A stretch of 64,000 nt of DNA, taken from positions 1 through 64,000 of IMG/VR virus record IMGVR_UViG_3300031974_003701, one strand, 5' to 3'. Under the pieces are notes generated by a model, which saw nothing but the letters and a program-made list of their open reading frames with translations, did not search any database and was not told where the DNA came from. This document shows, one piece after another, positions 1 through 64,000 of this stretch. How positions within the stretch are numbered: the first letter of the stretch is position 1; every line of letters starts with the position of its first letter. Source of the stretch: a virus. The translations under genes were made by a program, and so were the position numbers.

Positions 1-89
1 CTCGACTGGCTGAGCACGCACTCGGGATCGATCTATGTCCCGCGCTGAAAGCCGCTTCACGCTGGGCCTGCTGGCCATGGATGGCGCCA
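1..89. other. GC-rich foreign-looking terminal stretch
   Basis: The first ~89 bases are visibly GC-rich, while everything from about base 90 onward is strongly AT-rich with A/T-ending codons. The change is abrupt, inside the first codons of the leftmost gene. This is best explained as a chimeric or contaminating sequence end joined to the phage. Which organism it comes from cannot be told from so short a piece. Confidence 0.7.
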
Positions 90-551
90 TGTATATTTGA
101 TGCTTTAAATACGCAAGGTGCTCAAGGATTTTCATCAAATAACATAACATTTGGGGTAGATGATTTATCTCAATATGGTGGAGGTATTTCTAATAATTTA
201 GGTATGTCTGCTTATACAATTAATCCTACTACTGGTTTAATGGGAAATGGTATGTCTAGTGGTATGCAAGCTTCTGGAGGATTATTTGATAGTATTGGTG
301 GTTTGGGAGGTATTTCTACAGGAGTAGATATTTTATCTAAATTAGGTGGAATGTATTTAGGTTATCAAGCTAATAAACAAGCACGTAAACAAATGAAATG
401 GCAACGTGGTGTCTATGAACGTGAGCTTGATAACAAAATTAAAGACTATAATACTTCATTAGAAGATAGAATTAGAGCTAGATACGCTACAGAGGGGCGT
501 AGTGCAGAAGAAGCAGAACAACGTATATCTGATAGAAGATTGGATAGATAA
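81..551 (+). CDS. N4 gp52-like small virion protein, 5' end missing
   Basis: The reading frame encodes 156 residues, but the apparent ATG lies in the GC-rich stretch, so the true N-terminus is probably lost and only residues from about CIFDAL onward belong to the phage. It is rich in Gly, Ser and Asn for the first ~90 residues, then has a charged helical C-terminus ending in Arg-rich sequence. Its TAATG stop overlaps the start of the next virion gene. Size and position directly before the transglycosylase and vRNAP genes match N4 gp52; no catalytic motif is seen. Assignment rests on gene order. Confidence 0.55.
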   Translation: MAPCIFDALNTQGAQGFSSNNITFGVDDLSQYGGGISNNLGMSAYTINPTTGLMGNGMSSGMQASGGLFDSIGGLGGISTGVDILSKLGGMYLGYQANKQARKQMKWQRGVYERELDNKIKDYNTSLEDRIRARYATEGRSAEEAEQRISDRRLDR

Positions 552-2635
552 TGAATTATAGAGCAAGTAACATACCTAATTTTACAGGATTATTACAATT
601 AGCTAATCAAGGAAACCAACAAATACTAGATTCTTTTAAAGGTTTAGGTAATATTGCTAAAAATCAGCATAAACAAAATGAACTAGATTTTAATAAATCT
701 ATCCAACAACAATTGTTACAAAATCCACAAAATAATGAATTAGTTGATAATTTAATTAATAGTGAAGATTTTGATAGGTTTAATAGTGATACTTTATCTG
801 CGTTACAAAACCAAAGAAAAAATATTAAAGAAAAAGAAACAGCTAATTTTAATAAGCAATTATTGATAGAAAGTTTAGTTAACCCAAATTCTGTAGATAG
901 TTTATTACAAACTGCTATATTTAACCCAGATAAAGTGAGTACTAAATCTTTAACTAAAATTGCTAATCTAAAAAATAAGCAAGATCAGAAAAAACTATTT
1001 AATTCATTACTTGGTTTAAATGGTAGTAATCGAAATCAAACTGATTTAAATAATGTACCTGATACAAATATATCTGAATTAACAGATTATGATAGATCAA
1101 TAGGTCAAACAGAATCAAACAATGATTATCAAGCTATTTTTAAAGCATCAAATGGTAATAATGCTATTGGTAAAGGTCAGTTTATAGCTGATAGAATACA
1201 AGATATTGCTGTAAATGGTAACTTAGATAAAAATACATCTAAATTACTTAAAGATGGTTTAGTTAAAAAAGGGAATAGTTATAGGTTTACGAAAGAATTT
1301 GAAAATTCTTTTAGAAATAATCCTGAATTGCAAGATAAAGTTTATGCTGCACATAAAGATTTAGCTGTTAAAAGAATACCTAAATCGGTTATAGATCAAA
1401 TTGGAACTAAAATTGATGGTATTGAAATTACCCCCGATGGTTTATTAGCTGTAGCTCATTTAGGCGGTGAAGGCGGTTTAAAACAATTTGTAGATAGTAA
1501 AGGTAATTATAATCCTGCTGATGGCTTAGGTACTGCATTAAAAGATTACCTAAGCAGACATGCAGGATATAGTGAAGCAAGTAGATTTGGTTTAAGTGTA
1601 CCTAACCAACAATCTACTGGTATTTCTAATAATCTAATGGATTTAAATCAGTTTAATAAACAAGTTGACTTAGCAGTGTTAAATAACGGTATAACTGCTG
1701 AACAAGCTAAATTAGTTAAAGATAATGCTAAGGAGCAATATAATGTTCAGTTAGAGAATATAGCTAATTCTGCTACTTCAAAAGATCAACTTAGGTCATT
1801 TGCTAAACAAAATAATTTTAGTTCTAATCAAACTAAAGCTTTATTGAATAAGTTTAGTGATGAATTAGTTACAGGTAACAGAAATCAAGTAAAACAAGAA
1901 GCTAATTTAAATTTAGATAATGATTTAGCTCAATTAGTTAACACAACAGATGAAGCTGTATCTAGTGCTAAAGATGCATTTAAATTATCTGAGAGTGGAA
2001 AATATTACGATGCTGTAAACAATAGAGCAAAATATATTAAAGAAAAAGGTAATCGTACTTTAACAGAAATTGGTGACGCTTTAGCTAAAACATCTGCTGC
2101 TGAAAAAGATACTTTCTTTTTTGAGGATGATTCAAGTAATTTACAAGTTAAAATAACTGAAATTAAAGATGACCTTAAAAATGAAGATATGTTCAAAGAT
2201 GTTGATATACCAAATGAACTTATTGCTGAATTGTATCAAAACGCAAAGCCTAGAGAACTTTTTGGTGGCTTAAGTAACACATCTTTATTAGGTACAGGAA
2301 GTGTACTAAAAAGAGTTAAAGATGAGTTAAGAAGAATATACGATCCAAAAAACCAAAAAGAAACTCGTGAAGTTAAAACTAAATACGATGTTAATATCCA
2401 AAAAATGGATAAACTAGTAAACCAAAAAAATAAAATACAGGATCAATATCTAATAGAAATGGGTAGAGGTAACTCTAGTAAGGCTAAGACTTTACGTAAT
2501 AAACTTGTTGATACTAGTAATAAAATTTTACAGTTAGAGCGTGATATAGAAAAGCTTGTAAATACTCGTAAAAAAGATAATAATCAGGTAACACAAAGAT
2601 TAAGTAGAAAACAAGCTAGAACTGGTAGACCTTAA
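551..2635 (+). CDS. internal virion protein with lytic transglycosylase domain (N4 gp51-like)
   Basis: This 694-residue protein has a polar, Asn/Gln-rich N-terminus, a lysozyme-like transglycosylase (SLT) domain at about residues 180-350, and a Lys-rich coiled-coil C-terminus. Domain signs are a catalytic-type glutamate in QTESNNDYQ (E188), the downstream AIGKGQF that replaces the usual GLMQ, and LLAVAHLGGEGGLKQF resembling the third SLT motif. Such proteins are ejected with the DNA and open peptidoglycan for genome delivery. It overlaps the vRNAP start by one base (TAATG), and placement between gp52-like and vRNAP genes is as in N4. The enzyme assignment is from motifs; the injection role is inferred. 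Confidence 0.75.
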   Translation: MNYRASNIPNFTGLLQLANQGNQQILDSFKGLGNIAKNQHKQNELDFNKSIQQQLLQNPQNNELVDNLINSEDFDRFNSDTLSALQNQRKNIKEKETANFNKQLLIESLVNPNSVDSLLQTAIFNPDKVSTKSLTKIANLKNKQDQKKLFNSLLGLNGSNRNQTDLNNVPDTNISELTDYDRSIGQTESNNDYQAIFKASNGNNAIGKGQFIADRIQDIAVNGNLDKNTSKLLKDGLVKKGNSYRFTKEFENSFRNNPELQDKVYAAHKDLAVKRIPKSVIDQIGTKIDGIEITPDGLLAVAHLGGEGGLKQFVDSKGNYNPADGLGTALKDYLSRHAGYSEASRFGLSVPNQQSTGISNNLMDLNQFNKQVDLAVLNNGITAEQAKLVKDNAKEQYNVQLENIANSATSKDQLRSFAKQNNFSSNQTKALLNKFSDELVTGNRNQVKQEANLNLDNDLAQLVNTTDEAVSSAKDAFKLSESGKYYDAVNNRAKYIKEKGNRTLTEIGDALAKTSAAEKDTFFFEDDSSNLQVKITEIKDDLKNEDMFKDVDIPNELIAELYQNAKPRELFGGLSNTSLLGTGSVLKRVKDELRRIYDPKNQKETREVKTKYDVNIQKMDKLVNQKNKIQDQYLIEMGRGNSSKAKTLRNKLVDTSNKILQLERDIEKLVNTRKKDNNQVTQRLSRKQARTGRP

Positions 2636-5600
2636 TGAGTTTAGAAGACTTAATATATGCCGAAGTAGAACCACAAGGATTTACAGAAGCAAATACAAAT
2701 AATTTAAATAGATCAATAGACAGAAATCAATCTGCTCAAACTGCATTAGGTACATTAAGAGATACAGGTGTAGCAGCAGCTCAAGGTGTTGTTGGTTTAG
2801 GAGGAGGATTAGCAGGTCTTGCAGGATTAGGTATTGATGCAGTAGCAAATACTAATATTGGTGGCTCAATATTTGAAGGTACAGAAGACTTAAATAATGC
2901 TTTAAATACATTAAAAACACCAGAACAGTTACGTGCAGAAGAGGTAGCAGCATATGATGATTTACAAGATAGTCTTAAATATGATGCTATGTATGCAGAA
3001 GAAACTACTACATTAGGTAAAGCTAATGTACGTGGTAAAGAGTTATTAAATTCATTAGGTAAAATTGTCGATAGACCTTCTAACTTAACTAATGTTATTG
3101 GTGGCACTGTTGGTTCATTAGGTTTAAGTGGAGCTATTACTAAAGGTGCTGTTAAAGGAGCAACTAAAGTTGCAGGGAAACAGTTAGGTAAAAAAGCTAC
3201 TAAAGCTGTAGAAGCTACTACACTAACTACATTAGGTGTATCTGATGCTACAAGTCAGGCGTATAATGAAGTTAATTCTAAAAATTACAAAGAATTATTA
3301 GAACTTGATGGTTTTAAACAATTAGTTAGTGATGGTTTATCTTTTGAAGAAGCTAAAATAAAATTAGCACAAGAAGCAGGTAAAATTGCAGCTACAACTA
3401 ATGTAGGTATCAGTGCAGCATTAGCTCTTGTTGGTTCAAATAAGTTAGAAACAGGTAAACTAAATAAACTTACTGATATTACTAAAGACACTATTACAGA
3501 ATCAGCAGAAGAAGCAGGAGCTAAATTTAGTAGTAACGTTGGTGTACAACAAACAGTTGAACCAGATAAACAACTTACAAGTGGTATTTCTCAAAGCGTA
3601 GCAGAAGCTTTAGTAGGTACTGGGGTTGTTACAGGAGGAGCTTTATCTGTGGGAGCAGGAGCATCTGCTTTAGAGACAGCTCAATCTAAAGTACAAGATA
3701 ATTTAAACCAAAAAGAATCTAGTAATCCAACTTCTGTAGAAAATATTGAAAAGCAAATAAATAATACTGTTCAACCAGAAATAAATGCTAACGAAGCTGA
3801 TATTCAAGCTGCAAATGATTTAAGTATTGCGACACAAGATTTAACAGAAGATCAACAAATAATTAGATTTAATAATGAAGCTAAACAAATATTCGAAGTT
3901 TCAGAAAATGAAATTAAATCAGATACTTTAAAAAATGATGTTGTTAAATTAGAAGACGAAAATATTAGTCTTGTGCGTACAATAAGTAAATTTAGCGTTG
4001 AAATTGAATCTTCTGATAGCATATCGTTAGATAAAGCTGAATTTATTGTAGATAACTTAGATAGAATTAATTCACTAGGTAATAAAGGTTATTTTGGTTT
4101 TGACAATAATAAACAAATTGTTGAAAACATTGATAACATGAGAAGTGCTATTAGTAACATTAATCAAAATAAAGGTGTACTAAAAGCTAAAGAAGCTATT
4201 AAAAATTTACAACAGCAAGATAAAATTGAAGATTTAACTGATAATAATGGTATTTTAAAACAAGAAATTGTAACTAATACAGTTAAACTTGCTAAACTCA
4301 ATCCAGCAGGTGTTAATGCAGATTTAGCTAAAACTATTCTTAATAATGAGCAAAATACATTAAGTAAAACTGAAAAAGCTTATTTACGTACAGCTATACA
4401 GATTAAAGATGGTTTAAATGATGATAGTTTAAAATTAGTAAATAATAATTTATTTAGAGACACAAACGAAGATAAAGTATCTTTAAATGATTATATAAAT
4501 ACTATTTATTCTGGTTTGAAGTCTGGAGTATCAGTTGATAAGAATGGTGAAGAACAAACTGTTAATGAAGCTTTAGAAAACTTAGGTAAACTTGCACAAC
4601 ATTTTATAAATAAAACTAATGCTTTAAATACAAACTTAGAAACAAATGAGAATAGAACTACATTTGATCAACTTGATCCAAAGATAAAAGAGTTTAGAAA
4701 AGATAGTGGATCAGCTTTTGTTAATAAAAAATCACTTAAAAGTGTTAATACTGCTAAAGTAATCTTTAATGAAGCTAATGCTGTAGTTAATGCTTATAAT
4801 AGTATTGTAGAAAACTTTTTTGAAGGTAAAGAAAAGTTAACTGTACCTAAACCACATAGTTTTCTAACGAGTAACGACAATAAGTCAGAAAAAGATATAG
4901 TTACAGAAACTAAAGAAGAAGTATCTGAAAATAATGTTAACGAAGAAGTAAATGTAGAAAATACAAAAACTGCTGAAGAAAACATTAATAATGATACTAC
5001 TGAACAAACTGATGTTGAAAAAAAGGTTAGTGACGTAGAAACTAACAATAAAGAAGGTTTAGTTAAAAGAGAACCTATAAAAGTTACAGAAACCTATAAA
5101 GACATTTCTAATAATAGCTATTTAGATAAAGGTTTTAAGTTAGATACAACTAATGTTAAAGAACAAGATAAACTTATTTTAACTGGTACTAAAGAAGAAA
5201 AATCTTTTGTTAAAACTATACACAATATGGTTAAAGGTTTTAATAAGTATTTATCTCAACAATTAAATACAGGATATACAAAAGGTAAAACTAATTATAA
5301 AAGTCCTGTAGAACAATATAAATCTAATCCTGCTTATAAAGACTATAAGCAAGGAAAGATTATGTCTTTATTAAACCAGAAAGAAAATGGTTTAAACGAA
5401 GATATTATTAATAAAGCTAATTTAGCTGTTACAGACTGGTTTATCAATTTACGTTTTACTTCTTTGGATTTATCCAAACTAAACATTGATGGTTTATATG
5501 GAGAGAGTGTAAATACTGCTGTATATAGTAAAGTTAAAGAAGATTTAGCTAAACACATAGAGAAATTTATTGGCTTAAAGCGTAATAAAGACGTACCTGT

Positions 5601-8600
5601 AAATTATTCAAGAGGTATCACAGAGTCTTTAGCAGATGCGTACTTACAGTATCTTATAAGTAAAGATGTATTATTTGAAAATGTAGTTAAAGGTGATAAA
5701 AAACAAATATTAACATTGTCTTTAAACCCTAAAAGTACAGAAATGATACGTAACAATCTTGGGAATAATTTAGATATTATTAAAGACGCTTACTTTAATG
5801 AACCAGAGAATAGTGTATCTTATTCTACTGAATCAATAACAGATATTAAAAAAATACAGCGAAACAGTAATGTTTCATTAACAAAACGTAGTCAGCAAGC
5901 TGTATTAGAGTCTCAAGCTACACCTTATAAAGTTAATGAACCATATAAAAACTTTATGAATGTCTTTGGTTTAGATAATTATAAGAAACTTATTGGTTTT
6001 AATAATATTGATGAAAAAACAACTAATAAGTATCACTTAAAGTCTCTAGAAGGTGAAAATACGACAATAAATTATAATATGTTTGATGTAAGTCGTATGT
6101 TAGAAGCTGCTAAGGAAAAAGGTGAGTTATACTACAAATATGTAATGACTTCTGTAGGTAGATTACAACAAGAAGATAATGGTGGACAAGCTAATAAAAT
6201 AGCTAGAGAGTTATTTCAACCAAATCAAAGCGAATTAGACTTAACAAATCAAGAACATATTGATATGTTTTGGCTTACTACAGCACAAGGGTTAGAAGAT
6301 AGTTCTTTAAAAGTAGAACAGCTTGAATTAAATGATGTTGTATTTAAAGCTCAAGATATTATTGAAAATCAACATAGAAATAAAATTAATCTTATTAAAG
6401 ATTACTTAAAAACAGATAAATTTGATAGTAATGCTTTTTTAAAAGAATTTAATAAACCAACAGATAATGTTGTAATAAATACATTATTTAATGTAGCTAG
6501 GTTTGAATTAGCTAATGAAAATAAAGATAAGGTGTTTACTCACTATGTACCGTTAGAACTAGATGGTAAAACAAATGGTTTTGCTAACTATATTGTAAAC
6601 TTCAGCTTAAATAATTTTGATACTGATTGGGTTAATACAGTTGGTAAAGTTGGTTTATATATAGGAGAAGGTAATAAATCATTAAACAACCATGTACTTA
6701 ATAAAGATAGTAGCGATGTTTATCAAACTGTTGCTACTAATTTTGAAGAAATCTTAACTGATAATATTAAAAAACATATTAAAGATTATCCTCAATTTAA
6801 AGCTAATATAAGTACTTTTGTAAAAGTAGTTACTAAATACTTAGATATTGAAATGACAAAAGATGGTTTAAAAGTAGGACGTAAAACTACTAAAAACCCA
6901 ATGACTACTTTTATCTATGGCTCAAAAGAATATGGTACATCTAATAAAATTACTGGCACATTATTGAGTGCTTTTCATGAAGAAGCTACTGCTATTATGC
7001 AAGGTAAGTCAGAATTAACTAAAGAGCAGTTATACGATGCTGTTAACCTGATTAGTGAATTTAAAATAGGTAAAAATAAAACAAATAAAGTATCTGCATA
7101 TAAACCTAAAAATACTAAATTAGTTAGTAAAAATACTGATTTAAAAGATTTTACTATACCTGTAAGTGCTTTACAAAATTTAGAAAGCAATGTTGAACAG
7201 TTATTTGTACAGCCATTATATGCTTCTATGCAGAGTATTGCAGGGGATGCTTTTAATACATTTGATAATCTTAAATATATTACTCAAGAACAAACAAAAA
7301 TAGCTATTGATATATTTAAAGAAAATCTTGAAAATATAGTTAATAATAAAAAGAAAAAAGGTATTTATTTAAAAAATGATTTACCTTCGGAAAATGATAT
7401 GAATGAAGCTATAAAGTCAGTACAAGATATTGTACCAAGTTTTAAAAGCTCTCATATGAATATTGGATTAACTTATAAAGAACAAGCTACAGACGATAAT
7501 ACACGTATATCTAGTGGTATTGATGGGAGAAGAGAAACAGAAGCTACTTTACCTACCATTCGTGAATTAGGTGTACAAGTACAACCTAACTATAATATTG
7601 CTTTAGGTGATGGATTAATGATTCAAAATTGGGTCATAGATAACCCAGAACTAGGTAAAAGAAGTGAAAAAGTGTTTGATGGTGTTTATGTAGGTGCTAC
7701 TGATATTAAAGAAGCTGCTCCTAAAATTAATAAAGCTGTTTATGATAGTTGGACACAGAATAAAATTTTACCTATTTTAAAATCTGTAGAAACAGCTTAT
7801 AAAAATGTTGTTAAACCAGAACACAAAGAAACACTTAAACCAATGATTACTTTCCTTAAAAAGAAGGTAATTCAGAACCAAGCTAGAATTAATACTCTTA
7901 AAAAAGCAGAGATATCTGTAGATCAGATGGCAGGTGGTTCAAATCCTTATTATAGAGAAGGTAAGCTAAAAACTATTGAAGAATTACAAGATAATTATAA
8001 TAAAGAATTAGATAAATTATCTGATAAAGTAGGATTTACGTCTAAAAATAGATTATTAGGTATCCAAAGTGAGAATCCTAAGTTAGTTAAACAATTAAAA
8101 CAAAATTATGAAAATTCTTATGAATTTTTATCGGATTTAATTAATAGTAATACATTGAATAAAGATCAGCATGAAATTGTTAATCAATTAGCAGATGTGT
8201 TACGTAATTACAAAGTATTGATTAAACCAACAGATAAGTATTTACGATCTAAAGATTTAAATAAAATTGCAGATAATGTAAGTGAGTATGGTTTAACAGA
8301 TACTCGTAATAAAATTATTGTAATTAATAATGTTAGCCCTGAAACTATTATACATGAACTTATTCATGCACATGTAGCTACAACAATTAACGAAGCAGTA
8401 ATAACACCTAAAAAAGCAAGTAAGCCTGTATTAGCTTCTATTGCACTTATAGAACGTAGTATTGAGTCTTTTATTAAAAAAGATTATTCATTACCTGCAT
8501 TACAAAACCTTAAAAATGTATTACAAAATGCAAGTACAAGACAAGAAGCTATTAATGAGTTTTTAGCATGGGGATTAACTAATAAAGATGTAATAAAATC

Positions 8601-11600
8601 TTTAAAAGAAACCAAAGTACAAAATACATTTGGTGTTAAAAGATTATTCAAAATAGCATTTACTGGTTTAAATCGTATATTAAATGCTGTTGGTATTAAA
8701 ATGCCTACAAACATGTTTGATAGACTTGAATTTACAGCTAATGTGTTATTCAAAGAAGCTTCTGTTCGTATTAGTAAGGAAAGAAACCATACAGATAAGT
8801 ATAGTATTCTAAAACAAGAAATATCTAAAAATATTACTAGAAATGATATTAATAAAGTAAATGCTCAAATTAATAAATATGAAGAGCTTAATGCTTTATA
8901 CGATACTGGTTATAGGCTTAATGAAGAAGAATTAAACAGATTTAAGAAAACTATAACTTTATTAAATTTACCTAATATACGTTCAAGTAAAGCATTACTA
9001 TCTTTAGCTAATAGTTTTAAAGAAGTATTGAAAAAATCTGATAATTTAGAACTAACAAAACTATTAACAAATTTACCAGATAAACACGCAGTAAATATAT
9101 TTGTTGGTTTATATTTTGCTAGTAAACAATTTAAAGACACTATTAATACTATAAAAATAGATGATTTTACTAAAACAGAAACAATTGATGAAAAACTGGA
9201 TAATTTAGGCAATAAATTTATTAAAGAATTAAGTTCTTATAATACTGGTTCTATTGGCTTAGAAGTAAGTAAAGCCATTGATGAATTATCTGAATTGAAC
9301 CAACAACATAATAATATTAAGTTTAAGAACAGACAGTTCATTAGTAATGAGACTGAACGTAAAGTTATTGAGAAATCAGCTAAATTTATTGAAAGTCTTG
9401 GTTTTAAAGGAAGTAAAGCTTTAAGTGCGTATATTGAAAACAAAGATATTAGGGATAAACAAGAAGATGATTTTGTTAACTTAGTGTTTAGACAGAATAA
9501 AATTCCTACCGTATTTAAAGAGCTTCTTAAAGATGTTATGGGTAAAACTTTATCTACAGAATCTGTAGAAGATATGGTTAATGTTGTCAAAAAGAATGTA
9601 GCTTTAATTAAGACTAATTTTAAGAATAAAATACCTAAACATATCAATAAATTGCTAAAAGATACATCTATTGAAAATAGACGTATTTTAGGTAAATTAA
9701 TTTTAGAAAACGGTTTAGTTTACAATGATAGTGTAGAAAATATTATTAATCTCCTTAGTAAACCAGAAAGTATCACAAAAGAGATTAATTCTTTAGAAAA
9801 AGAGTTAGATAGTTTTTATATTAAAAAGTCTAAACAATTAGCCTTATTTATGAATAATAAAACACACTCTAATGGTTTATTATATAATGCTTACGCTATT
9901 GCTAGTAAGTTAGGTACAGTTAATGTAATTAACCCTAAACAAGAATTAGTAGATAAAATAGATAAATTAGTTTCTTTATATGCTTTTAAAAACTCTAATG
10001 ATAAACAATTGTTAATAGATGAAGTTAAAAATAACAAAGAAGGTATTTCTAATGTTTTATCTTACATACAAGATTACATTAATTTAGAAAAAGATAAATT
10101 AGAGACTAATATTCAAAAATATAATTATTTTAAAGGTTATACACCTATTCTAGCGTCTGATAATAGAAGAGTTAAATTAGACTATAAATTAAACCATACT
10201 AAAAATTTAAGTAATGGTTTTGTTTACTTAGGTGAAGATAAAAACAATAAAACAATGGGTTATTACTATACAGATGTGGATGGCACACCCTATCAACAAG
10301 GCGTATTACAAACAGTTAGTAAATCTGTAATGGGTGTTAATCCAAATACAGGCTTAACGTTGAATGGTTCACATCAAGGTTTTTTTAAGAACCCTAAAAA
10401 TAAAAATAACATGAAAGCTGTATATGGTAATGATGGTAAAGTAATTGGTTATGAAAAATTTATTGAACCAAAGTACAGTAATAAACTACAGTCGGATACA
10501 GATATTAGTGAATTAATTGCTGTAATGAAATCACGTCAGATTGAAGAACAAATGGCAGATGAATTTAATTACACATTAATAGACCGTATTAATGAAGATT
10601 ATAATGCATCTAAAAATAAAGATAATTTTGTTAATGTTAAAGATAATGATGATCCAATTATTAAGGAAATATGGAAAGTTATTCCACAAAATATTAAAGA
10701 CTATATAAGCTCTACAAATGAAGATGGTTTCTATGTTCGTAAAGCTTATTTAAATAATGCGTTAGGTTATAGAAAAGCTAGTGTTGCAGAAATATTCAAT
10801 AAGCGTAATAATTTAAATAAAGAGTTGTTAGACAAAGCTGAACAATTATTTACAGCTATGTTTGGTTCAAAAGCATATGAATATTTAGTACGTGGTGAAA
10901 AAGCATTACAGAATACAGTACAAAGTGTAAAAGAGACTATTATTGTACGTTCTGGTATTGTTATGGTTGGAAATATTTTAAGTAATATGTCTCAACTTAG
11001 TATGTATGGTATTGACCCAATTACGCAATATAGAAATGCTAAAAAATATATTGCTGAATTAAATCAACATATGCGTCATAATGATCGTGTTATTGAGATA
11101 TCATTTGAAAAATCTTCTACAAAAGATAAAAATAAATTAGCTCTCTTAGATAAGGAGTTAAATATAATTAAGGAACAAGAAAGCAAATTTGGTATCAAAC
11201 CTTTATTAGATAGTGGTGAGTTTAATACAATTGCAGAAGATTTATCAGATAATAACAATAAAGAATTATTATCAGGTAAATATACAGACTGGATTGAAAG
11301 TAAATTAGATACATTACCAGATAATGTAAAAACATTAGCTAAATATGCTTATATATCTAAAGATACAAGTTTATTTAAAGGGTTAGAAAAAACTGTATTA
11401 TTCAGTGATTTTGTAGCTAAAGCTACATTACATAATCATTTAATGAACCAAGGAAAATCTTTAAAGGAAGCTAACTCTATAGTATCAGAAGCATTTATTA
11501 ACTATAATTTTGTATCTGGTAGAACAAGAGATTATTTAGAGTCTATTGGTTTAGTTTGGTTCTTTAATTATAAATTACGTATTTTAAAATCTGTTAAATA

Positions 11601-11796
11601 CTTACTTCTTAATAATCCATTAAGTACATTATTGAATAGTATTATGCTTCAAGGATTACCATTAATAGAAGTAGATACACCTTTAAACAGTAACGTAATA
11701 GCTTCTGGTTTAAAAGGTGAATTGAAGTATGCTGTAGGACCAGAAATGTTAGAAGCAGGTTTAAATCTTAATCCTTGGGTTAATATTACTAAATAA
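2635..11796 (+). CDS. giant virion-encapsidated RNA polymerase (vRNAP)
   Basis: The 3053-residue protein is the hallmark N4 enzyme, injected with DNA to transcribe early genes from hairpin promoters. RNAP motifs in order: T/DxxGR as TSVGR (1172-1176); motif A as LELDGKTNG with D1310; motif B with R1416, K1420 and Y1428 in a segment very close to T7 motif B (PMTTFIYGSKEYG); motif C with D1659 in ALGDGLM. The polymerase core is thus about 1000-1750, with a long N-terminal region and a ~1300-residue C-terminal region, as in N4. The N-terminus has three Gly/Ala-rich hydrophobic stretches (about 45-72, 155-180, 325-350). An HELIHAH zinc-protease-type motif lies at 1907-1913, beyond the polymerase. 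It ends the late transcription unit, facing the leftward genes. Confidence 0.93.
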   Translation: MSLEDLIYAEVEPQGFTEANTNNLNRSIDRNQSAQTALGTLRDTGVAAAQGVVGLGGGLAGLAGLGIDAVANTNIGGSIFEGTEDLNNALNTLKTPEQLRAEEVAAYDDLQDSLKYDAMYAEETTTLGKANVRGKELLNSLGKIVDRPSNLTNVIGGTVGSLGLSGAITKGAVKGATKVAGKQLGKKATKAVEATTLTTLGVSDATSQAYNEVNSKNYKELLELDGFKQLVSDGLSFEEAKIKLAQEAGKIAATTNVGISAALALVGSNKLETGKLNKLTDITKDTITESAEEAGAKFSSNVGVQQTVEPDKQLTSGISQSVAEALVGTGVVTGGALSVGAGASALETAQSKVQDNLNQKESSNPTSVENIEKQINNTVQPEINANEADIQAANDLSIATQDLTEDQQIIRFNNEAKQIFEVSENEIKSDTLKNDVVKLEDENISLVRTISKFSVEIESSDSISLDKAEFIVDNLDRINSLGNKGYFGFDNNKQIVENIDNMRSAISNINQNKGVLKAKEAIKNLQQQDKIEDLTDNNGILKQEIVTNTVKLAKLNPAGVNADLAKTILNNEQNTLSKTEKAYLRTAIQIKDGLNDDSLKLVNNNLFRDTNEDKVSLNDYINTIYSGLKSGVSVDKNGEEQTVNEALENLGKLAQHFINKTNALNTNLETNENRTTFDQLDPKIKEFRKDSGSAFVNKKSLKSVNTAKVIFNEANAVVNAYNSIVENFFEGKEKLTVPKPHSFLTSNDNKSEKDIVTETKEEVSENNVNEEVNVENTKTAEENINNDTTEQTDVEKKVSDVETNNKEGLVKREPIKVTETYKDISNNSYLDKGFKLDTTNVKEQDKLILTGTKEEKSFVKTIHNMVKGFNKYLSQQLNTGYTKGKTNYKSPVEQYKSNPAYKDYKQGKIMSLLNQKENGLNEDIINKANLAVTDWFINLRFTSLDLSKLNIDGLYGESVNTAVYSKVKEDLAKHIEKFIGLKRNKDVPVNYSRGITESLADAYLQYLISKDVLFENVVKGDKKQILTLSLNPKSTEMIRNNLGNNLDIIKDAYFNEPENSVSYSTESITDIKKIQRNSNVSLTKRSQQAVLESQATPYKVNEPYKNFMNVFGLDNYKKLIGFNNIDEKTTNKYHLKSLEGENTTINYNMFDVSRMLEAAKEKGELYYKYVMTSVGRLQQEDNGGQANKIARELFQPNQSELDLTNQEHIDMFWLTTAQGLEDSSLKVEQLELNDVVFKAQDIIENQHRNKINLIKDYLKTDKFDSNAFLKEFNKPTDNVVINTLFNVARFELANENKDKVFTHYVPLELDGKTNGFANYIVNFSLNNFDTDWVNTVGKVGLYIGEGNKSLNNHVLNKDSSDVYQTVATNFEEILTDNIKKHIKDYPQFKANISTFVKVVTKYLDIEMTKDGLKVGRKTTKNPMTTFIYGSKEYGTSNKITGTLLSAFHEEATAIMQGKSELTKEQLYDAVNLISEFKIGKNKTNKVSAYKPKNTKLVSKNTDLKDFTIPVSALQNLESNVEQLFVQPLYASMQSIAGDAFNTFDNLKYITQEQTKIAIDIFKENLENIVNNKKKKGIYLKNDLPSENDMNEAIKSVQDIVPSFKSSHMNIGLTYKEQATDDNTRISSGIDGRRETEATLPTIRELGVQVQPNYNIALGDGLMIQNWVIDNPELGKRSEKVFDGVYVGATDIKEAAPKINKAVYDSWTQNKILPILKSVETAYKNVVKPEHKETLKPMITFLKKKVIQNQARINTLKKAEISVDQMAGGSNPYYREGKLKTIEELQDNYNKELDKLSDKVGFTSKNRLLGIQSENPKLVKQLKQNYENSYEFLSDLINSNTLNKDQHEIVNQLADVLRNYKVLIKPTDKYLRSKDLNKIADNVSEYGLTDTRNKIIVINNVSPETIIHELIHAHVATTINEAVITPKKASKPVLASIALIERSIESFIKKDYSLPALQNLKNVLQNASTRQEAINEFLAWGLTNKDVIKSLKETKVQNTFGVKRLFKIAFTGLNRILNAVGIKMPTNMFDRLEFTANVLFKEASVRISKERNHTDKYSILKQEISKNITRNDINKVNAQINKYEELNALYDTGYRLNEEELNRFKKTITLLNLPNIRSSKALLSLANSFKEVLKKSDNLELTKLLTNLPDKHAVNIFVGLYFASKQFKDTINTIKIDDFTKTETIDEKLDNLGNKFIKELSSYNTGSIGLEVSKAIDELSELNQQHNNIKFKNRQFISNETERKVIEKSAKFIESLGFKGSKALSAYIENKDIRDKQEDDFVNLVFRQNKIPTVFKELLKDVMGKTLSTESVEDMVNVVKKNVALIKTNFKNKIPKHINKLLKDTSIENRRILGKLILENGLVYNDSVENIINLLSKPESITKEINSLEKELDSFYIKKSKQLALFMNNKTHSNGLLYNAYAIASKLGTVNVINPKQELVDKIDKLVSLYAFKNSNDKQLLIDEVKNNKEGISNVLSYIQDYINLEKDKLETNIQKYNYFKGYTPILASDNRRVKLDYKLNHTKNLSNGFVYLGEDKNNKTMGYYYTDVDGTPYQQGVLQTVSKSVMGVNPNTGLTLNGSHQGFFKNPKNKNNMKAVYGNDGKVIGYEKFIEPKYSNKLQSDTDISELIAVMKSRQIEEQMADEFNYTLIDRINEDYNASKNKDNFVNVKDNDDPIIKEIWKVIPQNIKDYISSTNEDGFYVRKAYLNNALGYRKASVAEIFNKRNNLNKELLDKAEQLFTAMFGSKAYEYLVRGEKALQNTVQSVKETIIVRSGIVMVGNILSNMSQLSMYGIDPITQYRNAKKYIAELNQHMRHNDRVIEISFEKSSTKDKNKLALLDKELNIIKEQESKFGIKPLLDSGEFNTIAEDLSDNNNKELLSGKYTDWIESKLDTLPDNVKTLAKYAYISKDTSLFKGLEKTVLFSDFVAKATLHNHLMNQGKSLKEANSIVSEAFINYNFVSGRTRDYLESIGLVWFFNYKLRILKSVKYLLLNNPLSTLLNSIMLQGLPLIEVDTPLNSNVIASGLKGELKYAVGPEMLEAGLNLNPWVNITK

Positions 11797-11818
11797 ATTA
11801 AAGATATTTATCTTTAAT
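11797..11818. terminator. palindromic hairpin right after vRNAP
   Basis: A perfect 10-base inverted repeat with a 2-base centre starts at the base after the vRNAP stop codon. There is no clear T-run after it on either strand, so it could be a weak or bidirectional terminator or an mRNA 3'-end stabiliser. Confidence 0.45.
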
Positions 11819-11884
11819 ATTGCTGTTAGGTAAAAGCAAAAGATTTAGATAAAACTGAAGACGGAAAATGGATTTTATATAGAA

Positions 11885-11919
11885 ATTCCCTATAAGCATT
11901 AGCGTGCTTAATAGGGAAT
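11885..11919. other. strong stem-loop
   Basis: A 9-bp outer stem (ATTCCCTAT with ATAGGGAAT) continues through a single bulged A into a 5-bp inner stem (AAGCA with TGCTT) and a 6-base loop. It lies in the ~250-base non-coding stretch between vRNAP and the small Arg-rich gene. There is no T-run, so it is not a standard terminator; a structured RNA or processing site is possible. Confidence 0.5.
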
Positions 11920-12043
11920 GGTTAGTTGATGGTGGTATAAACTGACCGCTTACACCGATCAAATAAGTCAACATATTATTTGTATCATTATTGTAAGTAA
12001 CCTGTCCACTCCTTTTTAACCCTTTATAAAATAAGGAGTAGGT

Positions 12044-12160
12044 ATGTTATTACCTAGAGAAAAGCAGGTGAAACCTGTTCGTGTACGCAACTATATTAGA
12101 TATCGGTACAACCGATTCGAGTACGTAACGCAACACTATAGAAGTTATCCTAGTAAGTAA
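12044..12160 (+). CDS. 38-residue basic protein, function unknown
   Basis: A short frame begins at an ATG preceded by a very good ribosome binding site (AAGGAG, 6 bases upstream) and is followed at once by a strong terminator. The product is basic and rich in Arg and Tyr (for example RNYIRYRYNRFEY), which suggests nucleic-acid contact. It is the last rightward gene before the convergent leftward genes. No family is recognised. Confidence 0.6.
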   Translation: MLLPREKQVKPVRVRNYIRYRYNRFEYVTQHYRSYPSK

Positions 12161-12172
12161 GGCTTAATTTAA

Positions 12173-12210
12173 AGACGGATTATGAATAAAACCTTAATCC
12201 GTCTATTTTT
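12173..12210 (+). terminator. Rho-independent terminator ending the rightward late genes
   Basis: A 10-bp perfect stem (AGACGGATTA with TAATCCGTCT) and a 12-base loop are followed by ATTTTTAT. It lies 13 bases after the small basic gene and would stop late transcription before the leftward gene block. Confidence 0.8.
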
Positions 12211-12313
12211 ATATCTGATTGAGAAATAAACCATGCCTTATAGTAGCGTAGTTTAAATACCTATCAACCCATAAAGTGAACATTCCGTTAATGTTTGTTA
12301 TTACCTTTTTCAT
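12209..12313 (-). CDS. possible 34-residue peptide
   Basis: An ATG-initiated leftward frame encodes MKKVITNINGMF... and ends inside the rightward terminator. There is only a weak purine stretch upstream. It lies downstream of the HTH gene in the same direction. This is coding-like but short, so doubtful. Confidence 0.3.
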   Translation of the reverse strand: MKKVITNINGMFTLWVDRYLNYATIRHGLFLNQI

Positions 12314-12397
12314 AATACCTATTACACTTCCAATGTCCTTTAATGATTATTCCACTCTTCTAGATTTCATACTGTCTGTGTACTGCAATTTGGTGTT

Positions 12398-12595
12398 TTA
12401 TTCTGTTTCTAATTCACTAATAAATTTTTTAGTATAATTAAGTCCTTTCTTTTCAGCATATTTAACCATTTCATCTAATTTATTTGCAGGAATACCTGTT
12501 TTATACCATCTACTTAAATATTGTACTGAAAAACCTAAATTATTAGCTACTGTACTAACTCTATCTAATTTTTTAATAAACTGCCTTACATACAT
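12398..12595 (-). CDS. small helix-turn-helix DNA-binding protein
   Basis: The 65-residue product has a Cro/YdaS-like helix-turn-helix at about residues 13-40 (RVSTVANNLGFSVQYLSRWYKTGIP), in which GFSVQYLSRW would be turn plus recognition helix, followed by a short helical tail. Small regulators of this kind act on promoters or operators; here it sits at the end of the leftward block next to the inverted-repeat elements, which are possible targets. No repressor/integrase module accompanies it, so it need not be a lysogeny regulator. Confidence 0.65.
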   Translation of the reverse strand: MYVRQFIKKLDRVSTVANNLGFSVQYLSRWYKTGIPANKLDEMVKYAEKKGLNYTKKFISELETE

Positions 12596-12617
12596 ATTAT
12601 TCTCTTATTTTTAATTA

Positions 12618-12741
12618 ATTATTAATATAATGAACAGTAATAGCTAGTTAGTTACTCTTGAGCTATGAATCTGTTTTAAAACATTTCATTTGTGAGAGGA
12701 GTATGCTCTAACAAACTATTACTGATTATTATATTAATAAT
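12618..12741. repeat. long inverted repeat, element 1
   Basis: Arms 12618-12643 and 12716-12741 match at 23 of 26 positions (ATTATTAATATAAT, three differing bases, CAGTAATAG), enclosing a ~72-base centre with further short pairings. It contains no open frame of note. It lies between the HTH gene and a 54-residue gene and could form an extended RNA or DNA cruciform. No known RNA family is recognised. Confidence 0.6.
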
Positions 12742-12746
12742 GTAAC

Positions 12747-12911
12747 TTACTGGTTTTGAGATTTACTTAGCTGTTCAATATCATTGATAATATCTTCAAT
12801 GAGATTAACACCATAAGTACCAAAATCAGAAGTTACTTGATCCATACAATTTTCAGAATCTTTCTGTCGTTTTAAGTATTTTTGTAAAATACTTTTGATC
12901 TGTTTTGTCAT
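12747..12911 (-). CDS. 54-residue protein, function unknown
   Basis: The frame starts at an ATG with AGGA 8-12 bases upstream and encodes a Lys/Gln-rich N-terminal helix (MTKQIKSILQKYLKRQ) and an acidic C-terminal half (NLIEDIINDIEQL). It is flanked by the two inverted-repeat elements. No family is recognised. Confidence 0.55.
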   Translation of the reverse strand: MTKQIKSILQKYLKRQKDSENCMDQVTSDFGTYGVNLIEDIINDIEQLSKSQNQ

Positions 12912-12951
12912 TATAAGTGTCCTGCTAAATTATTGATTATTATACTAAAAA

Positions 12952-13078
12952 GAATACATAATAATGCAGTTTTGGTCACTACGTTTTAAGCTGTACTACT
13001 TAAATCCAATTTATTAACTACTAGTTAGTACAATATGCATAAGGTAGTTATGCTTCGTTAATAGAAAATTATGTATTC
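12952..13078. repeat. long inverted repeat, element 2
   Basis: Perfect 11-bp arms GAATACATAAT (12952-12962) and ATTATGTATTC (13068-13078), with AT-rich partial pairing outside, enclose ~105 bases with no long frame. Spacing and style resemble element 1 at 12618-12741, and both centres contain CTAGTTAGT. It ends just before the tRNA cluster. A structured RNA or regulatory site is possible. Confidence 0.55.
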
Positions 13079-13091
13079 ATTATAATATAAT

Positions 13092-13198
13092 TGGTGCAAC
13101 TTACTGGTTTCGAACCAATATTTTATCTATAGATTCAAGGTTGCGCACCCATTAGACCTAATCATTGATAAAGTTTTTTCCATTTAAACTAAAGTCGC
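13092..13198 (-). tRNA. tRNA with enlarged anticodon loop, isotype undetermined
   Basis: The gene has a 7-bp acceptor stem (GCGACTT with AAGTTGC, one G-T pair), T8-A9, a D arm (GTTT, a loop with GG, AAAC), a T arm with TTCGAAA, and an encoded CCA end. The anticodon stem is TTATC with GATAA, but the sequence between is ~39 bases instead of 7, giving 107 bases in all. Inside this, GATTAGGT pairs with ACCT/AATC (2-base bulge), forming an extra hairpin. An anticodon cannot be assigned. Confidence 0.6.
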
Positions 13199-13204
13199 AT
13201 ATGT

Positions 13205-13278
13205 TGGCTAAGGCACAGAGAATCGAACTCTGATATTCAGTTTTGGAGACTGACGCTTTACCATTAAGCTATACCCTA
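13205..13278 (-). tRNA. tRNA-Trp (CCA anticodon)
   Basis: A 74-base cloverleaf has acceptor TAGGGTA with TGCCTTA, D stem GCTT/AAGC, anticodon arm TCAGT-CTCCAAA-ACTGA (anticodon CCA), T arm CAGAG-TTCGATT-CTCTG, and an encoded CCA end. Confidence 0.9.
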
Positions 13279-13286
13279 AAAAATTA

Positions 13287-13362
13287 TGGTGACAAGTGTT
13301 GGAATCGAACCAACTTCTATGGATTTTCAGTCCACTGTTATGACCACATCAGCTAACTTGTC
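13287..13362 (-). tRNA. tRNA-Phe (GAA anticodon)
   Basis: A 76-base cloverleaf has acceptor GACAAGT with ACTTGTC, anticodon arm GTGGA-CTGAAAA-TCCAT (anticodon GAA), T arm TTGG-TTCGATT-CCAA and an encoded CCA. The D stem carries one mismatch. Confidence 0.9.
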
Positions 13363-13367
13363 ATGAA

Positions 13368-13467
13368 CTGGGATAGTAGGATTTGAACCTACCCTCCTAA
13401 CATATTGTATTAAAACTATTTACTAGAAAAATAAATATGTTATGTGCTTCCACTACACTATATCCCA
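13368..13467 (-). tRNA. tRNA with enlarged anticodon arm, isotype undetermined
   Basis: The acceptor stem is perfect (TGGGATA with TATCCCA), followed by T8-A9, a D stem GTGT/GCAC and a T arm GTAGG-TTCAAAT-CCTAC; no CCA is encoded. The stem TAACA with TGTTA (extendable to 9 bp) encloses ~35 bases instead of 7, including a TATTTA/TAAATA hairpin. Total 100 bases, about 27 more than expected. An anticodon cannot be assigned; a defective tRNA is possible. Confidence 0.55.
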
Positions 13468-13478
13468 ATAAAAATAAT

Positions 13479-13555
13479 TGGTCTGGACTAAAGGATTTGA
13501 ACCTTTGACTTCTACGTTCCAAACATAGCATTCTACCAAACTGAGTTAAGCCCAG
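13479..13555 (-). tRNA. tRNA-Pro (TGG anticodon)
   Basis: A 77-base cloverleaf has acceptor CTGGGCT with AGTCCAG, anticodon arm CTATG-TTTGGAA-CGTAG (anticodon TGG), T arm AAAGG-TTCAAAT-CCTTT and an encoded CCA. Confidence 0.9.
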
Positions 13556-13562
13556 ATTATAT

Positions 13563-13601
13563 AAGGTAAACACAGTAAAACTAAAAACCTGTGTTTACCT
13601 T
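13563..13601. other. 13-bp perfect stem-loop before the tRNA cluster
   Basis: AAGGTAAACACAG and CTGTGTTTACCTT form a perfect 13-bp stem with a 13-base loop in the gap between the 89-residue gene and tRNA-Pro. There is no T-run on the leftward strand. A processing or attenuation role is plausible but unproven. Confidence 0.5.
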
Positions 13602-13627
13602 TATACAATAATATGAAAGACTAAATA

Positions 13628-13897
13628 TTATTGTATATCTTGTTTAAATCGTTTTAAAGCATTAGCTAATTTAATGGAGCCAATATGTGCTCTGTCTAAT
13701 TGTTCTTTCCATAAAGCTGTTTCAAACTTTTTAGTATCGTCTGAACAATTATCCCACAATTCACTAACTTTAGAAGTAAAGTTATATAAATGTTGTTTGA
13801 CTACTGCTTCAACAGAAGCCATTCCACCTAGTTTATAAGCAGAAGTTAACTCTCTGTATATAACATCTTCAAATTCAGGAGCATTAGAATAAGTCAT
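13628..13897 (-). CDS. 89-residue hypothetical protein
   Basis: Mostly helical, mildly basic at the C-terminus (LANALKRFKQDIQ); no motif recognised. It overlaps the preceding membrane protein gene by 14 bases, so it belongs to the SSB operon tail, followed by the tRNA cluster. Confidence 0.7.
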   Translation of the reverse strand: MTYSNAPEFEDVIYRELTSAYKLGGMASVEAVVKQHLYNFTSKVSELWDNCSDDTKKFETALWKEQLDRAHIGSIKLANALKRFKQDIQ

Positions 13898-14069
13898 TTT
13901 TATCTTCTGGTTTATTATTTAATAAATGATATATAGCTAAGCATATTATTATAAAAAATACAATAGGTATTATTAATACACCTGCTACCATAAATGCTAT
14001 TACTAATGCACAAATTATTCCTGATATAAAAATTGCTTTTATTAAACGACTAATTTTGTGCATCAGCAA
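13884..14069 (-). CDS. 61-residue membrane protein
   Basis: One long or two closely spaced hydrophobic segments fill residues ~10-50 (AIFISGIICALVIAFMVAGVL then VFFIIICLAIYHLL), with charged ends. The start may be the ATG at residue 1 or 3. It overlaps both neighbours by 14-20 bases, showing translational coupling. Function unknown. Confidence 0.65.
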   Translation of the reverse strand: MLMHKISRLIKAIFISGIICALVIAFMVAGVLIIPIVFFIIICLAIYHLLNNKPEDKNDLF

Positions 14070-14313
14070 ATGGATTAGAAGGGTTTAATGTAACTGGTTC
14101 TTCTGTATCATTTGGCTCAATGATTTCTGTTTTAGGTAATGCTTCTTTTTCTACAATAGTAAAAGATAAAGCACTTTCAGTGTTTTCACTACGAGATTTT
14201 TTAAAAGAGACTTCACCAACTTCTTGGTCTGGAGAAATATTGAATTGTTTTACTACAATTTCTTGTAGTAAAACTTGCAACTCTTTTCCAGTAATTTCTA
14301 CTTGAATTGCCAT
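14050..14313 (-). CDS. 87-residue hypothetical protein next to SSB
   Basis: An acidic protein with a compact N-terminal part (MAIQVEITGKELQVLLQEIV) and a Pro/Asn-rich tail ending NPFADAQN. It follows the SSB gene by three bases, so it probably shares its mRNA. No family recognised. Confidence 0.7.
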   Translation of the reverse strand: MAIQVEITGKELQVLLQEIVVKQFNISPDQEVGEVSFKKSRSENTESALSFTIVEKEALPKTEIIEPNDTEEPVTLNPSNPFADAQN

Positions 14314-14316
14314 TGA

Positions 14317-15096
14317 TTAATTTCCTTGTGCTGCTGCTTGTGCAAATACGTTATCAGGAGCTGCTGTAGCTGTCTGAGTTGTATTAGATGCAGTTGTTGT
14401 TTTTACGTTAGCTGTGGCTTTAGAAGAACGATCATTAACTTGACCTTGATTTTTATCTAACCACGTCTGCATAAATGTAGCAGGTTTTTCTGATTTAATT
14501 TCTGTTTGTGTTTTATCAGAATCTTTATCAAAGAAATGCTGAATTTCGTTAGTTTCAAATGTTTCACCAGTTGGTTCGTAGTTACCAGTTTGATCATTTT
14601 TAACTGTTTTATCTTCTTTATTAAGACTAATGGCAACTTTAACTGTTTTGTTAATAAGATCAACAAATACAGGTACTTGTGTATCTACTTCGCCTTGAGC
14701 GTCTTTATTATAGATTTTAACTAATTTAAGTTGAATATCTGTTTGAGGGATTTCTTGACCTAAAACAATAGATGTAAGTGAGTTTACAAGTGGATAATGA
14801 CTGAATGGTTTCTTTTCACCTTTATCTGTTAGTTCAGGTTGACCTGTTTCTTTATCGCATTTATAAGCTTTACCAAATTTATTCATTACCCACATACGAC
14901 GGAATTTATAAGCTTTACCGTCAATATCTAGTTCAAGATTAAATTCTTTAGTTTTAGTAGATGTTTCTGTAATAAAAGCTTGTTTAATGATTGCTGTATA
15001 TACATCACTTGGTAATGTATAAGAACCACCAATAACATCTTTAGTTGTTACATTTGTTAATTCTGATGCGCCTGCATCTGAAAAGATATTTTGCAT
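14317..15096 (-). CDS. N4-type single-stranded DNA-binding protein
   Basis: The 259-residue protein matches the size and position of N4 SSB (gp45, about 265 residues). A beta-rich N-terminal body (residues ~20-150, with FNLELDIDGKAYKFRRMWV and a Lys-rich turn) precedes a Thr/Ala/Gln-rich flexible tail ending NVFAQAAAQGN. In N4 this protein coats replicating DNA and activates host RNA polymerase at late promoters through its C-terminus; the same dual role is inferred here. It sits in the replication operon after the Sak4-like ATPase gene. Confidence 0.75.
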   Translation of the reverse strand: MQNIFSDAGASELTNVTTKDVIGGSYTLPSDVYTAIIKQAFITETSTKTKEFNLELDIDGKAYKFRRMWVMNKFGKAYKCDKETGQPELTDKGEKKPFSHYPLVNSLTSIVLGQEIPQTDIQLKLVKIYNKDAQGEVDTQVPVFVDLINKTVKVAISLNKEDKTVKNDQTGNYEPTGETFETNEIQHFFDKDSDKTQTEIKSEKPATFMQTWLDKNQGQVNDRSSKATANVKTTTASNTTQTATAAPDNVFAQAAAQGN

Positions 15097-15122
15097 ATTT
15101 AATTCCTTCTTTTTATGCTTAA

Positions 15123-15833
15123 TTAATAATTATCTAAGGCATCTATTAATAGAGCCATATTGTTGTCAATGTACGTTGGATCACCTTCAAATAAATCTTC
15201 TGGCATACGTACTTTTTCATTAGGAAATTCTTTAGTTTTACCTAATTGGTATACATACTTAACACCTAATTCTTTCTCTTTTGGAGTAAAAGTTAAGTTA
15301 GGATTAACATATTTTTCTAATTTAGAAATGTTCATGGTTTTTGTAGTAACAATATTTTGAACAAAAGCTTCAATACCAATGTCTTTAGTAGAGCCTTTAA
15401 TTGGTATTTTAAATTCATATTCTTGCGAATGTTCATTATAAACTTTGTTTACATGCGCTAATACAATTACATTTTTGTTAGATTTTTTAAATACATCTAC
15501 AAAAAGTTTACGTACATCCATACCAAAATCGTTCCAAAAAGCTAACCCATTTTTGTATTGTTTTTGATAAGTATCTACGTAATGATTAAACCAAAATGTT
15601 ACAGTATCTAAAATAAAAGTATGGTATTCATCATTAGCTTCAAATTGTTCAAAGATTGAAAATATATGCTTAGGATCAGTCATATTATAAACAAAAGCAT
15701 TATTCTTAAATGGTAGTTTATTATTACCATCTACGTTAGCATAGAATACACCTTTACGCTGGCATAATTCCTTTAATGATCTGGTTTTACCTGTATTGGT
15801 TTCACCAGTTACCATAATTAAATTATTGCTCAT
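15123..15833 (-). CDS. Sak4-like RecA-fold ATPase
   Basis: The product starts MSNNLIMVTGETNTGKT; this ATG is chosen over one 15 bases upstream because AAGGAAAT lies just before it. A Walker A motif (GETNTGKT) is at residues ~10-17, a Walker B strand in HTFILDTVTFWF, and a sensor-like NVIVLAHV further on, the layout of phage Sak4/AAA_24 recombination ATPases that help SSB and annealing proteins. It overlaps the primase gene by 11 bases and precedes SSB, which fits a recombination-dependent replication role. Confidence 0.7.
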   Translation of the reverse strand: MSNNLIMVTGETNTGKTRSLKELCQRKGVFYANVDGNNKLPFKNNAFVYNMTDPKHIFSIFEQFEANDEYHTFILDTVTFWFNHYVDTYQKQYKNGLAFWNDFGMDVRKLFVDVFKKSNKNVIVLAHVNKVYNEHSQEYEFKIPIKGSTKDIGIEAFVQNIVTTKTMNISKLEKYVNPNLTFTPKEKELGVKYVYQLGKTKEFPNEKVRMPEDLFEGDPTYIDNNMALLIDALDNY

Positions 15834-17967
15834 TAAATTTCCTTGCAATAGTTTTTAAAATTGTTGATTTAATTTCGTTTTCAGAAAGAGGTTTAGTTAA
15901 CTGTTTATTTAGATTAAATACAGCTTTTTCTAAAGAGGGGTAGTCATACTGACCACTGTCTTTAAGCATTAAGGCATATCTAATTAAATTTTGATTTCTA
16001 TTACCTTCTTTCATTTTTAACACAAACCACTTATCAACAGAAGACAAGTTAGTGAGTTTTGATAATTCTTGATTTAAATCATTATTACGTGATGTTTTAG
16101 GAATAAACCTAATTGGATCAAATAATTCTGCTTCATTAAACCAATAATTATCTGTTTGGTTAGATAACCATTTTTTTGATCGTTGATTACCTGAGTCATC
16201 AATATCAAATGGAAGAAATTCAATTATATTATTATAAAATTGTTTATAATCTTTTGATGAAAGATTAAGAATATACTTAATAGGTAAAACTAATCTGCAT
16301 CTATGATTTTCATCAGTATGTCTTTTAGTTGTATACATAAAATAAGTATAATCAGACATAATGTCTTTAATAGTATCTATTTTAATATTTTTATCTAAAT
16401 CCAGTACTAATAGATTAAATCCAGTATTAACGTATTCCTCTCTTCTATGGTTATTCTTAAAAGTATGTGTAGTCCAATGAGCATTGTTAGTTTCAGTTAC
16501 GTTTTTAAAAAATTTAAACTTAAAATCTTTATAACCTGTGTAATTATATGCTTCATGGTTACTAACTGATACAATTAACTTATCTAAATTAGTTTCTTCT
16601 AGCTTTGATCCAGAAAAGAATTGAATATTATCTAAAGTTTCTTGTTTAATAATAACATTATTTTTATAACCCCAAGATACAGCTAAATCTAACATTTCTT
16701 TACGTTTAACAGCACTATCTTTGTAGAATGGTAACTGTTCATGTAAATCTGCATGAGTAAGCGGATGTTTACTATCTGCAATATGTTTAGCTAATTTAAC
16801 ATAAGCTGAATCAGTTGATAAAATTTTATCAAAATGATCACCACTAATTTCAGTTAAATGTATAGCTTGTTTAAGATTTTCTTCTGTGATGGTTCCAGAA
16901 CCATCTAAAAAAGCGTAAGTACCTGCTAATTTAATGGCTTTAAAGTATCTATTGATAAGTTCTGCACGTTTAATAGTAGCAGATTCAGGTAAATCTTCTG
17001 CTAATTTTTCACAGTACATTTTATACTCAATAAGCTTAATACCTATATTATCTGTGAGTATAATTACTTTTTTATGGTTTTCAACATTTGCTAAAGATGT
17101 AAAGAAATCTCTCCATTTAGAAGATAACTCTTTATTTGTTTTAGAAGTTAACTTAGCATACACCTCTTCTGGGGTCATATTATTAGATACATTGGGCTTA
17201 AAACCAAATGTATAGAAACACCTTCTACTGTAACCAGTTTCTAATAGTTCATAAAAATCTTGTTCTGTTTTAGCACCATCTAATAACTTATTAGTAGTTC
17301 CAAACATTAAAAGATTAGCAGGAGTAGCACCATTTCTTTCAGGAGTACGTTTATTAGAATCACTTTGTTTAGTAATTTTTGGTTTAACTAAACCCATGTC
17401 ATATAATTCTAAGAAAGTATTTAATACTTCATTAGCTCTACCTAAATTTGATCCAAATTCATCAATTTGTAGATTGATTGAACCAATATCAGCTAGAATA
17501 TATTTATCTCTTAACTGTTTAGTTGCAGGAGCAGAACCATCATCAAAAGCAAAGTATGGTGGGCCTAGCCTAATAAATTCACTATCAAGTTTCTGTTTTT
17601 CCTCCTCTACATCACTGTTATTTTTAACAGCTAATTGTGTAGCTAATTCGAATAAATTATTATCAGCTACAGCAGGAAATACATCTTGTAAAAATTTCTC
17701 TTTAAAACCCCCAATAAATTCTTTTTCAATAGTAGTAACAGAAGTACCTTTACCAAAACCACTTGTAGCAAGTGCAATAGTGTAATTATTTACAGGAATA
17801 TCACCAGTAAAATTAGTACGTACAACTGTACTCATACAACTTGCTAATTTTGTAATAAAATAAGCTGTGATAATATTGAAAAAATCAGTATTATCCATAT
17901 TTTTTTTATCAGCTAAAATTTTACCAATTTCTTCTACTGATTGGTGATGTTTATATAAATAAGTCAT
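15823..17967 (-). CDS. primase/ATPase protein (N4 replication block)
   Basis: 714 residues. The N-terminal half is a P-loop ATPase with Walker A ATSGFGKGTS (67-76) and Walker B-like INLQIDEFGSN (165-175), similar in style to DUF3987 helicase-like proteins. The C-terminal half looks like an archaeo-eukaryotic primase fold: LVLDLDKN with D523 and D525 as metal ligands and HRCRLVLP at 555-562. It would unwind or load at forks and make primers. It lies in the replication operon between the Cas4-like nuclease and the Sak4-like ATPase. Assignment is from motifs and context. Confidence 0.65.
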   Translation of the reverse strand: MTYLYKHHQSVEEIGKILADKKNMDNTDFFNIITAYFITKLASCMSTVVRTNFTGDIPVNNYTIALATSGFGKGTSVTTIEKEFIGGFKEKFLQDVFPAVADNNLFELATQLAVKNNSDVEEEKQKLDSEFIRLGPPYFAFDDGSAPATKQLRDKYILADIGSINLQIDEFGSNLGRANEVLNTFLELYDMGLVKPKITKQSDSNKRTPERNGATPANLLMFGTTNKLLDGAKTEQDFYELLETGYSRRCFYTFGFKPNVSNNMTPEEVYAKLTSKTNKELSSKWRDFFTSLANVENHKKVIILTDNIGIKLIEYKMYCEKLAEDLPESATIKRAELINRYFKAIKLAGTYAFLDGSGTITEENLKQAIHLTEISGDHFDKILSTDSAYVKLAKHIADSKHPLTHADLHEQLPFYKDSAVKRKEMLDLAVSWGYKNNVIIKQETLDNIQFFSGSKLEETNLDKLIVSVSNHEAYNYTGYKDFKFKFFKNVTETNNAHWTTHTFKNNHRREEYVNTGFNLLVLDLDKNIKIDTIKDIMSDYTYFMYTTKRHTDENHRCRLVLPIKYILNLSSKDYKQFYNNIIEFLPFDIDDSGNQRSKKWLSNQTDNYWFNEAELFDPIRFIPKTSRNNDLNQELSKLTNLSSVDKWFVLKMKEGNRNQNLIRYALMLKDSGQYDYPSLEKAVFNLNKQLTKPLSENEIKSTILKTIARKFNEQ

Positions 17968-17980
17968 TGTTTCTCTTTAA

Positions 17981-18949
17981 TTAATCAGGAAAAAATTCCT
18001 TTCTTTGTTTACAGATACTATAAGCATTACAGTAATGACACGCTTTAGGTTTATCTTTTTTCTCAACAATAAAACCAGTACCTTTAGAACCTAAATATGC
18101 ATTGGCTTCTATTAAACTGTCAAAGTTTTTTGAAGCTCTTGCATTACTTTTTTTAGTAAAATATTGATACTTTGGTTCAGGTATCCATAATTCTTTATCT
18201 GTACAAACCATATCTTGTACATTTGTACTTTCAAAATACTCTAAATCGTTTAAACGTTTTACAATATAAGCTTCAGTTTCTTCTAAAGAATATAATTCTA
18301 TTTCTTGTGTTTTAATAGAAGCTTCTGGGTACAGAAACTGTTCTTTATTATCTAAAGAAAACTTATTTTCTAACCGTTGTTGTTCTGCTTTTTCAGCAAG
18401 AGAAGCTTTCCAATCACTAAAAACATAGTGAATTAACATTGTTGACTTAGTGATTAGTTCTGGGTTAAGCCATCTATAAATAGAACCTTGAAGCTTATAA
18501 TCTTCAAACTTATTTTGAGAAGTATATGTAAAAGTAGATGTAGTTTTAATATCACATAATTGACCATTAAAGATTTGATCTACTTGTCCTGAAATAACAA
18601 CATTATTAATTTCCCTGAAATACCTTTTTTCTAAATAAACGATATTTCTTGTTTCAGGGAAAGTAATTTCAGTTGGGTTAATAAGATTATTTATGTCATT
18701 ACGTAAAGCTTTTTCAATACTATCATGAATTGCTGTACCTCTACGTGAAGCCACAAACTCACTAATATCTTTAGTCAAATTATCAACTTGCTTAGATAAT
18801 AATTGTTGTTTGATTGGTTTAATTAATGAAGTAGTACTCATTAATTTTTTATCAGGAAATAGGTCACTACCATTAGAGTATTCATCTGATTGTAACCATG
18901 TTTTCAAAATAGGGTGCAGATTATGTTTATTTGAGTATGTTATATTCAT
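17981..18949 (-). CDS. Cas4/RecB-like PD-(D/E)XK nuclease
   Basis: The 322-residue protein has a PD-(D/E)XK core: GQVDQIFNGQLCDIKTT supplies the two acidic residues and lysine, and KLQGSIYRW fits the QxxxY helix. A C-terminal cysteine group (CHYCNAYSIC) recalls the Fe-S cluster of Cas4/AddB nucleases, with another cysteine earlier (MVCTD). Such proteins act as exonucleases in phage recombination and DNA degradation. It lies one base after the 75-residue gene in the replication block. Confidence 0.7.
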   Translation of the reverse strand: MNITYSNKHNLHPILKTWLQSDEYSNGSDLFPDKKLMSTTSLIKPIKQQLLSKQVDNLTKDISEFVASRRGTAIHDSIEKALRNDINNLINPTEITFPETRNIVYLEKRYFREINNVVISGQVDQIFNGQLCDIKTTSTFTYTSQNKFEDYKLQGSIYRWLNPELITKSTMLIHYVFSDWKASLAEKAEQQRLENKFSLDNKEQFLYPEASIKTQEIELYSLEETEAYIVKRLNDLEYFESTNVQDMVCTDKELWIPEPKYQYFTKKSNARASKNFDSLIEANAYLGSKGTGFIVEKKDKPKACHYCNAYSICKQRKEFFPD

Positions 18950-18950
18950 A

Positions 18951-19178
18951 CTAAAATTCTTTTAATATATTTCTAGCTTTATTTAGCTTTTTCACTAAAT
19001 ACAGCAAGTTATTAAGTTCAGAAGTTAGATTATTAACTGTACCCGTATCTCTACTACCATAATTTAAACCGTAAGCAGTTACTTTTTCAGAAGCTTCATA
19101 AATAGTATCAAATATTACTTTAGCTTCTTTCATCGTTTTGTTAAATCTTTTTAATTGATCTTTGTTTTTATCATTCAT
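18951..19178 (-). CDS. 75-residue helical hypothetical protein
   Basis: A basic, helix-rich product (KDQLKRFNKTMKEAKVIFD... LVKKLNKARNILKEF), likely coiled coil. Its start overlaps the DNA polymerase C-terminal gene by 4 bases (ATGA). Function unknown. Confidence 0.65.
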   Translation of the reverse strand: MNDKNKDQLKRFNKTMKEAKVIFDTIYEASEKVTAYGLNYGSRDTGTVNNLTSELNNLLYLVKKLNKARNILKEF

Positions 19179-19953
19179 TGTATGTGTTCCTTAAATTTAT
19201 TTACAATTTCTTGCTTAGAAATATAATTATCTAATGTGCATGGTTCAGCCCAAGAAGGATAGTAAATATCTAATTCACCTCCTAATTTAATATCTGGATC
19301 AGATATATTAGGATCTTCTTGCCATTCCATACATTTGATATAAGTGTCATTAACAAATTTAATGACATCTGTATTTGCTTTAATAGCAAAGTATCCTGCA
19401 TCATGAATTTGAGCCATAGGACGTATATCATATTTATATTTAGATTTACGAACTATTTTCATAAATTCTGAAAAAGCTCTGCTATTTAAAAGGCCGTAAG
19501 ACTGGCCTATAGCATTTCCAATAGTTCTTCCTTCTGCTGATGCAAGAATAGGAGTAGATTTACTTTTTAAAATAACTTGTTTAAGAATTGGTGTTCTAAT
19601 ACGTAAACCAAAAGCCACTTCTATATATCCTTTTTTAGAAGCAGTATATATTTTATCTTCTGTATATTTAATAGTAGCTTTATAAAGTTCTTTGTATCTT
19701 TGTTCAATTTTTTTAGCAGTATCTAAAGATAAACCTAAGTTTTTATGTAATGTGTGTGCGGTACCTTGATACGTATTTAATATACCCCTCTACCGAAGCA
19801 GAGGGGTTATATCGTGCAAGCAAAAGTAACGTTTTTACTCGCTTGTCTAAGGTCTCCATGTTTATCTTTTATTGAATTAATACGTGTTACATTATGCTCT
19901 TTAACAGAACATTCTGTGATTTCATCTATTGTACTTTCTATTGTTAATACCAT
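19175..19953 (-). CDS. DNA polymerase C-terminal part, expressed across an internal gap
   Basis: Two frames form one product: ATG at 19953 to the ACG codon 19815-19813 (47 residues, DLRQASKNVTFACT at its end), then from TAT at 19771 to the stop at 19175 (198 residues, starting YQGTAHTLHKNLGLS). Together they give family A motif B with the exact R36-x3-K40-x3-F44-x3-Y48 spacing, followed by motif C (QIHDAGYF). Between them lies a gap containing a stop codon and a hairpin, proposed to be bypassed by ribosomes. The start overlaps the end of the HNH gene. A GTG at 19618 could start a shorter frame but would lack motif B. This subunit should complement the 673-residue N-terminal part. Confidence 0.8.
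19775..19812 (-). other. putative translational bypass gap with UUCG-capped hairpin
   Basis: 38 bases separate identical ACG codons (take-off 19815-19813, landing 19774-19772) and are not a multiple of three with the landing codon counted. They begin ATA then TAA stop, followed by a 9-bp stem (19785-19806, seven Watson-Crick pairs, one G-U and a closing C-G) capped by UUCG; TATA on both sides can extend the stem. The target frame contains a TAG at 19792-19790, so a simple frameshift cannot join the two parts. Confidence 0.7.
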
Positions 19954-20521
19954 TTATTTTAGCTCTTTCTAATTTCTGTTGCCAAAGTGACTCATTAAGC
20001 TCATTTTCTAAACCTATTTCTTTTGCTATTTGCCTTAATTTAGTTGAAAGAAAAGGTATTTTATAAGGTACTCTTTTGGACAAAGATTTATATGACTCTC
20101 CTGCTATTACATCTTGTAAACAAGTTATAAACTCGTCTCTAGTAAGTCGGTTAGTATATGTAGTTAATCCAGTTTGTATTGCGTGTTGACTGTTTTCTTT
20201 TGATGTTACCCATTCTAAGTTATTTAAGTTATTATTTTGTCTATCACCATCTTTATGATTAATTTCAGGCTTATTTAAAGGATTTGGTATAAAATGTTGC
20301 GCTAACAATCGGTGTATATAATGCCAAGTTCCTTTATTATTTTTCCATAAAGAAACTTGATAATACCCTGTTTGTTTGTTTGGTATAGCTTTTATTATCT
20401 TACCTTTTCTAGGGTATTCAAGACCATCTTTACCAACAACAATTCTATCTACAGAATACACTGTACCGTTTGAATTTATACAGTAAAATCCTTCGTATCC
20501 TTTAATTTTTGATGTATGCAT
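19922..20521 (-). CDS. HNH homing endonuclease inserted in the DNA polymerase gene
   Basis: The likely start is ATG 20521 (MHTSKIKGYEGFYCIN), preceded by GGAG inside the polymerase reading frame, giving 199 residues; an upstream ATG at 20569 is less likely. The N-terminus is a NUMOD4-type DNA-recognition motif (YEGFYCINSNGTVYS), followed by an HNH nuclease core (IHRLLAQHFIPN...EINHKDGDRQNNNLNNLEWVT) and an Arg/Lys-rich tail. It cuts DNA at an insertion-free allele and spreads by repair. It overlaps the polymerase N-terminal part by 20 bases and the C-terminal part by 32 bases, so it splits the polymerase rather than sitting in a recognisable intron. Confidence 0.85.
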   Translation of the reverse strand: MHTSKIKGYEGFYCINSNGTVYSVDRIVVGKDGLEYPRKGKIIKAIPNKQTGYYQVSLWKNNKGTWHYIHRLLAQHFIPNPLNKPEINHKDGDRQNNNLNNLEWVTSKENSQHAIQTGLTTYTNRLTRDEFITCLQDVIAGESYKSLSKRVPYKIPFLSTKLRQIAKEIGLENELNESLWQQKLERAKINGINNRKYNR

Positions 20522-22523
20522 AAAGTTCTTCTCCAGTGAACTCTTTTCCTTGATAAATAACCTTTTCATTTGCTTTAAAGCAAATGTAAGTTTGACCTAC
20601 TTTTGCTTTGTAACATTTTTCTTGTGGTTCAGCAAGTTGGATGTCAGGCATTTGTTCTGTATAATATGCGTAAGAATTTCTACAGTGTCCGTCATAACCA
20701 TCTAAATAAATAGAACGTCTTACAGGGTCTTTTGTAAGTAGACAAATAATACGATCTTCTAAAGCATTAAAATCTGCACCTACAAATAACCACTCTTTAT
20801 TATTAAAACCAAAACATTTTTTAACTGGTTTAGCGTATTTAGAACCAGTAGAAGGTAAGTTTTGTAAGTTAATATTATTACTACTTAATCTACCTGATAC
20901 AGTGCCACCAAGATTAAAAAAGCCATATAAATAATGGTTACTATTACATTCTTTAGCATTTAAAAATGCAGGAAAGAAAGCAGTTAATATCTTATTAAGT
21001 TTGTTATATTCAACTAAATTAGATAATAAATCTCTATATTCTTGGTTTTCTGTATGATTAATTAATTTACTAATAGTTTTACTACTAGTTGCAGGATTAC
21101 CTTTATCAGTTAAATCTAGTACAGGTAAAGCCATAAAGTCATTAGAATAAAGTAATTCTACTAATTGAGGATTAGAATTTGGGTTAAATTCTGCTGTAGC
21201 GTCATCAAATGTTATTCTTTTTTTAACTCTTGTAGAATTGTATAAATTAACTTCTTGTTCTTTAAGATAGTAGTTAAATTTACTAATAATTTTACTGTTA
21301 TGGATATTATCTAAATAAGCATTTAATTGATTTTCTAACTCTTTATGCGTACTTTTAACTTGATCCATTTTAATAGGCAATCCAGTTAGTTGCATTTGAA
21401 TAATATCTTTAAGAGTATCTTTAAATAAACCTTCATATAGCTCTAGTTGCTTATCTTGAACCATTAAATCATAGTATTTTTCATAAACATACCATGTACT
21501 TAAACAATCAATAAGATTGTATTTACATAAATCATTAAAAGGTATTTGTAAAATATCTTTAATATCTTCTACAGCGTAATTACCACTAAATTCATGTGAT
21601 AAGTCTTTCAAAGACAAACTAGGCTTACTAGTAGAATTAAGAGCTAAATAACTAATAATTTTTGTATCATCAAAGTTATTAGTAAATACTTCTAATCCTT
21701 CTAATAAACCTTTAATATCTTCTAAATCAGACATAAATAGTTGATAAATAAGTACAGTTATGTCGTAACTACAATTATGCCATATAAGTTTATTAATTTT
21801 ACTAAATTGTATGAAAAAGTCTTTAAGTAATGCTCTAACTTTATAATTAACCACTTTTGTTTGGTTTGTAGTTACATCACAAGCTATAACTATGCCATTA
21901 TGTTTATCTGTAGATAAACTAATAGTACCTAACCCTGCTTCATCAAATTTAAGACTAAATGTTTCAATATCTGCCGTTAAAGGTTGGTTTAAAGTAAGTA
22001 AATTATCTAAAGCTTCTTTAATGTCTTTAATTCTATATAGAAATTTATAACTATGAATGATATTTGTACCTAAATCTTGATAAGTACCTTTTAAATGATT
22101 ATTAACTGCTACTAGAGCTAACTTAATATTATTAATGACTTCTGGGTTATAATAAATATTTTTATAACTAGGACAGTAAAAAACATTATAATTATTACAA
22201 AAAGAGTTTAATTTATACCCTAACTGTGGATTAAGTTTTTTAACTTTAGTTAAATATTTAAAATAGTCTCCATCAGTTACAATTAAGTTAGTTACACCTA
22301 ACTGTTTACAATACTTGTTAATTTGATCCATATAAGTTTCTATAGTAGTAACTTTAGTCCGTTTAGGATCAGTTTTAACTTCAAAGTTAATTATAGAGTC
22401 TTTATACTCATTTAAGTAAGGTTTTATGTAATAATCATTTGCTTTTTGTATGTTTAAAGAGCCAGTAAGAAGCATTGTACTATAATTACTTCTTATTGGT
22501 TCACTAAAAGTTATAAATTTCAT
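20502..22523 (-). CDS. DNA polymerase N-terminal part (exonuclease and motif A)
   Basis: 673 residues of a family A polymerase. A DEDDy 3'-5' exonuclease is seen: D185-x-E187 (TADIETF), HNCSYD with D254, and Y335-x3-D339. Polymerase motifs follow: GGTVSGRLSSNNINLQNLPS (about 539-558) and motif A GADFNALEDR with D584 and E589. The frame stops at residue 673, just inside the HNH gene, before motifs B and C, which are on the next polymerase segment at 19953-19175. It follows the helicase gene by 9 bases. It replicates the phage genome, presumably as a two-polypeptide enzyme. Confidence 0.9.
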   Translation of the reverse strand: MKFITFSEPIRSNYSTMLLTGSLNIQKANDYYIKPYLNEYKDSIINFEVKTDPKRTKVTTIETYMDQINKYCKQLGVTNLIVTDGDYFKYLTKVKKLNPQLGYKLNSFCNNYNVFYCPSYKNIYYNPEVINNIKLALVAVNNHLKGTYQDLGTNIIHSYKFLYRIKDIKEALDNLLTLNQPLTADIETFSLKFDEAGLGTISLSTDKHNGIVIACDVTTNQTKVVNYKVRALLKDFFIQFSKINKLIWHNCSYDITVLIYQLFMSDLEDIKGLLEGLEVFTNNFDDTKIISYLALNSTSKPSLSLKDLSHEFSGNYAVEDIKDILQIPFNDLCKYNLIDCLSTWYVYEKYYDLMVQDKQLELYEGLFKDTLKDIIQMQLTGLPIKMDQVKSTHKELENQLNAYLDNIHNSKIISKFNYYLKEQEVNLYNSTRVKKRITFDDATAEFNPNSNPQLVELLYSNDFMALPVLDLTDKGNPATSSKTISKLINHTENQEYRDLLSNLVEYNKLNKILTAFFPAFLNAKECNSNHYLYGFFNLGGTVSGRLSSNNINLQNLPSTGSKYAKPVKKCFGFNNKEWLFVGADFNALEDRIICLLTKDPVRRSIYLDGYDGHCRNSYAYYTEQMPDIQLAEPQEKCYKAKVGQTYICFKANEKVIYQGKEFTGEELYAYIKN

Positions 22524-22532
22524 ATTTAACCT

Positions 22533-23774
22533 TTAATTTGTGCTATTATACACTATAAGTTTATGTTTAGCTCTACTAACAGCTACATAGAGCAATCTAA
22601 TTAAAGTATCAGGTTGTTTACAAGAATAAAGATCATTAATGTCTAAAAATACGTTATTGTACGTAGAACCTTGTGATTTATGTACAGTTTGTGCATCTTT
22701 TGGTCTAAAATCTGCTACGTTTTCTACTAAGCTATAATAGTTATACCAATCTTTTTCTTTTTTATACTGTTTTGATAAAGCTCTTAACTCTTCTAGGCTT
22801 TTAGGTAGATATACAGTTCCTTTATCAGTTTCAACATTAAATACTGTTAAACCGCAATAAGTTGTCTTTGAACCTATACTATCTATTTTTACTAATTCTT
22901 CTGTAGCAATCATTGTATTTTGGCGAGTAAATAAAACTTGATTAGAAATAAGTTGTTCACCTATTTGAGTTGCATCAGGTAAATTACGTAATTTACGTAC
23001 ATATTTATTAAAATCTACTACAACTTTATTAGTGTAAGCTAAAAACACATTGTTATGGCTTGGATCAATAAAACATTCTTTAATAGCATCTGTAATATTT
23101 GTGTTAGTTAAAACTTGATCTGCATGATTTAATAAAAATTCTTTAGGTGCTTTTTGACCTAACTCAACACCTTGTTTAAACAAACTATTAAGCCATTTAA
23201 GATTATCATTGTTTTGAACACGCATTAAAGTATTTAAAGAAGAGCCTTTACATATATCAAATACTGTAAAGTCTCCGCCTTTAACTGCTTTTAATTGGTT
23301 TTTATCACCTACAAAAATAACTTTAGAAGTATTTTTGCATAAAGCCATAAGAATGTATTCTTTTAGTTTTACATCTATCATAGAAGCTTCATCAATAATA
23401 AGAAGAGTATTATATTTTATAGACCATTTAGATTTATTAATAGATAATTTAGTTTCACCTGTTTTATAATCATTATATACTTTTAAACCAAGGTAACTAT
23501 GTACTGTTGAAGCTATTAAACCATTTTCACTTAATACTGTAGCTGCTTTATTTGTAGTGGCCGTATAGTGAATTTCTTTAATAGGGTTATCAATGTTATA
23601 TTCTTTGGTTTTATTTAAATATAGTTCTTTAAAATTATTATGGATATCTGCAAGTAAAGTAGTTTTACCGTAACCTGCACCACCTGATAAGTAATACATT
23701 TGTTTGTCAGATAATAAAAAGCTAAAGATTTCTTCTTTAGCTTTTTTTTGACAAGTATTAAGTTCTATTGTCAT
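22533..23774 (-). CDS. SF1 DNA helicase, Dda/RecD-like
   Basis: 413 residues with Walker A GGAGYGKTTL (31-40), Walker B LLIIDEAS (~125), a following KVIFVGDKNQL (motif III), and C-terminal motifs V/VI (TVHKSQGSTYNNVFLD, LLYVAVSRAKHKLIVYN). This is the layout of T4 Dda and RecD, 5'-3' helicases acting at replication forks. Its end overlaps nothing, its start overlaps rIIB by 4 bases, and it lies immediately upstream of DNA polymerase. Confidence 0.85.
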   Translation of the reverse strand: MTIELNTCQKKAKEEIFSFLLSDKQMYYLSGGAGYGKTTLLADIHNNFKELYLNKTKEYNIDNPIKEIHYTATTNKAATVLSENGLIASTVHSYLGLKVYNDYKTGETKLSINKSKWSIKYNTLLIIDEASMIDVKLKEYILMALCKNTSKVIFVGDKNQLKAVKGGDFTVFDICKGSSLNTLMRVQNNDNLKWLNSLFKQGVELGQKAPKEFLLNHADQVLTNTNITDAIKECFIDPSHNNVFLAYTNKVVVDFNKYVRKLRNLPDATQIGEQLISNQVLFTRQNTMIATEELVKIDSIGSKTTYCGLTVFNVETDKGTVYLPKSLEELRALSKQYKKEKDWYNYYSLVENVADFRPKDAQTVHKSQGSTYNNVFLDINDLYSCKQPDTLIRLLYVAVSRAKHKLIVYNSTN

Positions 23775-24877
23775 TTAAACCTTTGTAAAAAAGCGTTATA
23801 ATCACTAATTTCTTTAGTGATTTCCTCTGGGTTTTGTAAAGCAGTAGCTTGATAATTTGTTTGTGTAAAATGCTTATTAACTTGCGTATCATTAATAGGT
23901 TTAATACTTTCTACATTTTTATTATTACCTACTGTGATTACCCAAAGTGGAATAGACGTTCTATTGTTAAGTACGTCGTTTAATAAAGCCTTATTACTAT
24001 CAATCTCACTTGGCTCAACACCATCATGTAACATTTTAAATGCTTCATCTGTGAATACCCCCACAATTTCATATTTACAACAACGTAACTTAGTTACATC
24101 ATATTGAGGAACTGAAATTACATCTTTTGGTTCAACTTTAACTACAAAAATAGCTGCATCATTAGGGTTACTTGAACCAAAAAAACCATTTGTAAGATAC
24201 TTTAGACTAGCAACATGAAGTCCATGTGAACAGTCTATGGTTCTATCGTCATTAACATACTTACGTTTTGTTTTGACGATAGTGTTTAGCATTTGTGTAA
24301 TATTACCTGAGTAAATATCTACGTATGTTTGCTGTATATATGTAGGGCTAAATTCTGCTTTACGTACTTTTTTATATCCAATAATAGCACCAGATTTAGT
24401 AAGCGGTAGATTAGCTTTATGTAAAAATTCAGCTAATTGTTGTGCTGTATGATTACATTTTTTACGAATATCTTTAAACTTACTTAAAAAGTTAGTTAAA
24501 CCTTCTGTTGGTTGATCTGGTTGAAGATATTTTTCAAGTTTATTTGAATAAGGAATAACTTGTTCTTCGTAAATAGTAACCATAATATTATTTGTATCAT
24601 ATTCTACTGAATCTATAGTAGGATATGATGTAATATTATGTTTAGTAATTTTATCAATATCTTCTAAAGGTACACAATAATGTACTAGTTTATGCGTATT
24701 GATTTTATAATCATCTAAGTTTAACTCTAAATTTTCATTAATGAAATCAGCAATATTTAAACTAATTTCATTTAAATCATATTTTTTGCTAGAAAGTACA
24801 TGTTGTTGTCCTTTACTATCAAAAATAATAATTTGATCTTTACCTACAGTATAAAATCCAATTGGATTAATCTTCAT
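23771..24877 (-). CDS. rIIB-like protein
   Basis: 368 residues; gene context and the central block (PLTKSGAIIGYKKV, CSHGLHVASLKYL, DVISVPQYDVTKLRCCKYEIVGV) match the rIIB family found as the partner of rIIA in T4- and N4-like phages. T4 rIIB is ~312 residues; this one has a longer N-terminus. rII proteins act at the membrane in exclusion and lysis-timing phenomena, with unclear biochemistry. Its start overlaps rIIA by 11 bases. Confidence 0.7.
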   Translation of the reverse strand: MKINPIGFYTVGKDQIIIFDSKGQQHVLSSKKYDLNEISLNIADFINENLELNLDDYKINTHKLVHYCVPLEDIDKITKHNITSYPTIDSVEYDTNNIMVTIYEEQVIPYSNKLEKYLQPDQPTEGLTNFLSKFKDIRKKCNHTAQQLAEFLHKANLPLTKSGAIIGYKKVRKAEFSPTYIQQTYVDIYSGNITQMLNTIVKTKRKYVNDDRTIDCSHGLHVASLKYLTNGFFGSSNPNDAAIFVVKVEPKDVISVPQYDVTKLRCCKYEIVGVFTDEAFKMLHDGVEPSEIDSNKALLNDVLNNRTSIPLWVITVGNNKNVESIKPINDTQVNKHFTQTNYQATALQNPEEITKEISDYNAFLQRFK

Positions 24878-26963
24878 TATTTACCTCTTTTGGTTTATTA
24901 TAAGGATAGTTTTCTAAAATATTTATAGCAAATGATCTAAAGTCTTTCGAATAAATATTATCTTTTAAGCCACTAATTACTTTATCTATATCAATAGCAG
25001 TTTTCCACCAATTATGGTCAAAAAGATGTTTAACATCTTTAAAGTATTCGTCTAGGCTACGATGATAATATAGTAAAGCATGTAGTTCTTTATAGTAATC
25101 TAAAGGTTTTTTATTAAATTCCTTTATAAGATTAAAAGTAGCATCTTTTTTAAAATAGTCAGGATAATTTTGAATTTTGTATAATGTGTTGTTATTCCAA
25201 AACTTTTTTTCATAAAGAGCATCGTACAGAAATAACTCTTTTTTATTAACTAATTTATCAAAGTTTTTATTAATATAGTCAGTTAAACCAATGACGTTAG
25301 TAACTTCTCTTTTAAACTTTTCAACAGAAGTTGATCTAACATCATCAGTATTGTGTAAAATTACTGCGTCTAGTTTACTACAAGATTTAAACAGAGATTT
25401 ATATGTATTTCTTGAAGTATCTGTGTATAATCGCCAAGGATAAAGTGTGTAAGTTTTATCTAAATTAGCTAAAATATAATCATTTACTTTTTCTTTATCA
25501 TTAACAATTTCAGTACCATCAGGAAGTATAGCATACTTAAATTGATACTTAGTTTTATTAATTACACTATTACGTACCTTTTTAACTTTTGGTTTTTCGT
25601 AGATAGTTACACTAAACCCTAGTTTCTCAAAGTCTTTTTTAGCAGTTTTAAAATTATTTTTACCTGTATAAATATAAATAATTTCACTGGAGTCATTAAA
25701 ATTAATTACATCGTCTGGAATATTTTTAGCAGAACTATTAGTAATCAATACTTTATTAGTAATTATATTATAAAAATATGGATATCTTTCAATTTTATTA
25801 GGGTAAGCCTTTCTTATATATTTTAATGTATAGTTAGATAGTTTTTTTTCTAATAGTTTTCTTAAACTTTTATCGTAAATACGTTGAGGTAAATCAACAT
25901 TAGAATTTATGTAAATTTTATTAATAAATTTTATTTTATTGGAAAAATCTTTTACTAATTTCCCATTTAAAGAATCTAAGTTGACTAAAGAATATAAGTT
26001 ACTTTTAACAATATCTTCAATTGTATTTAATTTTTTAAATTTATTAATGTAATTTTTTTTCAAAGGTACATAATGTTTATACCAAAGTTTTCTAATTAAT
26101 TTATCTAAATAATTAATAGTTTTTGGGGTATACGCTAATTCTTCCCTTGAAGGTGTAATACTAATACTGTGAGGTTCAGCTTGTATTAGTGTTTTATTGT
26201 GTACTGTATTTACGGCATTTAAGATTTTACGTGTACTATAAGGCAACATTTCTTTATTTAAAGGATATGCAACATTACCATATTTAATAAATGTATCTAT
26301 ACTATAATTAAATTTTAAAGGAGATACATCTGCATATTCTTCAAAAGTAAAAATATCTTGCTGTCTCCCATTAAATTTACAATTAATTCCTGAAAATTCT
26401 AAAAATTCCAATACCTCTCTACTTGTTACAGATGTGTTAGGAACACTAACAGTTAAACCAGTTTCATCAGTATCAGATGTAACAATATTGATTGGTTTTG
26501 GTTTTTGATTAGGTTCTTTGTTAATCACAATAACTGTTTTTTTACCTTGATAACAATTAGTTACAGTAAATGTGTTAGTAACGGCAAAAGGAGCTTTACT
26601 TCCTAAACCAAATCCACCTGTTTGTTTACCATCGTGTGATTTTGTACTTTCACCATATGTAAAATAAATTTTGTTAAGTTTTTCAGGAGGAATACCTTCA
26701 CCAAAATCTTTAACTTCAAATAATTCGTTATTTTTGCATGTAATTTTAATAGATGTATCTGTTAAACCAGAAGCAATATGTGAATCCCACGCATTACAAA
26801 TAACCTCTCTAATACAAGCTAATGGTTTATTTGAATACATGTTATCAGAAAGGATATTAAATAAATTTTCATTATTACTAATAGAGAACTCTAAATTTTG
26901 TTCTGTTGTGTTAGGTGTAAATACTACTGTATTATTTTTACCCGAATTATCATTTACTTGCAT
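24867..26963 (-). CDS. rIIA-like GHKL ATPase
   Basis: 698 residues (T4 rIIA about 725). The N-terminal GHKL ATPase fold is clear: EVICNAWDS (N57, D60), DFGEGIP (86-92) and GGFGLGSKAPF (116-126). The rest is Lys/Asn/Tyr-rich with no motif seen. It forms a pair with the overlapping rIIB gene. Leftward terminators and hairpins flank its 5' side, so the rIIAB-helicase-polymerase unit may have its own promoter. Confidence 0.8.
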   Translation of the reverse strand: MQVNDNSGKNNTVVFTPNTTEQNLEFSISNNENLFNILSDNMYSNKPLACIREVICNAWDSHIASGLTDTSIKITCKNNELFEVKDFGEGIPPEKLNKIYFTYGESTKSHDGKQTGGFGLGSKAPFAVTNTFTVTNCYQGKKTVIVINKEPNQKPKPINIVTSDTDETGLTVSVPNTSVTSREVLEFLEFSGINCKFNGRQQDIFTFEEYADVSPLKFNYSIDTFIKYGNVAYPLNKEMLPYSTRKILNAVNTVHNKTLIQAEPHSISITPSREELAYTPKTINYLDKLIRKLWYKHYVPLKKNYINKFKKLNTIEDIVKSNLYSLVNLDSLNGKLVKDFSNKIKFINKIYINSNVDLPQRIYDKSLRKLLEKKLSNYTLKYIRKAYPNKIERYPYFYNIITNKVLITNSSAKNIPDDVINFNDSSEIIYIYTGKNNFKTAKKDFEKLGFSVTIYEKPKVKKVRNSVINKTKYQFKYAILPDGTEIVNDKEKVNDYILANLDKTYTLYPWRLYTDTSRNTYKSLFKSCSKLDAVILHNTDDVRSTSVEKFKREVTNVIGLTDYINKNFDKLVNKKELFLYDALYEKKFWNNNTLYKIQNYPDYFKKDATFNLIKEFNKKPLDYYKELHALLYYHRSLDEYFKDVKHLFDHNWWKTAIDIDKVISGLKDNIYSKDFRSFAINILENYPYNKPKEVNNED

Positions 26964-26975
26964 TGTTTACTCTTT

Positions 26976-27004
26976 ATAAAAAAAGCTGCTTTAATAAGCA
27001 GCTT
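26976..27004 (-). terminator. leftward Rho-independent terminator
   Basis: AAGCTGCTT pairs with AAGCAGCTT around a 4-base loop and is followed on the leftward strand by seven T residues. It lies between the dCTP deaminase-like gene and rIIA. Confidence 0.85.
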
Positions 27005-27009
27005 AGAAA

Positions 27010-27756
27010 TTAATATTGTGTTTTAGGTAAAATAGATTCAATACTATTTTGATTTTGATAATTACCACTATATTTAAATTTTGTTGGTTCAATTAAAGGT
27101 ACGAGTGTTAATTTAGCTCTTACGTCTTTAACTTTTAAAGCATCTAAAGAAACTATTTCCAATACAGCTTTACCTTTGAATGATGGGTCAAAAAATCCTG
27201 CATTTAAATGTGTTCTGTAATTATCTACATTTTCTTGTAAAATTCCTACATGATCTTTAGGAATTTTACATAAAGTTTTACTTTTAGCTAAATAAAAACT
27301 ATTTGGTTTAATTAAACCAGAAAGCTTGTACTCACTATTACCGAAATATTCTACACAAGTATCTATTTTAAATTTTTGTGTTTTATATGTATTTGGTTCA
27401 TTTCTAAATACTTTATAGAAATAAAATTGTCCTAACCTAGCTTTAGGAGGAAGAACTATATTATAAGCTAATGGGGTAATAATTAAAGACTTATTAATTC
27501 TATTAAACTTTACATCAATACCATTTCTAGCTGTTGTACTACGACTAGAATACATGTATGTAATGTCTGTTTGTCTTTCTAGTTTACCTAAATTAATATC
27601 TAATTTAAGCTCTACTGTATCATTTTTTTTAATACGCAATTCATCGTTTAAACACAATACATCTAAAGAAGCAGGTTGTAATAAACCATCAGGACAAACA
27701 ATATAGTTGTTTTTAATTAAATCTTTAATTTGTTGATATGGAAGTAATTTAATCAT
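27010..27756 (-). CDS. dCTP deaminase/dUTPase-family protein
   Basis: The start MIKLLPYQQIK at 27756 fits the family N-terminus better than an ATG 60 bases upstream that overlaps the previous gene. Family motifs: LLQPASLDV near the start, SRSTTARNGID in the middle, and HLNAGFFDPSFKGKAVLEIVSL toward the end, corresponding to the active-site segments of trimeric dCTP deaminases. It would convert dCTP (or dUTP) toward dUMP, feeding the ThyX reaction encoded nearby. About 248 residues, longer than the ~190 of bacterial Dcd. Confidence 0.75.
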   Translation of the reverse strand: MIKLLPYQQIKDLIKNNYIVCPDGLLQPASLDVLCLNDELRIKKNDTVELKLDINLGKLERQTDITYMYSSRSTTARNGIDVKFNRINKSLIITPLAYNIVLPPKARLGQFYFYKVFRNEPNTYKTQKFKIDTCVEYFGNSEYKLSGLIKPNSFYLAKSKTLCKIPKDHVGILQENVDNYRTHLNAGFFDPSFKGKAVLEIVSLDALKVKDVRAKLTLVPLIEPTKFKYSGNYQNQNSIESILPKTQY

Positions 27757-27758
27757 AG

Positions 27759-28046
27759 TTAAATAAGAGAAGTTGTAATTAAACCTATGGCGAGTAAACC
27801 TATGGCGATATAGCATTTCTTAATATGAATATCGTATAATTCTGTATTTGCTTTTGCTCTTCTAGTTAAGTCATCAATAATAGTTTGTTTTTTACCTAGG
27901 ATAATATTATGTTCATCGTTTAAAGTACTAATATCTTTTTCTAAATAATAAATACCTCTTTTATATCCTGCATCATAACCTTTTTTATACTCAGATGATG
28001 GATTTTTTTTAATAGGTTGAGGAGTAATTTTATAATTTTCATTCAT
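27759..28046 (-). CDS. 95-residue protein with C-terminal membrane anchor
   Basis: A charged, coiled-coil-like body (EKDISTLNDEHNIILGKKQTIIDDL) precedes a single C-terminal hydrophobic segment (KKCYIAIGLLAIGLITTSLI). It overlaps its upstream neighbour by 4 bases. Function unknown. Confidence 0.65.
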   Translation of the reverse strand: MNENYKITPQPIKKNPSSEYKKGYDAGYKRGIYYLEKDISTLNDEHNIILGKKQTIIDDLTRRAKANTELYDIHIKKCYIAIGLLAIGLITTSLI

Positions 28047-28423
28047 TTACGTTTACCTTTACGCTTTAGTTTATTTTTGTAATTATTTTTAGGTTTGTGT
28101 ATAGACCTAATTTGCATATAATTAGTTTTAATAGGCATATTAAGAACATCTTTTAAGTTATAAATACGTTCAATAGCCCAAGCATATAAATCAACTTGTT
28201 GGCTAGAAGCTGTTACTTCGTTTTTTAATAACTTATAATCAGGGTGAGTAGTATCCATAGATTCTACTGTTTTCTTTAATTTTAAGTGTTTAACACGCTC
28301 TTGCATTAAAATATTTAAAGAGCCAGTTTTACCTGACTCTTTTACATGTAAATCAATACCATCTAATACATCTTGTGCTGTGAAGTTATACCAGTTCATT
28401 GATGTATTACCCATATTAACCAA
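28043..28423 (-). CDS. 126-residue basic hypothetical protein
   Basis: Helical body and a strongly basic C-terminal tail (KPKNNYKNKLKRKGKRK), suggesting nucleic-acid binding. The start may be one of three nearby ATGs (M1, M4, M9). ATGA overlap with the downstream gene. Confidence 0.6.
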   Translation of the reverse strand: MVNMGNTSMNWYNFTAQDVLDGIDLHVKESGKTGSLNILMQERVKHLKLKKTVESMDTTHPDYKLLKNEVTASSQQVDLYAWAIERIYNLKDVLNMPIKTNYMQIRSIHKPKNNYKNKLKRKGKRK

Positions 28424-28578
28424 GAAGTAAAGAAATATGCGCCAACAGTAGCAAGTATAATTTTTGCTGGTAAAACGTATTTTTGATCTTCTTTTACGTG
28501 AATTTTAGCTTTTTGGATAACACCAGCAAAAGCTATAATAGATATACCTAAATAAAGTACGTTTATAAAATATTCCAT
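28396..28578 (-). CDS. 60-residue membrane protein
   Basis: The start MEYFINVLYLG is chosen because GGAGG lies 9 bases before it. Two hydrophobic segments (FINVLYLGISIIAFAGVI and IILATVGAYFFTSWLIWVI) are separated by a Lys-rich loop. Function unknown. Confidence 0.6.
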   Translation of the reverse strand: MEYFINVLYLGISIIAFAGVIQKAKIHVKEDQKYVLPAKIILATVGAYFFTSWLIWVIHQ

Positions 28579-28582
28579 TTTA

Positions 28583-28924
28583 TTATCCTCCACCGAAATG
28601 AAAAGGTTTTTCTTTACTGTTTGGGTCAATAGGTAAACTTTCTACCCATTCAGAACCATCATATTTAATAGGAAAATATATTCTTGTTTTTGTGTATAAC
28701 CTGAAAGACATTCCTTCTGTACCACCATAACCAGAATCAAACTTTATATCTAATATTGACATATCATTAGTTTGTTTTGGATTATCATTTTCTATGTACC
28801 ATTCAGCAGAATATCTTTCAGATTTGCTCGGTTTATTAATTATAAGACTGGTTACATTATCGAATGAATCCTTATAAGCATTCATTTCTTTTACAATCAT
28901 GTCTCTCCAACATTCATTAGACAT
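28583..28924 (-). CDS. 113-residue hypothetical protein
   Basis: Start MSNECWRDMIV is preferred for its upstream GGAG. Beta-rich C-terminal half (GMSFRLYTKTRIYFPIKYDGSEW) and a Gly-rich end. No family recognised. Confidence 0.6.
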   Translation of the reverse strand: MSNECWRDMIVKEMNAYKDSFDNVTSLIINKPSKSERYSAEWYIENDNPKQTNDMSILDIKFDSGYGGTEGMSFRLYTKTRIYFPIKYDGSEWVESLPIDPNSKEKPFHFGGG

Positions 28925-28928
28925 TATA

Positions 28929-29087
28929 TTAGACTCCATATAACTTAAATACTATTTTTGCGTGTGATAAGTACCACCATACACCATTAATCTGTATATG
29001 ATTGTTTTCTATATCAATATTTTGTACTGTTTCTACTAAGTTATCATTTTCATTTTGATTAATAACTTTATCACCAATATTAAACAT
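28929..29087 (-). CDS. 52-residue hypothetical protein
   Basis: ATG-initiated frame MFNIGDKVINQNEND... with a small beta-barrel look and VWWYLSHAKIVF near the end, reminiscent of KOW/SH3-like phage peptides. It lies 3 bases after the 90-residue gene and provides the GGAG for the next start. Confidence 0.5.
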   Translation of the reverse strand: MFNIGDKVINQNENDNLVETVQNIDIENNHIQINGVWWYLSHAKIVFKLYGV

Positions 29088-29090
29088 GTT

Positions 29091-29363
29091 TTATTTAATT
29101 AAATTACTAATTTTATCAATGATTTCTTCGTTAGTACCACCTTTTAATGCAGGTAATTTAGGTACTTGCATCCAATTACCAAAACCATATTCAGTAGGAT
29201 GTTTAAAAGAACCATTAGAATTTTTCTTCATAAAAAAAGGAATCATAAACATTTCAGTATTAGATACTATCATAATGAAATGTTCTTTAATAATTACATG
29301 GTCTAATTTGCGCTCTTGTTGTTGAAATAATTCTGTAATTTGTTGTTTTAATTTACTAGACAT
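29091..29363 (-). CDS. 90-residue hypothetical protein
   Basis: Helical N-terminus, then IIKEHFIMIVSNTEMFMIPFF and a Pro/Gly-rich middle. Overlaps the ThyX gene end by 8 bases. Function unknown. Confidence 0.65.
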   Translation of the reverse strand: MSSKLKQQITELFQQQERKLDHVIIKEHFIMIVSNTEMFMIPFFMKKNSNGSFKHPTEYGFGNWMQVPKLPALKGGTNEEIIDKISNLIK

Positions 29364-30354
29364 TTACATTCCATTCATATTGTCTTGGATATTTTTCTTT
29401 AATCTGTTCTGCAATTAATTGCACAACATCTCTTGTCTCTTTTTGAGCATCTGGTTTAAGACGTAGATTGCATACTCTGAACCAAGCGTCTAACGAACCA
29501 GTCCAAATCCATTCAGTCATCATATTTTGTGGTAAAACCATACGAGCTTGTTCAGCACATACATTATTTTCAAGCATAGAATTATAAATATCTAATGAAT
29601 CTTGTGCTTGATGGTGTAAATATTGCAATACTCTTTTATTTTCTTTAATAGCTGTATCAGTAGAACCTTGTTTTTTATCATCAGCTTTAGCTCTAAGCAT
29701 ATCTGGCATATAAAATTCTGGTTCAAAATCTACATATCTTCTACTAATTTCATTTTTAACTAAAGCAATTTGATGTTTATCTAATTGTCTAGCAACAGAA
29801 ATTGGTGCTTTAAGCCTAAATGTTACATCAATAAAGTTTGGTTCAGTGCATGTTTGAAAGTAACTAATATTATTATCTGAAATGTACGTATCATCAAAAC
29901 CAAAATAAGTCATAATAACTGGGTTAAACTCTTTTAGTTTGTTAATTATTGACCCTTTATATTCTGCATTAACGTATCCATTTAACAATAGTTGAATCCA
30001 CCCGTAAATAGAATGTTTAACTTTTGTTTGTTTGCTATTAAATTCTAATGATGCTCTTAACTCTACTTCTTTTGGTACGGTTATAATAGGGTATTCTGCT
30101 TCAAAACCATGTCTTGAATGCATTAACGGTGTTTTATGGTCATGTTTAATTAAAAACTGGAGCAATCTAGTATCACCGTCTACTTCATATAACTCACCTG
30201 TTTTGCTATCTTTACGTGTATATCTTTTACCTGTATTTGGATTAATATTAAATACAGATGACCATTTACCAAATGACACTCTAGCAGCATTTACTGCGAA
30301 TAGATCATCATTATTATGTTCAATTAATTGTGCTGATTGTTCTGATATAATCAT
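29356..30354 (-). CDS. thyX: flavin-dependent thymidylate synthase
   Basis: 332 residues of the ThyX family, which methylates dUMP to dTMP with FAD and methylenetetrahydrofolate. The signature region reads VARQLDKHQIALVKNEISRRYVD, i.e. the canonical RHR-x7-S appears as KHQ-x7-S, a variant also seen in phage ThyX proteins. Other family features: SFGKWS near the N-terminus and CAEQARMVLPQNMMTEWIWTGSL...FRVCNLRL toward the C-terminus. It overlaps the 57-residue gene by 4 bases and, with the dCTP deaminase-like gene, would supply thymidylate for an AT-rich genome. Confidence 0.9.
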   Translation of the reverse strand: MIISEQSAQLIEHNNDDLFAVNAARVSFGKWSSVFNINPNTGKRYTRKDSKTGELYEVDGDTRLLQFLIKHDHKTPLMHSRHGFEAEYPIITVPKEVELRASLEFNSKQTKVKHSIYGWIQLLLNGYVNAEYKGSIINKLKEFNPVIMTYFGFDDTYISDNNISYFQTCTEPNFIDVTFRLKAPISVARQLDKHQIALVKNEISRRYVDFEPEFYMPDMLRAKADDKKQGSTDTAIKENKRVLQYLHHQAQDSLDIYNSMLENNVCAEQARMVLPQNMMTEWIWTGSLDAWFRVCNLRLKPDAQKETRDVVQLIAEQIKEKYPRQYEWNVNV

Positions 30355-30524
30355 TCTTTATCCCTTATTTGATGTAAAGTAATATTCTTTTCCCATAATG
30401 GTAATAAAATATGTTTACTAATTTTATTTTTAGCTAACTCTTTAGCTTCTTCTTTGTTGTTAGCTTTTACAATGTCTTTAATAGAACCATATTGATCTAT
30501 ATATGAAAATTGGTATTTATTCAT
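30351..30524 (-). CDS. 57-residue hypothetical protein
   Basis: ATG-initiated frame (MNKYQFSYIDQYGSIKDIVKAN) overlapping thyX by ATGA and the upstream gene by 8 bases, so tightly packed in the operon. The EEAKELAKNKI segment is typical of small phage proteins. Function unknown. Confidence 0.65.
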   Translation of the reverse strand: MNKYQFSYIDQYGSIKDIVKANNKEEAKELAKNKISKHILLPLWEKNITLHQIRDKE

Positions 30525-31005
30525 TTTCTAGACCCAGTAACATTAAATTAAGATGATTAGATACTTCATATAAATCATTAGTTTGTAATAGCAATTCATT
30601 TTCAGTAGCTAAAGTATATTTATATAATTCAATATTATTGTTAAGCTTAACTAATATTTTAGTTTCACTTTGCAGTAAAAATACACCAACATCTTTAGCT
30701 AACTCAATACATTTATTAAGTAATATATCTTCTTGGCTTAAATTAGTAGTATATTGTGTATGTGCTAGTTGAGCGTAATGAGCAATTTTAAGAATATCTC
30801 TTTCTTGTTCTATATTACCTCTAGCTGATGAACCAAAACGATCACAATATCTTTTAATTTGTTCGATACAATATTCTGCCCCATTTTTAGTAACTAAATC
30901 ATCACCACTATCAATACTATTTCCGTATTGTTTTTGTACATATGTTTCAATATGTTCTTTAACTTTATTAGCAAAGTTAGTCCAATTTTTAACTGTTTGG
31001 TTCAT
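30517..31005 (-). CDS. 162-residue helical hypothetical protein
   Basis: Good ribosome binding site (AAAGGAA) before the ATG. The central block NGAEYCIEQIKRYCDRFGSSARGN followed by ERDILKIAHYAQLAHT looks like a conserved all-helical nucleotide-metabolism-type domain, but no family can be named with confidence. Acidic C-terminus. Confidence 0.65.
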   Translation of the reverse strand: MNQTVKNWTNFANKVKEHIETYVQKQYGNSIDSGDDLVTKNGAEYCIEQIKRYCDRFGSSARGNIEQERDILKIAHYAQLAHTQYTTNLSQEDILLNKCIELAKDVGVFLLQSETKILVKLNNNIELYKYTLATENELLLQTNDLYEVSNHLNLMLLGLENE

Positions 31006-31038
31006 TTAGGATTCCTTTCTATATTTGAAGTACATTTT

Positions 31039-31431
31039 TCAAATGGGTTCAGCATATTGTAAATTCTTCATTGGATTATTTAAATTTTTTTGAGTAGGTG
31101 TGTGTGAAAATCTACTTGAAGAAGAACTTTCAAATTCTACTGTTTTGATAGGCGATGTAATAAAATCATCTACATTATCATAAAAGAAACCTTTTTTTAT
31201 TTTATCTTCCATTTCTTTTATTTTATTATACACTCTTTTTTGAGTGATTCTATAATCACTGTCAGTACAGCTATCAATTTTATACCAATGATCGTTAGGT
31301 GTTTTTTCAAATAGATCACAACTTATTTGTTTTTTTATAAATTTACTTTTGTCAAAATCATAAAAATATTTTGTTCCATCATGTAATGTTACAATAAGTT
31401 TTAAGCCATAAGATATAAAATGAGTATCCAT
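31039..31431 (-). CDS. 130-residue hypothetical protein
   Basis: Begins MDTHFISYGLKLIVTLHDGTKYFYDF, beta-rich, then a Lys-rich helix and Ser-rich tail. No family recognised. Confidence 0.6.
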   Translation of the reverse strand: MDTHFISYGLKLIVTLHDGTKYFYDFDKSKFIKKQISCDLFEKTPNDHWYKIDSCTDSDYRITQKRVYNKIKEMEDKIKKGFFYDNVDDFITSPIKTVEFESSSSSRFSHTPTQKNLNNPMKNLQYAEPI

Positions 31432-31457
31432 GTTTACCTTTCTTTTAATATTTTGTT

Positions 31458-31538
31458 TTATGGTGCCAATGACTTACCAATATTAACTATTACTAGAAAA
31501 ATAAGTAATGCGTGTATAGTGTACATAAAATCTCTCAT
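31458..31538 (-). CDS. 26-residue hydrophobic peptide
   Basis: Short ATG-initiated frame MRDFMYTIHALLIFLVIVNIGKSLAP with one membrane-spanning stretch. Placed between two genes with no other frame there. Coding is plausible, function unknown. Confidence 0.35.
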   Translation of the reverse strand: MRDFMYTIHALLIFLVIVNIGKSLAP

Positions 31539-31543
31539 ATTTT

Positions 31544-31789
31544 TTAAACTACCTTTAATTTCCGAATACTAGTATTTATTTGTGCTTTTGGTTCAAATTT
31601 AAAATCATTGTTATAATCATTTATAAACATTTGAGCTGCTTCTTGTTTAGAGTTAGCTTTCCTTTGTTGTTCTCCATGTACATAAGTAAAATAATCTTTA
31701 AATGATTCTTTTATAGTATTACTATCTGCGTCAGATATACCTGTAAATACAATATAATTTATAACTTCTGAAATTGAATAGTGTTTCAT
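31544..31789 (-). CDS. 81-residue hypothetical protein
   Basis: Acidic helix N-terminus and QRKANSKQEAAQMFINDYNNDF in the middle. No family recognised. Confidence 0.6.
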   Translation of the reverse strand: MKHYSISEVINYIVFTGISDADSNTIKESFKDYFTYVHGEQQRKANSKQEAAQMFINDYNNDFKFEPKAQINTSIRKLKVV

Positions 31790-31843
31790 AAAATTGACTT
31801 TATTTTTTTTAATCTATTATACACTAAATTAGGACGGATTTAA

Positions 31844-31990
31844 TCACACGATCATTTCCACTGCTTCTTCAATACAATCATCGAAACAACATTCAAACAT
31901 ATACAATCTGTGTAAATCAGAAGTTATATTACCGCAATAATCTAAGAATACTTGTTCACTCACAACATTGAATAAATTATGTAAATCCAT
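31844..31990 (-). CDS. 48-residue acidic hypothetical protein
   Basis: ATG with GGAG 7 bases upstream; encodes MDLHNLFNVVSEQVFLDYCGN..., with a cysteine-rich acidic end (FECCFDDCIEEAVEM). A second short frame between 31980 and 32088 also looks coding but has no clear start. Confidence 0.45.
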   Translation of the reverse strand: MDLHNLFNVVSEQVFLDYCGNITSDLHRLYMFECCFDDCIEEAVEMIV

Positions 31991-32088
31991 CAATCCAACT
32001 CCACACCAAACATGTTAAAATCCTCTTCAGAGAAATATCCTGATACACCAAAGAGCACATAAAAATATACAGGTCTTATACAATCAAA

Positions 32089-32349
32089 TTACATAGGCGT
32101 CACATCCCACAACACATCAGGAATAATATGATCTCCTGAGATACACATAATCACGTTGCTATTGCTGTATAAATCAACGACAACGTTTTTGTGGCTTTTT
32201 TTGGTGTGTACATACCTCTTTCTTATTTCTTGCTCTGCTTGTTGCTTTATCCAAGCACGTTGGCGTTGTCGCTCAAAAAAATCACTTGATGGCTTAGAAT
32301 ATTGTTCATATGCATTAGCATTCGCTTGGCTTTCATAATTATTCATCAC
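32089..32349 (-). CDS. 86-residue hypothetical protein
   Basis: Gln/Arg-rich helical N-terminus (FFERQRQRAWIKQQAEQEIRKRY) and a beta-like C-terminus. Overlaps the next gene upstream by 4 bases. Base composition of 32.0-32.8 kb looks slightly less AT-rich than its surroundings. Confidence 0.6.
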   Translation of the reverse strand: MMNNYESQANANAYEQYSKPSSDFFERQRQRAWIKQQAEQEIRKRYVHTKKSHKNVVVDLYSNSNVIMCISGDHIIPDVLWDVTPM

Positions 32350-32576
32350 ACCCTCCCTAGCGCACGTTTCATTTCTGATATGTTTGTAAATCTTGTCTGC
32401 GGTGATCTTTTTTCCACTCCACTAGACGGACACTCATAATCAAAGCTACCATCATTATAAACCTGATCTACAACAATAAGCGTTGCTGTGCAGAAATGCG
32501 GTCTTTCAATTTCCCTATTTTCTATAACTATATCCCCTATGCGCCACTCACCTGCAATATTTGTTTGATGCTTCAT
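32346..32576 (-). CDS. 76-residue hypothetical protein
   Basis: Compact beta-type protein: EWRIGDIVIENREIERPHFCTATLIVVDQVYNDGSFDYEC. Resembles small phage SH3-like proteins in style only. Function unknown. Confidence 0.6.
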   Translation of the reverse strand: MKHQTNIAGEWRIGDIVIENREIERPHFCTATLIVVDQVYNDGSFDYECPSSGVEKRSPQTRFTNISEMKRALGRV

Positions 32577-32623
32577 ACCTTACCCTTCCTAATTTTCTTT
32601 GCTAACTTCCTTAAAGCAGGTCA

Positions 32624-32824
32624 TTATTCTATCTCATACTCTTCTTGCCATAATGACATAGAAACATATTTAGGAGGCTTTCCCGTCAATATACAAGGTG
32701 CATTTTCATACCTCATTCTCTCATAAATAATAGATGCGTTAAGCCTATCGTAAGAAGAAAAAACAATGCGCTCTTCCTCATTTTTTCTTTGAGTTTTTAC
32801 AACCCATTTTTTAATGAATTTCAT
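32624..32824 (-). CDS. 66-residue hypothetical protein
   Basis: Basic N-terminus (MKFIKKWVVKTQRKNEEE) and an acidic C-terminus; overlaps the HTH-like gene by 4 bases. No family recognised. Confidence 0.55.
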   Translation of the reverse strand: MKFIKKWVVKTQRKNEEERIVFSSYDRLNASIIYERMRYENAPCILTGKPPKYVSMSLWQEEYEIE

Positions 32825-33126
32825 AAATTTTTATACCAATTATTATATTTATACCTTAATTCACGAATAACTAAATTATCTCGATTATTAAATTTAGTTG
32901 TTCTTTTAACCCTATCTTCATATTTTTCAGTGGATAAACTATTAAACATATCTTTAAAATTAGTTTGAGTAATAACTCTGTATAAAGTTGGTCTGCTAAT
33001 ATTAAAGATATATATAAAACTATTTGTCGATAAATCAGGATAATGAAACATTAAATCTAATAATTCCAATTTTAGTAGTGTTTGTTTTTGGATAGCATGT
33101 TTACTTGTTATTTTAGAATAAGGCAT
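32821..33126 (-). CDS. 101-residue HTH-like protein
   Basis: The segment LDLMFHYPDLSTNSFIYIFNISRPTLYRVI (about residues 23-52) has helix-turn-helix character with ISRPTLYRV as recognition helix; the tail is very basic. A small DNA-binding regulator is likely but not certain. Confidence 0.55.
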   Translation of the reverse strand: MPYSKITSKHAIQKQTLLKLELLDLMFHYPDLSTNSFIYIFNISRPTLYRVITQTNFKDMFNSLSTEKYEDRVKRTTKFNNRDNLVIRELRYKYNNWYKNL

Positions 33127-33131
33127 GTTAC

Positions 33132-33665
33132 TTACTTACTTAATTTATTTAGTTTTCTAAGAATATGTCTTTTAGTTCTTCCTGAAAGTGGATTATATTT
33201 CATTATTTTAATATCTTCTAATTTTTCATTTAGATATTTAATTGCAAAATTATTTCCAGTATCTTCTATGGTTCTAATATTTGATAAAATATCTGCACAT
33301 TTAATAAAATGTACATATACATTCTTGGTTCTTAAATACTCTCTATCAATTTGTTTTCTTTTTTTACGATTACCATCAGATAATTTAGATACTTTAGTTA
33401 AACCATCTACTAAATAAGTTATGTTTGGGTTAAAGTTATTAAATATACTTGCATGAGTAACTTTTTCACAATCTTCTATAGTATCATGTAATATAGCAGC
33501 AGACATTATTTCTTCTAATGTATAATGTGGATCTGTGAATTTATGGTAATGTTCTTCTACAGTACACATAACTTCCATAGGATGTACGATATAAGGTAGA
33601 TTTGAATTAAATCTTTTTTGATCTTTATGTGCATTATAAGCAAATTTTATTGCATCAAGTAACAT
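33132..33665 (-). CDS. SpoT/Mesh1-like HD hydrolase (small alarmone hydrolase)
   Basis: 177 residues made only of an HD domain of the RelA/SpoT/Mesh1 type. All four metal ligands can be placed: H28 (YIVHPMEV), H60-D61 with the following ED (AAILHDTIEDCE) and D125 (KCADILSNIRTI). No synthetase or regulatory domain is present. Members remove the 3'-pyrophosphate of (p)ppGpp with Mn2+, so a phage copy could blunt the stringent response of the host. It follows the RuvC-like gene by 4 bases. Confidence 0.8.
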   Translation of the reverse strand: MLLDAIKFAYNAHKDQKRFNSNLPYIVHPMEVMCTVEEHYHKFTDPHYTLEEIMSAAILHDTIEDCEKVTHASIFNNFNPNITYLVDGLTKVSKLSDGNRKKRKQIDREYLRTKNVYVHFIKCADILSNIRTIEDTGNNFAIKYLNEKLEDIKIMKYNPLSGRTKRHILRKLNKLSK

Positions 33666-33669
33666 TAAT

Positions 33670-34122
33670 TCACCTATTTAATTTCAAATACATGATAGCT
33701 AAAGCATCTGCTTCATTATCATCTGTTGGATTATGTCCCTTAGACTTAGTATAATCTATCATAGCTTGTTTTCCTGCATTACCTTTACCAGTAGCATATT
33801 TTTTAATAGTACCTACTGCAATACCCTCATAAGGTATTTTATGTAACTCAGCAAAAGAAGTAAGATGTGACCAAAAACCACCATATGTATGTGCAGCAGT
33901 AGTTCCTACATGTCTTCTAACTTCTTCATAGTATATTTCATTAATAGGTTGTAGTTGGTTTAATTCTTCTAACCATTTAGTAAATCTTAGAAATCTCATA
34001 CCACCACCACTAAATCTATCTGATTTAAATGAAATTGAACCAGATGTAATTAAGTCAGTTGAACTATTATACATAGCCCAACCAGTTGTGGTACCTAAAT
34101 CTAATGTAAGAATATTATTCAT
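33670..34122 (-). CDS. RuvC-like Holliday junction resolvase
   Basis: 150 residues with the RNase H-fold resolvase signature: D8 in LTLDLGTTTGWA, E66 in IYYEEVRRH, a conserved AAHTYGGFWSHL, and the acidic end DDNEADALAIMYL (D135, D139). It resolves branched recombination or replication intermediates before packaging. It overlaps the 73-residue gene by 8 bases. Confidence 0.85.
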   Translation of the reverse strand: MNNILTLDLGTTTGWAMYNSSTDLITSGSISFKSDRFSGGGMRFLRFTKWLEELNQLQPINEIYYEEVRRHVGTTAAHTYGGFWSHLTSFAELHKIPYEGIAVGTIKKYATGKGNAGKQAMIDYTKSKGHNPTDDNEADALAIMYLKLNR

Positions 34123-34336
34123 CTTCTACAAAACTTCCTTTGACTACACGAATTACTGAATTTGCATTAAGTATTTTAGAGTAAACCGTACCGTGATTTA
34201 AATTAATATACGGAAGATTTTTAGATGCTGTTTTAAGTATAAGATCACCATCTTTATCTAACCAAGTGTCACCTACTTCCATATCTTCAAATTTTAATTC
34301 TTTATCAACAGTAACAGATTTAAGTTTAATTTTCAT
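34115..34336 (-). CDS. 73-residue hypothetical protein
   Basis: Small beta-rich protein: LKFEDMEVGDTWLDKDGDLILKTAS..., a pattern common in small phage proteins of unknown role. Confidence 0.6.
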   Translation of the reverse strand: MKIKLKSVTVDKELKFEDMEVGDTWLDKDGDLILKTASKNLPYINLNHGTVYSKILNANSVIRVVKGSFVEDE

Positions 34337-34339
34337 AGT

Positions 34340-34480
34340 TTACCTTCTTCTGTAATCTCTAGTAATTTTTTTAGACGTAGAATGTACTCTATTTACTCTA
34401 CGTCTACTTAATGTTTTAGCGTCAACATTATCATATGATAATGTTAAATAAGTTAATGTTAATGTAATGAATGTAATCAT
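34340..34480 (-). CDS. 46-residue protein with N-terminal hydrophobic segment
   Basis: ATG frame MITFITLTLTYLTLSYDNVDAKTLSRRRVNRV...; short signal-like or membrane start then a strongly basic tail. Fills the gap between two genes; RBS not strong. Confidence 0.45.
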   Translation of the reverse strand: MITFITLTLTYLTLSYDNVDAKTLSRRRVNRVHSTSKKITRDYRRR

Positions 34481-34701
34481 AATATTGAGCCATATAATTG
34501 ATGCTGAAATTCATTATATAAAGCCATTTGTTCATGCTCTGTGATATGTTTCTCTCTATAACATTCTTTATAGAGAGTATCATTTACAATAGTATCAGCT
34601 TGTTTTTTCTTCTGTTGGTTCAATATATTCAACTTCTGTTGAATTTTCTTCTTCACTTTGTTGTAATTTTGCATATTCTTCCTTTTCATCTTCAATGACA
34701 T
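34477..34701 (-). CDS. small Lys/Gln-rich protein, start uncertain
   Basis: The frame encodes 74 residues but overlaps the preceding gene by 107 bases, so a later start is possible. C-terminal part (YREKHITEHEQMALYNEFQHQLY) looks coding. Function unknown. Confidence 0.4.
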   Translation of the reverse strand: MSLKMKRKNMQNYNKVKKKIQQKLNILNQQKKKQADTIVNDTLYKECYREKHITEHEQMALYNEFQHQLYGSIL

Positions 34702-34891
34702 TAATCATTAGATTCAGAAACTCATAAAAATCCTTATTTTTACCTGATTTTTCTTTAAATGCGTTATAAGCATGAAATAATGCTACAGAACTATTTTCAT
34801 GGTTATCGCCCAAATAAACATTCCATTGTTGTGTTTTTGTATCGAAGTTAACAATAAGTAAGTTAGCAATATGTTTATTATCTTCTGACAT
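34595..34891 (-). CDS. 98-residue acidic protein
   Basis: Begins MSEDNKHIANLLIVNFDTKTQQWNVYLG and ends with a Glu-rich tail. Its ATG overlaps the previous stop by one base. Function unknown. Confidence 0.6.
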   Translation of the reverse strand: MSEDNKHIANLLIVNFDTKTQQWNVYLGDNHENSSVALFHAYNAFKEKSGKNKDFYEFLNLMINVIEDEKEEYAKLQQSEEENSTEVEYIEPTEEKTS

Positions 34892-35163
34892 TATAAAGTT
34901 TCTTTCTTAATTAAATTTATTACATTGTCTGTTTTTTTGATTGGTATTCTAAATACTAGAGTGTTTTTACCCTCACATACAATACATTTAGTATAAAAAA
35001 TACTATAATTCTTCCCCATTCTCTTACATTGCTGAATTATATTAAGAGCTATAGGATCAATTTTCTGCAATTCACTGATTGTAGCATTAACTACGCTTTT
35101 ACAAAAAGAACACTTACCTTCAATTTTAGTATTTGGTTTATAATTATTTTCAACTATCTCCAT
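34891..35163 (-). CDS. 90-residue zinc-ribbon protein
   Basis: Two CxxC pairs (C18/C21 in KCSFCKS; C60/C63 in KCIVCEG) suggest one structural zinc site. DNA or RNA binding is possible. Overlaps its upstream neighbour by 14 bases. Confidence 0.6.
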   Translation of the reverse strand: MEIVENNYKPNTKIEGKCSFCKSVVNATISELQKIDPIALNIIQQCKRMGKNYSIFYTKCIVCEGKNTLVFRIPIKKTDNVINLIKKETL

Positions 35164-35344
35164 TGATAATAAAATCCTTGATATATCTATTATAGAATGT
35201 TTCTAACTCTTCTTTAGAGTCAAAATGAAATGATTCAAACCTGTATTGTGTACATTGAAAGTCCATAGTATTTGATGGAGTAATTTCAATAGATAGTACT
35301 GTTTCTAAGTTTACTATTGTATTTTTATGTTTGATTAATTGCAT
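35150..35344 (-). CDS. 64-residue hypothetical protein
   Basis: Small alpha/beta protein (MQLIKHKNTIVNLETVLSIEI...); resembles tiny phage proteins with a PH-like strand pattern. First gene after the RNAP2 terminator. Confidence 0.55.
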   Translation of the reverse strand: MQLIKHKNTIVNLETVLSIEITPSNTMDFQCTQYRFESFHFDSKEELETFYNRYIKDFIINGDS

Positions 35345-35355
35345 TTGTTATTCCT

Positions 35356-35389
35356 TACAAAAAATAAGCTACTCTTATGAGTAGCTATT
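35356..35389 (-). terminator. leftward terminator after RNAP2
   Basis: AGCTACTC pairs with GAGTAGCT (AT pairs extend it) around a 4-base loop, followed on the leftward strand by TTATTTTTT. It lies 6 bases beyond the RNAP2 stop. Confidence 0.8.
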
Positions 35390-35394
35390 GTTAA

Positions 35395-36582
35395 TTATGA
35401 TAGTGTATAATTAGAACTAAGTATATAATTACTTATAGACTTAGTTTTAGTTAGTTGTGTAGTTTTACCTGTAATTTGTGTAAATAAATGATCTAGTAAA
35501 GTAGATTCACTTAATTTAGCTAACATTAGAGTGTATAGTCTACGCACATCATTACAATATTTAGGTAAACAGCCAAAACTGTCATGTACTGTAATTAATT
35601 CAAATGGTTTATTACCAAATGTAAGCATTTCTTTAGCTAATACAGAACAATCTATGTTACCTATATTATATTCATCAAGATAATCCATAATACGTACTGA
35701 AAGTATATTAGTTTTCTTATATAAATCCCATAAACGTAATACTTGTTTATCTTCTGGTCTATGTTTAGAGCATTTACCAAACTGAAAGATTTCAGTAATA
35801 TATTTATACTGATCTGGGTTAAAATTAGCTCTACGGTTAATTTCACGTACAATAAAAGCATCTATAGCGTGAATTGTATTTGCAGATAAAGATACAGATT
35901 TATCTTTGGGTGCTACAACAGTTTTAGTTAAATATCTTTCAACATCATTAAGTGTATAAGGTATTTTAACTTTCTGTTCTACAGGTAATACAGCATTAAA
36001 TCCATCTGGCATAGTCATTTCGAAATGAGTAGCTTCACTATTCCAAGATTTTTGTAATGCTAAATTAAGCATGAATGGTCCATTACATTCTTTGAATAAA
36101 GTTTCATAGAATTTTGTATGTAATTCACCTTCTCCTAATAGCTTTTTAGGCTCTTCTAGTGAACCGTAAAATGCAGTCATAATAGCTTGTTTTACGTCTG
36201 CATATTCTTTTTTATTATCTGGGTCAATCTTATTATACAATGATTTATAAGCATTAGCTCTATTATCTGGGTTATTTAATCCACATAATGTAGCTGATGT
36301 TAAATCATTAGTAAGTGCTGACATAATCTGTAAACCTGATGCACATGCATCTAGTCTTATTACATGTCCAGACGGTTTATTATTTTGATAGTCATTATAT
36401 GCACAAATACCAGAATAATATAATGCAGGTTCTTCTGCTTGATCGTATAAATCAAATAATTGATGTTTGTTTTTATTAAACCAAGCAATTCTGTCTTCAA
36501 ATACAGATTTTTCTAATTTACTAGAGAAATTGTTAGCAATATCTATTGCTAGATATTCTAAAGGAGTGTACTCTTTAAACAT
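35395..36582 (-). CDS. RNA polymerase II subunit RNAP2 (catalytic C-terminal part)
   Basis: About 395 residues from MFKEYTPLEY, chosen because AAGGAT lies 8 bases upstream (a longer frame starts 30 bases earlier). It carries the palm and fingers of a T7-like RNA polymerase: motif A VIRLDACASGLQ (D78), motif B VKQAIMTAFYGS (K131, Y139), an ANTIHAIDAFIVREI segment, and motif C HDSFG (D334). The N-terminal part with the DxRGR motif is RNAP1. In N4 the pair transcribes middle genes. Size matches N4 RNAP2 (404 residues). Confidence 0.9.
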   Translation of the reverse strand: MFKEYTPLEYLAIDIANNFSSKLEKSVFEDRIAWFNKNKHQLFDLYDQAEEPALYYSGICAYNDYQNNKPSGHVIRLDACASGLQIMSALTNDLTSATLCGLNNPDNRANAYKSLYNKIDPDNKKEYADVKQAIMTAFYGSLEEPKKLLGEGELHTKFYETLFKECNGPFMLNLALQKSWNSEATHFEMTMPDGFNAVLPVEQKVKIPYTLNDVERYLTKTVVAPKDKSVSLSANTIHAIDAFIVREINRRANFNPDQYKYITEIFQFGKCSKHRPEDKQVLRLWDLYKKTNILSVRIMDYLDEYNIGNIDCSVLAKEMLTFGNKPFELITVHDSFGCLPKYCNDVRRLYTLMLAKLSESTLLDHLFTQITGKTTQLTKTKSISNYILSSNYTLS

Positions 36583-36624
36583 TATTTTTATCCTTTTTAG
36601 AAATAATGGCATTGTTTACCTTTG

Positions 36625-36653
36625 AACACTACATACATTTAGTATGTAGTGTT
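36625..36653. other. 12-bp perfect hairpin before RNAP2
   Basis: AACACTACATAC and GTATGTAGTGTT pair around a 5-base loop between the 191-residue gene and RNAP2. The T-run is on the rightward strand only, so for the leftward operon it may act as an attenuator or RNA processing site. Confidence 0.55.
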
Positions 36654-36658
36654 TTTAA

Positions 36659-37234
36659 TTATTTAATCTTAACAATATTATTTTTGTTACGTTTAATTTT
36701 AGAATGAGTGTTATATGGTCTAATAGTAACTTGTGTTTCTGTAGATGAGACTATAATTCCTTTACCTAAAGATGATTTATATTTACCATTTTCCGAGTCA
36801 ACATAAGATACTAAATCACCTCTATTTAATACATTATTATTATAATCTCTGTGTTTAATACCACCTGTTCTAAAATACTCTTCTGCGTATATATTTTTTC
36901 CTATGTGATTAGAGCTTATAGTTAACTGATCAATAATGCTGCTTAACTCACAAATAAACATATAAGCAAACATTGTTTTATTATCCCAATATACATTTAA
37001 TATAAATTCTTTATCTAAGTATTTATTTAAAAGATTAAGCATATTATCTAAAGTATAACTTTTAACTTTAAAATCTAAGTTTATGTTATCTTTATCGTTA
37101 TCTTTTGGTAACTTTAAAGAAGCTTTTACATCAAGAACAAAATATTTATTATCTACATTTAATGTATAAGATAGTGTTAAAAATTCTGTTTTTGATTGAT
37201 GATTTCTAACTAATAAACATTTATTTGTTGTCAT
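36659..37234 (-). CDS. 191-residue hypothetical protein
   Basis: Ends with a KOW/SH3-like small barrel (NRGDLVSYVDSENGKYKSSLGKGIIVSSTETQVTIRP); the N-terminal ~130 residues are not recognised. Overlaps the preceding gene by 4 bases. Lies between the two RNAP subunit genes. Confidence 0.6.
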   Translation of the reverse strand: MTTNKCLLVRNHQSKTEFLTLSYTLNVDNKYFVLDVKASLKLPKDNDKDNINLDFKVKSYTLDNMLNLLNKYLDKEFILNVYWDNKTMFAYMFICELSSIIDQLTISSNHIGKNIYAEEYFRTGGIKHRDYNNNVLNRGDLVSYVDSENGKYKSSLGKGIIVSSTETQVTIRPYNTHSKIKRNKNNIVKIK

Positions 37235-37497
37235 AAATATTTTATTCCTGTAATTGGATCAGTTTTAATATATCTATTTCTTTGTTTAATTTTACAAATA
37301 CCAGATTTACTAAATAAATCTGATGGTATTTTAATAGTACGTATTTTATTATTTCTTTGTACAGTTATGTGTTTATTTACATTTATCCATGTAAAACCGT
37401 AATGATACATTTTAAATAATAAACGTCTAAGAGTAGGTTCTGTAAAATAAGAATCAGGTGAATGCCATCTACCATTTCTATATGTAAAATCAGTCAT
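37231..37497 (-). CDS. 88-residue basic protein, paralogue A
   Basis: Very similar to the frame at 38043-38291: shared Y-x-NGRW, TLRRL(L/I)FK(M/L)YH(Y/M)GF, and the C-terminal KIKQRNRY(I/L)KTDP(I/V)TGI(K/R)YL. The strongly basic surface suggests nucleic-acid binding. A gene duplication in the region between the RNAP subunits. Function unknown. Confidence 0.65.
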   Translation of the reverse strand: MTDFTYRNGRWHSPDSYFTEPTLRRLLFKMYHYGFTWINVNKHITVQRNNKIRTIKIPSDLFSKSGICKIKQRNRYIKTDPITGIKYL

Positions 37498-37504
37498 TTG
37501 TAAG

Positions 37505-37738
37505 TTAATCTTCTATTGTTATTAATTCATACTCATCTAATGAAGCTAGGTAAGTAAAACCATTGTGTAAAACAACACATTTTACATTTATATCTTTATA
37601 ATCAGCACGTAAGTTAGTAAAATCACCATTTAATAAATAATATTCAATATTATCATTAAACTTAATTCTATTTTTATAAGGAGAAGCTATCAACCATTTG
37701 ATAGCTTCTTTTAAATCTGTTGTTATTTTATTTACCAT
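37505..37738 (-). CDS. 77-residue hypothetical protein
   Basis: Starts MVNKITTDLKEAIKWLIASPYKNRIKF; its first codons contain a long inverted repeat (GAAGCTATCAA...TTGATAGCTTC). Function unknown. Confidence 0.6.
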   Translation of the reverse strand: MVNKITTDLKEAIKWLIASPYKNRIKFNDNIEYYLLNGDFTNLRADYKDINVKCVVLHNGFTYLASLDEYELITIED

Positions 37739-37743
37739 TTATT

Positions 37744-38046
37744 TTATGTTTCTAAACGTATATTAAATGTTAAATCGTTAGATTTAAGTTTATTTAATAA
37801 TTTGATTAATTTATCATGGAAATTATGAAGATCAGATAGTTCTTTAAACGCATGGTGTTCAATTAATATTTCTAACATATGATCTGAATTATCTAATTGG
37901 TGTAAATTTAGATTAAAGTTTATATTCCATTTTTCTTCAAATATTTCTAATTGAGTTACGTCTTTTATAATTTGTTCTAAATAATAACTATAAGGGTATT
38001 GTTTAGAATATGTTATTGATGCGTTTGCTGATATAGTATTTATCAT
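37744..38046 (-). CDS. 100-residue hypothetical protein
   Basis: Alpha/beta protein (YPYSYYLEQIIKDVTQLEIFEEKWNINFN... ending LKSNDLTFNIRLET). Its ATG overlaps the stop of paralogue B. Function unknown. Confidence 0.6.
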   Translation of the reverse strand: MINTISANASITYSKQYPYSYYLEQIIKDVTQLEIFEEKWNINFNLNLHQLDNSDHMLEILIEHHAFKELSDLHNFHDKLIKLLNKLKSNDLTFNIRLET

Positions 38047-38291
38047 AAGTATCTAATTCCTGTTACTGGATCGGTTTTAAGGTATCTGTTTCTTTGTTTT
38101 ATTTTACTAATATCAAAAAAATCTGATGTTATTTTGAGAGAGTAATCTCTATATTTTCTTTTAATTACAATAGTTTTTCCTATATCTATTGGTGAAAACC
38201 CCATATGATATAATTTAAATATTAATCTTCTTAAGGTAGCTTCTTCTGTATTACCTATACAGAAGAACCATCTTCCATTTTTGTATTCAAT
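38043..38291 (-). CDS. 82-residue basic protein, paralogue B, non-canonical start
   Basis: An open frame clearly homologous to 37231-37497 over its whole length, ending ...KIKQRNRYLKTDPVTGIRYL. No ATG, GTG or TTG lies upstream of the conserved NGRW; the frame opens after a TAG and the best aligned start is ATT at 38291, three bases after the previous gene's stop. Either an ATT start with coupled translation or a decayed start codon. The intact frame argues it is still selected. Confidence 0.55.
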   Translation of the reverse strand: MEYKNGRWFFCIGNTEEATLRRLIFKLYHMGFSPIDIGKTIVIKRKYRDYSLKITSDFFDISKIKQRNRYLKTDPVTGIRYL

Positions 38292-38293
38292 CG

Positions 38294-38542
38294 TTAATCT
38301 ATATCCCTATATCTTTCATAATCTAATAATCCTTGATTTAATCCATTAAGAAATCTATTAATTTCAGCGTAAGATTTACCTACATATAGGATTTTATAAG
38401 ATGTTCTTGGTTTAATTGTATATAATACTACTTGTAAATCTTTAACATTACGTTCTATAACTAACATTAAATTACATTGTTTGTAGTATTTGTAGTTTAA
38501 GTTACTAATTATTGTACTATCTACTTTACCTTTATATGTCAT
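38294..38542 (-). CDS. 82-residue hypothetical protein
   Basis: Start MTYKGKVDSTIIS is preferred; a TTG 45 bases upstream lies inside the preceding gene. Basic alpha/beta product (LMLVIERNVKDLQVVLYTIKPRTSYKILYVG). Function unknown. Confidence 0.55.
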   Translation of the reverse strand: MTYKGKVDSTIISNLNYKYYKQCNLMLVIERNVKDLQVVLYTIKPRTSYKILYVGKSYAEINRFLNGLNQGLLDYERYRDID

Positions 38543-38546
38543 ATAT

Positions 38547-38759
38547 TTACTTAATTTTCTTAATAATTTTAAGTTTAATATTATCAATTAAATCTTGATA
38601 ACATTGATCTATATATTCTTCATCACTATGATCTGGTACAGATGGATTTTGTTTTCTAATCCGTCCTCTATTACGTTCTTCTCTTTCTATAATTAATTCT
38701 TCAAATTTATCTAATAGATCGTTTACTTTATTTTGTTTTTTACTAATTAATTTAGTCAT
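38547..38759 (-). CDS. 70-residue charged hypothetical protein
   Basis: Helical, Arg/Glu-rich (FEELIIEREERNRGRIRKQ). Overlaps the RNAP1 gene by 8 bases, so directly coupled to it. Function unknown. Confidence 0.6.
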   Translation of the reverse strand: MTKLISKKQNKVNDLLDKFEELIIEREERNRGRIRKQNPSVPDHSDEEYIDQCYQDLIDNIKLKIIKKIK

Positions 38760-39540
38760 TAATTAATTCCTTATCTGCTAATTCTACACAAGCTTTTTGA
38801 TATTGATTACCCATATAATTAATATGATAGCCTACTGTATAAGTTCTACCTCTTTTATCGTATTTATGTGATAGATGAAATTTATTGTCATGCATAAACA
38901 TTGCTGTATAAATATCTTCTGCTTCCTTCATAAATTTATCTAAGTTTTTCTGCTTTTTAATTCTATTATCACTAGTTTCATTTGGTTTTTGTTTAATTGT
39001 ATTTTTACATTTATTAATAACTCTGCTATTTAAACTAAATTGAATAGAATTTTGTCTATTAATATGATCTAAACAGATATCTTTATTATGTTGATTTACT
39101 TTAGAACCAAGTACAACATGTTCATTATATGTTTCATATATGTCTTCATTATTGTTAGTTAGTTTTTCTGGTTTATTAATTAATGGTAATGCAAATTTAT
39201 AATTATGTTGTTTATTAAGAATATCTTCTGGTGCTTGTAACCTACAAAAGAATAATTCATATTCTGTGTTAAATGTAATAAGATTTAACTCAATACATTT
39301 AAATACTTTATCAATAGTATCTTTAATTGATTCGTTATTGTTCATAATACCAATTAATGTATCTACGTCACAACAACTATGTAGTGATATAGTTACTAAC
39401 AGTTTTAATACAAACTTTTTATCTAAATTATGTTTAATACAAAAACTATCTAATCCATCTTTATTAAAATAAGTGTATAATTCTTTATTTTTATGTTTAT
39501 TATTAAAGAGTGTTTCTAACTCTGCTTGATCGTTGAACAT
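38752..39540 (-). CDS. RNA polymerase II subunit RNAP1 (N-terminal part)
   Basis: 262 residues (N4 RNAP1 is 269). It corresponds to the promoter-proximal half of a T7-like RNA polymerase, ending just after the DxRGR motif (KYDKRGRTYTVGYHINYMGNQYQ), beyond which T7 would continue into motif A. Motif A and later motifs are on RNAP2 at 36582-35395. The two must assemble to make the middle-gene polymerase. Preceded by a terminator at 39562-39593 and an AAGG-type ribosome binding site. Confidence 0.85.
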   Translation of the reverse strand: MFNDQAELETLFNNKHKNKELYTYFNKDGLDSFCIKHNLDKKFVLKLLVTISLHSCCDVDTLIGIMNNNESIKDTIDKVFKCIELNLITFNTEYELFFCRLQAPEDILNKQHNYKFALPLINKPEKLTNNNEDIYETYNEHVVLGSKVNQHNKDICLDHINRQNSIQFSLNSRVINKCKNTIKQKPNETSDNRIKKQKNLDKFMKEAEDIYTAMFMHDNKFHLSHKYDKRGRTYTVGYHINYMGNQYQKACVELADKELIND

Positions 39541-39561
39541 TCTTGCTTACCTTTATACAAA

Positions 39562-39593
39562 TTAAAAAAAACCAATGAATTAACATTGGTTTT
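39562..39593 (-). terminator. leftward terminator before RNAP1
   Basis: AAAACCAATG pairs with CATTGGTTTT around a 6-base loop; the leftward strand continues TTTTAATTTG. It separates early small genes from RNAP1 and may be partly read through. Confidence 0.8.
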
Positions 39594-39601
39594 AATATTT
39601 A

Positions 39602-39790
39602 TTAAGCCATAAATATAAATTTACGTTTAGTACAGAAGAAATATTCCTCTGTAGGTACATATCCACAGATAACATCTGTGAACATATCTTCAATAAGACT
39701 TAAAGATATTTCTGTATGTACAGACTTAATTTCTGGAAAATCTTGAGCAATACATTCAATCATTTCTTCTCTTGTTGGTTCATTAGACAT
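39602..39790 (-). CDS. 62-residue early protein, paralogue of the 41.1 kb gene
   Basis: Shares TR(E/N)EMI, the (P)xIK and xSFC/FFC pattern and length with the product at 41122-41319. A pair of small helical early proteins from duplication; function unknown. Confidence 0.6.
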   Translation of the reverse strand: MSNEPTREEMIECIAQDFPEIKSVHTEISLSLIEDMFTDVICGYVPTEEYFFCTKRKFIFMA

Positions 39791-39834
39791 AACTTTACTC
39801 CTTTTTATTAAAGCTTTTTTACGTTTTAAATATA

Positions 39835-39906
39835 TTAAATCATGAGGACTTGGATATCAGTATCTCCATTTTTGAGATGTATTACATCTCCAATGTCAAA
39901 TTGCAT
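39835..39906 (-). CDS. 23-residue peptide
   Basis: ATG frame MQFDIGDVIHLKNGDTDIQV... with AAAGGATG just upstream and a small-barrel pattern. Very short; coding is suggested by the good RBS. Confidence 0.35.
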   Translation of the reverse strand: MQFDIGDVIHLKNGDTDIQVLMI

Positions 39907-39916
39907 AATTCATCCT

Positions 39917-40021
39917 TTATGTAATTTTCAATAATAAATATGTTAAATAACATAATGTTGGAAAGCTTACTAAGAATGAACCATAATAAGCTGATAATTT
40001 AATACATTCTATGTTAGTCAT
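39917..40021 (-). CDS. 34-residue hydrophobic peptide
   Basis: MTNIECIKLSAYYGSFLVSF... followed by LCYLTYLLLKIT: one membrane-spanning segment. Small early-region membrane peptides are common in phages. Function unknown. Confidence 0.4.
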   Translation of the reverse strand: MTNIECIKLSAYYGSFLVSFPTLCYLTYLLLKIT

Positions 40022-40024
40022 TAT

Positions 40025-40237
40025 TTAATCCTTGTTTAATTGTATGAATGCTTTAATGCTTAAAGAAATTTTAAGTAATTTCTTTAAATGAATATGTACT
40101 TCATATTCATTTGGTTCGGCTAAATGAAATTGTAGTGCATGAATATATTCTTCAATTTTATCTACACTTTCATGTACATAGCAATTAATTACCATTCTTG
40201 ACTCAGTTGCTAATATTAATTTATTATATATTTTCAT
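40025..40237 (-). CDS. 70-residue early hypothetical protein
   Basis: Helical (KIEEYIHALQFHLAEPNEYEVHIHLKKLLKISLSI). No family recognised; ends two bases before the next frame upstream. Confidence 0.55.
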   Translation of the reverse strand: MKIYNKLILATESRMVINCYVHESVDKIEEYIHALQFHLAEPNEYEVHIHLKKLLKISLSIKAFIQLNKD

Positions 40238-40238
40238 A

Positions 40239-40574
40239 CTATTCTTTTTTAATTTTAGGTATAAATTTTAAATCTTTTTGTAATGGAAATCTTCTATTAC
40301 TTAGTTTAATTGGTTTGTATAAACTTATGTCAGCTAATTTTACATTAGTGAGTTCATCACGAAAATTCCCTATATTTATAATTGTGAAAGCAGAGTACAT
40401 TGTAGATTTCGGATGATTTTTTGTTGTTAAAATACCTGCTAGATAAAAATAATCTTTTTCATTATATGAATTAAACTTACTGTATGGATTATTAAGACAG
40501 TTTAATCTTTTTGAATAATACCCATAAATTCTAAAAACTTTATTAGGGTATTTTTTATGTGTTACTAATATCAT
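40239..40574 (-). CDS. 111-residue early hypothetical protein
   Basis: Beta-rich N-terminus (MILVTHKKYPNKVFRIYGYYSKRL) and a basic C-terminus (FIPKIKKE). Its start overlaps the 42-residue gene by 4 bases. Function unknown. Confidence 0.55.
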   Translation of the reverse strand: MILVTHKKYPNKVFRIYGYYSKRLNCLNNPYSKFNSYNEKDYFYLAGILTTKNHPKSTMYSAFTIINIGNFRDELTNVKLADISLYKPIKLSNRRFPLQKDLKFIPKIKKE

Positions 40575-40699
40575 CTTTTATTATCTATTTTTATTGGATT
40601 ATTAATTAATTCATTTACTGGATCTGGTTCAATATAACTAGTAGCAATAGTTAATGTTATAAAGATAGCTGTTATAGCTACATAATCTAATATATTCAT
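40571..40699 (-). CDS. 42-residue membrane peptide
   Basis: MNILDYVAITAIFITLTIATSYIEPDP...: one N-terminal membrane segment and a polar tail. ATGA overlap with the following gene supports translation. Confidence 0.5.
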   Translation of the reverse strand: MNILDYVAITAIFITLTIATSYIEPDPVNELINNPIKIDNKR

Positions 40700-40700
40700 A

Positions 40701-40910
40701 TTAATGTACACTTTCTTTAATTGTTGTAGTTTTACATTCAGCTAAATACTCTCCTATATCAATACCAAATTCTGTAGATATATAGTTACTTAAATGAATG
40801 ATTATCATTAGAATTTCATCACTAGATATAGTTTGTGATATGTTTGCTTGTATATGAATATCTTCTGTTATCTCATCAATAAAAGTTTCAATTATTGTCT
40901 TATTAGTCAT
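40701..40910 (-). CDS. 69-residue early hypothetical protein
   Basis: Acidic helical protein (ETFIDEITEDIHIQANISQTISSDEILMIIIHLSNYI). Function unknown. Confidence 0.55.
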   Translation of the reverse strand: MTNKTIIETFIDEITEDIHIQANISQTISSDEILMIIIHLSNYISTEFGIDIGEYLAECKTTTIKESVH

Positions 40911-40993
40911 AAATATCCTGAACTATCTGGAGTTAATCTTATTACAGCACAATTACTGAAATTGTACTGTTTTAATGGTAAATATGATTACAG

Positions 40994-41125
40994 TTATTCT
41001 ATTAGAGAATAGTAGTAATTTTCTAATTCTGTAAGTGTTAATTCTTTAAGTATAGTGAACCAATTTTCTTTAGTTATACTTGAAAGCTCATAACACATTT
41101 CTTCTGGTGATATATACTCATTCAT
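40994..41125 (-). CDS. 43-residue acidic early protein
   Basis: MNEYISPEEMCYELSSITKENWFTILKELTLTELENYYYSLIE; ATG overlaps the stop of the preceding gene (ATGA). Function unknown. Confidence 0.5.
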   Translation of the reverse strand: MNEYISPEEMCYELSSITKENWFTILKELTLTELENYYYSLIE

Positions 41126-41319
41126 GCTGCTAACAATTGGTTAGTTTTACTACAGAATGAGAAGTTTGGTAAGTCAGTGACTAATAATTCATCTAACATA
41201 GTTTCTAATTCAGTATATGTTAGTTTATGTGAATAAGCTTTAATAGATGGTGTATATTTAGCTATTTCATCTATCATTTCATTGCGTGTAATACGAACAA
41301 ATTCTTTTGTACTATACAT
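41122..41319 (-). CDS. 65-residue early protein, paralogue of the 39.6 kb gene
   Basis: Contains ITRNEMIDEIAKYTPSIKAYSHKLT, alignable with the 39602-39790 product. Lies downstream of the 116-residue gene, in the transcript from the hairpin promoter at 41.79 kb. Function unknown. Confidence 0.6.
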   Translation of the reverse strand: MYSTKEFVRITRNEMIDEIAKYTPSIKAYSHKLTYTELETMLDELLVTDLPNFSFCSKTNQLLAA

Positions 41320-41406
41320 GGTTTTTAACTCATTTTTAGTGATAACATTGTTATGAATTATTAGACCAACTCATGTTGATCTAATGGTTTATGTATATTG
41401 AAGTAA

Positions 41407-41757
41407 TTAGAATGAAAACTCATCTGTACTTACTTTAGACTTAACTTCCTCTTGCGATTTAGCATGCCTAATACTTACTACAAAGTTCTCTGAAATGGCT
41501 TCTTCACCTTCAGGAATAGTAGCAGCATGTTGTTGAACGAACTCTGTAAATGATTTATTACGTTGCATTTGTTCACCATATTCTGTGTCTAGTTTATTAG
41601 GAAGTTTAACTTCTAATTCATCTAGTGAAATACCTTTAGGTAAGTATGCAATAGAACCATCTTTCATTTTCATACCAACATTGAGCCAGAACTTAGTCTT
41701 TTCTTGTGGTTTAGATTTAGATGATGCTGTATTAATCATATCTTGAAATGTTGTCAT
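41407..41757 (-). CDS. 116-residue early protein
   Basis: First gene behind the hairpin promoter at 41.79 kb, with GGAG 8 bases before ATG. The sequence (KFWLNVGMKMKDGSIAYLPKGISLDELE, later SENFVVSIRHAK) looks like a compact domain with an acidic tail. Function not recognised; a host-takeover role is only inferred from timing. Confidence 0.65.
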   Translation of the reverse strand: MTTFQDMINTASSKSKPQEKTKFWLNVGMKMKDGSIAYLPKGISLDELEVKLPNKLDTEYGEQMQRNKSFTEFVQQHAATIPEGEEAISENFVVSIRHAKSQEEVKSKVSTDEFSF

Positions 41758-41780
41758 ATTTAACTCCTATATTTTAATGA

Positions 41781-41799
41781 CCACCACAGCGAAGCTGTG
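41781..41799 (-). promoter_or_regulatory. N4-type vRNAP early promoter hairpin 1
   Basis: On the template (plus) strand, CACAGC-GAA-GCTGTG forms a 6-bp stem with a 3-base purine loop. With the loop centre (41792) at -11, transcription would start at C41781, 24 bases before the ATG at 41757. Geometry matches N4 vRNAP promoters (5-7 bp stem, 3-base loop, hairpin in the template strand). It shares ACCnnCAnAGCGAAGCT with the copy at 42.41 kb. Confidence 0.75.
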
Positions 41800-41802
41800 A
41801 AT

Positions 41803-42066
41803 AAATGCAATGTATATGTAATGTAGAATGTAAGTAAATGTATGTACATGTTAGAATAAAGTAATAATAGAATATATGTAGATGTAATATATAAATAAAG
41901 ACGTTAAAGATTAACTATGTTTTATAATATGTGTGAAGGTATGAATATGATTAAAGTGAGATTACAGAATTTAACTATCTTATAAGTGTGAGAGATTTGA
42001 AGTAAAAACTTAGTATATTACAATAGTGTGAATAATTTATAACTAGAGACAATAATCTCTAGTTAT
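41803..42066. other. AT-rich intergenic stretch with a terminal hairpin
   Basis: No convincing frame. It is built of short ATGTA/TAATGTA-like words (41810-41905) and ends in a perfect 11-bp palindrome, ATAACTAGAGA with TCTCTAGTTAT (42039-42066), directly after the 102-residue gene. The hairpin lacks a T-run but probably ends or stabilises that transcript. Confidence 0.5.
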
Positions 42067-42072
42067 GTTTAG

Positions 42073-42381
42073 TTAGAATTTGAATAATTCTTCTACTGGT
42101 TTAGTATCAGATTCTTTTCTAGACTCAAATTCTTTAGCTTTAACTTGTAACTCATTAATACGATCAGCGTACTCTGATCTTAATTCTGCTTCAACGATAG
42201 ACTTAAATTCGTTACCTTTGAAGTAGTTCTTCTTAATATTAGTTACACTCTGTGCTTCTGCTAACATAGCCTCAGCATGACTGTCTAATGTAGATGCTGC
42301 ATTGCTTAATACAGATGTAGATGCTGTGATAGTACCTAATACATCTTTAGACGTAGAGCTAATAGCTTTAAGTAGTGACAT
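42073..42381 (-). CDS. 102-residue early coiled-coil protein
   Basis: First gene behind the hairpin promoter at 42.41 kb, with GGAG 11 bases before ATG. Ser/Thr/Ala-rich N-terminus, then a charged helix (FKSIVEAELRSEYADRINELQVKAKEFESRKESD). Function unknown; early expression is inferred. Confidence 0.65.
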   Translation of the reverse strand: MSLLKAISSTSKDVLGTITASTSVLSNAASTLDSHAEAMLAEAQSVTNIKKNYFKGNEFKSIVEAELRSEYADRINELQVKAKEFESRKESDTKPVEELFKF

Positions 42382-42406
42382 GGTTTATAAACTCCTATAG
42401 TAATTA

Positions 42407-42424
42407 CCGTCATAGCGAAGCTAT
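42407..42424 (-). promoter_or_regulatory. N4-type vRNAP early promoter hairpin 2
   Basis: Template-strand ATAGC-GAA-GCTAT forms a 5-bp stem and 3-base loop; with loop centre 42418 at -11 the start is C42407, 26 bases before ATG 42381. Sequence and spacing match the copy at 41.79 kb, including ACC at the start point. A run of nine G follows at 42433-42441. Confidence 0.75.
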
Positions 42425-42492
42425 AGAAGTATGGGGGGGGGTATCTTTCTAGTGTGAATAGTGTGGGTTATAGTATGCTATGAAATTATGTC

Positions 42493-42635
42493 TATTATTT
42501 ATAAAAATCACTAGAAAAAAAATTTTCATAAAGCTACATACATTATTTATAAATTTTTCATAATTTTTTTTCATAAACCATACTTATTATTTATAAAAAT
42601 CACTTAGATTTTTTTTTATAAAGCTATCTATAAAT
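42493..42635. repeat. three imperfect ~45-base AT-rich tandem repeats
   Basis: TATTATTTATAAAAATCACT occurs exactly at 42493-42512 and 42585-42604; a third degenerate unit starts at 42542. Each unit runs TTATTTATAAA, TCA, a T-run, ATAAA(G/C)C. The whole 42382-42826 gap has no gene; besides this it holds the promoter hairpin, the G run and a terminator. Confidence 0.6.
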
Positions 42636-42718
42636 ATTATGAAAATTCTTATAGAAATTTCCATATAACTACTTACATTATTTGAGTAATCTCATAAAAA
42701 ATATAAAGACTATCATTA

Positions 42719-42756
42719 ATAAAAAACTACCTTACTGGTAACGACAATAAGGTAGT
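42719..42756 (-). terminator. leftward terminator
   Basis: ACTACCTTA pairs with TAAGGTAGT (9 bp), and the leftward strand continues TTTTTTATT. It ends the transcript of the 87-residue membrane protein gene. Confidence 0.75.
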
Positions 42757-42826
42757 AAGAGGTATTGGAATATAAAAATTACCTATGGAAAGGTAAATAC
42801 ATTATAAGCATATTATATTCAACATG

Positions 42827-43090
42827 TCATTTATTTTTATCACATAAGCTATCAAAATAAGCACAGTAATATGGGTTAGTTACAATTGGTTCAATTAACT
42901 TGTTTACATTAATAACATACATTGTTGATATTAAAAATACGCCTACAAAATTATATAAATTACCTATTGTATCTGAACCAAACACTAACACTATTAGTGT
43001 GAGTACACAGCTTAATACAAGAAACATTTGGAATAGTGCAGTTATTACTAACACAGGAAATATTTTATTTAATTGGTTTTTTGTATACAT
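42827..43090 (-). CDS. 87-residue membrane protein
   Basis: Two to three hydrophobic segments (VLVITALFQMFLVLSCVLTLIVLVF and LYNFVGVFLISTMYVI). Flanked by terminators on both sides, so it is its own small unit. Function unknown. Confidence 0.6.
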   Translation of the reverse strand: MYTKNQLNKIFPVLVITALFQMFLVLSCVLTLIVLVFGSDTIGNLYNFVGVFLISTMYVINVNKLIEPIVTNPYYCAYFDSLCDKNK

Positions 43091-43104
43091 TATTTAACTT
43101 TATA

Positions 43105-43137
43105 TAAAAAAGACTCTATTAAATAAATAATAGAGTC
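43105..43137 (-). terminator. leftward terminator
   Basis: GACTCTATT pairs with AATAGAGTC around an 8-base AT loop; the leftward strand continues with TTTTTTATA. Located between the 67- and 87-residue genes. Confidence 0.8.
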
Positions 43138-43236
43138 AGTCATTAACTTTTAAAAAGGAGGACTTACCCATACCTAAGGGGAAGTTATTTATATTAAAAC
43201 ATTATAATTAATCTAAGTCAATTCTTTCTGGTTTAC

Positions 43237-43440
43237 TTAATAATTATTTACAGTAGATAGTTGCTTTACTAACTTATTATAATCATTTTCAGGTATTTTT
43301 ATTGAACCACAGTAACCTTTACCATCCCATAAACCTTTTAATTGTAAAGCACATTTCCATTTAGTGTAGTTAATATGATCTGGTGGTATAGCAGATACTT
43401 TTTTATTTATTAACCTATTATAAATTTTTTTGAATACCAT
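43237..43440 (-). CDS. 67-residue hypothetical protein
   Basis: Basic protein with two cysteines (WKCALQLKGLWDGKGYCGSIKIP). Overlaps the cysteine protease-like gene by 31 bases. Function unknown. Confidence 0.55.
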   Translation of the reverse strand: MVFKKIYNRLINKKVSAIPPDHINYTKWKCALQLKGLWDGKGYCGSIKIPENDYNKLVKQLSTVNNY

Positions 43441-43886
43441 TTATTGTTTACCTCTACTTTTTTGACATTGTCTATTTGTTCTTTAATTTGTTTTAAATCT
43501 ATAAAATAATTACCTATATCTGTAGGTATGTAAAGTGTGATATGCTTCCTATTGTCTGGTTCAGATAATACTAGATGACCTCCGTTATAACCTTGTTGTA
43601 TAATTAATCTTCGTATAGTGAGTGCGAAATCTTCACAATCACCGTAAGATATGTCATCTGCTCTCTCAGTCCATATATCTGTTTTATGTTCTGGCTTAGC
43701 TTTTATATCTATCTGGTTTAGTAAATATAATAAGTCATTATAAGGTATTAGCTCATTACTGGTATTGTTAGTAATTTTAGTTGATAAATAACCTTTAGGT
43801 GGCATTGCAGGTATTTTAAAAGAGTTTAAGTCTATAGATGCTATAGACTTAGTTGTTAACAGTAAAAATATTATTATAGTTTTCAT
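43410..43886 (-). CDS. secreted transglutaminase-like cysteine peptidase
   Basis: 158 residues with an N-terminal signal peptide (MKTIIIFLLLTTKSIAS). The rest matches bacterial transglutaminase-like cysteine proteases (BTLCP): C84 in SYGDCEDFA, H115 in RKHITLYI and D130 in NYFIDL form the expected triad. It would act in the periplasm on proteins or peptidoglycan-linked peptides. It lies at the start of the leftward block, so early expression is possible; role in infection unknown. Confidence 0.7.
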   Translation of the reverse strand: MKTIIIFLLLTTKSIASIDLNSFKIPAMPPKGYLSTKITNNTSNELIPYNDLLYLLNQIDIKAKPEHKTDIWTERADDISYGDCEDFALTIRRLIIQQGYNGGHLVLSEPDNRKHITLYIPTDIGNYFIDLKQIKEQIDNVKKVEVNNKWYSKKFIIG

Positions 43887-43896
43887 TGGTTTATAT

Positions 43897-44139
43897 TTAG
43901 TTTTTTATATCCCACTCTAGTTGTAAGTAATATTTAATTTTAAAATTATACATATGTTGATCTAACATAATTTTTAGTTTTTTAGGCTCATCTTTACTTA
44001 ACTCATAATCAGGTGTTTTGGCTTTAATTCCTGTGGAATAAAAAGGTCTTCCTTTATCATCAACACCATAAAATAAGTATGGTGTATTTGTTTCAATGTC
44101 ATCTAATGACTCATATTTATTCATTTTACTTGGTTTCAT
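43897..44139 (-). CDS. 80-residue hypothetical protein
   Basis: First leftward gene, facing the late genes across the divergent gap. Contains TPYLFYGVDDKGRPFYSTGIKAKTPDYEL. Start may be M1 or M6. Function unknown. Confidence 0.6.
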   Translation of the reverse strand: MKPSKMNKYESLDDIETNTPYLFYGVDDKGRPFYSTGIKAKTPDYELSKDEPKKLKIMLDQHMYNFKIKYYLQLEWDIKN

Positions 44140-44163
44140 AATAACACCTAAATTAAATTTAAC

Positions 44164-44193
44164 TTGTATAGACTACACTTTAACTATTATTAT
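44164..44193 (+). promoter_or_regulatory. sigma70-like late promoter candidate
   Basis: TTGTAT (44164-44169) and TATTAT (44188-44193) with 18-base spacing lie ~25 bases before the start of the first rightward gene. N4 late genes use host sigma70 polymerase with phage SSB, so a host-type promoter here fits. Match to consensus is moderate. Confidence 0.45.
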
Positions 44194-44217
44194 AAGTTTG
44201 ATAAAGGAAATAATGAC

Positions 44218-44901
44218 ATGAAAACAGAATTAATAACTACAGACTATGTTAAAAAATGTTTACCAAAAGGTAAAAACATTTCAATAGACGATAATTTCAC
44301 AAAAAAACTAAAAACTTTAACAGAAGATGTTGAAACAGCTAGTGTAATTAGAGATAATTTTTTTACATACACTTCTGTTCTTAAAGACGGTAAATTTAGT
44401 GCAGATGATTATTTAAGTGCTATTAAATACGTTACTTTTAAGTTAATGGGAGAAAATAATAGAAATAGTTATATAAGAACTTTTCCAGATAGATATGCAC
44501 GTATTGTAGAATTAGATAAGAATGTAGATAATTATGCTAAAGCTTATAACTCTACAAAGTTAGTTAATAATATATTAGAGCAAGCTTTAATACCTAGTTG
44601 GTTATTAAACCAAGATAGTTATCAAAAAGCTATTAATGTTCAGTTAGAACTTATGCAAAACGCTAAATCAGACATGGTTAGGCATAAAGCAGCAGATAGT
44701 ATTATGAATCACCTTAAAAGACCAGAAGCACAAACAGTTGAGCTTAATTTAGGAGATACAGAGACAAATACTATTAATCAGCTACAAGAAACACTAACTA
44801 AACTTGCTTCTCAACAAAAAGAGCTAATTAATTCTGGTTTAGACACTAAATCAATAGCTGAGCAAAATATTATAGATGTAACTCCAGCTAAGGATAATTA
44901 G
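44218..44901 (+). CDS. N4 gp69-like protein, possible small terminase subunit
   Basis: 227 residues from MKTELITTDY, chosen for AAAGGA upstream (a longer frame begins 54 bases earlier, within the promoter). All-helical with an acidic C-terminus. Directly upstream of the large terminase, separated by one base, as N4 gp69 is next to gp68. A DNA-recognition role in packaging is inferred from position only. Confidence 0.55.
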   Translation: MKTELITTDYVKKCLPKGKNISIDDNFTKKLKTLTEDVETASVIRDNFFTYTSVLKDGKFSADDYLSAIKYVTFKLMGENNRNSYIRTFPDRYARIVELDKNVDNYAKAYNSTKLVNNILEQALIPSWLLNQDSYQKAINVQLELMQNAKSDMVRHKAADSIMNHLKRPEAQTVELNLGDTETNTINQLQETLTKLASQQKELINSGLDTKSIAEQNIIDVTPAKDN

Positions 44902-44902
44902 T

Positions 44903-46498
44903 ATGGATAAAGTACAACAATTACTTAAAACAGTAGATTATGTTAAACTAAACTCTAATGAGTATGTTCCAAGTGATTATGCACTAAAGTTTATCAACTT
45001 TGTTAAATTAATGAACCAAAATGAGAGTAGTATTAATAAAACACCTGCTTTTCATTATAAAATGTTAGATGATGTTGGTTCTAAGAAACAATTAATAGCT
45101 AATCTTTGTTTCAGAGGTTCAGGCAAAACTACTCTAAAAAGCGAAATGAATGGTTTATATTTAGGCGCATTCCAACACATTGACGGTTTTGGTGATGTTA
45201 ATGGTTTTCTTTATATATCTGATAGTGTTGATAATGGTGTGAAAACTTTTAGAGAGAATATTGAACATAGGTACAATAATAATGATTTTATTAAAACATT
45301 AATACCTAAAGCTAAATTTACCGAAAATAAAATTGAGTTTACCAATGCACAAGGTAAAAATTTTATGATCAGAATGTATGGTGCTAAATCTGGTGTACGT
45401 GGTGTTAAGATTTATGGTCAAAGACCTGTATTAGCTATTATTGATGATGTTATTCAGTCTGATGAAGATGCTAATTCACCTACTATTCGCAGTAAAATTT
45501 CTAATATGTTAAATAAAGCAGTTAAACCTGCTCTTGATCCAACAAGACGTAAAATTATTATGAATGGTACTCCTTTTAATCAGGAAGATTTGGTTTATAA
45601 AGCTATTGAAAGTGGTGCATGGCATAGTAATGTTTACCCTGTTTGTGAAAAATTTCCTTGTTCTAAAGAAGAATTTAATGGTGCATGGGAAGATAGATTT
45701 AGCTATGAATTTGTAAGACAAGAGTATGAAACAGCAAAGCAAGAAAAAAAATTAGACTCGTTTTATCAAGAATACATGCTTCAAATTATGAGTGAAGAAG
45801 AAAGGTTAATTCCTGATGATTGTATTCAATGGTATGAGCGTAAATCTTTAATAAAATCTAAATCTAATTTTAATTTTTATATAACTACTGATTTTGCTAC
45901 TTCTGAAAAGCAATCTGCTGATTATAGTGTTATAAGTGTATGGGCTGTTAATAATAATGGTGATTATTACTGGGTTGACGGTATTTGTAAACGTCAAACT
46001 ATGGATAAAAACATTGAAGATTTATTTAGCTTGGTTCAAGCATATAGTCCTCAATCTGTTGGTATAGAAATTACAGGACAGCAAGGAGGATTTATTAATT
46101 GGATTAAATCTGAAATGATGAATAGAAATGTTTATTTTAATATTGCTAGAGAAAAAGGTAAAACAGCAGAAGGAATTAGACCAAGCATTAATAAATTAAG
46201 TAGATTTAATTTAGCTGTACCTTTATTTAAAGCAAATAAAATGTACTTTCCTAAAGAAATGGAAAATACTGATATAATGAATGAGTTTATTAATGAATTA
46301 CGTATGGCTACTATTAATGGTTTAAAAGGTAAAGATGATTGTATAGATACTATATCTATGTTAATGTTTATGCATATAATTAAACCAAGTGCTGTTACTT
46401 CACATTCCACTAGACAGAATAGTGAGTCTCCTTTTAGAATATATAATTATAGTGATGAAAATAGTTATAGTGAAATAGATTTATATAGTGTGAATTAA
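44903..46498 (+). CDS. terL: terminase large subunit (N4 gp68-like)
   Basis: 531 residues. Walker A at FRGSGKTTL (70-78), a Walker B strand in PVLAIIDDVI, then TRRKIIMNGTPFN, and a C-terminal RNase H-fold nuclease starting with NFYITTDFATSEKQSADYS. This is the packaging motor and headful/terminal nuclease. It abuts the gp67-like gene without a gap. Confidence 0.92.
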   Translation: MDKVQQLLKTVDYVKLNSNEYVPSDYALKFINFVKLMNQNESSINKTPAFHYKMLDDVGSKKQLIANLCFRGSGKTTLKSEMNGLYLGAFQHIDGFGDVNGFLYISDSVDNGVKTFRENIEHRYNNNDFIKTLIPKAKFTENKIEFTNAQGKNFMIRMYGAKSGVRGVKIYGQRPVLAIIDDVIQSDEDANSPTIRSKISNMLNKAVKPALDPTRRKIIMNGTPFNQEDLVYKAIESGAWHSNVYPVCEKFPCSKEEFNGAWEDRFSYEFVRQEYETAKQEKKLDSFYQEYMLQIMSEEERLIPDDCIQWYERKSLIKSKSNFNFYITTDFATSEKQSADYSVISVWAVNNNGDYYWVDGICKRQTMDKNIEDLFSLVQAYSPQSVGIEITGQQGGFINWIKSEMMNRNVYFNIAREKGKTAEGIRPSINKLSRFNLAVPLFKANKMYFPKEMENTDIMNEFINELRMATINGLKGKDDCIDTISMLMFMHIIKPSAVTSHSTRQNSESPFRIYNYSDENSYSEIDLYSVN

Positions 46499-47215
46499 AT
46501 GCAGATAAACTTAAATGATTTCTTAGAAGAACTTGTTTTAACAGAATTAGAAGGTACTGCTTTCTATGATGAAAATGAAATATATTCTTCTGAGCCAACA
46601 AGACTTAATCAATTAATTTACTATATTAATAACTCTTTAACTTACTTACATACTCAATTACCTTTGTTGTATAAACAGTGTTTAATCCAATTATATGAAC
46701 CAGTTACTGAATACCCTTTAACAGATGAATATCGTGTGACTAATACTAGTTCTACACAACCTTATAAGTTCATATTAGATAGCGAAACTAATAACTTTTA
46801 TCCCCATATTATACAAATATTAAATGTTATTACCGCAGCAGGTATTAAATTACCGATTAATGATTATAATCAATATGAATCTGTATTTACTCTTTCATAT
46901 AATACATTACAAATACCTCAATTTGGTTTAGAAAAAGATAGTATTTTAGCTGTTATATATAAAGCAGCACATGTACCTTTAACAACAAGTGATATAGGTA
47001 ATCAGACTATTGATATTCCTTATTGGTTGTTAGAAGTATTAAAATTACATATTGGTGCAAAAGTTCTAATGGGTAGAAATGGTGCTAATATAGCAGAAGC
47101 TAATGCTAAGTACCAAATGTACTTATTAAAGTTTAAAGAGTTACGTGACAGTGGCGTAATTCCAACGGAATACCAAGATACTAATTTAAAAATTGAGATG
47201 AAAGGGTTTATTTAA
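46499..47215 (+). CDS. N4 gp67-like tail/neck virion protein
   Basis: 238 residues, start codon directly after the terminase stop. Helical ends and a beta middle, typical of head-tail connector or tail-tube proteins; N4 gp67 occupies the same place. Its last base overlaps the tailspike start. Assignment by order. Confidence 0.6.
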   Translation: MQINLNDFLEELVLTELEGTAFYDENEIYSSEPTRLNQLIYYINNSLTYLHTQLPLLYKQCLIQLYEPVTEYPLTDEYRVTNTSSTQPYKFILDSETNNFYPHIIQILNVITAAGIKLPINDYNQYESVFTLSYNTLQIPQFGLEKDSILAVIYKAAHVPLTTSDIGNQTIDIPYWLLEVLKLHIGAKVLMGRNGANIAEANAKYQMYLLKFKELRDSGVIPTEYQDTNLKIEMKGFI

Positions 47216-49947
47216 TGCCTGTTCGTGGAATTAATGATTATTACTTCAATGCTTATGCAGCTACAGAAAAAAAGTTTAAAAACTTTTATGATAAATTAAC
47301 CGCTTTAGGCGATATTTCATCTGAATTAACTGATATTCACGGTAGTTTAGCAGCGATTAATGCACTAAATCCTTCAGAAATTACTGATATACATGGTAAT
47401 TTACCTGCTATACAAGCTATTACTAATGACCTACCTTCATTAAGTAATCATGGTACTAGAATTACTGCCCTAGAAACTGATATTAATTATTTAAAAAATG
47501 AAGCTGTTAATGTAAAAAATCCTACTTATGGTGCAGTAGGTGACGGTGTTACAGATGACAGTGCAGCTATACAAGCAGCTTTAGATGCAGCTAATGGTAC
47601 TGTTTATATACCAGAAGGTACTTACCTCTTAAGCAGAGGCCTTAAAATTAATAATGACTATGTTTCTATTATTGGTTCAGGTTGGAATACTGAATTAAAA
47701 ATGGATACAACTACTATTAATGAACCAGTTATTCAAACAGTAGCAGATGGTGGTCAGGTACTAGCTCCTTTAGTAGCTAATATAAAAATTAACGGTTGTT
47801 GGACTTTTGAACGTAATGGGTCATATCAACATTTTAATCATGGTATTGACTTTAAAAGTACATGGGGTGCTAAAGCATTTAATAACTTAATTGTTAATTG
47901 TTATGGTAATGGTATTAATTTAGAAGGTAATGCTTCTATTAGTAATGTTGATAATTATATTTATAAAAATAAAATTGAATTTAATAAACGCTGTGGTGTT
48001 GAGTTAGGAGTACATTCAGCTACATTAGATTGCACAATGAATATTATTGGTTTTCATGATTTATTTGGTATTCGTTTAAGTAATGTTGATACTAGAGTTA
48101 TAGGCAATCACGTATTTGCTTGTAAATATAACATTATTCTTGAAAGTATGAATAATCAAGTAGTAGGTAATCACGTAGAGTCTGCAAGAGAACATGGTAT
48201 TGTAGCTTCTGGTTCAGAACAAGGAATGATTGTTGCAAATACATCTGTTAAAAATAGTAGAACATCTGCCTCTGATTTACAAGCAGGACAAGAAAGTAAT
48301 GCAGGAGTGTACTCGGGTATATACGTAACTGCTGATGCTCTAGGAAGACCTAATAAATCTCTTTTAATAACAAATAATAGTACACATTCAGAAGATGTTA
48401 CTGAAAAAAGACCTAATGGTAAGGAAACACTTCTTCAAAATTATGGTTTAGAGATTAAAGATTCTTTTGCTTTTGATGAACTTATTGTTACTAACAATAA
48501 CTTTAGAGGTGCTGAAAATGGTGGTATTAATAAAAAATATTTTAAAAATGCTGTAATAAGAGATAATTTCCCACTAGACGAACATATATCAGTGGAAGAA
48601 AGATTTTATGATATTATTGGTGATACAAATATTACTAAAACATTATCTATAGGTGCATATGCTGAAATTGGTAATTTTTACCAAGGACCTGTAGCATGTT
48701 TTGATATTGAAATTGGTTATTACGGTAATGGTTCACCTCAACCACATGGTTTTTATGGTAGCTATAGGTTATTTATAACTAAAAGAACTGGTTCTGATTA
48801 TTCATATGATCTAGTTTCATTAGGTGGAACACCAACACTACCTACTATTACAGAAACAGTTGTTACAAACACAGACCGAGAGTTTTTGTTACAGTTATCT
48901 GTTGAAAATCAACGTAATATTAGTATTTCTTCTAGACAAAGATTTGATAATATTCCTTCATCTTACATAAGAGTGTTACAAACATTAGATGATATTGTAG
49001 ATTATGCTCTTGTTGGTGGTCAATCAAGTGGAGAATATAGGTATTTACGTGCGAATGATACACTAAGAACATTATCTTCTAATGGTACTGAGTATTTAAA
49101 TGGTGCTAGTATTGGAACACCTGTTTTAACTGCTAATGGTGGTTCATGGTATGACTCAAATGCATTAAAACAAAAAGTTGGTGGCTCTGGTTGGCAAAAG
49201 TTTAAAGATGCTCTTATAAATAATGACACTAAAATGTTATCTAAAGTACAAAACGTAATTTGGGATCATGGGGAATCTGACTTTATACTTACATTCAGAG
49301 CAGGGTATAAAGAAGGTATTGAAAAGATTTTTGAACAAGCTAGGTTTATTAAAACAGGTTTAGAATTTTTTATTACCATCCCTCAATCTACATCTAATCC
49401 AGAAAATGGTGTACAGAATTGGGATGGTTCCACAAAAGATCAATCTGCACAAATGATTAGAGATGTTTATTATGAATTAATTGATGAAAATGCTTTTATT
49501 AAAAAAGGTGCAGAACGTTTTGACTTAGAAATGGAAGACGATGTGCATTTGACAGAAGCTTCTTATGATATTTTAGCTGCTAGAGATTATCAGATTATTA
49601 ATGGCGGTGCTATTGGACCAGAAGTAACTGCTGTAAATTTAACAGGTACAACATTAACTATTACTATTACTCATGATGGGGGTACTGATATTACTCCTAT
49701 TACAGATATTCAAGGATTTTATTTTGACGATAATGGAACAGAAATTACATTATCTAATGTAAGTAGAATTGATGCTACTACTATTACAGCTACTTTAACT
49801 TCTGTTCCTACTAGTTCTAGTAGAACATTGTACTACATATATGGTGATATTAATAATGGTAGGGTTAGTGATTTAACTAAGTTGGTTAAAGATAATGCTT
49901 CATTATCTATGCCATTACGTTCTATGAAATGGAATTTAGATGCTTAA
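47215..49947 (+). CDS. tailspike with pectate-lyase-like beta-helix and SGNH esterase domain
   Basis: 910 residues. After a ~90-residue head-binding part comes a pectin-lyase-like start (AVGDGVTDDSAAIQAALDAANGTVYIPEGTY) and a right-handed beta-helix to about 460. A second catalytic domain from about 590 to 800 has SGNH/sialate O-acetylesterase blocks: GGQS with S604, WDHGESD (683-689) and DDVHLTE with D775 and H778. An Ig-like C-terminus follows. It probably binds and de-O-acetylates or cleaves host surface polysaccharide. Position corresponds to N4 tail appendage genes. Confidence 0.8.
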   Translation: MPVRGINDYYFNAYAATEKKFKNFYDKLTALGDISSELTDIHGSLAAINALNPSEITDIHGNLPAIQAITNDLPSLSNHGTRITALETDINYLKNEAVNVKNPTYGAVGDGVTDDSAAIQAALDAANGTVYIPEGTYLLSRGLKINNDYVSIIGSGWNTELKMDTTTINEPVIQTVADGGQVLAPLVANIKINGCWTFERNGSYQHFNHGIDFKSTWGAKAFNNLIVNCYGNGINLEGNASISNVDNYIYKNKIEFNKRCGVELGVHSATLDCTMNIIGFHDLFGIRLSNVDTRVIGNHVFACKYNIILESMNNQVVGNHVESAREHGIVASGSEQGMIVANTSVKNSRTSASDLQAGQESNAGVYSGIYVTADALGRPNKSLLITNNSTHSEDVTEKRPNGKETLLQNYGLEIKDSFAFDELIVTNNNFRGAENGGINKKYFKNAVIRDNFPLDEHISVEERFYDIIGDTNITKTLSIGAYAEIGNFYQGPVACFDIEIGYYGNGSPQPHGFYGSYRLFITKRTGSDYSYDLVSLGGTPTLPTITETVVTNTDREFLLQLSVENQRNISISSRQRFDNIPSSYIRVLQTLDDIVDYALVGGQSSGEYRYLRANDTLRTLSSNGTEYLNGASIGTPVLTANGGSWYDSNALKQKVGGSGWQKFKDALINNDTKMLSKVQNVIWDHGESDFILTFRAGYKEGIEKIFEQARFIKTGLEFFITIPQSTSNPENGVQNWDGSTKDQSAQMIRDVYYELIDENAFIKKGAERFDLEMEDDVHLTEASYDILAARDYQIINGGAIGPEVTAVNLTGTTLTITITHDGGTDITPITDIQGFYFDDNGTEITLSNVSRIDATTITATLTSVPTSSSRTLYYIYGDINNGRVSDLTKLVKDNASLSMPLRSMKWNLDA

Positions 49948-50671
49948 TACTAGACATAGAGATAGAAGTAGATATATGCAATTGAACTTAGGTTATATAT
50001 TAGATAGCTTAAGTTTTGTAAATGATTTGTATATATTTAGACCCCAAGATGCTGTTATAATTAATGATAAAATTAGTGAAATACCTGATTATAATGGCTC
50101 TTCCGCAAAATTTGAACAAACTGTAGAAAGCTACAGACCTACTTTAAGTAATGATAATACAATTGATCTTGGTTTAAGTAACACAGATATTAAAGGTTTT
50201 GTATCGAATGAACCGCTTACATTCCGTGAAATATTTATTGTAACAAGCTATGATGTAAATAATGATGATGTATTAGAAACAGAATTTAGTAATTTTCCTA
50301 CATTATGGTCTGGTACAGAAGAAAATACTGGAGGTAAACGAATTGCAGGTGATGGTAGAGTAGCAGCAGAAGACGATTTATTAACAAATGCTTCTGTTCA
50401 TGCTACAGGTAAAGTAAGATTAGGATTAAATCAAACAGAAGTTAATTTAGATATTGTTCCCTTACCTCTAACTGTAGTTAGTACAGCAGTAAATGATTTT
50501 AATGTGGTTTTAGAAGAGACAGATACAGTAACATTAGGGTATAATTCACAATTTACAACTAGATCATGGACAGGTCCTATAGGAACTATTGTTGTTTCAA
50601 AAGTAGCTTTATTGAATTCTCAAAGAATTGAATTAATTACTGCTTTGAATAAAGTACATAATATTATTTAG
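49940..50671 (+). CDS. 243-residue tail/receptor-binding associated protein
   Basis: Overlaps the tailspike by 8 bases. Beta-rich with a lectin-like look (PDYNGSSAKFEQTVESYRPTL...SNEPLTFREIFIVTSYD). Probably a virion or tailspike-associated protein; no named family. Confidence 0.55.
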   Translation: MLNTRHRDRSRYMQLNLGYILDSLSFVNDLYIFRPQDAVIINDKISEIPDYNGSSAKFEQTVESYRPTLSNDNTIDLGLSNTDIKGFVSNEPLTFREIFIVTSYDVNNDDVLETEFSNFPTLWSGTEENTGGKRIAGDGRVAAEDDLLTNASVHATGKVRLGLNQTEVNLDIVPLPLTVVSTAVNDFNVVLEETDTVTLGYNSQFTTRSWTGPIGTIVVSKVALLNSQRIELITALNKVHNII

Positions 50672-50685
50672 GAAGGTAAAATAAT

Positions 50686-51063
50686 ATGACATGCACAGAT
50701 AATTTACCTATTATTGATTTTTGTAATGTAAAAAAAGGTGCTGATTTTACACAATTATTAACTTTTGCTATTAAAAATGAAGAAACTGGTGTTGAAACTA
50801 TACGTGATTTCAGTAATGTTACTTCGGCTAGATTAATTATTAAAGAAAAGATATACAGTTCTAGTAATTTGATAGAATTAACATTAGGGTCTGGTTTAAC
50901 TTTAAATACTACTAATGGTACGTTATTGATAAAACTCACTGCTGCACAAACAGGAGCTTTAACAGTTCAAAGCGGAGTATATGATTGTTTTTTTACTTAT
51001 GCAGATGGATCAGTAGAAGCTGTGTTTGAAGGTAAAATTATATTTAGACAAGGTACTATATAA
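50686..51063 (+). CDS. 125-residue baseplate-type beta-sandwich protein
   Basis: Pattern DFTQLLTFAIKNEETGVETIRDFSNVTSARLIIKEK... and TNGTLLIKLTAAQTGALTVQSGVYDCFFTYADG is that of small tail proteins related to BppU N-terminal domains. GGAAGG ribosome binding site. TAATG overlap with the next gene. Confidence 0.6.
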   Translation: MTCTDNLPIIDFCNVKKGADFTQLLTFAIKNEETGVETIRDFSNVTSARLIIKEKIYSSSNLIELTLGSGLTLNTTNGTLLIKLTAAQTGALTVQSGVYDCFFTYADGSVEAVFEGKIIFRQGTI

Positions 51064-51488
51064 TGACAGAAGTAATTAAACAAAGTGTACCTTATACTAT
51101 TATTAAAACGGATGAGCAAAATACTATTATTAAAACGGATGAGCAAAACGTTAAAATAATACAAACAGCTTCTGTATTTGGTACTTTAACAGGAGCAGAA
51201 ATAAAAGCTTTGTATGAAGCTGAGAATGATACTAATGTTTTTACAGATGCTGAGAAAACTAAATTAAATGACTTAAATATAATTCAATATTTAGGTGATC
51301 CCACAAATACAGATTATTCTGATAGTAATTATTTTTATTTTGGGTATTCTAATATTAATGGTAATTATATTATTGAAAGACAAGATAGAACATCTAGTGT
51401 ATCATTACGTGCTACTGTGATTAATAACCCAACTTATACTGTATATAACAACGCATGGACAAATAAATCGAGTTTAGTTTATGCTTAA
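51063..51488 (+). CDS. 141-residue tail protein with tandem 9-residue repeat
   Basis: N-terminal TIIKTDEQN is duplicated (27-base DNA repeat, 26 of 27 identical, at 51096-51149). Further on it resembles tail-fibre linker sequences (LTGAEIKALYEAENDTNVFTDAEKTKLNDL), a motif widespread in phage fibres. Overlaps the next gene by 8 bases. Confidence 0.6.
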   Translation: MTEVIKQSVPYTIIKTDEQNTIIKTDEQNVKIIQTASVFGTLTGAEIKALYEAENDTNVFTDAEKTKLNDLNIIQYLGDPTNTDYSDSNYFYFGYSNINGNYIIERQDRTSSVSLRATVINNPTYTVYNNAWTNKSSLVYA

Positions 51489-51837
51489 AAACTTATTTGT
51501 TTTGTTTACACAGCCTGATGATTTTAAAAATAATCCTTATGGATTACTTACAAATCAGGTAAGTCATGTTGCTTTATCAACTTTGTTATCAGTAACTATA
51601 GTACATTGGATTTCTATAGATTGGTTATTTTTAATTATTGGTTTTTGGTTAAGTTGGGAATATTATCAGTTGTTCTTTCGTAATGCTAAATTAAAAGATA
51701 CTTTAATTGATTTGTTTTTCGAGTGTGGTCCTATAATATCTATTATGGTTTTTGAGACTAATTTAAATTATATACTTATAAGTCAATATATAATATTATT
51801 TATATTACTTGTCTATGTAAGCTTTAAGGTGAAATAA
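51481..51837 (+). CDS. 118-residue membrane protein
   Basis: Three hydrophobic segments (VALSTLLSVTIVHWI, LFLIIGFWLSWEYYQL, ISIMVFETNLNYILISQYIILFILLVYV). Located between tail genes; could be a holin or an unrelated cargo gene. Function unknown. Confidence 0.6.
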   Translation: MLKNLFVLFTQPDDFKNNPYGLLTNQVSHVALSTLLSVTIVHWISIDWLFLIIGFWLSWEYYQLFFRNAKLKDTLIDLFFECGPIISIMVFETNLNYILISQYIILFILLVYVSFKVK

Positions 51838-54800
51838 ATGGCTTTTGTTAGAAATAAAAAATTATCCTCTGTGTCTATTAATACAGCCACGCTAGAAGTA
51901 GTGTTGCCTGAATTTGAAGATGGAGATCTTCTTTTAATATTTGTAGTAGCTGACGGTAATAGAACATTATCTATTTCTTCTGGATGGACTGAAAATGAAA
52001 GTGGGAATAATATTTCTGCAATAGGGTACGGGATTTTCTATATAGAGAATGCTACTGGTTCAATTGGTAATCCTATAATTACTTTAAGCGCTAATGATAC
52101 AGCTACAGCAGTTGCTATATCCGTAGGAGGTGTACCTACAACAAATGTTATTGAAGCTTCTACAAGTGCTTCTTTACTGGCTCCTAATAGATCTGAGTTA
52201 AATTTTTCAGGTATTACAACATTATCGGATGATGCATTAGTGCTTCATTTAGTAGGCAATTCTGCTACAGGAGGTATGGCTAGTGATGTTGGGTTGAGAA
52301 GGATTTCAGACGAAATTGGTTATATAGGTGAGAGTGCTTTTATGTACGAAGAAACTGTTCCAACAGCAGGAAGTTCTTCAACGGGAAAATTTATTCAAAG
52401 CACTAACACAAATGGTTTGTATAAAGCTATATCAATTAAAGATGGTTCTAGTGGTACAAAAAAAAGAGCATATCAAGTATCAGGCGGACTAGAATTAATT
52501 AATGGAATGCAAGGTCTTTTAGACAGCACATGGAGAGTTGGCGGAAGTATTCCTAGCGATGTTACCGAAGAAGCAGATTATGGAACTATATCTGGCAAAA
52601 CTTTTAGAGCATTAGAAGGCATTGCAACCACAGGAGATGCGAATACAGTTCCTTTTATGTCTGCTGCAAGATTTAAGATTGATAGAGGGCCATATTATTC
52701 TGGGTTAAAGATATTAATGGATAGGTATGGTTCGGGAGGTACAAAAGATATATCAAATAATAATGTTGCTCTAGCTGTAACTATGCACCAATTATCGTTA
52801 AATAATTTGGTGAAACTTCAAACTAAAGCTGAATTAGGCTATTCTATTGCTTTGGAAGATAATACAGGAAATTACGTTATTCATGCAATTTCAGGATCAG
52901 ATTCTACTTCTCCTAAGATTTCCCCTGTAGACCAACCTTGTCTAGTTCAAGCGAGTACCCCAAATCCTATATCTAGCTCTGGAGTTTTTGATAGCAGTAA
53001 TTTGACAAAAGTGGCATTTATGGCTTCTTCTCTAAATGCCACAAACCTTAGTATATATTTTTGTAATGTTGGTATTTTGTCTGCAATTCAATTGGCAGGA
53101 GGATCATCTTTACTTCCGATTAACCAAGAATTTATTTATGAGGTTTCTTACGCAAATTTAGGGTATTTTATTAAAAATATTGGTAATAGTATTATTTCAT
53201 ATACTCCTTGGATTTTTGGTAATGGTACAGAAGATACTTATGTTGATTTCCAAGACAAAACAATTTCATTTCCAGAACATAGTGCTAATACAGGCGCACT
53301 AGTAGGAGATGATTTTTTTGGGTTACGTATAGAAAGTAGTGCAAACAGCGATTTTAATTTTACTGGTTCAATTATTAGCAGCGCGGCACCATTTTATTTA
53401 AACATTATTAATGGTTTAGGTAATATAAATTTTACAAACTCTACTATCTCAGGCACAAAAGTTTGCAACTTGAGAGGCAACTTTACAGGATCATCAATAA
53501 CTCCTCAGTCTGGAAGTTTTGTAGATGATTTTGATGCTACAATTTTAAATATTAATATTAATGGTGATCTCAGATTAAATTCAGTCCGTGATCTAACAAA
53601 TGTGACAGCAAGCAAAATAGTTGTTCAAGATGCAGGAACTTATAATTTCACAAATGTTACCATTGACGAAATTGAAAATATATCTGGAGGTGTGGTTAAT
53701 ATTGTTTCTGATAAATCTATTGCTACACAAACAAATACAAGTGGTACTTTGAATGTACAAGATAGTTTCTTGTCATTCTCAGGTGTAGATTCTTGGAATA
53801 TTTATGCTAGTGCGTCTGATCGTGATGCTAATACAAATTCTATAGCTAATGGTACTGGATCAGATGTTTATCGTTTTACTTTTGTTGCAAGTACAACGTA
53901 TTATTTACGACTTACTGTTTCAGGCGAAACTTTATTTAAAGAAAGTACACCAACACAAGCAGGAGAGACATCGGTTTCACTAAATACAGCAAGTCTTTTA
54001 AATAGCGTAAATGCTTCTTTGTCTTACATTCAAAGAAACGTATATGTTGATACAAGTTTATCTGAGAATGGTACTGGATCAGCAACATCTAAGTATAATA
54101 ATATTGATGATGCAGTGACCTTATATAAACAAGGTGGGTATATTGAAATTATTCTAACATCTTCATCAACAAATGTTGCTACATTAGGTGTAAATGCCGA
54201 CCATGTTATTATTAATGGTACGTCACAAGATAGTTACTTAAACATTAATGGACAATCACTACAAGGTTCTACAATAAAAAATGTATCATTATATGGATCA
54301 CAGGATTTAAATAATACAACAAGTTACTTTATAGATTGTGGTATTGTAGGTAATAGTGATTTTGTAGGAAAATTAGAAAATTGTGGTTTTTATGGAGATG
54401 GTACTAATCCATTAACAGTTTCACTTCATGGTTCAGTTGAGCTTCTTGAATGTCGTTCTTCTAGTGTTCAAGATACTAATTTTGATTTCACCAATGCTCT
54501 AGGTGTTATTTCTCATGATTGGAAAGGTGGGCAGCATAAGATTGATAATCTTACTGGATCAAAGCTTTACACATTATATGCAGATCGTGGAGAATGCGTG
54601 ATTAATGCTTCCTCTACAGGTGGATTTGTCACTGTAAACGATATGGTTGTTACGACAGATAACGGAACATCTACTGTATTAAATTCAAACACAACAGAGG
54701 TGAAGTCTGATACAATCATTGAAGATACAAATGAGCTTCAAACAAATCAAGGGCAATGGGTAACGGCGACAGGTTTTGCAACGCCAACAAATGTATCCAA

Positions 54801-55332
54801 CGCACAAACAGCCATTATTGCAGAAGTGCAGCAATCGGAAGCGGATGTTATTGCAGCTTTACCAACACCTGATGAAATGACAGAAGCAGAGCTTCATTCT
54901 GCATTAGACAGCTATGCCAATAAAGACAACTGGAAAGCAGATGTATCAAGTCTTTCAGCAGATGTTAATGTAGTAGAAGTTAATGGTGTAGCTATAACAA
55001 GTATTAATGATTTTAAGGCAGATATTAGTAATTTAGCTTTAGAAGCTACTGTGAACGCTTTAAATAATTTATCTAGTGCAGATATTACATCTGCTGTACC
55101 TACTACAACACAAATAGCTACTGCTGTAGAAGCAGCTTTAATTGATGAAGGTGATGGACAACAGTTAATAGATGCTATTTTACAAGTTATTAATTCTAAT
55201 TTAGATTTACCTGCTCTAGAGTTAACGGCTATTGCACAAGCTGTAAGAACTGAATTGACTACTGAATTAAATGATATAATACTAGCTAAAGATCATGCAG
55301 CAGCAGCTAATATACAAACAAAACAAGTATAG
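51838..55332 (+). CDS. large tail fibre/adhesin protein (N4 gp65 position)
   Basis: 1164 residues. N-terminal ~200 residues are a beta-sandwich typical of adhesion proteins (SVSINTATLEVVLPEFEDGDLLLIF), followed by a long beta-helix-like middle (about 500-650 and 740-920, including VYVDTSLSENGTGSATSKYNNIDDAV) and a helical, Ala/Glu-rich C-terminus found in many phage tail proteins (TEAELHSALDSYANKDNWKAD, then TAIAQAVRTELTTEL). The part near 54.72-54.97 kb has more GC-rich codons than its surroundings, a sign of recombination. It probably recognises the host. Confidence 0.7.
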   Translation: MAFVRNKKLSSVSINTATLEVVLPEFEDGDLLLIFVVADGNRTLSISSGWTENESGNNISAIGYGIFYIENATGSIGNPIITLSANDTATAVAISVGGVPTTNVIEASTSASLLAPNRSELNFSGITTLSDDALVLHLVGNSATGGMASDVGLRRISDEIGYIGESAFMYEETVPTAGSSSTGKFIQSTNTNGLYKAISIKDGSSGTKKRAYQVSGGLELINGMQGLLDSTWRVGGSIPSDVTEEADYGTISGKTFRALEGIATTGDANTVPFMSAARFKIDRGPYYSGLKILMDRYGSGGTKDISNNNVALAVTMHQLSLNNLVKLQTKAELGYSIALEDNTGNYVIHAISGSDSTSPKISPVDQPCLVQASTPNPISSSGVFDSSNLTKVAFMASSLNATNLSIYFCNVGILSAIQLAGGSSLLPINQEFIYEVSYANLGYFIKNIGNSIISYTPWIFGNGTEDTYVDFQDKTISFPEHSANTGALVGDDFFGLRIESSANSDFNFTGSIISSAAPFYLNIINGLGNINFTNSTISGTKVCNLRGNFTGSSITPQSGSFVDDFDATILNININGDLRLNSVRDLTNVTASKIVVQDAGTYNFTNVTIDEIENISGGVVNIVSDKSIATQTNTSGTLNVQDSFLSFSGVDSWNIYASASDRDANTNSIANGTGSDVYRFTFVASTTYYLRLTVSGETLFKESTPTQAGETSVSLNTASLLNSVNASLSYIQRNVYVDTSLSENGTGSATSKYNNIDDAVTLYKQGGYIEIILTSSSTNVATLGVNADHVIINGTSQDSYLNINGQSLQGSTIKNVSLYGSQDLNNTTSYFIDCGIVGNSDFVGKLENCGFYGDGTNPLTVSLHGSVELLECRSSSVQDTNFDFTNALGVISHDWKGGQHKIDNLTGSKLYTLYADRGECVINASSTGGFVTVNDMVVTTDNGTSTVLNSNTTEVKSDTIIEDTNELQTNQGQWVTATGFATPTNVSNAQTAIIAEVQQSEADVIAALPTPDEMTEAELHSALDSYANKDNWKADVSSLSADVNVVEVNGVAITSINDFKADISNLALEATVNALNNLSSADITSAVPTTTQIATAVEAALIDEGDGQQLIDAILQVINSNLDLPALELTAIAQAVRTELTTELNDIILAKDHAAAANIQTKQV

Positions 55333-55354
55333 TATTTTTATATTATACTTTTTT
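55325..55354 (+). terminator. terminator after the large fibre gene
   Basis: AAGTATA pairs with TATACTT and the strand continues with TTTT. It overlaps the fibre stop codon and separates tail from lysis genes. Confidence 0.7.
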
Positions 55355-55387
55355 ATGTTAGCATGTATAAAACAATAGGAGTTTTTT

Positions 55388-55579
55388 ATGGAAGAATTAT
55401 TTAATGACCCTACTAAATTAGCTTTAGTATCAGGAATTATAAGTGGGATGTTATTAATTGCTTACTATGTAGTTAGATGGACTAAGAATAAAACAGATGA
55501 TAAAATTTTTGATATTGTAGTTAAAATTTTAAATGTTTTTGGCATTAAGTTTAATAAACCAACTAAAAATAATGACTGA
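55388..55579 (+). CDS. 63-residue membrane protein, holin candidate
   Basis: One strong hydrophobic segment (LALVSGIISGMLLIAYYVV) and a basic tail with a second amphipathic helix; AGGAG lies 8 bases before the ATG. First gene of the lysis cassette, overlapping the spanin gene by 8 bases. Holin role inferred from position. Confidence 0.5.
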   Translation: MEELFNDPTKLALVSGIISGMLLIAYYVVRWTKNKTDDKIFDIVVKILNVFGIKFNKPTKNND

Positions 55580-55775
55580 ATTAGTTACCTTAATTATAGT
55601 TGTTGTTATACTGGGAATAATTGCTTATTTTCTAGGTAAATCTAATCAAAAAAATAAGCAATTAAAATGTGAATTAGATGAAAATAGTAGAGTTGGCGAG
55701 TTGAACGATGAAATATCTAGTAAAGTCTATAATATGTCTAAGTCTGATCTTTATAAGTTCTTGCGCAAAAAGTAA
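55572..55775 (+). CDS. inner-membrane spanin (Rz-like)
   Basis: 67 residues from MTELVTLIIVVVILGIIAYFLG, an N-terminal membrane anchor followed by a charged helical periplasmic part (QKNKQLKCELDENSRVGELNDEI). The outer-membrane spanin gene starts inside its 3' end in another frame, the classic Rz/Rz1 layout. The upstream ATG at 55533 is inside the previous gene and less likely. Disrupts the outer membrane at lysis together with its partner. Confidence 0.65.
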   Translation: MTELVTLIIVVVILGIIAYFLGKSNQKNKQLKCELDENSRVGELNDEISSKVYNMSKSDLYKFLRKK

Positions 55776-55896
55776 CTGTAATTTGTGTACTTCTTTAAAG
55801 GTTTATACTCTTGATAAAGAAGATAAAGTAAACGAAATAGCTTTACGTTCAATGGTCCATAACCAAATGATAATTAGAAAAGGATGTAATAAATGA
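55708..55896 (+). CDS. outer-membrane lipoprotein spanin (Rz1-like)
   Basis: 62 residues with a lipoprotein signal: MKYLVKSIICLSLIFISSC, lipobox LIFISSC. It overlaps the inner-membrane spanin gene by 68 bases in another frame and the endolysin by 4 bases. Implies a Gram-negative host. Confidence 0.65.
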   Translation: MKYLVKSIICLSLIFISSCAKSNCNLCTSLKVYTLDKEDKVNEIALRSMVHNQMIIRKGCNK

Positions 55897-56438
55897 GTAT
55901 GTATGATGTTGTAGTTCCTTTTGTAGCTAAATGGGAAGGCTTAAGGTTATATCCTTATTTCTGTTCAGCAGATAAACCAACAATAGGTTATGGAGAAGTT
56001 ATTAGATCAAATAAACAATATGGTGTACATAATGGTTCAGATTTAATTAACTACTGTAATTCTATCAGAAAAAAATATTCAAAACGTAAAACTAATAATA
56101 TAATTAGGCAGCACTATGGTTCTATAATTACTAAAGAAAAAGCTAAAGAGGATTTAATAAAATTACTAAAAGAAGAGTATTGGTATAAAATCAGAAGATA
56201 TTTACCCCAAGGAATGACAGATAATCAATGTGCTGCTGTATTATCTTTTACTTATAATGTTGGTGTACATAATTTTATTAATTCTACTTTATTACGTAAG
56301 CTTAAAGAAGGTAATATTCAAGAAGCAGCTAATCAATTTTTAAGGTGGAATAAAGCTAGAGTTAGAGGCAAACTTACTATATTAAAAGGACTTACTAATA
56401 GACGCAAAGATGAACGTAATTTGTTTTTAAGTGAGTAA
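55893..56438 (+). CDS. GH24 endolysin (muramidase)
   Basis: 181 residues. The GH24 catalytic spacing E-8aa-(D/C)-5aa-T is met by E15 (KWEGL), C24 and T30 (PTIGYG). The C-terminal half (AAVLSFTYNVGVHNFINSTLLRKL...FLRWNKA...LTNRRKDERNLF) is typical of lambdoid and P22-type lysozymes. It cleaves peptidoglycan for host lysis. No signal or SAR sequence, so export depends on a holin. Confidence 0.9.
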   Translation: MSMYDVVVPFVAKWEGLRLYPYFCSADKPTIGYGEVIRSNKQYGVHNGSDLINYCNSIRKKYSKRKTNNIIRQHYGSIITKEKAKEDLIKLLKEEYWYKIRRYLPQGMTDNQCAAVLSFTYNVGVHNFINSTLLRKLKEGNIQEAANQFLRWNKARVRGKLTILKGLTNRRKDERNLFLSE

Positions 56439-56444
56439 GTTGTA

Positions 56445-56741
56445 ATGGATAATACTGAAATAAAAAATATTTACACAAAATTAGAAAAAAATACTGAGCG
56501 TATTTCTAATTTAGAAAAAGAAGTACCAACTTTATTATTAAAAACTGAAACAACTGAAGCAACGGCTAAAGAAATTAAAGATGATGTTAAAGAGATACGT
56601 ACTGCTCTACAACAAATCAGTATCACTATGACGGCTAATAATACTAAATCAATAAGTTTACACGAAAGACATTGGTTAGCTATAGCAGGCATAGCTACAT
56701 TAGGTGTTATGGTTTTAAATAAATATTTAGATAAAGTGTAA
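56445..56741 (+). CDS. 98-residue XhlA-like membrane protein
   Basis: A coiled-coil N-terminal two thirds (YTKLEKNTERISNLEKEVPTLLLK) is followed by one C-terminal membrane segment (WLAIAGIATLGVMVLNKYL), the layout of hemolysin XhlA/holin accessory proteins. Lies 6 bases after the endolysin. Lysis role inferred. Confidence 0.6.
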   Translation: MDNTEIKNIYTKLEKNTERISNLEKEVPTLLLKTETTEATAKEIKDDVKEIRTALQQISITMTANNTKSISLHERHWLAIAGIATLGVMVLNKYLDKV

Positions 56742-56745
56742 TTTT

Positions 56746-57120
56746 ATGGGTAATATTAAGTTTGTGCTTTGTTTTTTAGTAACTATACCTCAACTATATT
56801 TTGTTTTAAGTTATGATGCTTCTACTATAATACTACAATTTATAACTTTACTAAGTCAAATATCAGGTATTTTATTCAATGTATTTTTTGGGTATTGTTG
56901 GTATAAAAGATACGTTATTTCTACTAAAACTATGTTTTATTGTTTTATAGCGTTATTTATAAGTAACATTATATTTGCTGCTGCTGGGCATATTTTTGTT
57001 TATGATAAAATATATTTAAATTTTGGTTTATATTTATCATTATGGATTATAATAGCACACTTAATATACAATTATGCACATGTAGAATTTCTTTTAAAGT
57101 ATTTAAAAAGATATAAGTAA
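56746..57120 (+). CDS. 124-residue four-helix membrane protein, holin candidate
   Basis: Four hydrophobic segments (FVLCFLVTIPQLYFVL, ILQFITLLSQISGILFNVFFGY, MFYCFIALFISNIIFAAAGHIFV, FGLYLSLWIIIAHLIYNY). End of the lysis cassette. It may be the true holin. Confidence 0.55.
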   Translation: MGNIKFVLCFLVTIPQLYFVLSYDASTIILQFITLLSQISGILFNVFFGYCWYKRYVISTKTMFYCFIALFISNIIFAAAGHIFVYDKIYLNFGLYLSLWIIIAHLIYNYAHVEFLLKYLKRYK

Positions 57121-57123
57121 AAT

Positions 57124-57173
57124 CTATTATCTTGAATAATAGCTTATTTAACATTATGATAACTACATAATGT
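57124..57173 (+). terminator. two adjacent hairpins between lysis and portal genes
   Basis: CTATTAT/ATAATAG with a 5-base loop (57124-57142) and ACATTATG/CATAATGT with a 7-base loop (57151-57173). Neither has a strong T-run; weak termination or mRNA processing before the morphogenesis genes is likely. Confidence 0.45.
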
Positions 57174-57193
57174 AACCAAAGAAAAGAATTAAT

Positions 57194-57502
57194 ATGGCTT
57201 ATAATGTATTTAAACCTAGTTATCAAAGCGGATTAGTTATTAATGCAACTACAACTGCCTCTGAACACACAGTAAATGTTCAGAATAAACATAATGCTGT
57301 TATTACTAATTTAGGTGATAATTTTGCATATATTGTTTTTTATAAAAACTCTAATGGTGCTGTAGTTGCAAATGATACATGTTTTATTATTCCCCCTAAA
57401 GCACAAATATCTTTAGATATTGCAGATAATGATGATAGAGTTAGTGTTTTAGCAGTAGATGCTGCAACTGATCTTCATGTTATTTTTGGTGATGGTGCTT
57501 AA
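57194..57502 (+). CDS. 102-residue virion-associated protein
   Basis: Compact beta protein (HTVNVQNKHNAVITNLGDNFAYIVFYKNSNGAVV) like small capsid decoration or head-completion proteins. It lies three bases before the portal gene. Function inferred from place. Confidence 0.5.
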   Translation: MAYNVFKPSYQSGLVINATTTASEHTVNVQNKHNAVITNLGDNFAYIVFYKNSNGAVVANDTCFIIPPKAQISLDIADNDDRVSVLAVDAATDLHVIFGDGA

Positions 57503-57504
57503 TA

Positions 57505-59622
57505 ATGGAAGAAAGTAAACTCAACTTACAAGAACCAATGACAGATTGGGATAATGAGCCTCAGTTAAGTCAGTTAAAAGCTGAGTTTACTGGAGCTAAA
57601 CAAACTCACGATACATTCATGGAAAATGTACGTAGATGGAAAAAAATCAAGAATATAAGCACTAATAATGCTACTAAAGTTAAAGGTTTTAGTAATATTC
57701 AACCTAAAACTGCTAGAAAGCATTTAGAGTGGAGATTACCTAAACTTAGTGAGCCATTTTTAAATAAAAAAGACTTATTCTCTATAAAACCAAGAACATT
57801 TGAAGATGTAAATTCAGCTAGACAAAATGAATTGGTTTTAAACTACCAGTTTGACAATAAGATTGATAAAGTAGCTTTTATAGACGAATTTGTCCGTAGA
57901 AATGTAGAAGAGTCTATTTGTATTACTAAAACATTATGGGAACGTGAGACAGAAATACAAATTGTCACTAAACCTATGTTTTCTTTAATTGAACCTTCTA
58001 GTGAAGAAGAGTTATTAGCTTTACAAGATGCTGTAGAATTATTTACACAGAATAATAATGCTTTTCGTGATTTACCAGAAGAACTTCAATTTGCTGCTAA
58101 ACAATTTTTAGAATCAGGTATACCAATGATTGGTGTTATTTCTGGTTCAGAAGAAATTGAAGAAGAAGTTATTTTAGAAAATAAACCTGTTGTAGAAATA
58201 GTTAATCCTGATAATTTTTATATTGATCCAAATTGTGGTAAAGATTTTAATAAAGCTATGTTCTGTATTTATAGTTTTGAGTCTTCTATTACTGAACTTA
58301 ATAAAACAGGTAAGTATGTAAATTTAGAAAATATCAATTTAGAGAACAATACTCCTTTAGCTGATGCAGAACATTTATCTACAACATTAGATAATAGTTT
58401 TTCTTTTAAAGATAAAGCACGTAAAAAGTTTGTAGTGTATGAGTATTGGGGGTTTTATGACATTAATAATGATGGTCATTTAAAACCTATTTTAGTTTCA
58501 TGGGTTGGTGATGTTATTATTAGGATGGAAGAGTCTCCTTTTCCTTTAAATAAGTTACCTTTTGTTATTTCTTCTTATATGCCAGATATTGATAGTGTAT
58601 ATGGTGACAGTGATTTAGAATTATTAGAAGATAGTCAAAAAGTTATAGGTGCTTTAACTAGAGCTATGATTAACCAGATAGGCAAATCAGCAGCATCACA
58701 AACTGGTATGCCTAAAAATTATCTTGATCCAATACAGAAAGAAAAATATATTTCTGGTCAAGATTATGAATATGATGCAGCACAATTACCTCCTCAGCAA
58801 GCTATCTATCAACATGATATTCCTGTTATTAGTCCAACTACATTTAGCTTTTTACAACAACAAAATGCAGAAGCTGAAAGTATTACAGGGACTAAAACTT
58901 ATAATGAAGGGTTAAATGCTAGTTCTCTTGGTTCAGTTGCTACAGCAGTTAAAGGTACACTTAATGCTGCTAGCGAAAGAGAATCATCTATTTTACGTAG
59001 ATTAGAAGATGCTATACAAGAAATTGGTAAAAATATTATAGCAATGAACCACATCTTTTTAGCAGAAGAAGAAGTTATTAGAATAACTAATGATGAATTT
59101 GTAACTATTCGTAGAGAAGATTTACAAGGTTTTTTTGATGTTAAAGTAGATATAAATAGTCCAGAAGCTAATGAAAAAAAAGCAGCAGATTTAGCTTTTT
59201 TACTACAGACTATAGGTCCTAATATGGATATTAATATTAATATGCGTATATTAGCTCATATAGCAAAACTTAAAAATATACCTGATTTAGAAGAAGAATT
59301 TAAAAACTTTAAGGTTGAGCCAACACCAGAAGAACGACAAATGCAGCAATTAGAACTACAAAAAGTTCAATTAGAGGTAGATAAATTACGTTCTGAAATT
59401 AAATTAAATGAAGCTAAAGCTCTTAAAGAAGAGTCAGAAGCTAGAAGTAATATTCTTAATGATGAATTAGATGCTACTGGTGTTAAACATGAAAGAGAGT
59501 TAGCTAAGCAACAAGCTCAAGCACATGGAAACCAAGAGTTAGAAATAACTAAAACTTTAGCTGGTTTAGGGGATGTAGAAACTGCTATTGGTTATAATCA
59601 AATGAGTAAAGAAAGTAATTAA
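57505..59622 (+). CDS. portal protein (N4 gp59-like)
   Basis: 705 residues. Portal features: an N-terminal wing with KNISTNNATKVKGFSNIQPKTARKHLEWRLPKLSEPFL, conserved NPDNFYIDPNCGKDF, and a long C-terminal coiled coil rich in Glu/Gln/Lys (EERQMQQLELQKVQLEVDKL). It forms the dodecameric DNA gate of the head. TAATG overlap with the next gene. Confidence 0.85.
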   Translation: MEESKLNLQEPMTDWDNEPQLSQLKAEFTGAKQTHDTFMENVRRWKKIKNISTNNATKVKGFSNIQPKTARKHLEWRLPKLSEPFLNKKDLFSIKPRTFEDVNSARQNELVLNYQFDNKIDKVAFIDEFVRRNVEESICITKTLWERETEIQIVTKPMFSLIEPSSEEELLALQDAVELFTQNNNAFRDLPEELQFAAKQFLESGIPMIGVISGSEEIEEEVILENKPVVEIVNPDNFYIDPNCGKDFNKAMFCIYSFESSITELNKTGKYVNLENINLENNTPLADAEHLSTTLDNSFSFKDKARKKFVVYEYWGFYDINNDGHLKPILVSWVGDVIIRMEESPFPLNKLPFVISSYMPDIDSVYGDSDLELLEDSQKVIGALTRAMINQIGKSAASQTGMPKNYLDPIQKEKYISGQDYEYDAAQLPPQQAIYQHDIPVISPTTFSFLQQQNAEAESITGTKTYNEGLNASSLGSVATAVKGTLNAASERESSILRRLEDAIQEIGKNIIAMNHIFLAEEEVIRITNDEFVTIRREDLQGFFDVKVDINSPEANEKKAADLAFLLQTIGPNMDININMRILAHIAKLKNIPDLEEEFKNFKVEPTPEERQMQQLELQKVQLEVDKLRSEIKLNEAKALKEESEARSNILNDELDATGVKHERELAKQQAQAHGNQELEITKTLAGLGDVETAIGYNQMSKESN

Positions 59623-59918
59623 TGTTACCTAATGATAATAAGGACTTAAAAAAGTACGAAAAGTTAGTAAAACTTAGTGAAGCATTTAAATTGTTTACAC
59701 GTAGTGCTAACTATAGAGAATTGTTTGAAGAATACTTATTTAAAGATAAAATACTAGAATTAACTGCTTTATTAAGTAAAACTGATAATAAAGAACATAT
59801 TTATAAAGAATTAGAGTCTATTAGCTATTTACAAAACGTAATAGAAAGATTTATAGTTATGGAGAGTGATTACAAGGAAAACCTTGAATACATAAAAGGA
59901 AATAACAATGAATCTTGA
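59622..59918 (+). CDS. 98-residue hypothetical protein between portal and scaffold
   Basis: Charged helical protein (NNDKDLKKYEKLVKLSEAFKLFTRSANYRELFEEYLFKD). Corresponds by place to N4 gp58. Overlaps both neighbours. Confidence 0.6.
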   Translation: MLPNDNKDLKKYEKLVKLSEAFKLFTRSANYRELFEEYLFKDKILELTALLSKTDNKEHIYKELESISYLQNVIERFIVMESDYKENLEYIKGNNNES

Positions 59919-61089
59919 TATTAATGACGATGATAAATTTAGTGAAGAATTTGATAAAATGTTAGCTGAGGAAGCTACAAAAGATAATTCTGAACAAACT
60001 GAAATTGTTGAAAATACTGAAGAAGAGTCTAATGATACAGACGAAGAGGTACTAGATGAAAACGGTACTTCTGATACTAATAATAATAATGATGTTAATG
60101 AAGAAAATACTAATTCTGTAGATGAAAATATTGTTTCTGAAGAAGAAACAAATGAAGAAATTGAAGCAAGTAAAGAAAAAGTTAATTCATCTGGCTCAAA
60201 AGATGAAGCTGATGTATCTAGTAATGATAGTGAAGAAGAAGAGAAAACTGATTATAAATCTTATTGGGATTCTGTAACGAATATTACTGGTTATGGTGGA
60301 GTTAAAATTAAGATTGATAAACCAGAAGACGCTATTACATTAATTCAAAAAGGCTTGAATTATACTAAAAAGATGCAAGAAATTAAGCCATCTAAACAAA
60401 TTATTGATACTCTTGCAGATAATGATTTACTGGATCACGATAAAATTAATTTAGCTATTGATATTATGAAAGGTAATAAAGAAGCTATTGCTAAACACCT
60501 TAAAGATTTAAATATTGATGGTTTAGAGATTAATACAGAAGAAGCTAATTATAATCCTTCTAATTATTTTATGAGCGAAGCAGATTATAATAATAGCGAA
60601 GTGATTAAAGAACTTAGTAAAGATACTCATGGAAGTGAGGTATTAAAAGCTGTATCATTATGGGATGAACAGTCAAGAAAAGAGTTAAGTAATAATTTTG
60701 AACGTGATCTAACAATGTTAGCTGAACATAAAAGAACTGGTCAGTTTGACGCTGTTATGGGAGACATTCAATTACATAAATCTTTAGGTAAACTATCAGG
60801 AGTAAGCGATGCACAAGCATACGTACACTTCTATACACAACGTTTTGGTAATCAACAAACTGCACAACAAGCTACTACTACTCAAAATAAAGTAGAGACT
60901 AAGCAGACAGAAGCTACACAAACGAAATCTAACCCAAAAGTAACAAACACAGATAAAGTTAATAGATTAGCTACAACTAAAAAAGGTAGTGTTAAAACAC
61001 CTAAAAAGAATGTAAATGATTTATTAGCGGAAGCGCAATCAGACGAAGAGTTTGATAAAATATTTAACAAATATCTTAAACAAGGATAA
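59908..61089 (+). CDS. scaffold-like head assembly protein (N4 gp57-like)
   Basis: 393 residues with a very acidic N-terminal ~120 residues (EENTEEESNDTDEEVLDEN...) and a helical C-terminus ending KKNVNDLLAEAQSDEEFDKIFNKYLKQG, the profile of phage scaffolding proteins. Located immediately before the major capsid gene. Confidence 0.75.
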   Translation: MNLDINDDDKFSEEFDKMLAEEATKDNSEQTEIVENTEEESNDTDEEVLDENGTSDTNNNNDVNEENTNSVDENIVSEEETNEEIEASKEKVNSSGSKDEADVSSNDSEEEEKTDYKSYWDSVTNITGYGGVKIKIDKPEDAITLIQKGLNYTKKMQEIKPSKQIIDTLADNDLLDHDKINLAIDIMKGNKEAIAKHLKDLNIDGLEINTEEANYNPSNYFMSEADYNNSEVIKELSKDTHGSEVLKAVSLWDEQSRKELSNNFERDLTMLAEHKRTGQFDAVMGDIQLHKSLGKLSGVSDAQAYVHFYTQRFGNQQTAQQATTTQNKVETKQTEATQTKSNPKVTNTDKVNRLATTKKGSVKTPKKNVNDLLAEAQSDEEFDKIFNKYLKQG

Positions 61090-61094
61090 CTATT

Positions 61095-62303
61095 ATGGTT
61101 ATGCAATATAACGATCCAGCAGGTGGAACAGCTTCTACTGTTGGTACTCAAATCAGAACAGATCACTTTCATCGTAAAGCAATTATTGATAATAAAGATG
61201 AAGTAGTCTTTACACCTATGGCTTCAACAATGGAACAGCCAAAAAATAATGGTAAAACAATGAAATGTTTCCGTTATTTCCCAATTATTGATGATCGCAA
61301 TACAGCAACAGGTGGTCTTAACGCAGCAGGTGCAACTATTTCTAATGCTAACCTTTATGGTGATAGCAAGAATGTTGGTGATATGCTTGCATTTAAACCT
61401 GTACTTACAGAAAATGATGCAGAAGTCAACAAAGTAAAAATGACACGTACAGTAGTTGAAGGTAATATTGAAAACCTTGGCTTTTTTATGTCATATACAA
61501 AAGACTCTATTGATTTTGATTCTGATGCTGATTTAATGCAACATTATATGCGTGAAATGCTTAATGCTGCTATTAAAGTTTCAGAAGAACTTCTTCAATA
61601 CGACCTTCTTCAAGCAGCAGAAGTAATTCGTTATTGCGGTGAAGCTACATCTGATGCAACAATTACTGGTAATACTGGTTCTACAGCATCTTTAGTTACA
61701 TTAAAAGATTTAACAGCAGTTACAAAAATCCTTAATGCTAATAAAACACCAATGCAAACAAAACTTGTTACTGGCTCTTCCTTACAAGATACTAAAGTAA
61801 TTCCACGTTCTCGTTATGCATTTATTTCACCTGATCTTTCTGAAACAATTCGTAAGATGAAAGACTCAGATAATAACAACGTATTTATTCCTGCTGAACA
61901 ATATGCTGATGCAGGTAATGAAAAATATGTTTCAGCTCGTGCTAAAGAAATTGGTGCTATTCGTGAAATTCGTTTCTTTGAGTATGAAGAAATGAAAGTT
62001 TATGCAGCAGCAGGTGCAGATGTAACAACAAATGGTGGTTATCGTTCATCTGATGATAGTGGCACAGAAAAGTATGATGTTTATCCAATTCTTATTGTTG
62101 GTGATGACTCATTCGTAGCTCTTACGTTCCAATCAAATGCTAAGACACAGAACTTTAAAATCCGTCACTTTAAACCAGAAGATATTAAAACAAAGTCTAA
62201 TCCTTTCCAAAAAGAAGGTTTATTTAGTATTGAATGGTGGTATGGTTTCCTTCCTAAGAAGCCAGAACGTATTGCTGTTATTAAAACAGTTGCCGAAGAG
62301 TAA
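61095..62303 (+). CDS. major capsid protein (N4 gp56-like)
   Basis: 402 residues, same size as N4 gp56 (401). HK97-type features: N-terminal DHFHRKAIIDNKDEVVFTPMASTMEQPKNNGKTMKCFRYFP, a central IPRSRYAFISPDLSETIRK, and a C-terminal beta region. The codons here are the most biased toward C-ending synonymous choices in the genome (for example CTT, GCA, CGT), typical of a highly expressed gene. Start may be at 61095 or the in-frame ATG at 61101. Followed by its own terminator. Confidence 0.88.
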   Translation: MVMQYNDPAGGTASTVGTQIRTDHFHRKAIIDNKDEVVFTPMASTMEQPKNNGKTMKCFRYFPIIDDRNTATGGLNAAGATISNANLYGDSKNVGDMLAFKPVLTENDAEVNKVKMTRTVVEGNIENLGFFMSYTKDSIDFDSDADLMQHYMREMLNAAIKVSEELLQYDLLQAAEVIRYCGEATSDATITGNTGSTASLVTLKDLTAVTKILNANKTPMQTKLVTGSSLQDTKVIPRSRYAFISPDLSETIRKMKDSDNNNVFIPAEQYADAGNEKYVSARAKEIGAIREIRFFEYEEMKVYAAAGADVTTNGGYRSSDDSGTEKYDVYPILIVGDDSFVALTFQSNAKTQNFKIRHFKPEDIKTKSNPFQKEGLFSIEWWYGFLPKKPERIAVIKTVAEE

Positions 62304-62318
62304 TCTTTAGCGTATTTT

Positions 62319-62350
62319 AGTGTTAAGTAATTTTACTTAACACTATTTTT
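62319..62350 (+). terminator. terminator after major capsid gene
   Basis: A perfect 12-bp inverted repeat (AGTGTTAAGTAA with TTACTTAACACT) is followed by ATTTTTAT. It would set the capsid mRNA apart from the downstream genes. Confidence 0.9.
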
Positions 62351-62368
62351 ATATTAAAGGATAAGAAA

Positions 62369-62914
62369 ATGACTGATATTCTCACAGAAGAAGAAAAAGA
62401 ATTACAATTCTATAAAGAAGAAGCTAAAAGGCTTAATATTACAGTAAGAGGTAATGTATCTCTTAAAACATTGAAAGAAAAAGTTGAGACTGCTTTAGAA
62501 GCTGCTACAAATCCAGATAATGTTGATAATAAAGTAATTGCTAAAGCTAAAACAAGAGCTGAACTTAAGAAAGAGCAAAAAAAACTATTAAGATTTATTA
62601 TTACAAATAATGATCCAAGGGATGCTGCACAAGATTATGGTAAAATTACTGTAAGTAATAATTTAGATACAATTTCTATAGCATTTCCACAAAAACCAGA
62701 ATTATGTGGCGAAGATGGATGGTTTATTCCAGAAATTGCTTATAACGCTTTAAAAGAAAAGACTTTTGCTTATAATGAAAAAGTTAAGGATAATAACGGA
62801 CAAGTAATAGGTATTAAACCTAAAACACGTAAAAAATATACATTCATTCGTATGGCTGATCTTACAGAAGAAGAGCTTAAAGAATGGAAGAAAAAAGCTA
62901 AACAGCAAGGTTAA
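62369..62914 (+). CDS. N4 gp55-like head protein
   Basis: 181 residues, Lys/Glu-rich helices in the first ~75 residues, then a small domain (ITVSNNLDTISIAFPQKPELCGEDGWFIPEIAYNALKEK). AAAGGATAAG before the ATG. Assignment by order. Confidence 0.55.
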   Translation: MTDILTEEEKELQFYKEEAKRLNITVRGNVSLKTLKEKVETALEAATNPDNVDNKVIAKAKTRAELKKEQKKLLRFIITNNDPRDAAQDYGKITVSNNLDTISIAFPQKPELCGEDGWFIPEIAYNALKEKTFAYNEKVKDNNGQVIGIKPKTRKKYTFIRMADLTEEELKEWKKKAKQQG

Positions 62915-62919
62915 TTGAT

Positions 62920-63765
62920 ATGACATTAGGTACAGATGGTTGTGGTATTGTAGCAAGAGCAACAAGCAATTTAGATAGTTTAAAAGATACTTCTATTAAC
63001 ATTACAGAGGGAGACAAAACTAATGTAACTGTACCTAATGTTACTATTACTGAACCAATACAAATTACAAATGACTCTTTAACTGATACCAACATTACTG
63101 GTTCTGGTTTATTTGATGTTCTTATGCGTTCTATTAAAGCTCATTTAAAAGAAGAATTTAACGCTAATAGAATACATGGTAAAGAGTATAGTCAAGTTTA
63201 CCTTGGTTCGGCACAATCAGCAATGAGTCAAGCTATACAATTTTTATTACAAAAAGATGTATCTTATTATCAAGCTATTGAAATTAAAGAAAAAGCTGTA
63301 CAGGCTCAGAAACAAACAGCTATTACAGAAGCTTTGTTAGAACAAAGCAAATTAGATTTAGATATTAAATATTTGCAAGCACAAGCAGCTAATGTTGACT
63401 TAGCTATTAAAAAAGCTCAACTAGCAGATATTAATGCAGGGTATTGTTTAAAAGAAGCTCAAATTAATTTAGTAACACAACAAAAAGAATCAGAATTAGC
63501 TAGAGTTAGTGATACAAGATCAGATGGTGCTCCAGTAGCAGGTAGTATTGGTAAAGAAAACACTATTAAAGAACGTCAAGCTACACTATATCAAGAACAA
63601 GCAAGTGCTTATAGTACAGATAGAAAAGTTAAAGTAGCTAAAATACTTTCAGATGCATATGCTGTTAATAAAGCACAAGACCCAGATTTAACTCCTCCAA
63701 CTAACTTTGGTAACACAAGTATTGATAATGCTTTAAACTCAATTAAAACAGACGTAGGATTATAA
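62920..63765 (+). CDS. N4 gp54-like virion protein
   Basis: 281 residues. Beta N-terminus, then a long coiled coil of Ala/Gln/Lys (DLDIKYLQAQAANVDLAIKKAQLADIN, LYQEQASAYSTDRKVKVAKIL). Coding capacity and place match N4 gp54, an ejected internal or tail protein. TAATG overlap with the following region. Confidence 0.55.
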   Translation: MTLGTDGCGIVARATSNLDSLKDTSINITEGDKTNVTVPNVTITEPIQITNDSLTDTNITGSGLFDVLMRSIKAHLKEEFNANRIHGKEYSQVYLGSAQSAMSQAIQFLLQKDVSYYQAIEIKEKAVQAQKQTAITEALLEQSKLDLDIKYLQAQAANVDLAIKKAQLADINAGYCLKEAQINLVTQQKESELARVSDTRSDGAPVAGSIGKENTIKERQATLYQEQASAYSTDRKVKVAKILSDAYAVNKAQDPDLTPPTNFGNTSIDNALNSIKTDVGL

Positions 63766-63769
63766 TGTT

Positions 63770-64000
63770 GTGGGTTTATTTAACACTACTAAAAAGAAAA
63801 CTAGAGTATATTCAAATACTTATAGCAATTCAGAAGATTTAACAGATCAAGATAATTACCTTATGGGTAAAGTAGTTGCAGCTACTTTAGACTCAAATGA
63901 GTCTGTTACTGATGCTGTAATTGATAGTTTTTTTAGTGGTCCTGCTTCTAATTTAGAGCGTTATAAACGTACAGCAGAGTCTATAGAGTATGAAGGTGTT
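63770..64000 (+). CDS. N4 gp53-like virion protein, cut by the window edge
   Basis: An open frame (from GTG at 63770, VGLFNTTKKKTRVYSNTYSNSEDL...) runs off the right edge; an ATG at 63765 is in another frame that stops after 25 codons. It should be the gp53 homologue between gp54-like and gp52-like genes; the remainder is missing from the window. Confidence 0.55.
   Translation, partial: MGLFNTTKKKTRVYSNTYSNSEDLTDQDNYLMGKVVAATLDSNESVTDAVIDSFFSGPASNLERYKRTAESIEYEGV

What the first reader, a model, noticed from the sequence alone, without database searches (positions are those of the whole stretch)
19922..20521. HNH homing endonuclease splits the replicative DNA polymerase into two genes
The endonuclease start lies inside the 3' end of the exonuclease/motif A part, and its 3' end overlaps a restarting ATG (19953) of the motif B/C part. 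There is no room for a group I intron 5' domain before the endonuclease start, so a two-polypeptide polymerase is likely, as with T4 topoisomerase genes 39/60 split by mobA. Co-occurrence with the gap in the next segment suggests the gap may protect the allele from cleavage or be a relic of homing.
Basis: partly seen in the sequence, partly recalled or inferred. Interest (0 to 1): 0.65.

Follow-up and report, generated by a model that had tools for sequence, protein, structure and literature searches.

The report
Ribosome-skipped gaps guard split phage polymerase
In a family of N4-like phages a selfish DNA-cutting gene sits inside a split DNA polymerase gene and comes with a short untranslatable insert in the polymerase active site that ribosomes apparently jump over, as in the long almost unique case of phage T4 gene 60.

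Summary
An I-HmuI-like HNH endonuclease gene lies between two halves of an N4-type (Schitoviridae) family A DNA polymerase. The second half is itself interrupted, inside catalytic motif B, by a 41-nt frame-breaking insert. The insert holds a UUCG hairpin and is flanked by identical ACG codons.

Environmental relatives show this is recurrent. All 15 polymerases split at this site that carry an HNH gene also carry a motif-B insert (1 to 48 nt), against 2 of 30 split there without HNH and 0 of about 135 unsplit (Fisher 4e-10 for the split ones). Downstream sequence is under purifying selection. A stem-loop abuts the take-off codon, exceeds synonymous shuffles, covaries and moves with the insert. 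A 95%-identical phage pair shows HNH, split and insert arriving as one cassette whose right edge is the resume codon.

Best explanation: a T4 gene 60/mobA-like cassette. The insert blocks self-cleavage and the ribosome bypasses it by hopping (41 nt here, 5 nt elsewhere) or slipping. The mechanism is inferred; no protein data exist. Not every split needs HNH: HNH-free split polymerases are common.

The parts
20502..22523 (-). DNA polymerase part I (3'-5' exonuclease, palm with motif A; ends MPDIQ plus tail)
   Evidence: ORF; DNA_pol_A 2.5e-23; 41-44% identical to N4-like polymerases
20505..20636 (-). 44-aa C-terminal tail of part I, conserved among split polymerases, absent from unsplit ones
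19922..20521 (-). HNH homing endonuclease (I-HmuI-like, NUMOD4)
19807..19953 (-). DNA polymerase part II, first reading frame: 47 codons to ACG, then AUA UAA
19816..19842 (-). 5' stem-loop GCGAGUAAAA-7 nt-UUUUGCUUGC, ending directly before the take-off codon
19813..19815 (-). take-off codon ACG (inferred)
19772..19812 (-). 41-nt gap in motif B (includes the landing codon)
19779..19813 (-). UUCG-loop hairpin of the gap, starting in the take-off codon
19772..19774 (-). landing codon ACG (inferred), identical to the take-off codon
19175..19771 (-). DNA polymerase part II, continuation: rest of motif B (YQGT), motif C (HDA), C-terminus

Best explanation
This is a mobile homing cassette of the T4 mobA/gene 60 kind, lodged in an N4-like phage DNA polymerase. 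The HNH gene sits between two separately started polymerase genes. Its target is most likely the highly conserved motif-B DNA about 140-180 nt downstream, and the 41-nt insert at that site keeps the resident copy from being cut. To make an active polymerase the ribosome reads 47 codons of part II to ACG. It stalls with AUA/UAA ahead and two hairpins, one behind the take-off codon and one starting in it. The peptidyl-tRNA-Thr lets go, skips 41 nt, re-pairs with the matching ACG and resumes at TAT, giving ..FACT-YQGT.. with intact motif B. The two proteins, with their extra tails, then assemble. Shown by sequence: split, insert, conservation, co-inheritance, selected stem-loop. Inferred: the bypass itself, the cleavage site, protection, and subunit assembly.
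For: Skipping exactly the 41 nt restores the family motif with no residue lost or gained. HNH and motif-B insert go together: 15/15 against 2/30 among polymerases split at this site, Fisher 4e-10. The L200/L213 pair: about 95% identical phages, L213 unsplit, L200 with an 894-nt cassette in place of 109 nt, right edge at the resume codon; L124/L131 and L088/L117 have mosaic junctions at the same point. dN/dS 0.03-0.23 after the gap and motif C kept in every full-length allele. Stem-loop abutting the take-off codon: mean synonymous-shuffle z 3.1 in 17 alleles against 0.1-0.2 in 173 controls, Mann-Whitney 9e-7 and 2e-8, position-specific, compensatory changes (weaker). The landing codon encodes the same residue as the take-off codon in 11 of 17, p 3e-10. 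The enzyme clade of the FALT gaps includes the enzyme of a group I intron inserted about 5 nt away in nACB1. T4 gene 60 has the same plan.
Against: No protein, RNA or cleavage data. In 6 of 17 alleles the landing codon does not match the take-off codon. L109 lacks the stem-loop; L324, L303 and L124 are not significant one by one. T4's KKYK nascent-peptide signal is absent, and T4's upstream stem does not abut the take-off codon. In the window the stop is the second codon after take-off, not the first. L324 and L334 have the gap without an HNH gene. The stem score was devised after the first cases were seen.
Confidence: 0.82

Rival explanations
1. One reading: a two-subunit (or, counting the gap, three-piece) polymerase made by independent initiation, with no recoding; the piece after the gap starts on its own.
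For: Part II has its own ATG inside the HNH gene, and split polymerases without a gap clearly exist.
Against: In the window there is no ATG, GTG or TTG near the resume point: the mechanical ORF list starts the continuation only at GTG 19618, about 50 codons inside, losing half of motif B. The break falls within motif B itself. The resume point is exact in many alleles.
Confidence: 0.05
2. The gap is removed as RNA or is an intron relic that still splices (mini-intron or trans-splicing).
For: nACB1 has a true group I intron about 5 nt away; T4's gap has been proposed to derive from a degenerate intron (PMC5009743).
Against: Gaps of 1-48 nt have no room for a ribozyme; no intron match at relaxed thresholds in three cassette regions.
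Confidence: 0.03
3. The polymerase is broken: the insert is a scar of endonuclease cutting or an assembly error.
For: A 1-nt insertion such as L219 could be an error; L300 shows a truly degenerate copy with motif B deleted.
Against: It is the only family A or B polymerase in the record; the same kind of insert is in 17 distinct alleles, some seen in more than one contig; purifying selection downstream; selected stem-loops.
Confidence: 0.04
4. The short (5-nt) gaps of relatives are crossed by -1 frameshifting, and those with an in-frame stop (6, 9, 48 nt) by stop read-through, rather than by hopping.
For: 5 nt and -1 give the same final frame; a 1-nt gap (L219, UUU C) suits a +1 slip.
Against: -1 or read-through would put 2-16 extra residues into motif B, and P-site re-pairing after a -1 or +2 step is poor while +5 re-pairs two or three bases in most. 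It cannot explain 40, 41 or 47 nt.
Confidence: 0.06

Closest known systems
Phage T4 gene 39 / mobA / gene 60 with its 50-nt translational bypass (PMC5009743, PMC11194080; L299)
   Same: HNH gene splits an essential replication gene; gap in a conserved catalytic motif after codon 46 (47 here); [quoted passage not shown] stop near take-off; UUCG hairpin starting in the take-off codon; an upstream stem-loop; HNH and gap as a cassette
   Different: Family A polymerase of an N4-like phage; ACG instead of GGA; the upstream stem abuts the take-off codon; no KKYK peptide; relatives use gaps of 1-48 nt
Aeh1 split nrdA with mobE and Aeromonas phage 25 split gene 43 (PMC2988022)
   Same: Homing endonuclease associated with an essential gene encoded as two polypeptides
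   Different: No bypass gap described in that source; different genes and phages
Pollock-type split N4-like polymerases (L006, L007, L034, L216)
   Same: HNH gene between polymerase halves with extra tails
   Different: Other split site (Y|DGYDGH), other HNH clade (support 1.0), no motif-B gap
nACB1 group I intron with HNH in polymerase motif B (L033)
   Same: Same HNH clade, nearly the same position
   Different: Self-splicing intron (Rfam RF00028, E 8e-9, 41 bits, below the 50-bit curated cut-off) instead of a bypassed gap
Magnusiomyces mitochondrial byps and laboratory stop-hops (PMC5009743)
   Same: Short inserts crossed by ribosomes; L260 looks like a textbook stop-hop, CUU UGA CUU
   Different: Mitochondrial byps are many and reported as independent of mRNA context; no endonuclease link is described in that source

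Membership tests
gene 60-type programmed translational bypass | two out-of-frame or stop-separated ORFs that together encode one conserved protein | tested here: met
[quoted passage not shown]
   ACG/ACG in the window; same residue in 11 of 17 alleles
gene 60-type programmed translational bypass | stop codon directly after take-off | tested here: inconclusive
   UAA is the second codon after take-off in the window; it is directly adjacent in the 5- and 6-nt gaps
gene 60-type programmed translational bypass | take-off hairpin and 5' stem-loop | tested here: met
   predicted and, for the 5' stem, above synonymous shuffles
gene 60-type programmed translational bypass | nascent-peptide signal (KKYK in T4) | tested here: not met
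   no KKYK among the 47 residues; another signal cannot be excluded. Hence not filed as a gene 60 homologue, only as working like it
gene 60-type programmed translational bypass | joined protein product | not testable with these tools
   needs expression
mobA/byp homing cassette | HNH gene and gap inherited together | tested here: met
   15/15 against 2/30; L200/L213 and L124/L131
mobA/byp homing cassette | endonuclease cuts the gap-free allele only | not testable with these tools
   mosaic edges point to a cut at the gap site
I-HmuI-like HNH homing endonuclease | HNH_3 domain with NUMOD4 and profile match to I-HmuI | tested here: met
group I intron | catalytic core spanning the insert | tested here: not met
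   positive control nACB1
split intein | intein domain in the tails | tested here: not met
   no Pfam intein match in part I with its tail; tails of 44 and about 21 aa are too short for a HINT fold (general knowledge)

The most novel reading that the evidence does not exclude
Homing endonucleases of one phage family have repeatedly created recoding sites in the same essential gene. Any small insert that destroys the cutting site survives if the ribosome can cross it, so different cassettes use a 1-nt slip, 5-nt hops, stop-hops of 6-9 nt or 40-48 nt bypasses, mostly with a hairpin that abuts the take-off codon, and a self-splicing intron fills the same niche in nACB1. Ribosomal recoding would thus be an immunity device of selfish DNA.
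Probability: 0.62. Interest if true: 0.93.

Novelty: new variant of a known kind. Interest (0 to 1): 0.87.

Why it matters
Efficient bypassing in bacteria and phages has rested on T4 gene 60, and the 2016 review read here (PMC5009743) speaks of a paucity of known cases, overturned only by a yeast mitochondrion. Here are 17 distinct candidate alleles in one gene family, with gap-free controls (one about 95% identical over thousands of bases), upstream stem-loops and a range of gap lengths. They make open questions testable: what a minimal bypass signal is, whether a nascent peptide is needed, how an upstream hairpin drives the ribosome, and whether bypass elements arise as protection against homing. 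For annotation, split or seemingly broken phage polymerases may be functional.

Tried and rejected
Intron (Rfam at curated and relaxed thresholds): none. Intein in the tails: no match. Terminator hairpin: no T-run after the hairpin on either strand. The hairpin as a repeated mobile DNA: the 20-mer core is rare and in bacterial genomes lies in an intact gene or intergenic DNA, so its sharing with the L012 terminase may partly be chance. A cultured phage with this split and a gap: not found among the phage records searched; pYD6-A, B2, nACB1 and Pollock types have introns or another split site. A second polymerase in the phage: none. No structure prediction was run, since the question concerns two chains.

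Full report
What is there. The window is most of a 66,584-base record of an uncultured virus whose polymerase is of the N4 (Schitoviridae) type. On the minus strand the polymerase is in pieces: part I 22523..20502; an HNH endonuclease ORF 20521..19922 overlapping its end; part II starting at ATG 19953 inside the end of the HNH gene. Part II reads MVLTIESTIDEITECSVKEHNVTRINSIKDKHGDLRQASKNVTFACT (47 codons, last codon ACG), then AUA UAA. Homology to other N4-like polymerases resumes 41 nt later, in another frame, right after an identical ACG: YQGTAHTLHKN.. to the end at 19175. The canonical motif B is SKAPTFALTYQGT, so nothing is missing and nothing is added once 41 nt are skipped. The gap folds into a strong UUCG-loop hairpin starting in the take-off codon, and a second hairpin ends exactly before that codon (z -4.9 against shuffles for the stretch). 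The record has no other family A or B polymerase.

Relatives. Two polymerase-based scans of viral contigs gave 160 loci, a scan with the endonuclease profile 80 more and one with the part I tail another 80, with overlap between them. Most polymerases are one ORF. A sizeable group is split after MPDI, as in the window, mostly with recognisably homologous extra tails. In 28 distinct split loci the space between the halves is empty or holds other genes (Tad2-like, NrdJ-like and unknown ORFs), motif B is intact and no HNH motif was found. In 15 distinct split loci, the window included, an HNH gene lies there, and every one has an insert in motif B. Two gap alleles have no HNH (L324 with an NrdJ-like gene, L334 with nothing). 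Fisher's test for the split loci gives 4e-10; of the 173 distinct gap-free control sequences, 135 are unsplit. L300, a degenerate copy with HNH fused to a polymerase lacking motif B, was left out. Counts use distinct sequences, but related phages are not fully independent; the HNH proteins fall into several divergent lineages, so more than one origin is likely.

The inserts (L334). After FA(L/C)T: window 41 nt ACG/ACG; L303 47 nt ACT/ACT; L078 48 nt ACC/ACT; L324 48 nt ACC/ACC; L124 40 nt ACT/ACA; L218 5 nt ACG-TA-ACG; L088 5 nt ACG-TA-ACA; L064 5 nt ACT-TA-GCT. After KAPT or KSPT: L134 ACC-TG-ACT; L090 and L334 ACT-TA-GCT; L317 ACC-TA-GCT; L359 ACT-TA-ATT. Others: L260 CTT-TGA-CTT; L060 CTC-AGGTAA-CTT; L109 CCT-TAG-CTT; L219 one extra C after TTT. 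All long gaps hold a GC-rich hairpin.

Evidence that the second part is translated and that the ribosome is helped across. Motif C (HD) is present in every full-length allele and dN/dS downstream is 0.03 to 0.23 where it can be estimated. A stem whose 3' arm ends right before the take-off codon scores far above synonymous recodings of the same peptide: mean z 3.1 over 17 alleles, while 173 gap-free controls average 0.1-0.2 at the same places. [quoted passage not shown] When the insert sits at KAPT instead of FALT, the stem sits there too: L317 GGGGCTCTTCG..CGAAGAGCCCC|ACC, L334 GGGGACTTCG..CGAAGTCCCCT|ACT. Five of 11 pairs in this class show changes on both sides; 1 of 500 shuffles reaches this. 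The FALT class shows three such pairs, a weaker result. Exceptions: L109 has no such stem; L324, L303 and L124 are not significant one by one. The score was devised after the first cases had been seen, so these p-values are descriptive.

Evidence for homing. L200 (the L078 allele) and L213 come from about 95% identical phages. L213 has a single unsplit polymerase ORF; in L200 894 nt (part I tail, HNH, part II head, 48-nt gap) stand in place of 109 nt, and identity resumes at the resume codon. L124 and L131 are nearly identical up to the end of a Tad2-like gene and again from the resume codon; between these points L124 has the HNH gene, a diverged part II head and the gap. L088 and L117 are identical through the gap and differ by 19% after it. 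Three junctions at the same point suit a cut at the gap site of the empty allele. The HNH of Acinetobacter phage nACB1, in the same clade as the FALT-gap enzymes (support 0.998), is carried by a group I intron inserted about 5 nt away. So the same enzyme lineage has its site occupied by an intron in one phage and by a gap in others. The endonucleases resemble I-HmuI, whose host gene is also a phage DNA polymerase (general knowledge).

Comparison with T4. In T4 an HNH gene splits topoisomerase gene 39 from gene 60, and a 50-nt gap lies after codon 46 of gene 60, inside the DADHDG motif (PMC5009743). It has matched GGA codons, a UAG after take-off, a UUCG take-off hairpin, a 5' stem-loop and a KKYK peptide signal (PMC11194080). 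The window matches in plan, in codon position (47 against 46), in matched codons, in a UUCG hairpin starting in the take-off codon and in having an upstream stem. It differs in gene, phage family, codon, the closeness of the upstream stem and the lack of KKYK. I therefore say it works like gene 60 with its mobA cassette; common descent is not claimed.

What is shown and what is inferred. Shown: the arrangement, the homology, the association, the mosaic junctions, purifying selection, the position-specific stem. Inferred: hopping itself, the exact landing in alleles with unmatched codons, the cutting site, protection, and assembly of the two subunits through the tails. The literature library holds no report of bypass in Schitoviridae polymerases, but most subscription papers are not in it.

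Noticed in passing
L012:1766-3730 and L013 (IMG/VR 3300037071_005634, 3300037070_001643): A terminase large-subunit gene is interrupted in its Walker A motif (GGARGGG | 40 nt | KSFASLGEF) by a frame-breaking insert whose hairpin core is identical over 20 nt to the window's; an ORF resembling an HNH endonuclease by eye (no Pfam match) lies just upstream. A possible second gene with such a cassette.
   Followed up: partly
L101:3126-3863, L131:3406-3870 and others: The space between the two polymerase halves carries cargo: Tad2-like (Thoeris anti-defence 2-like domain) genes, an NrdJ-like ribonucleotide reductase (L324; similar ORFs in L312, L333, L321) and unknown ORFs.
   Followed up: partly
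L300:807-1874: The HNH gene of the window's clade is fused in frame to the polymerase C-terminus with motif B deleted: an apparently degenerate copy.
   Followed up: no
L324:2633-2683 and L334:2826-2830: Motif-B gaps without an HNH gene, perhaps after loss of the endonuclease.
   Followed up: partly
L008 (Shigella phage B2) and L297 (Pseudoalteromonas phage pYD6-A): HNH genes in N4-like polymerases at other sites, where the flanking sequence looks like group I introns.
   Followed up: partly
window 13095-13555: A cluster of five tRNA-like genes by Rfam, of which ARAGORN calls three (Trp, Phe, Pro); two others are 100-104 nt long.
   Followed up: no
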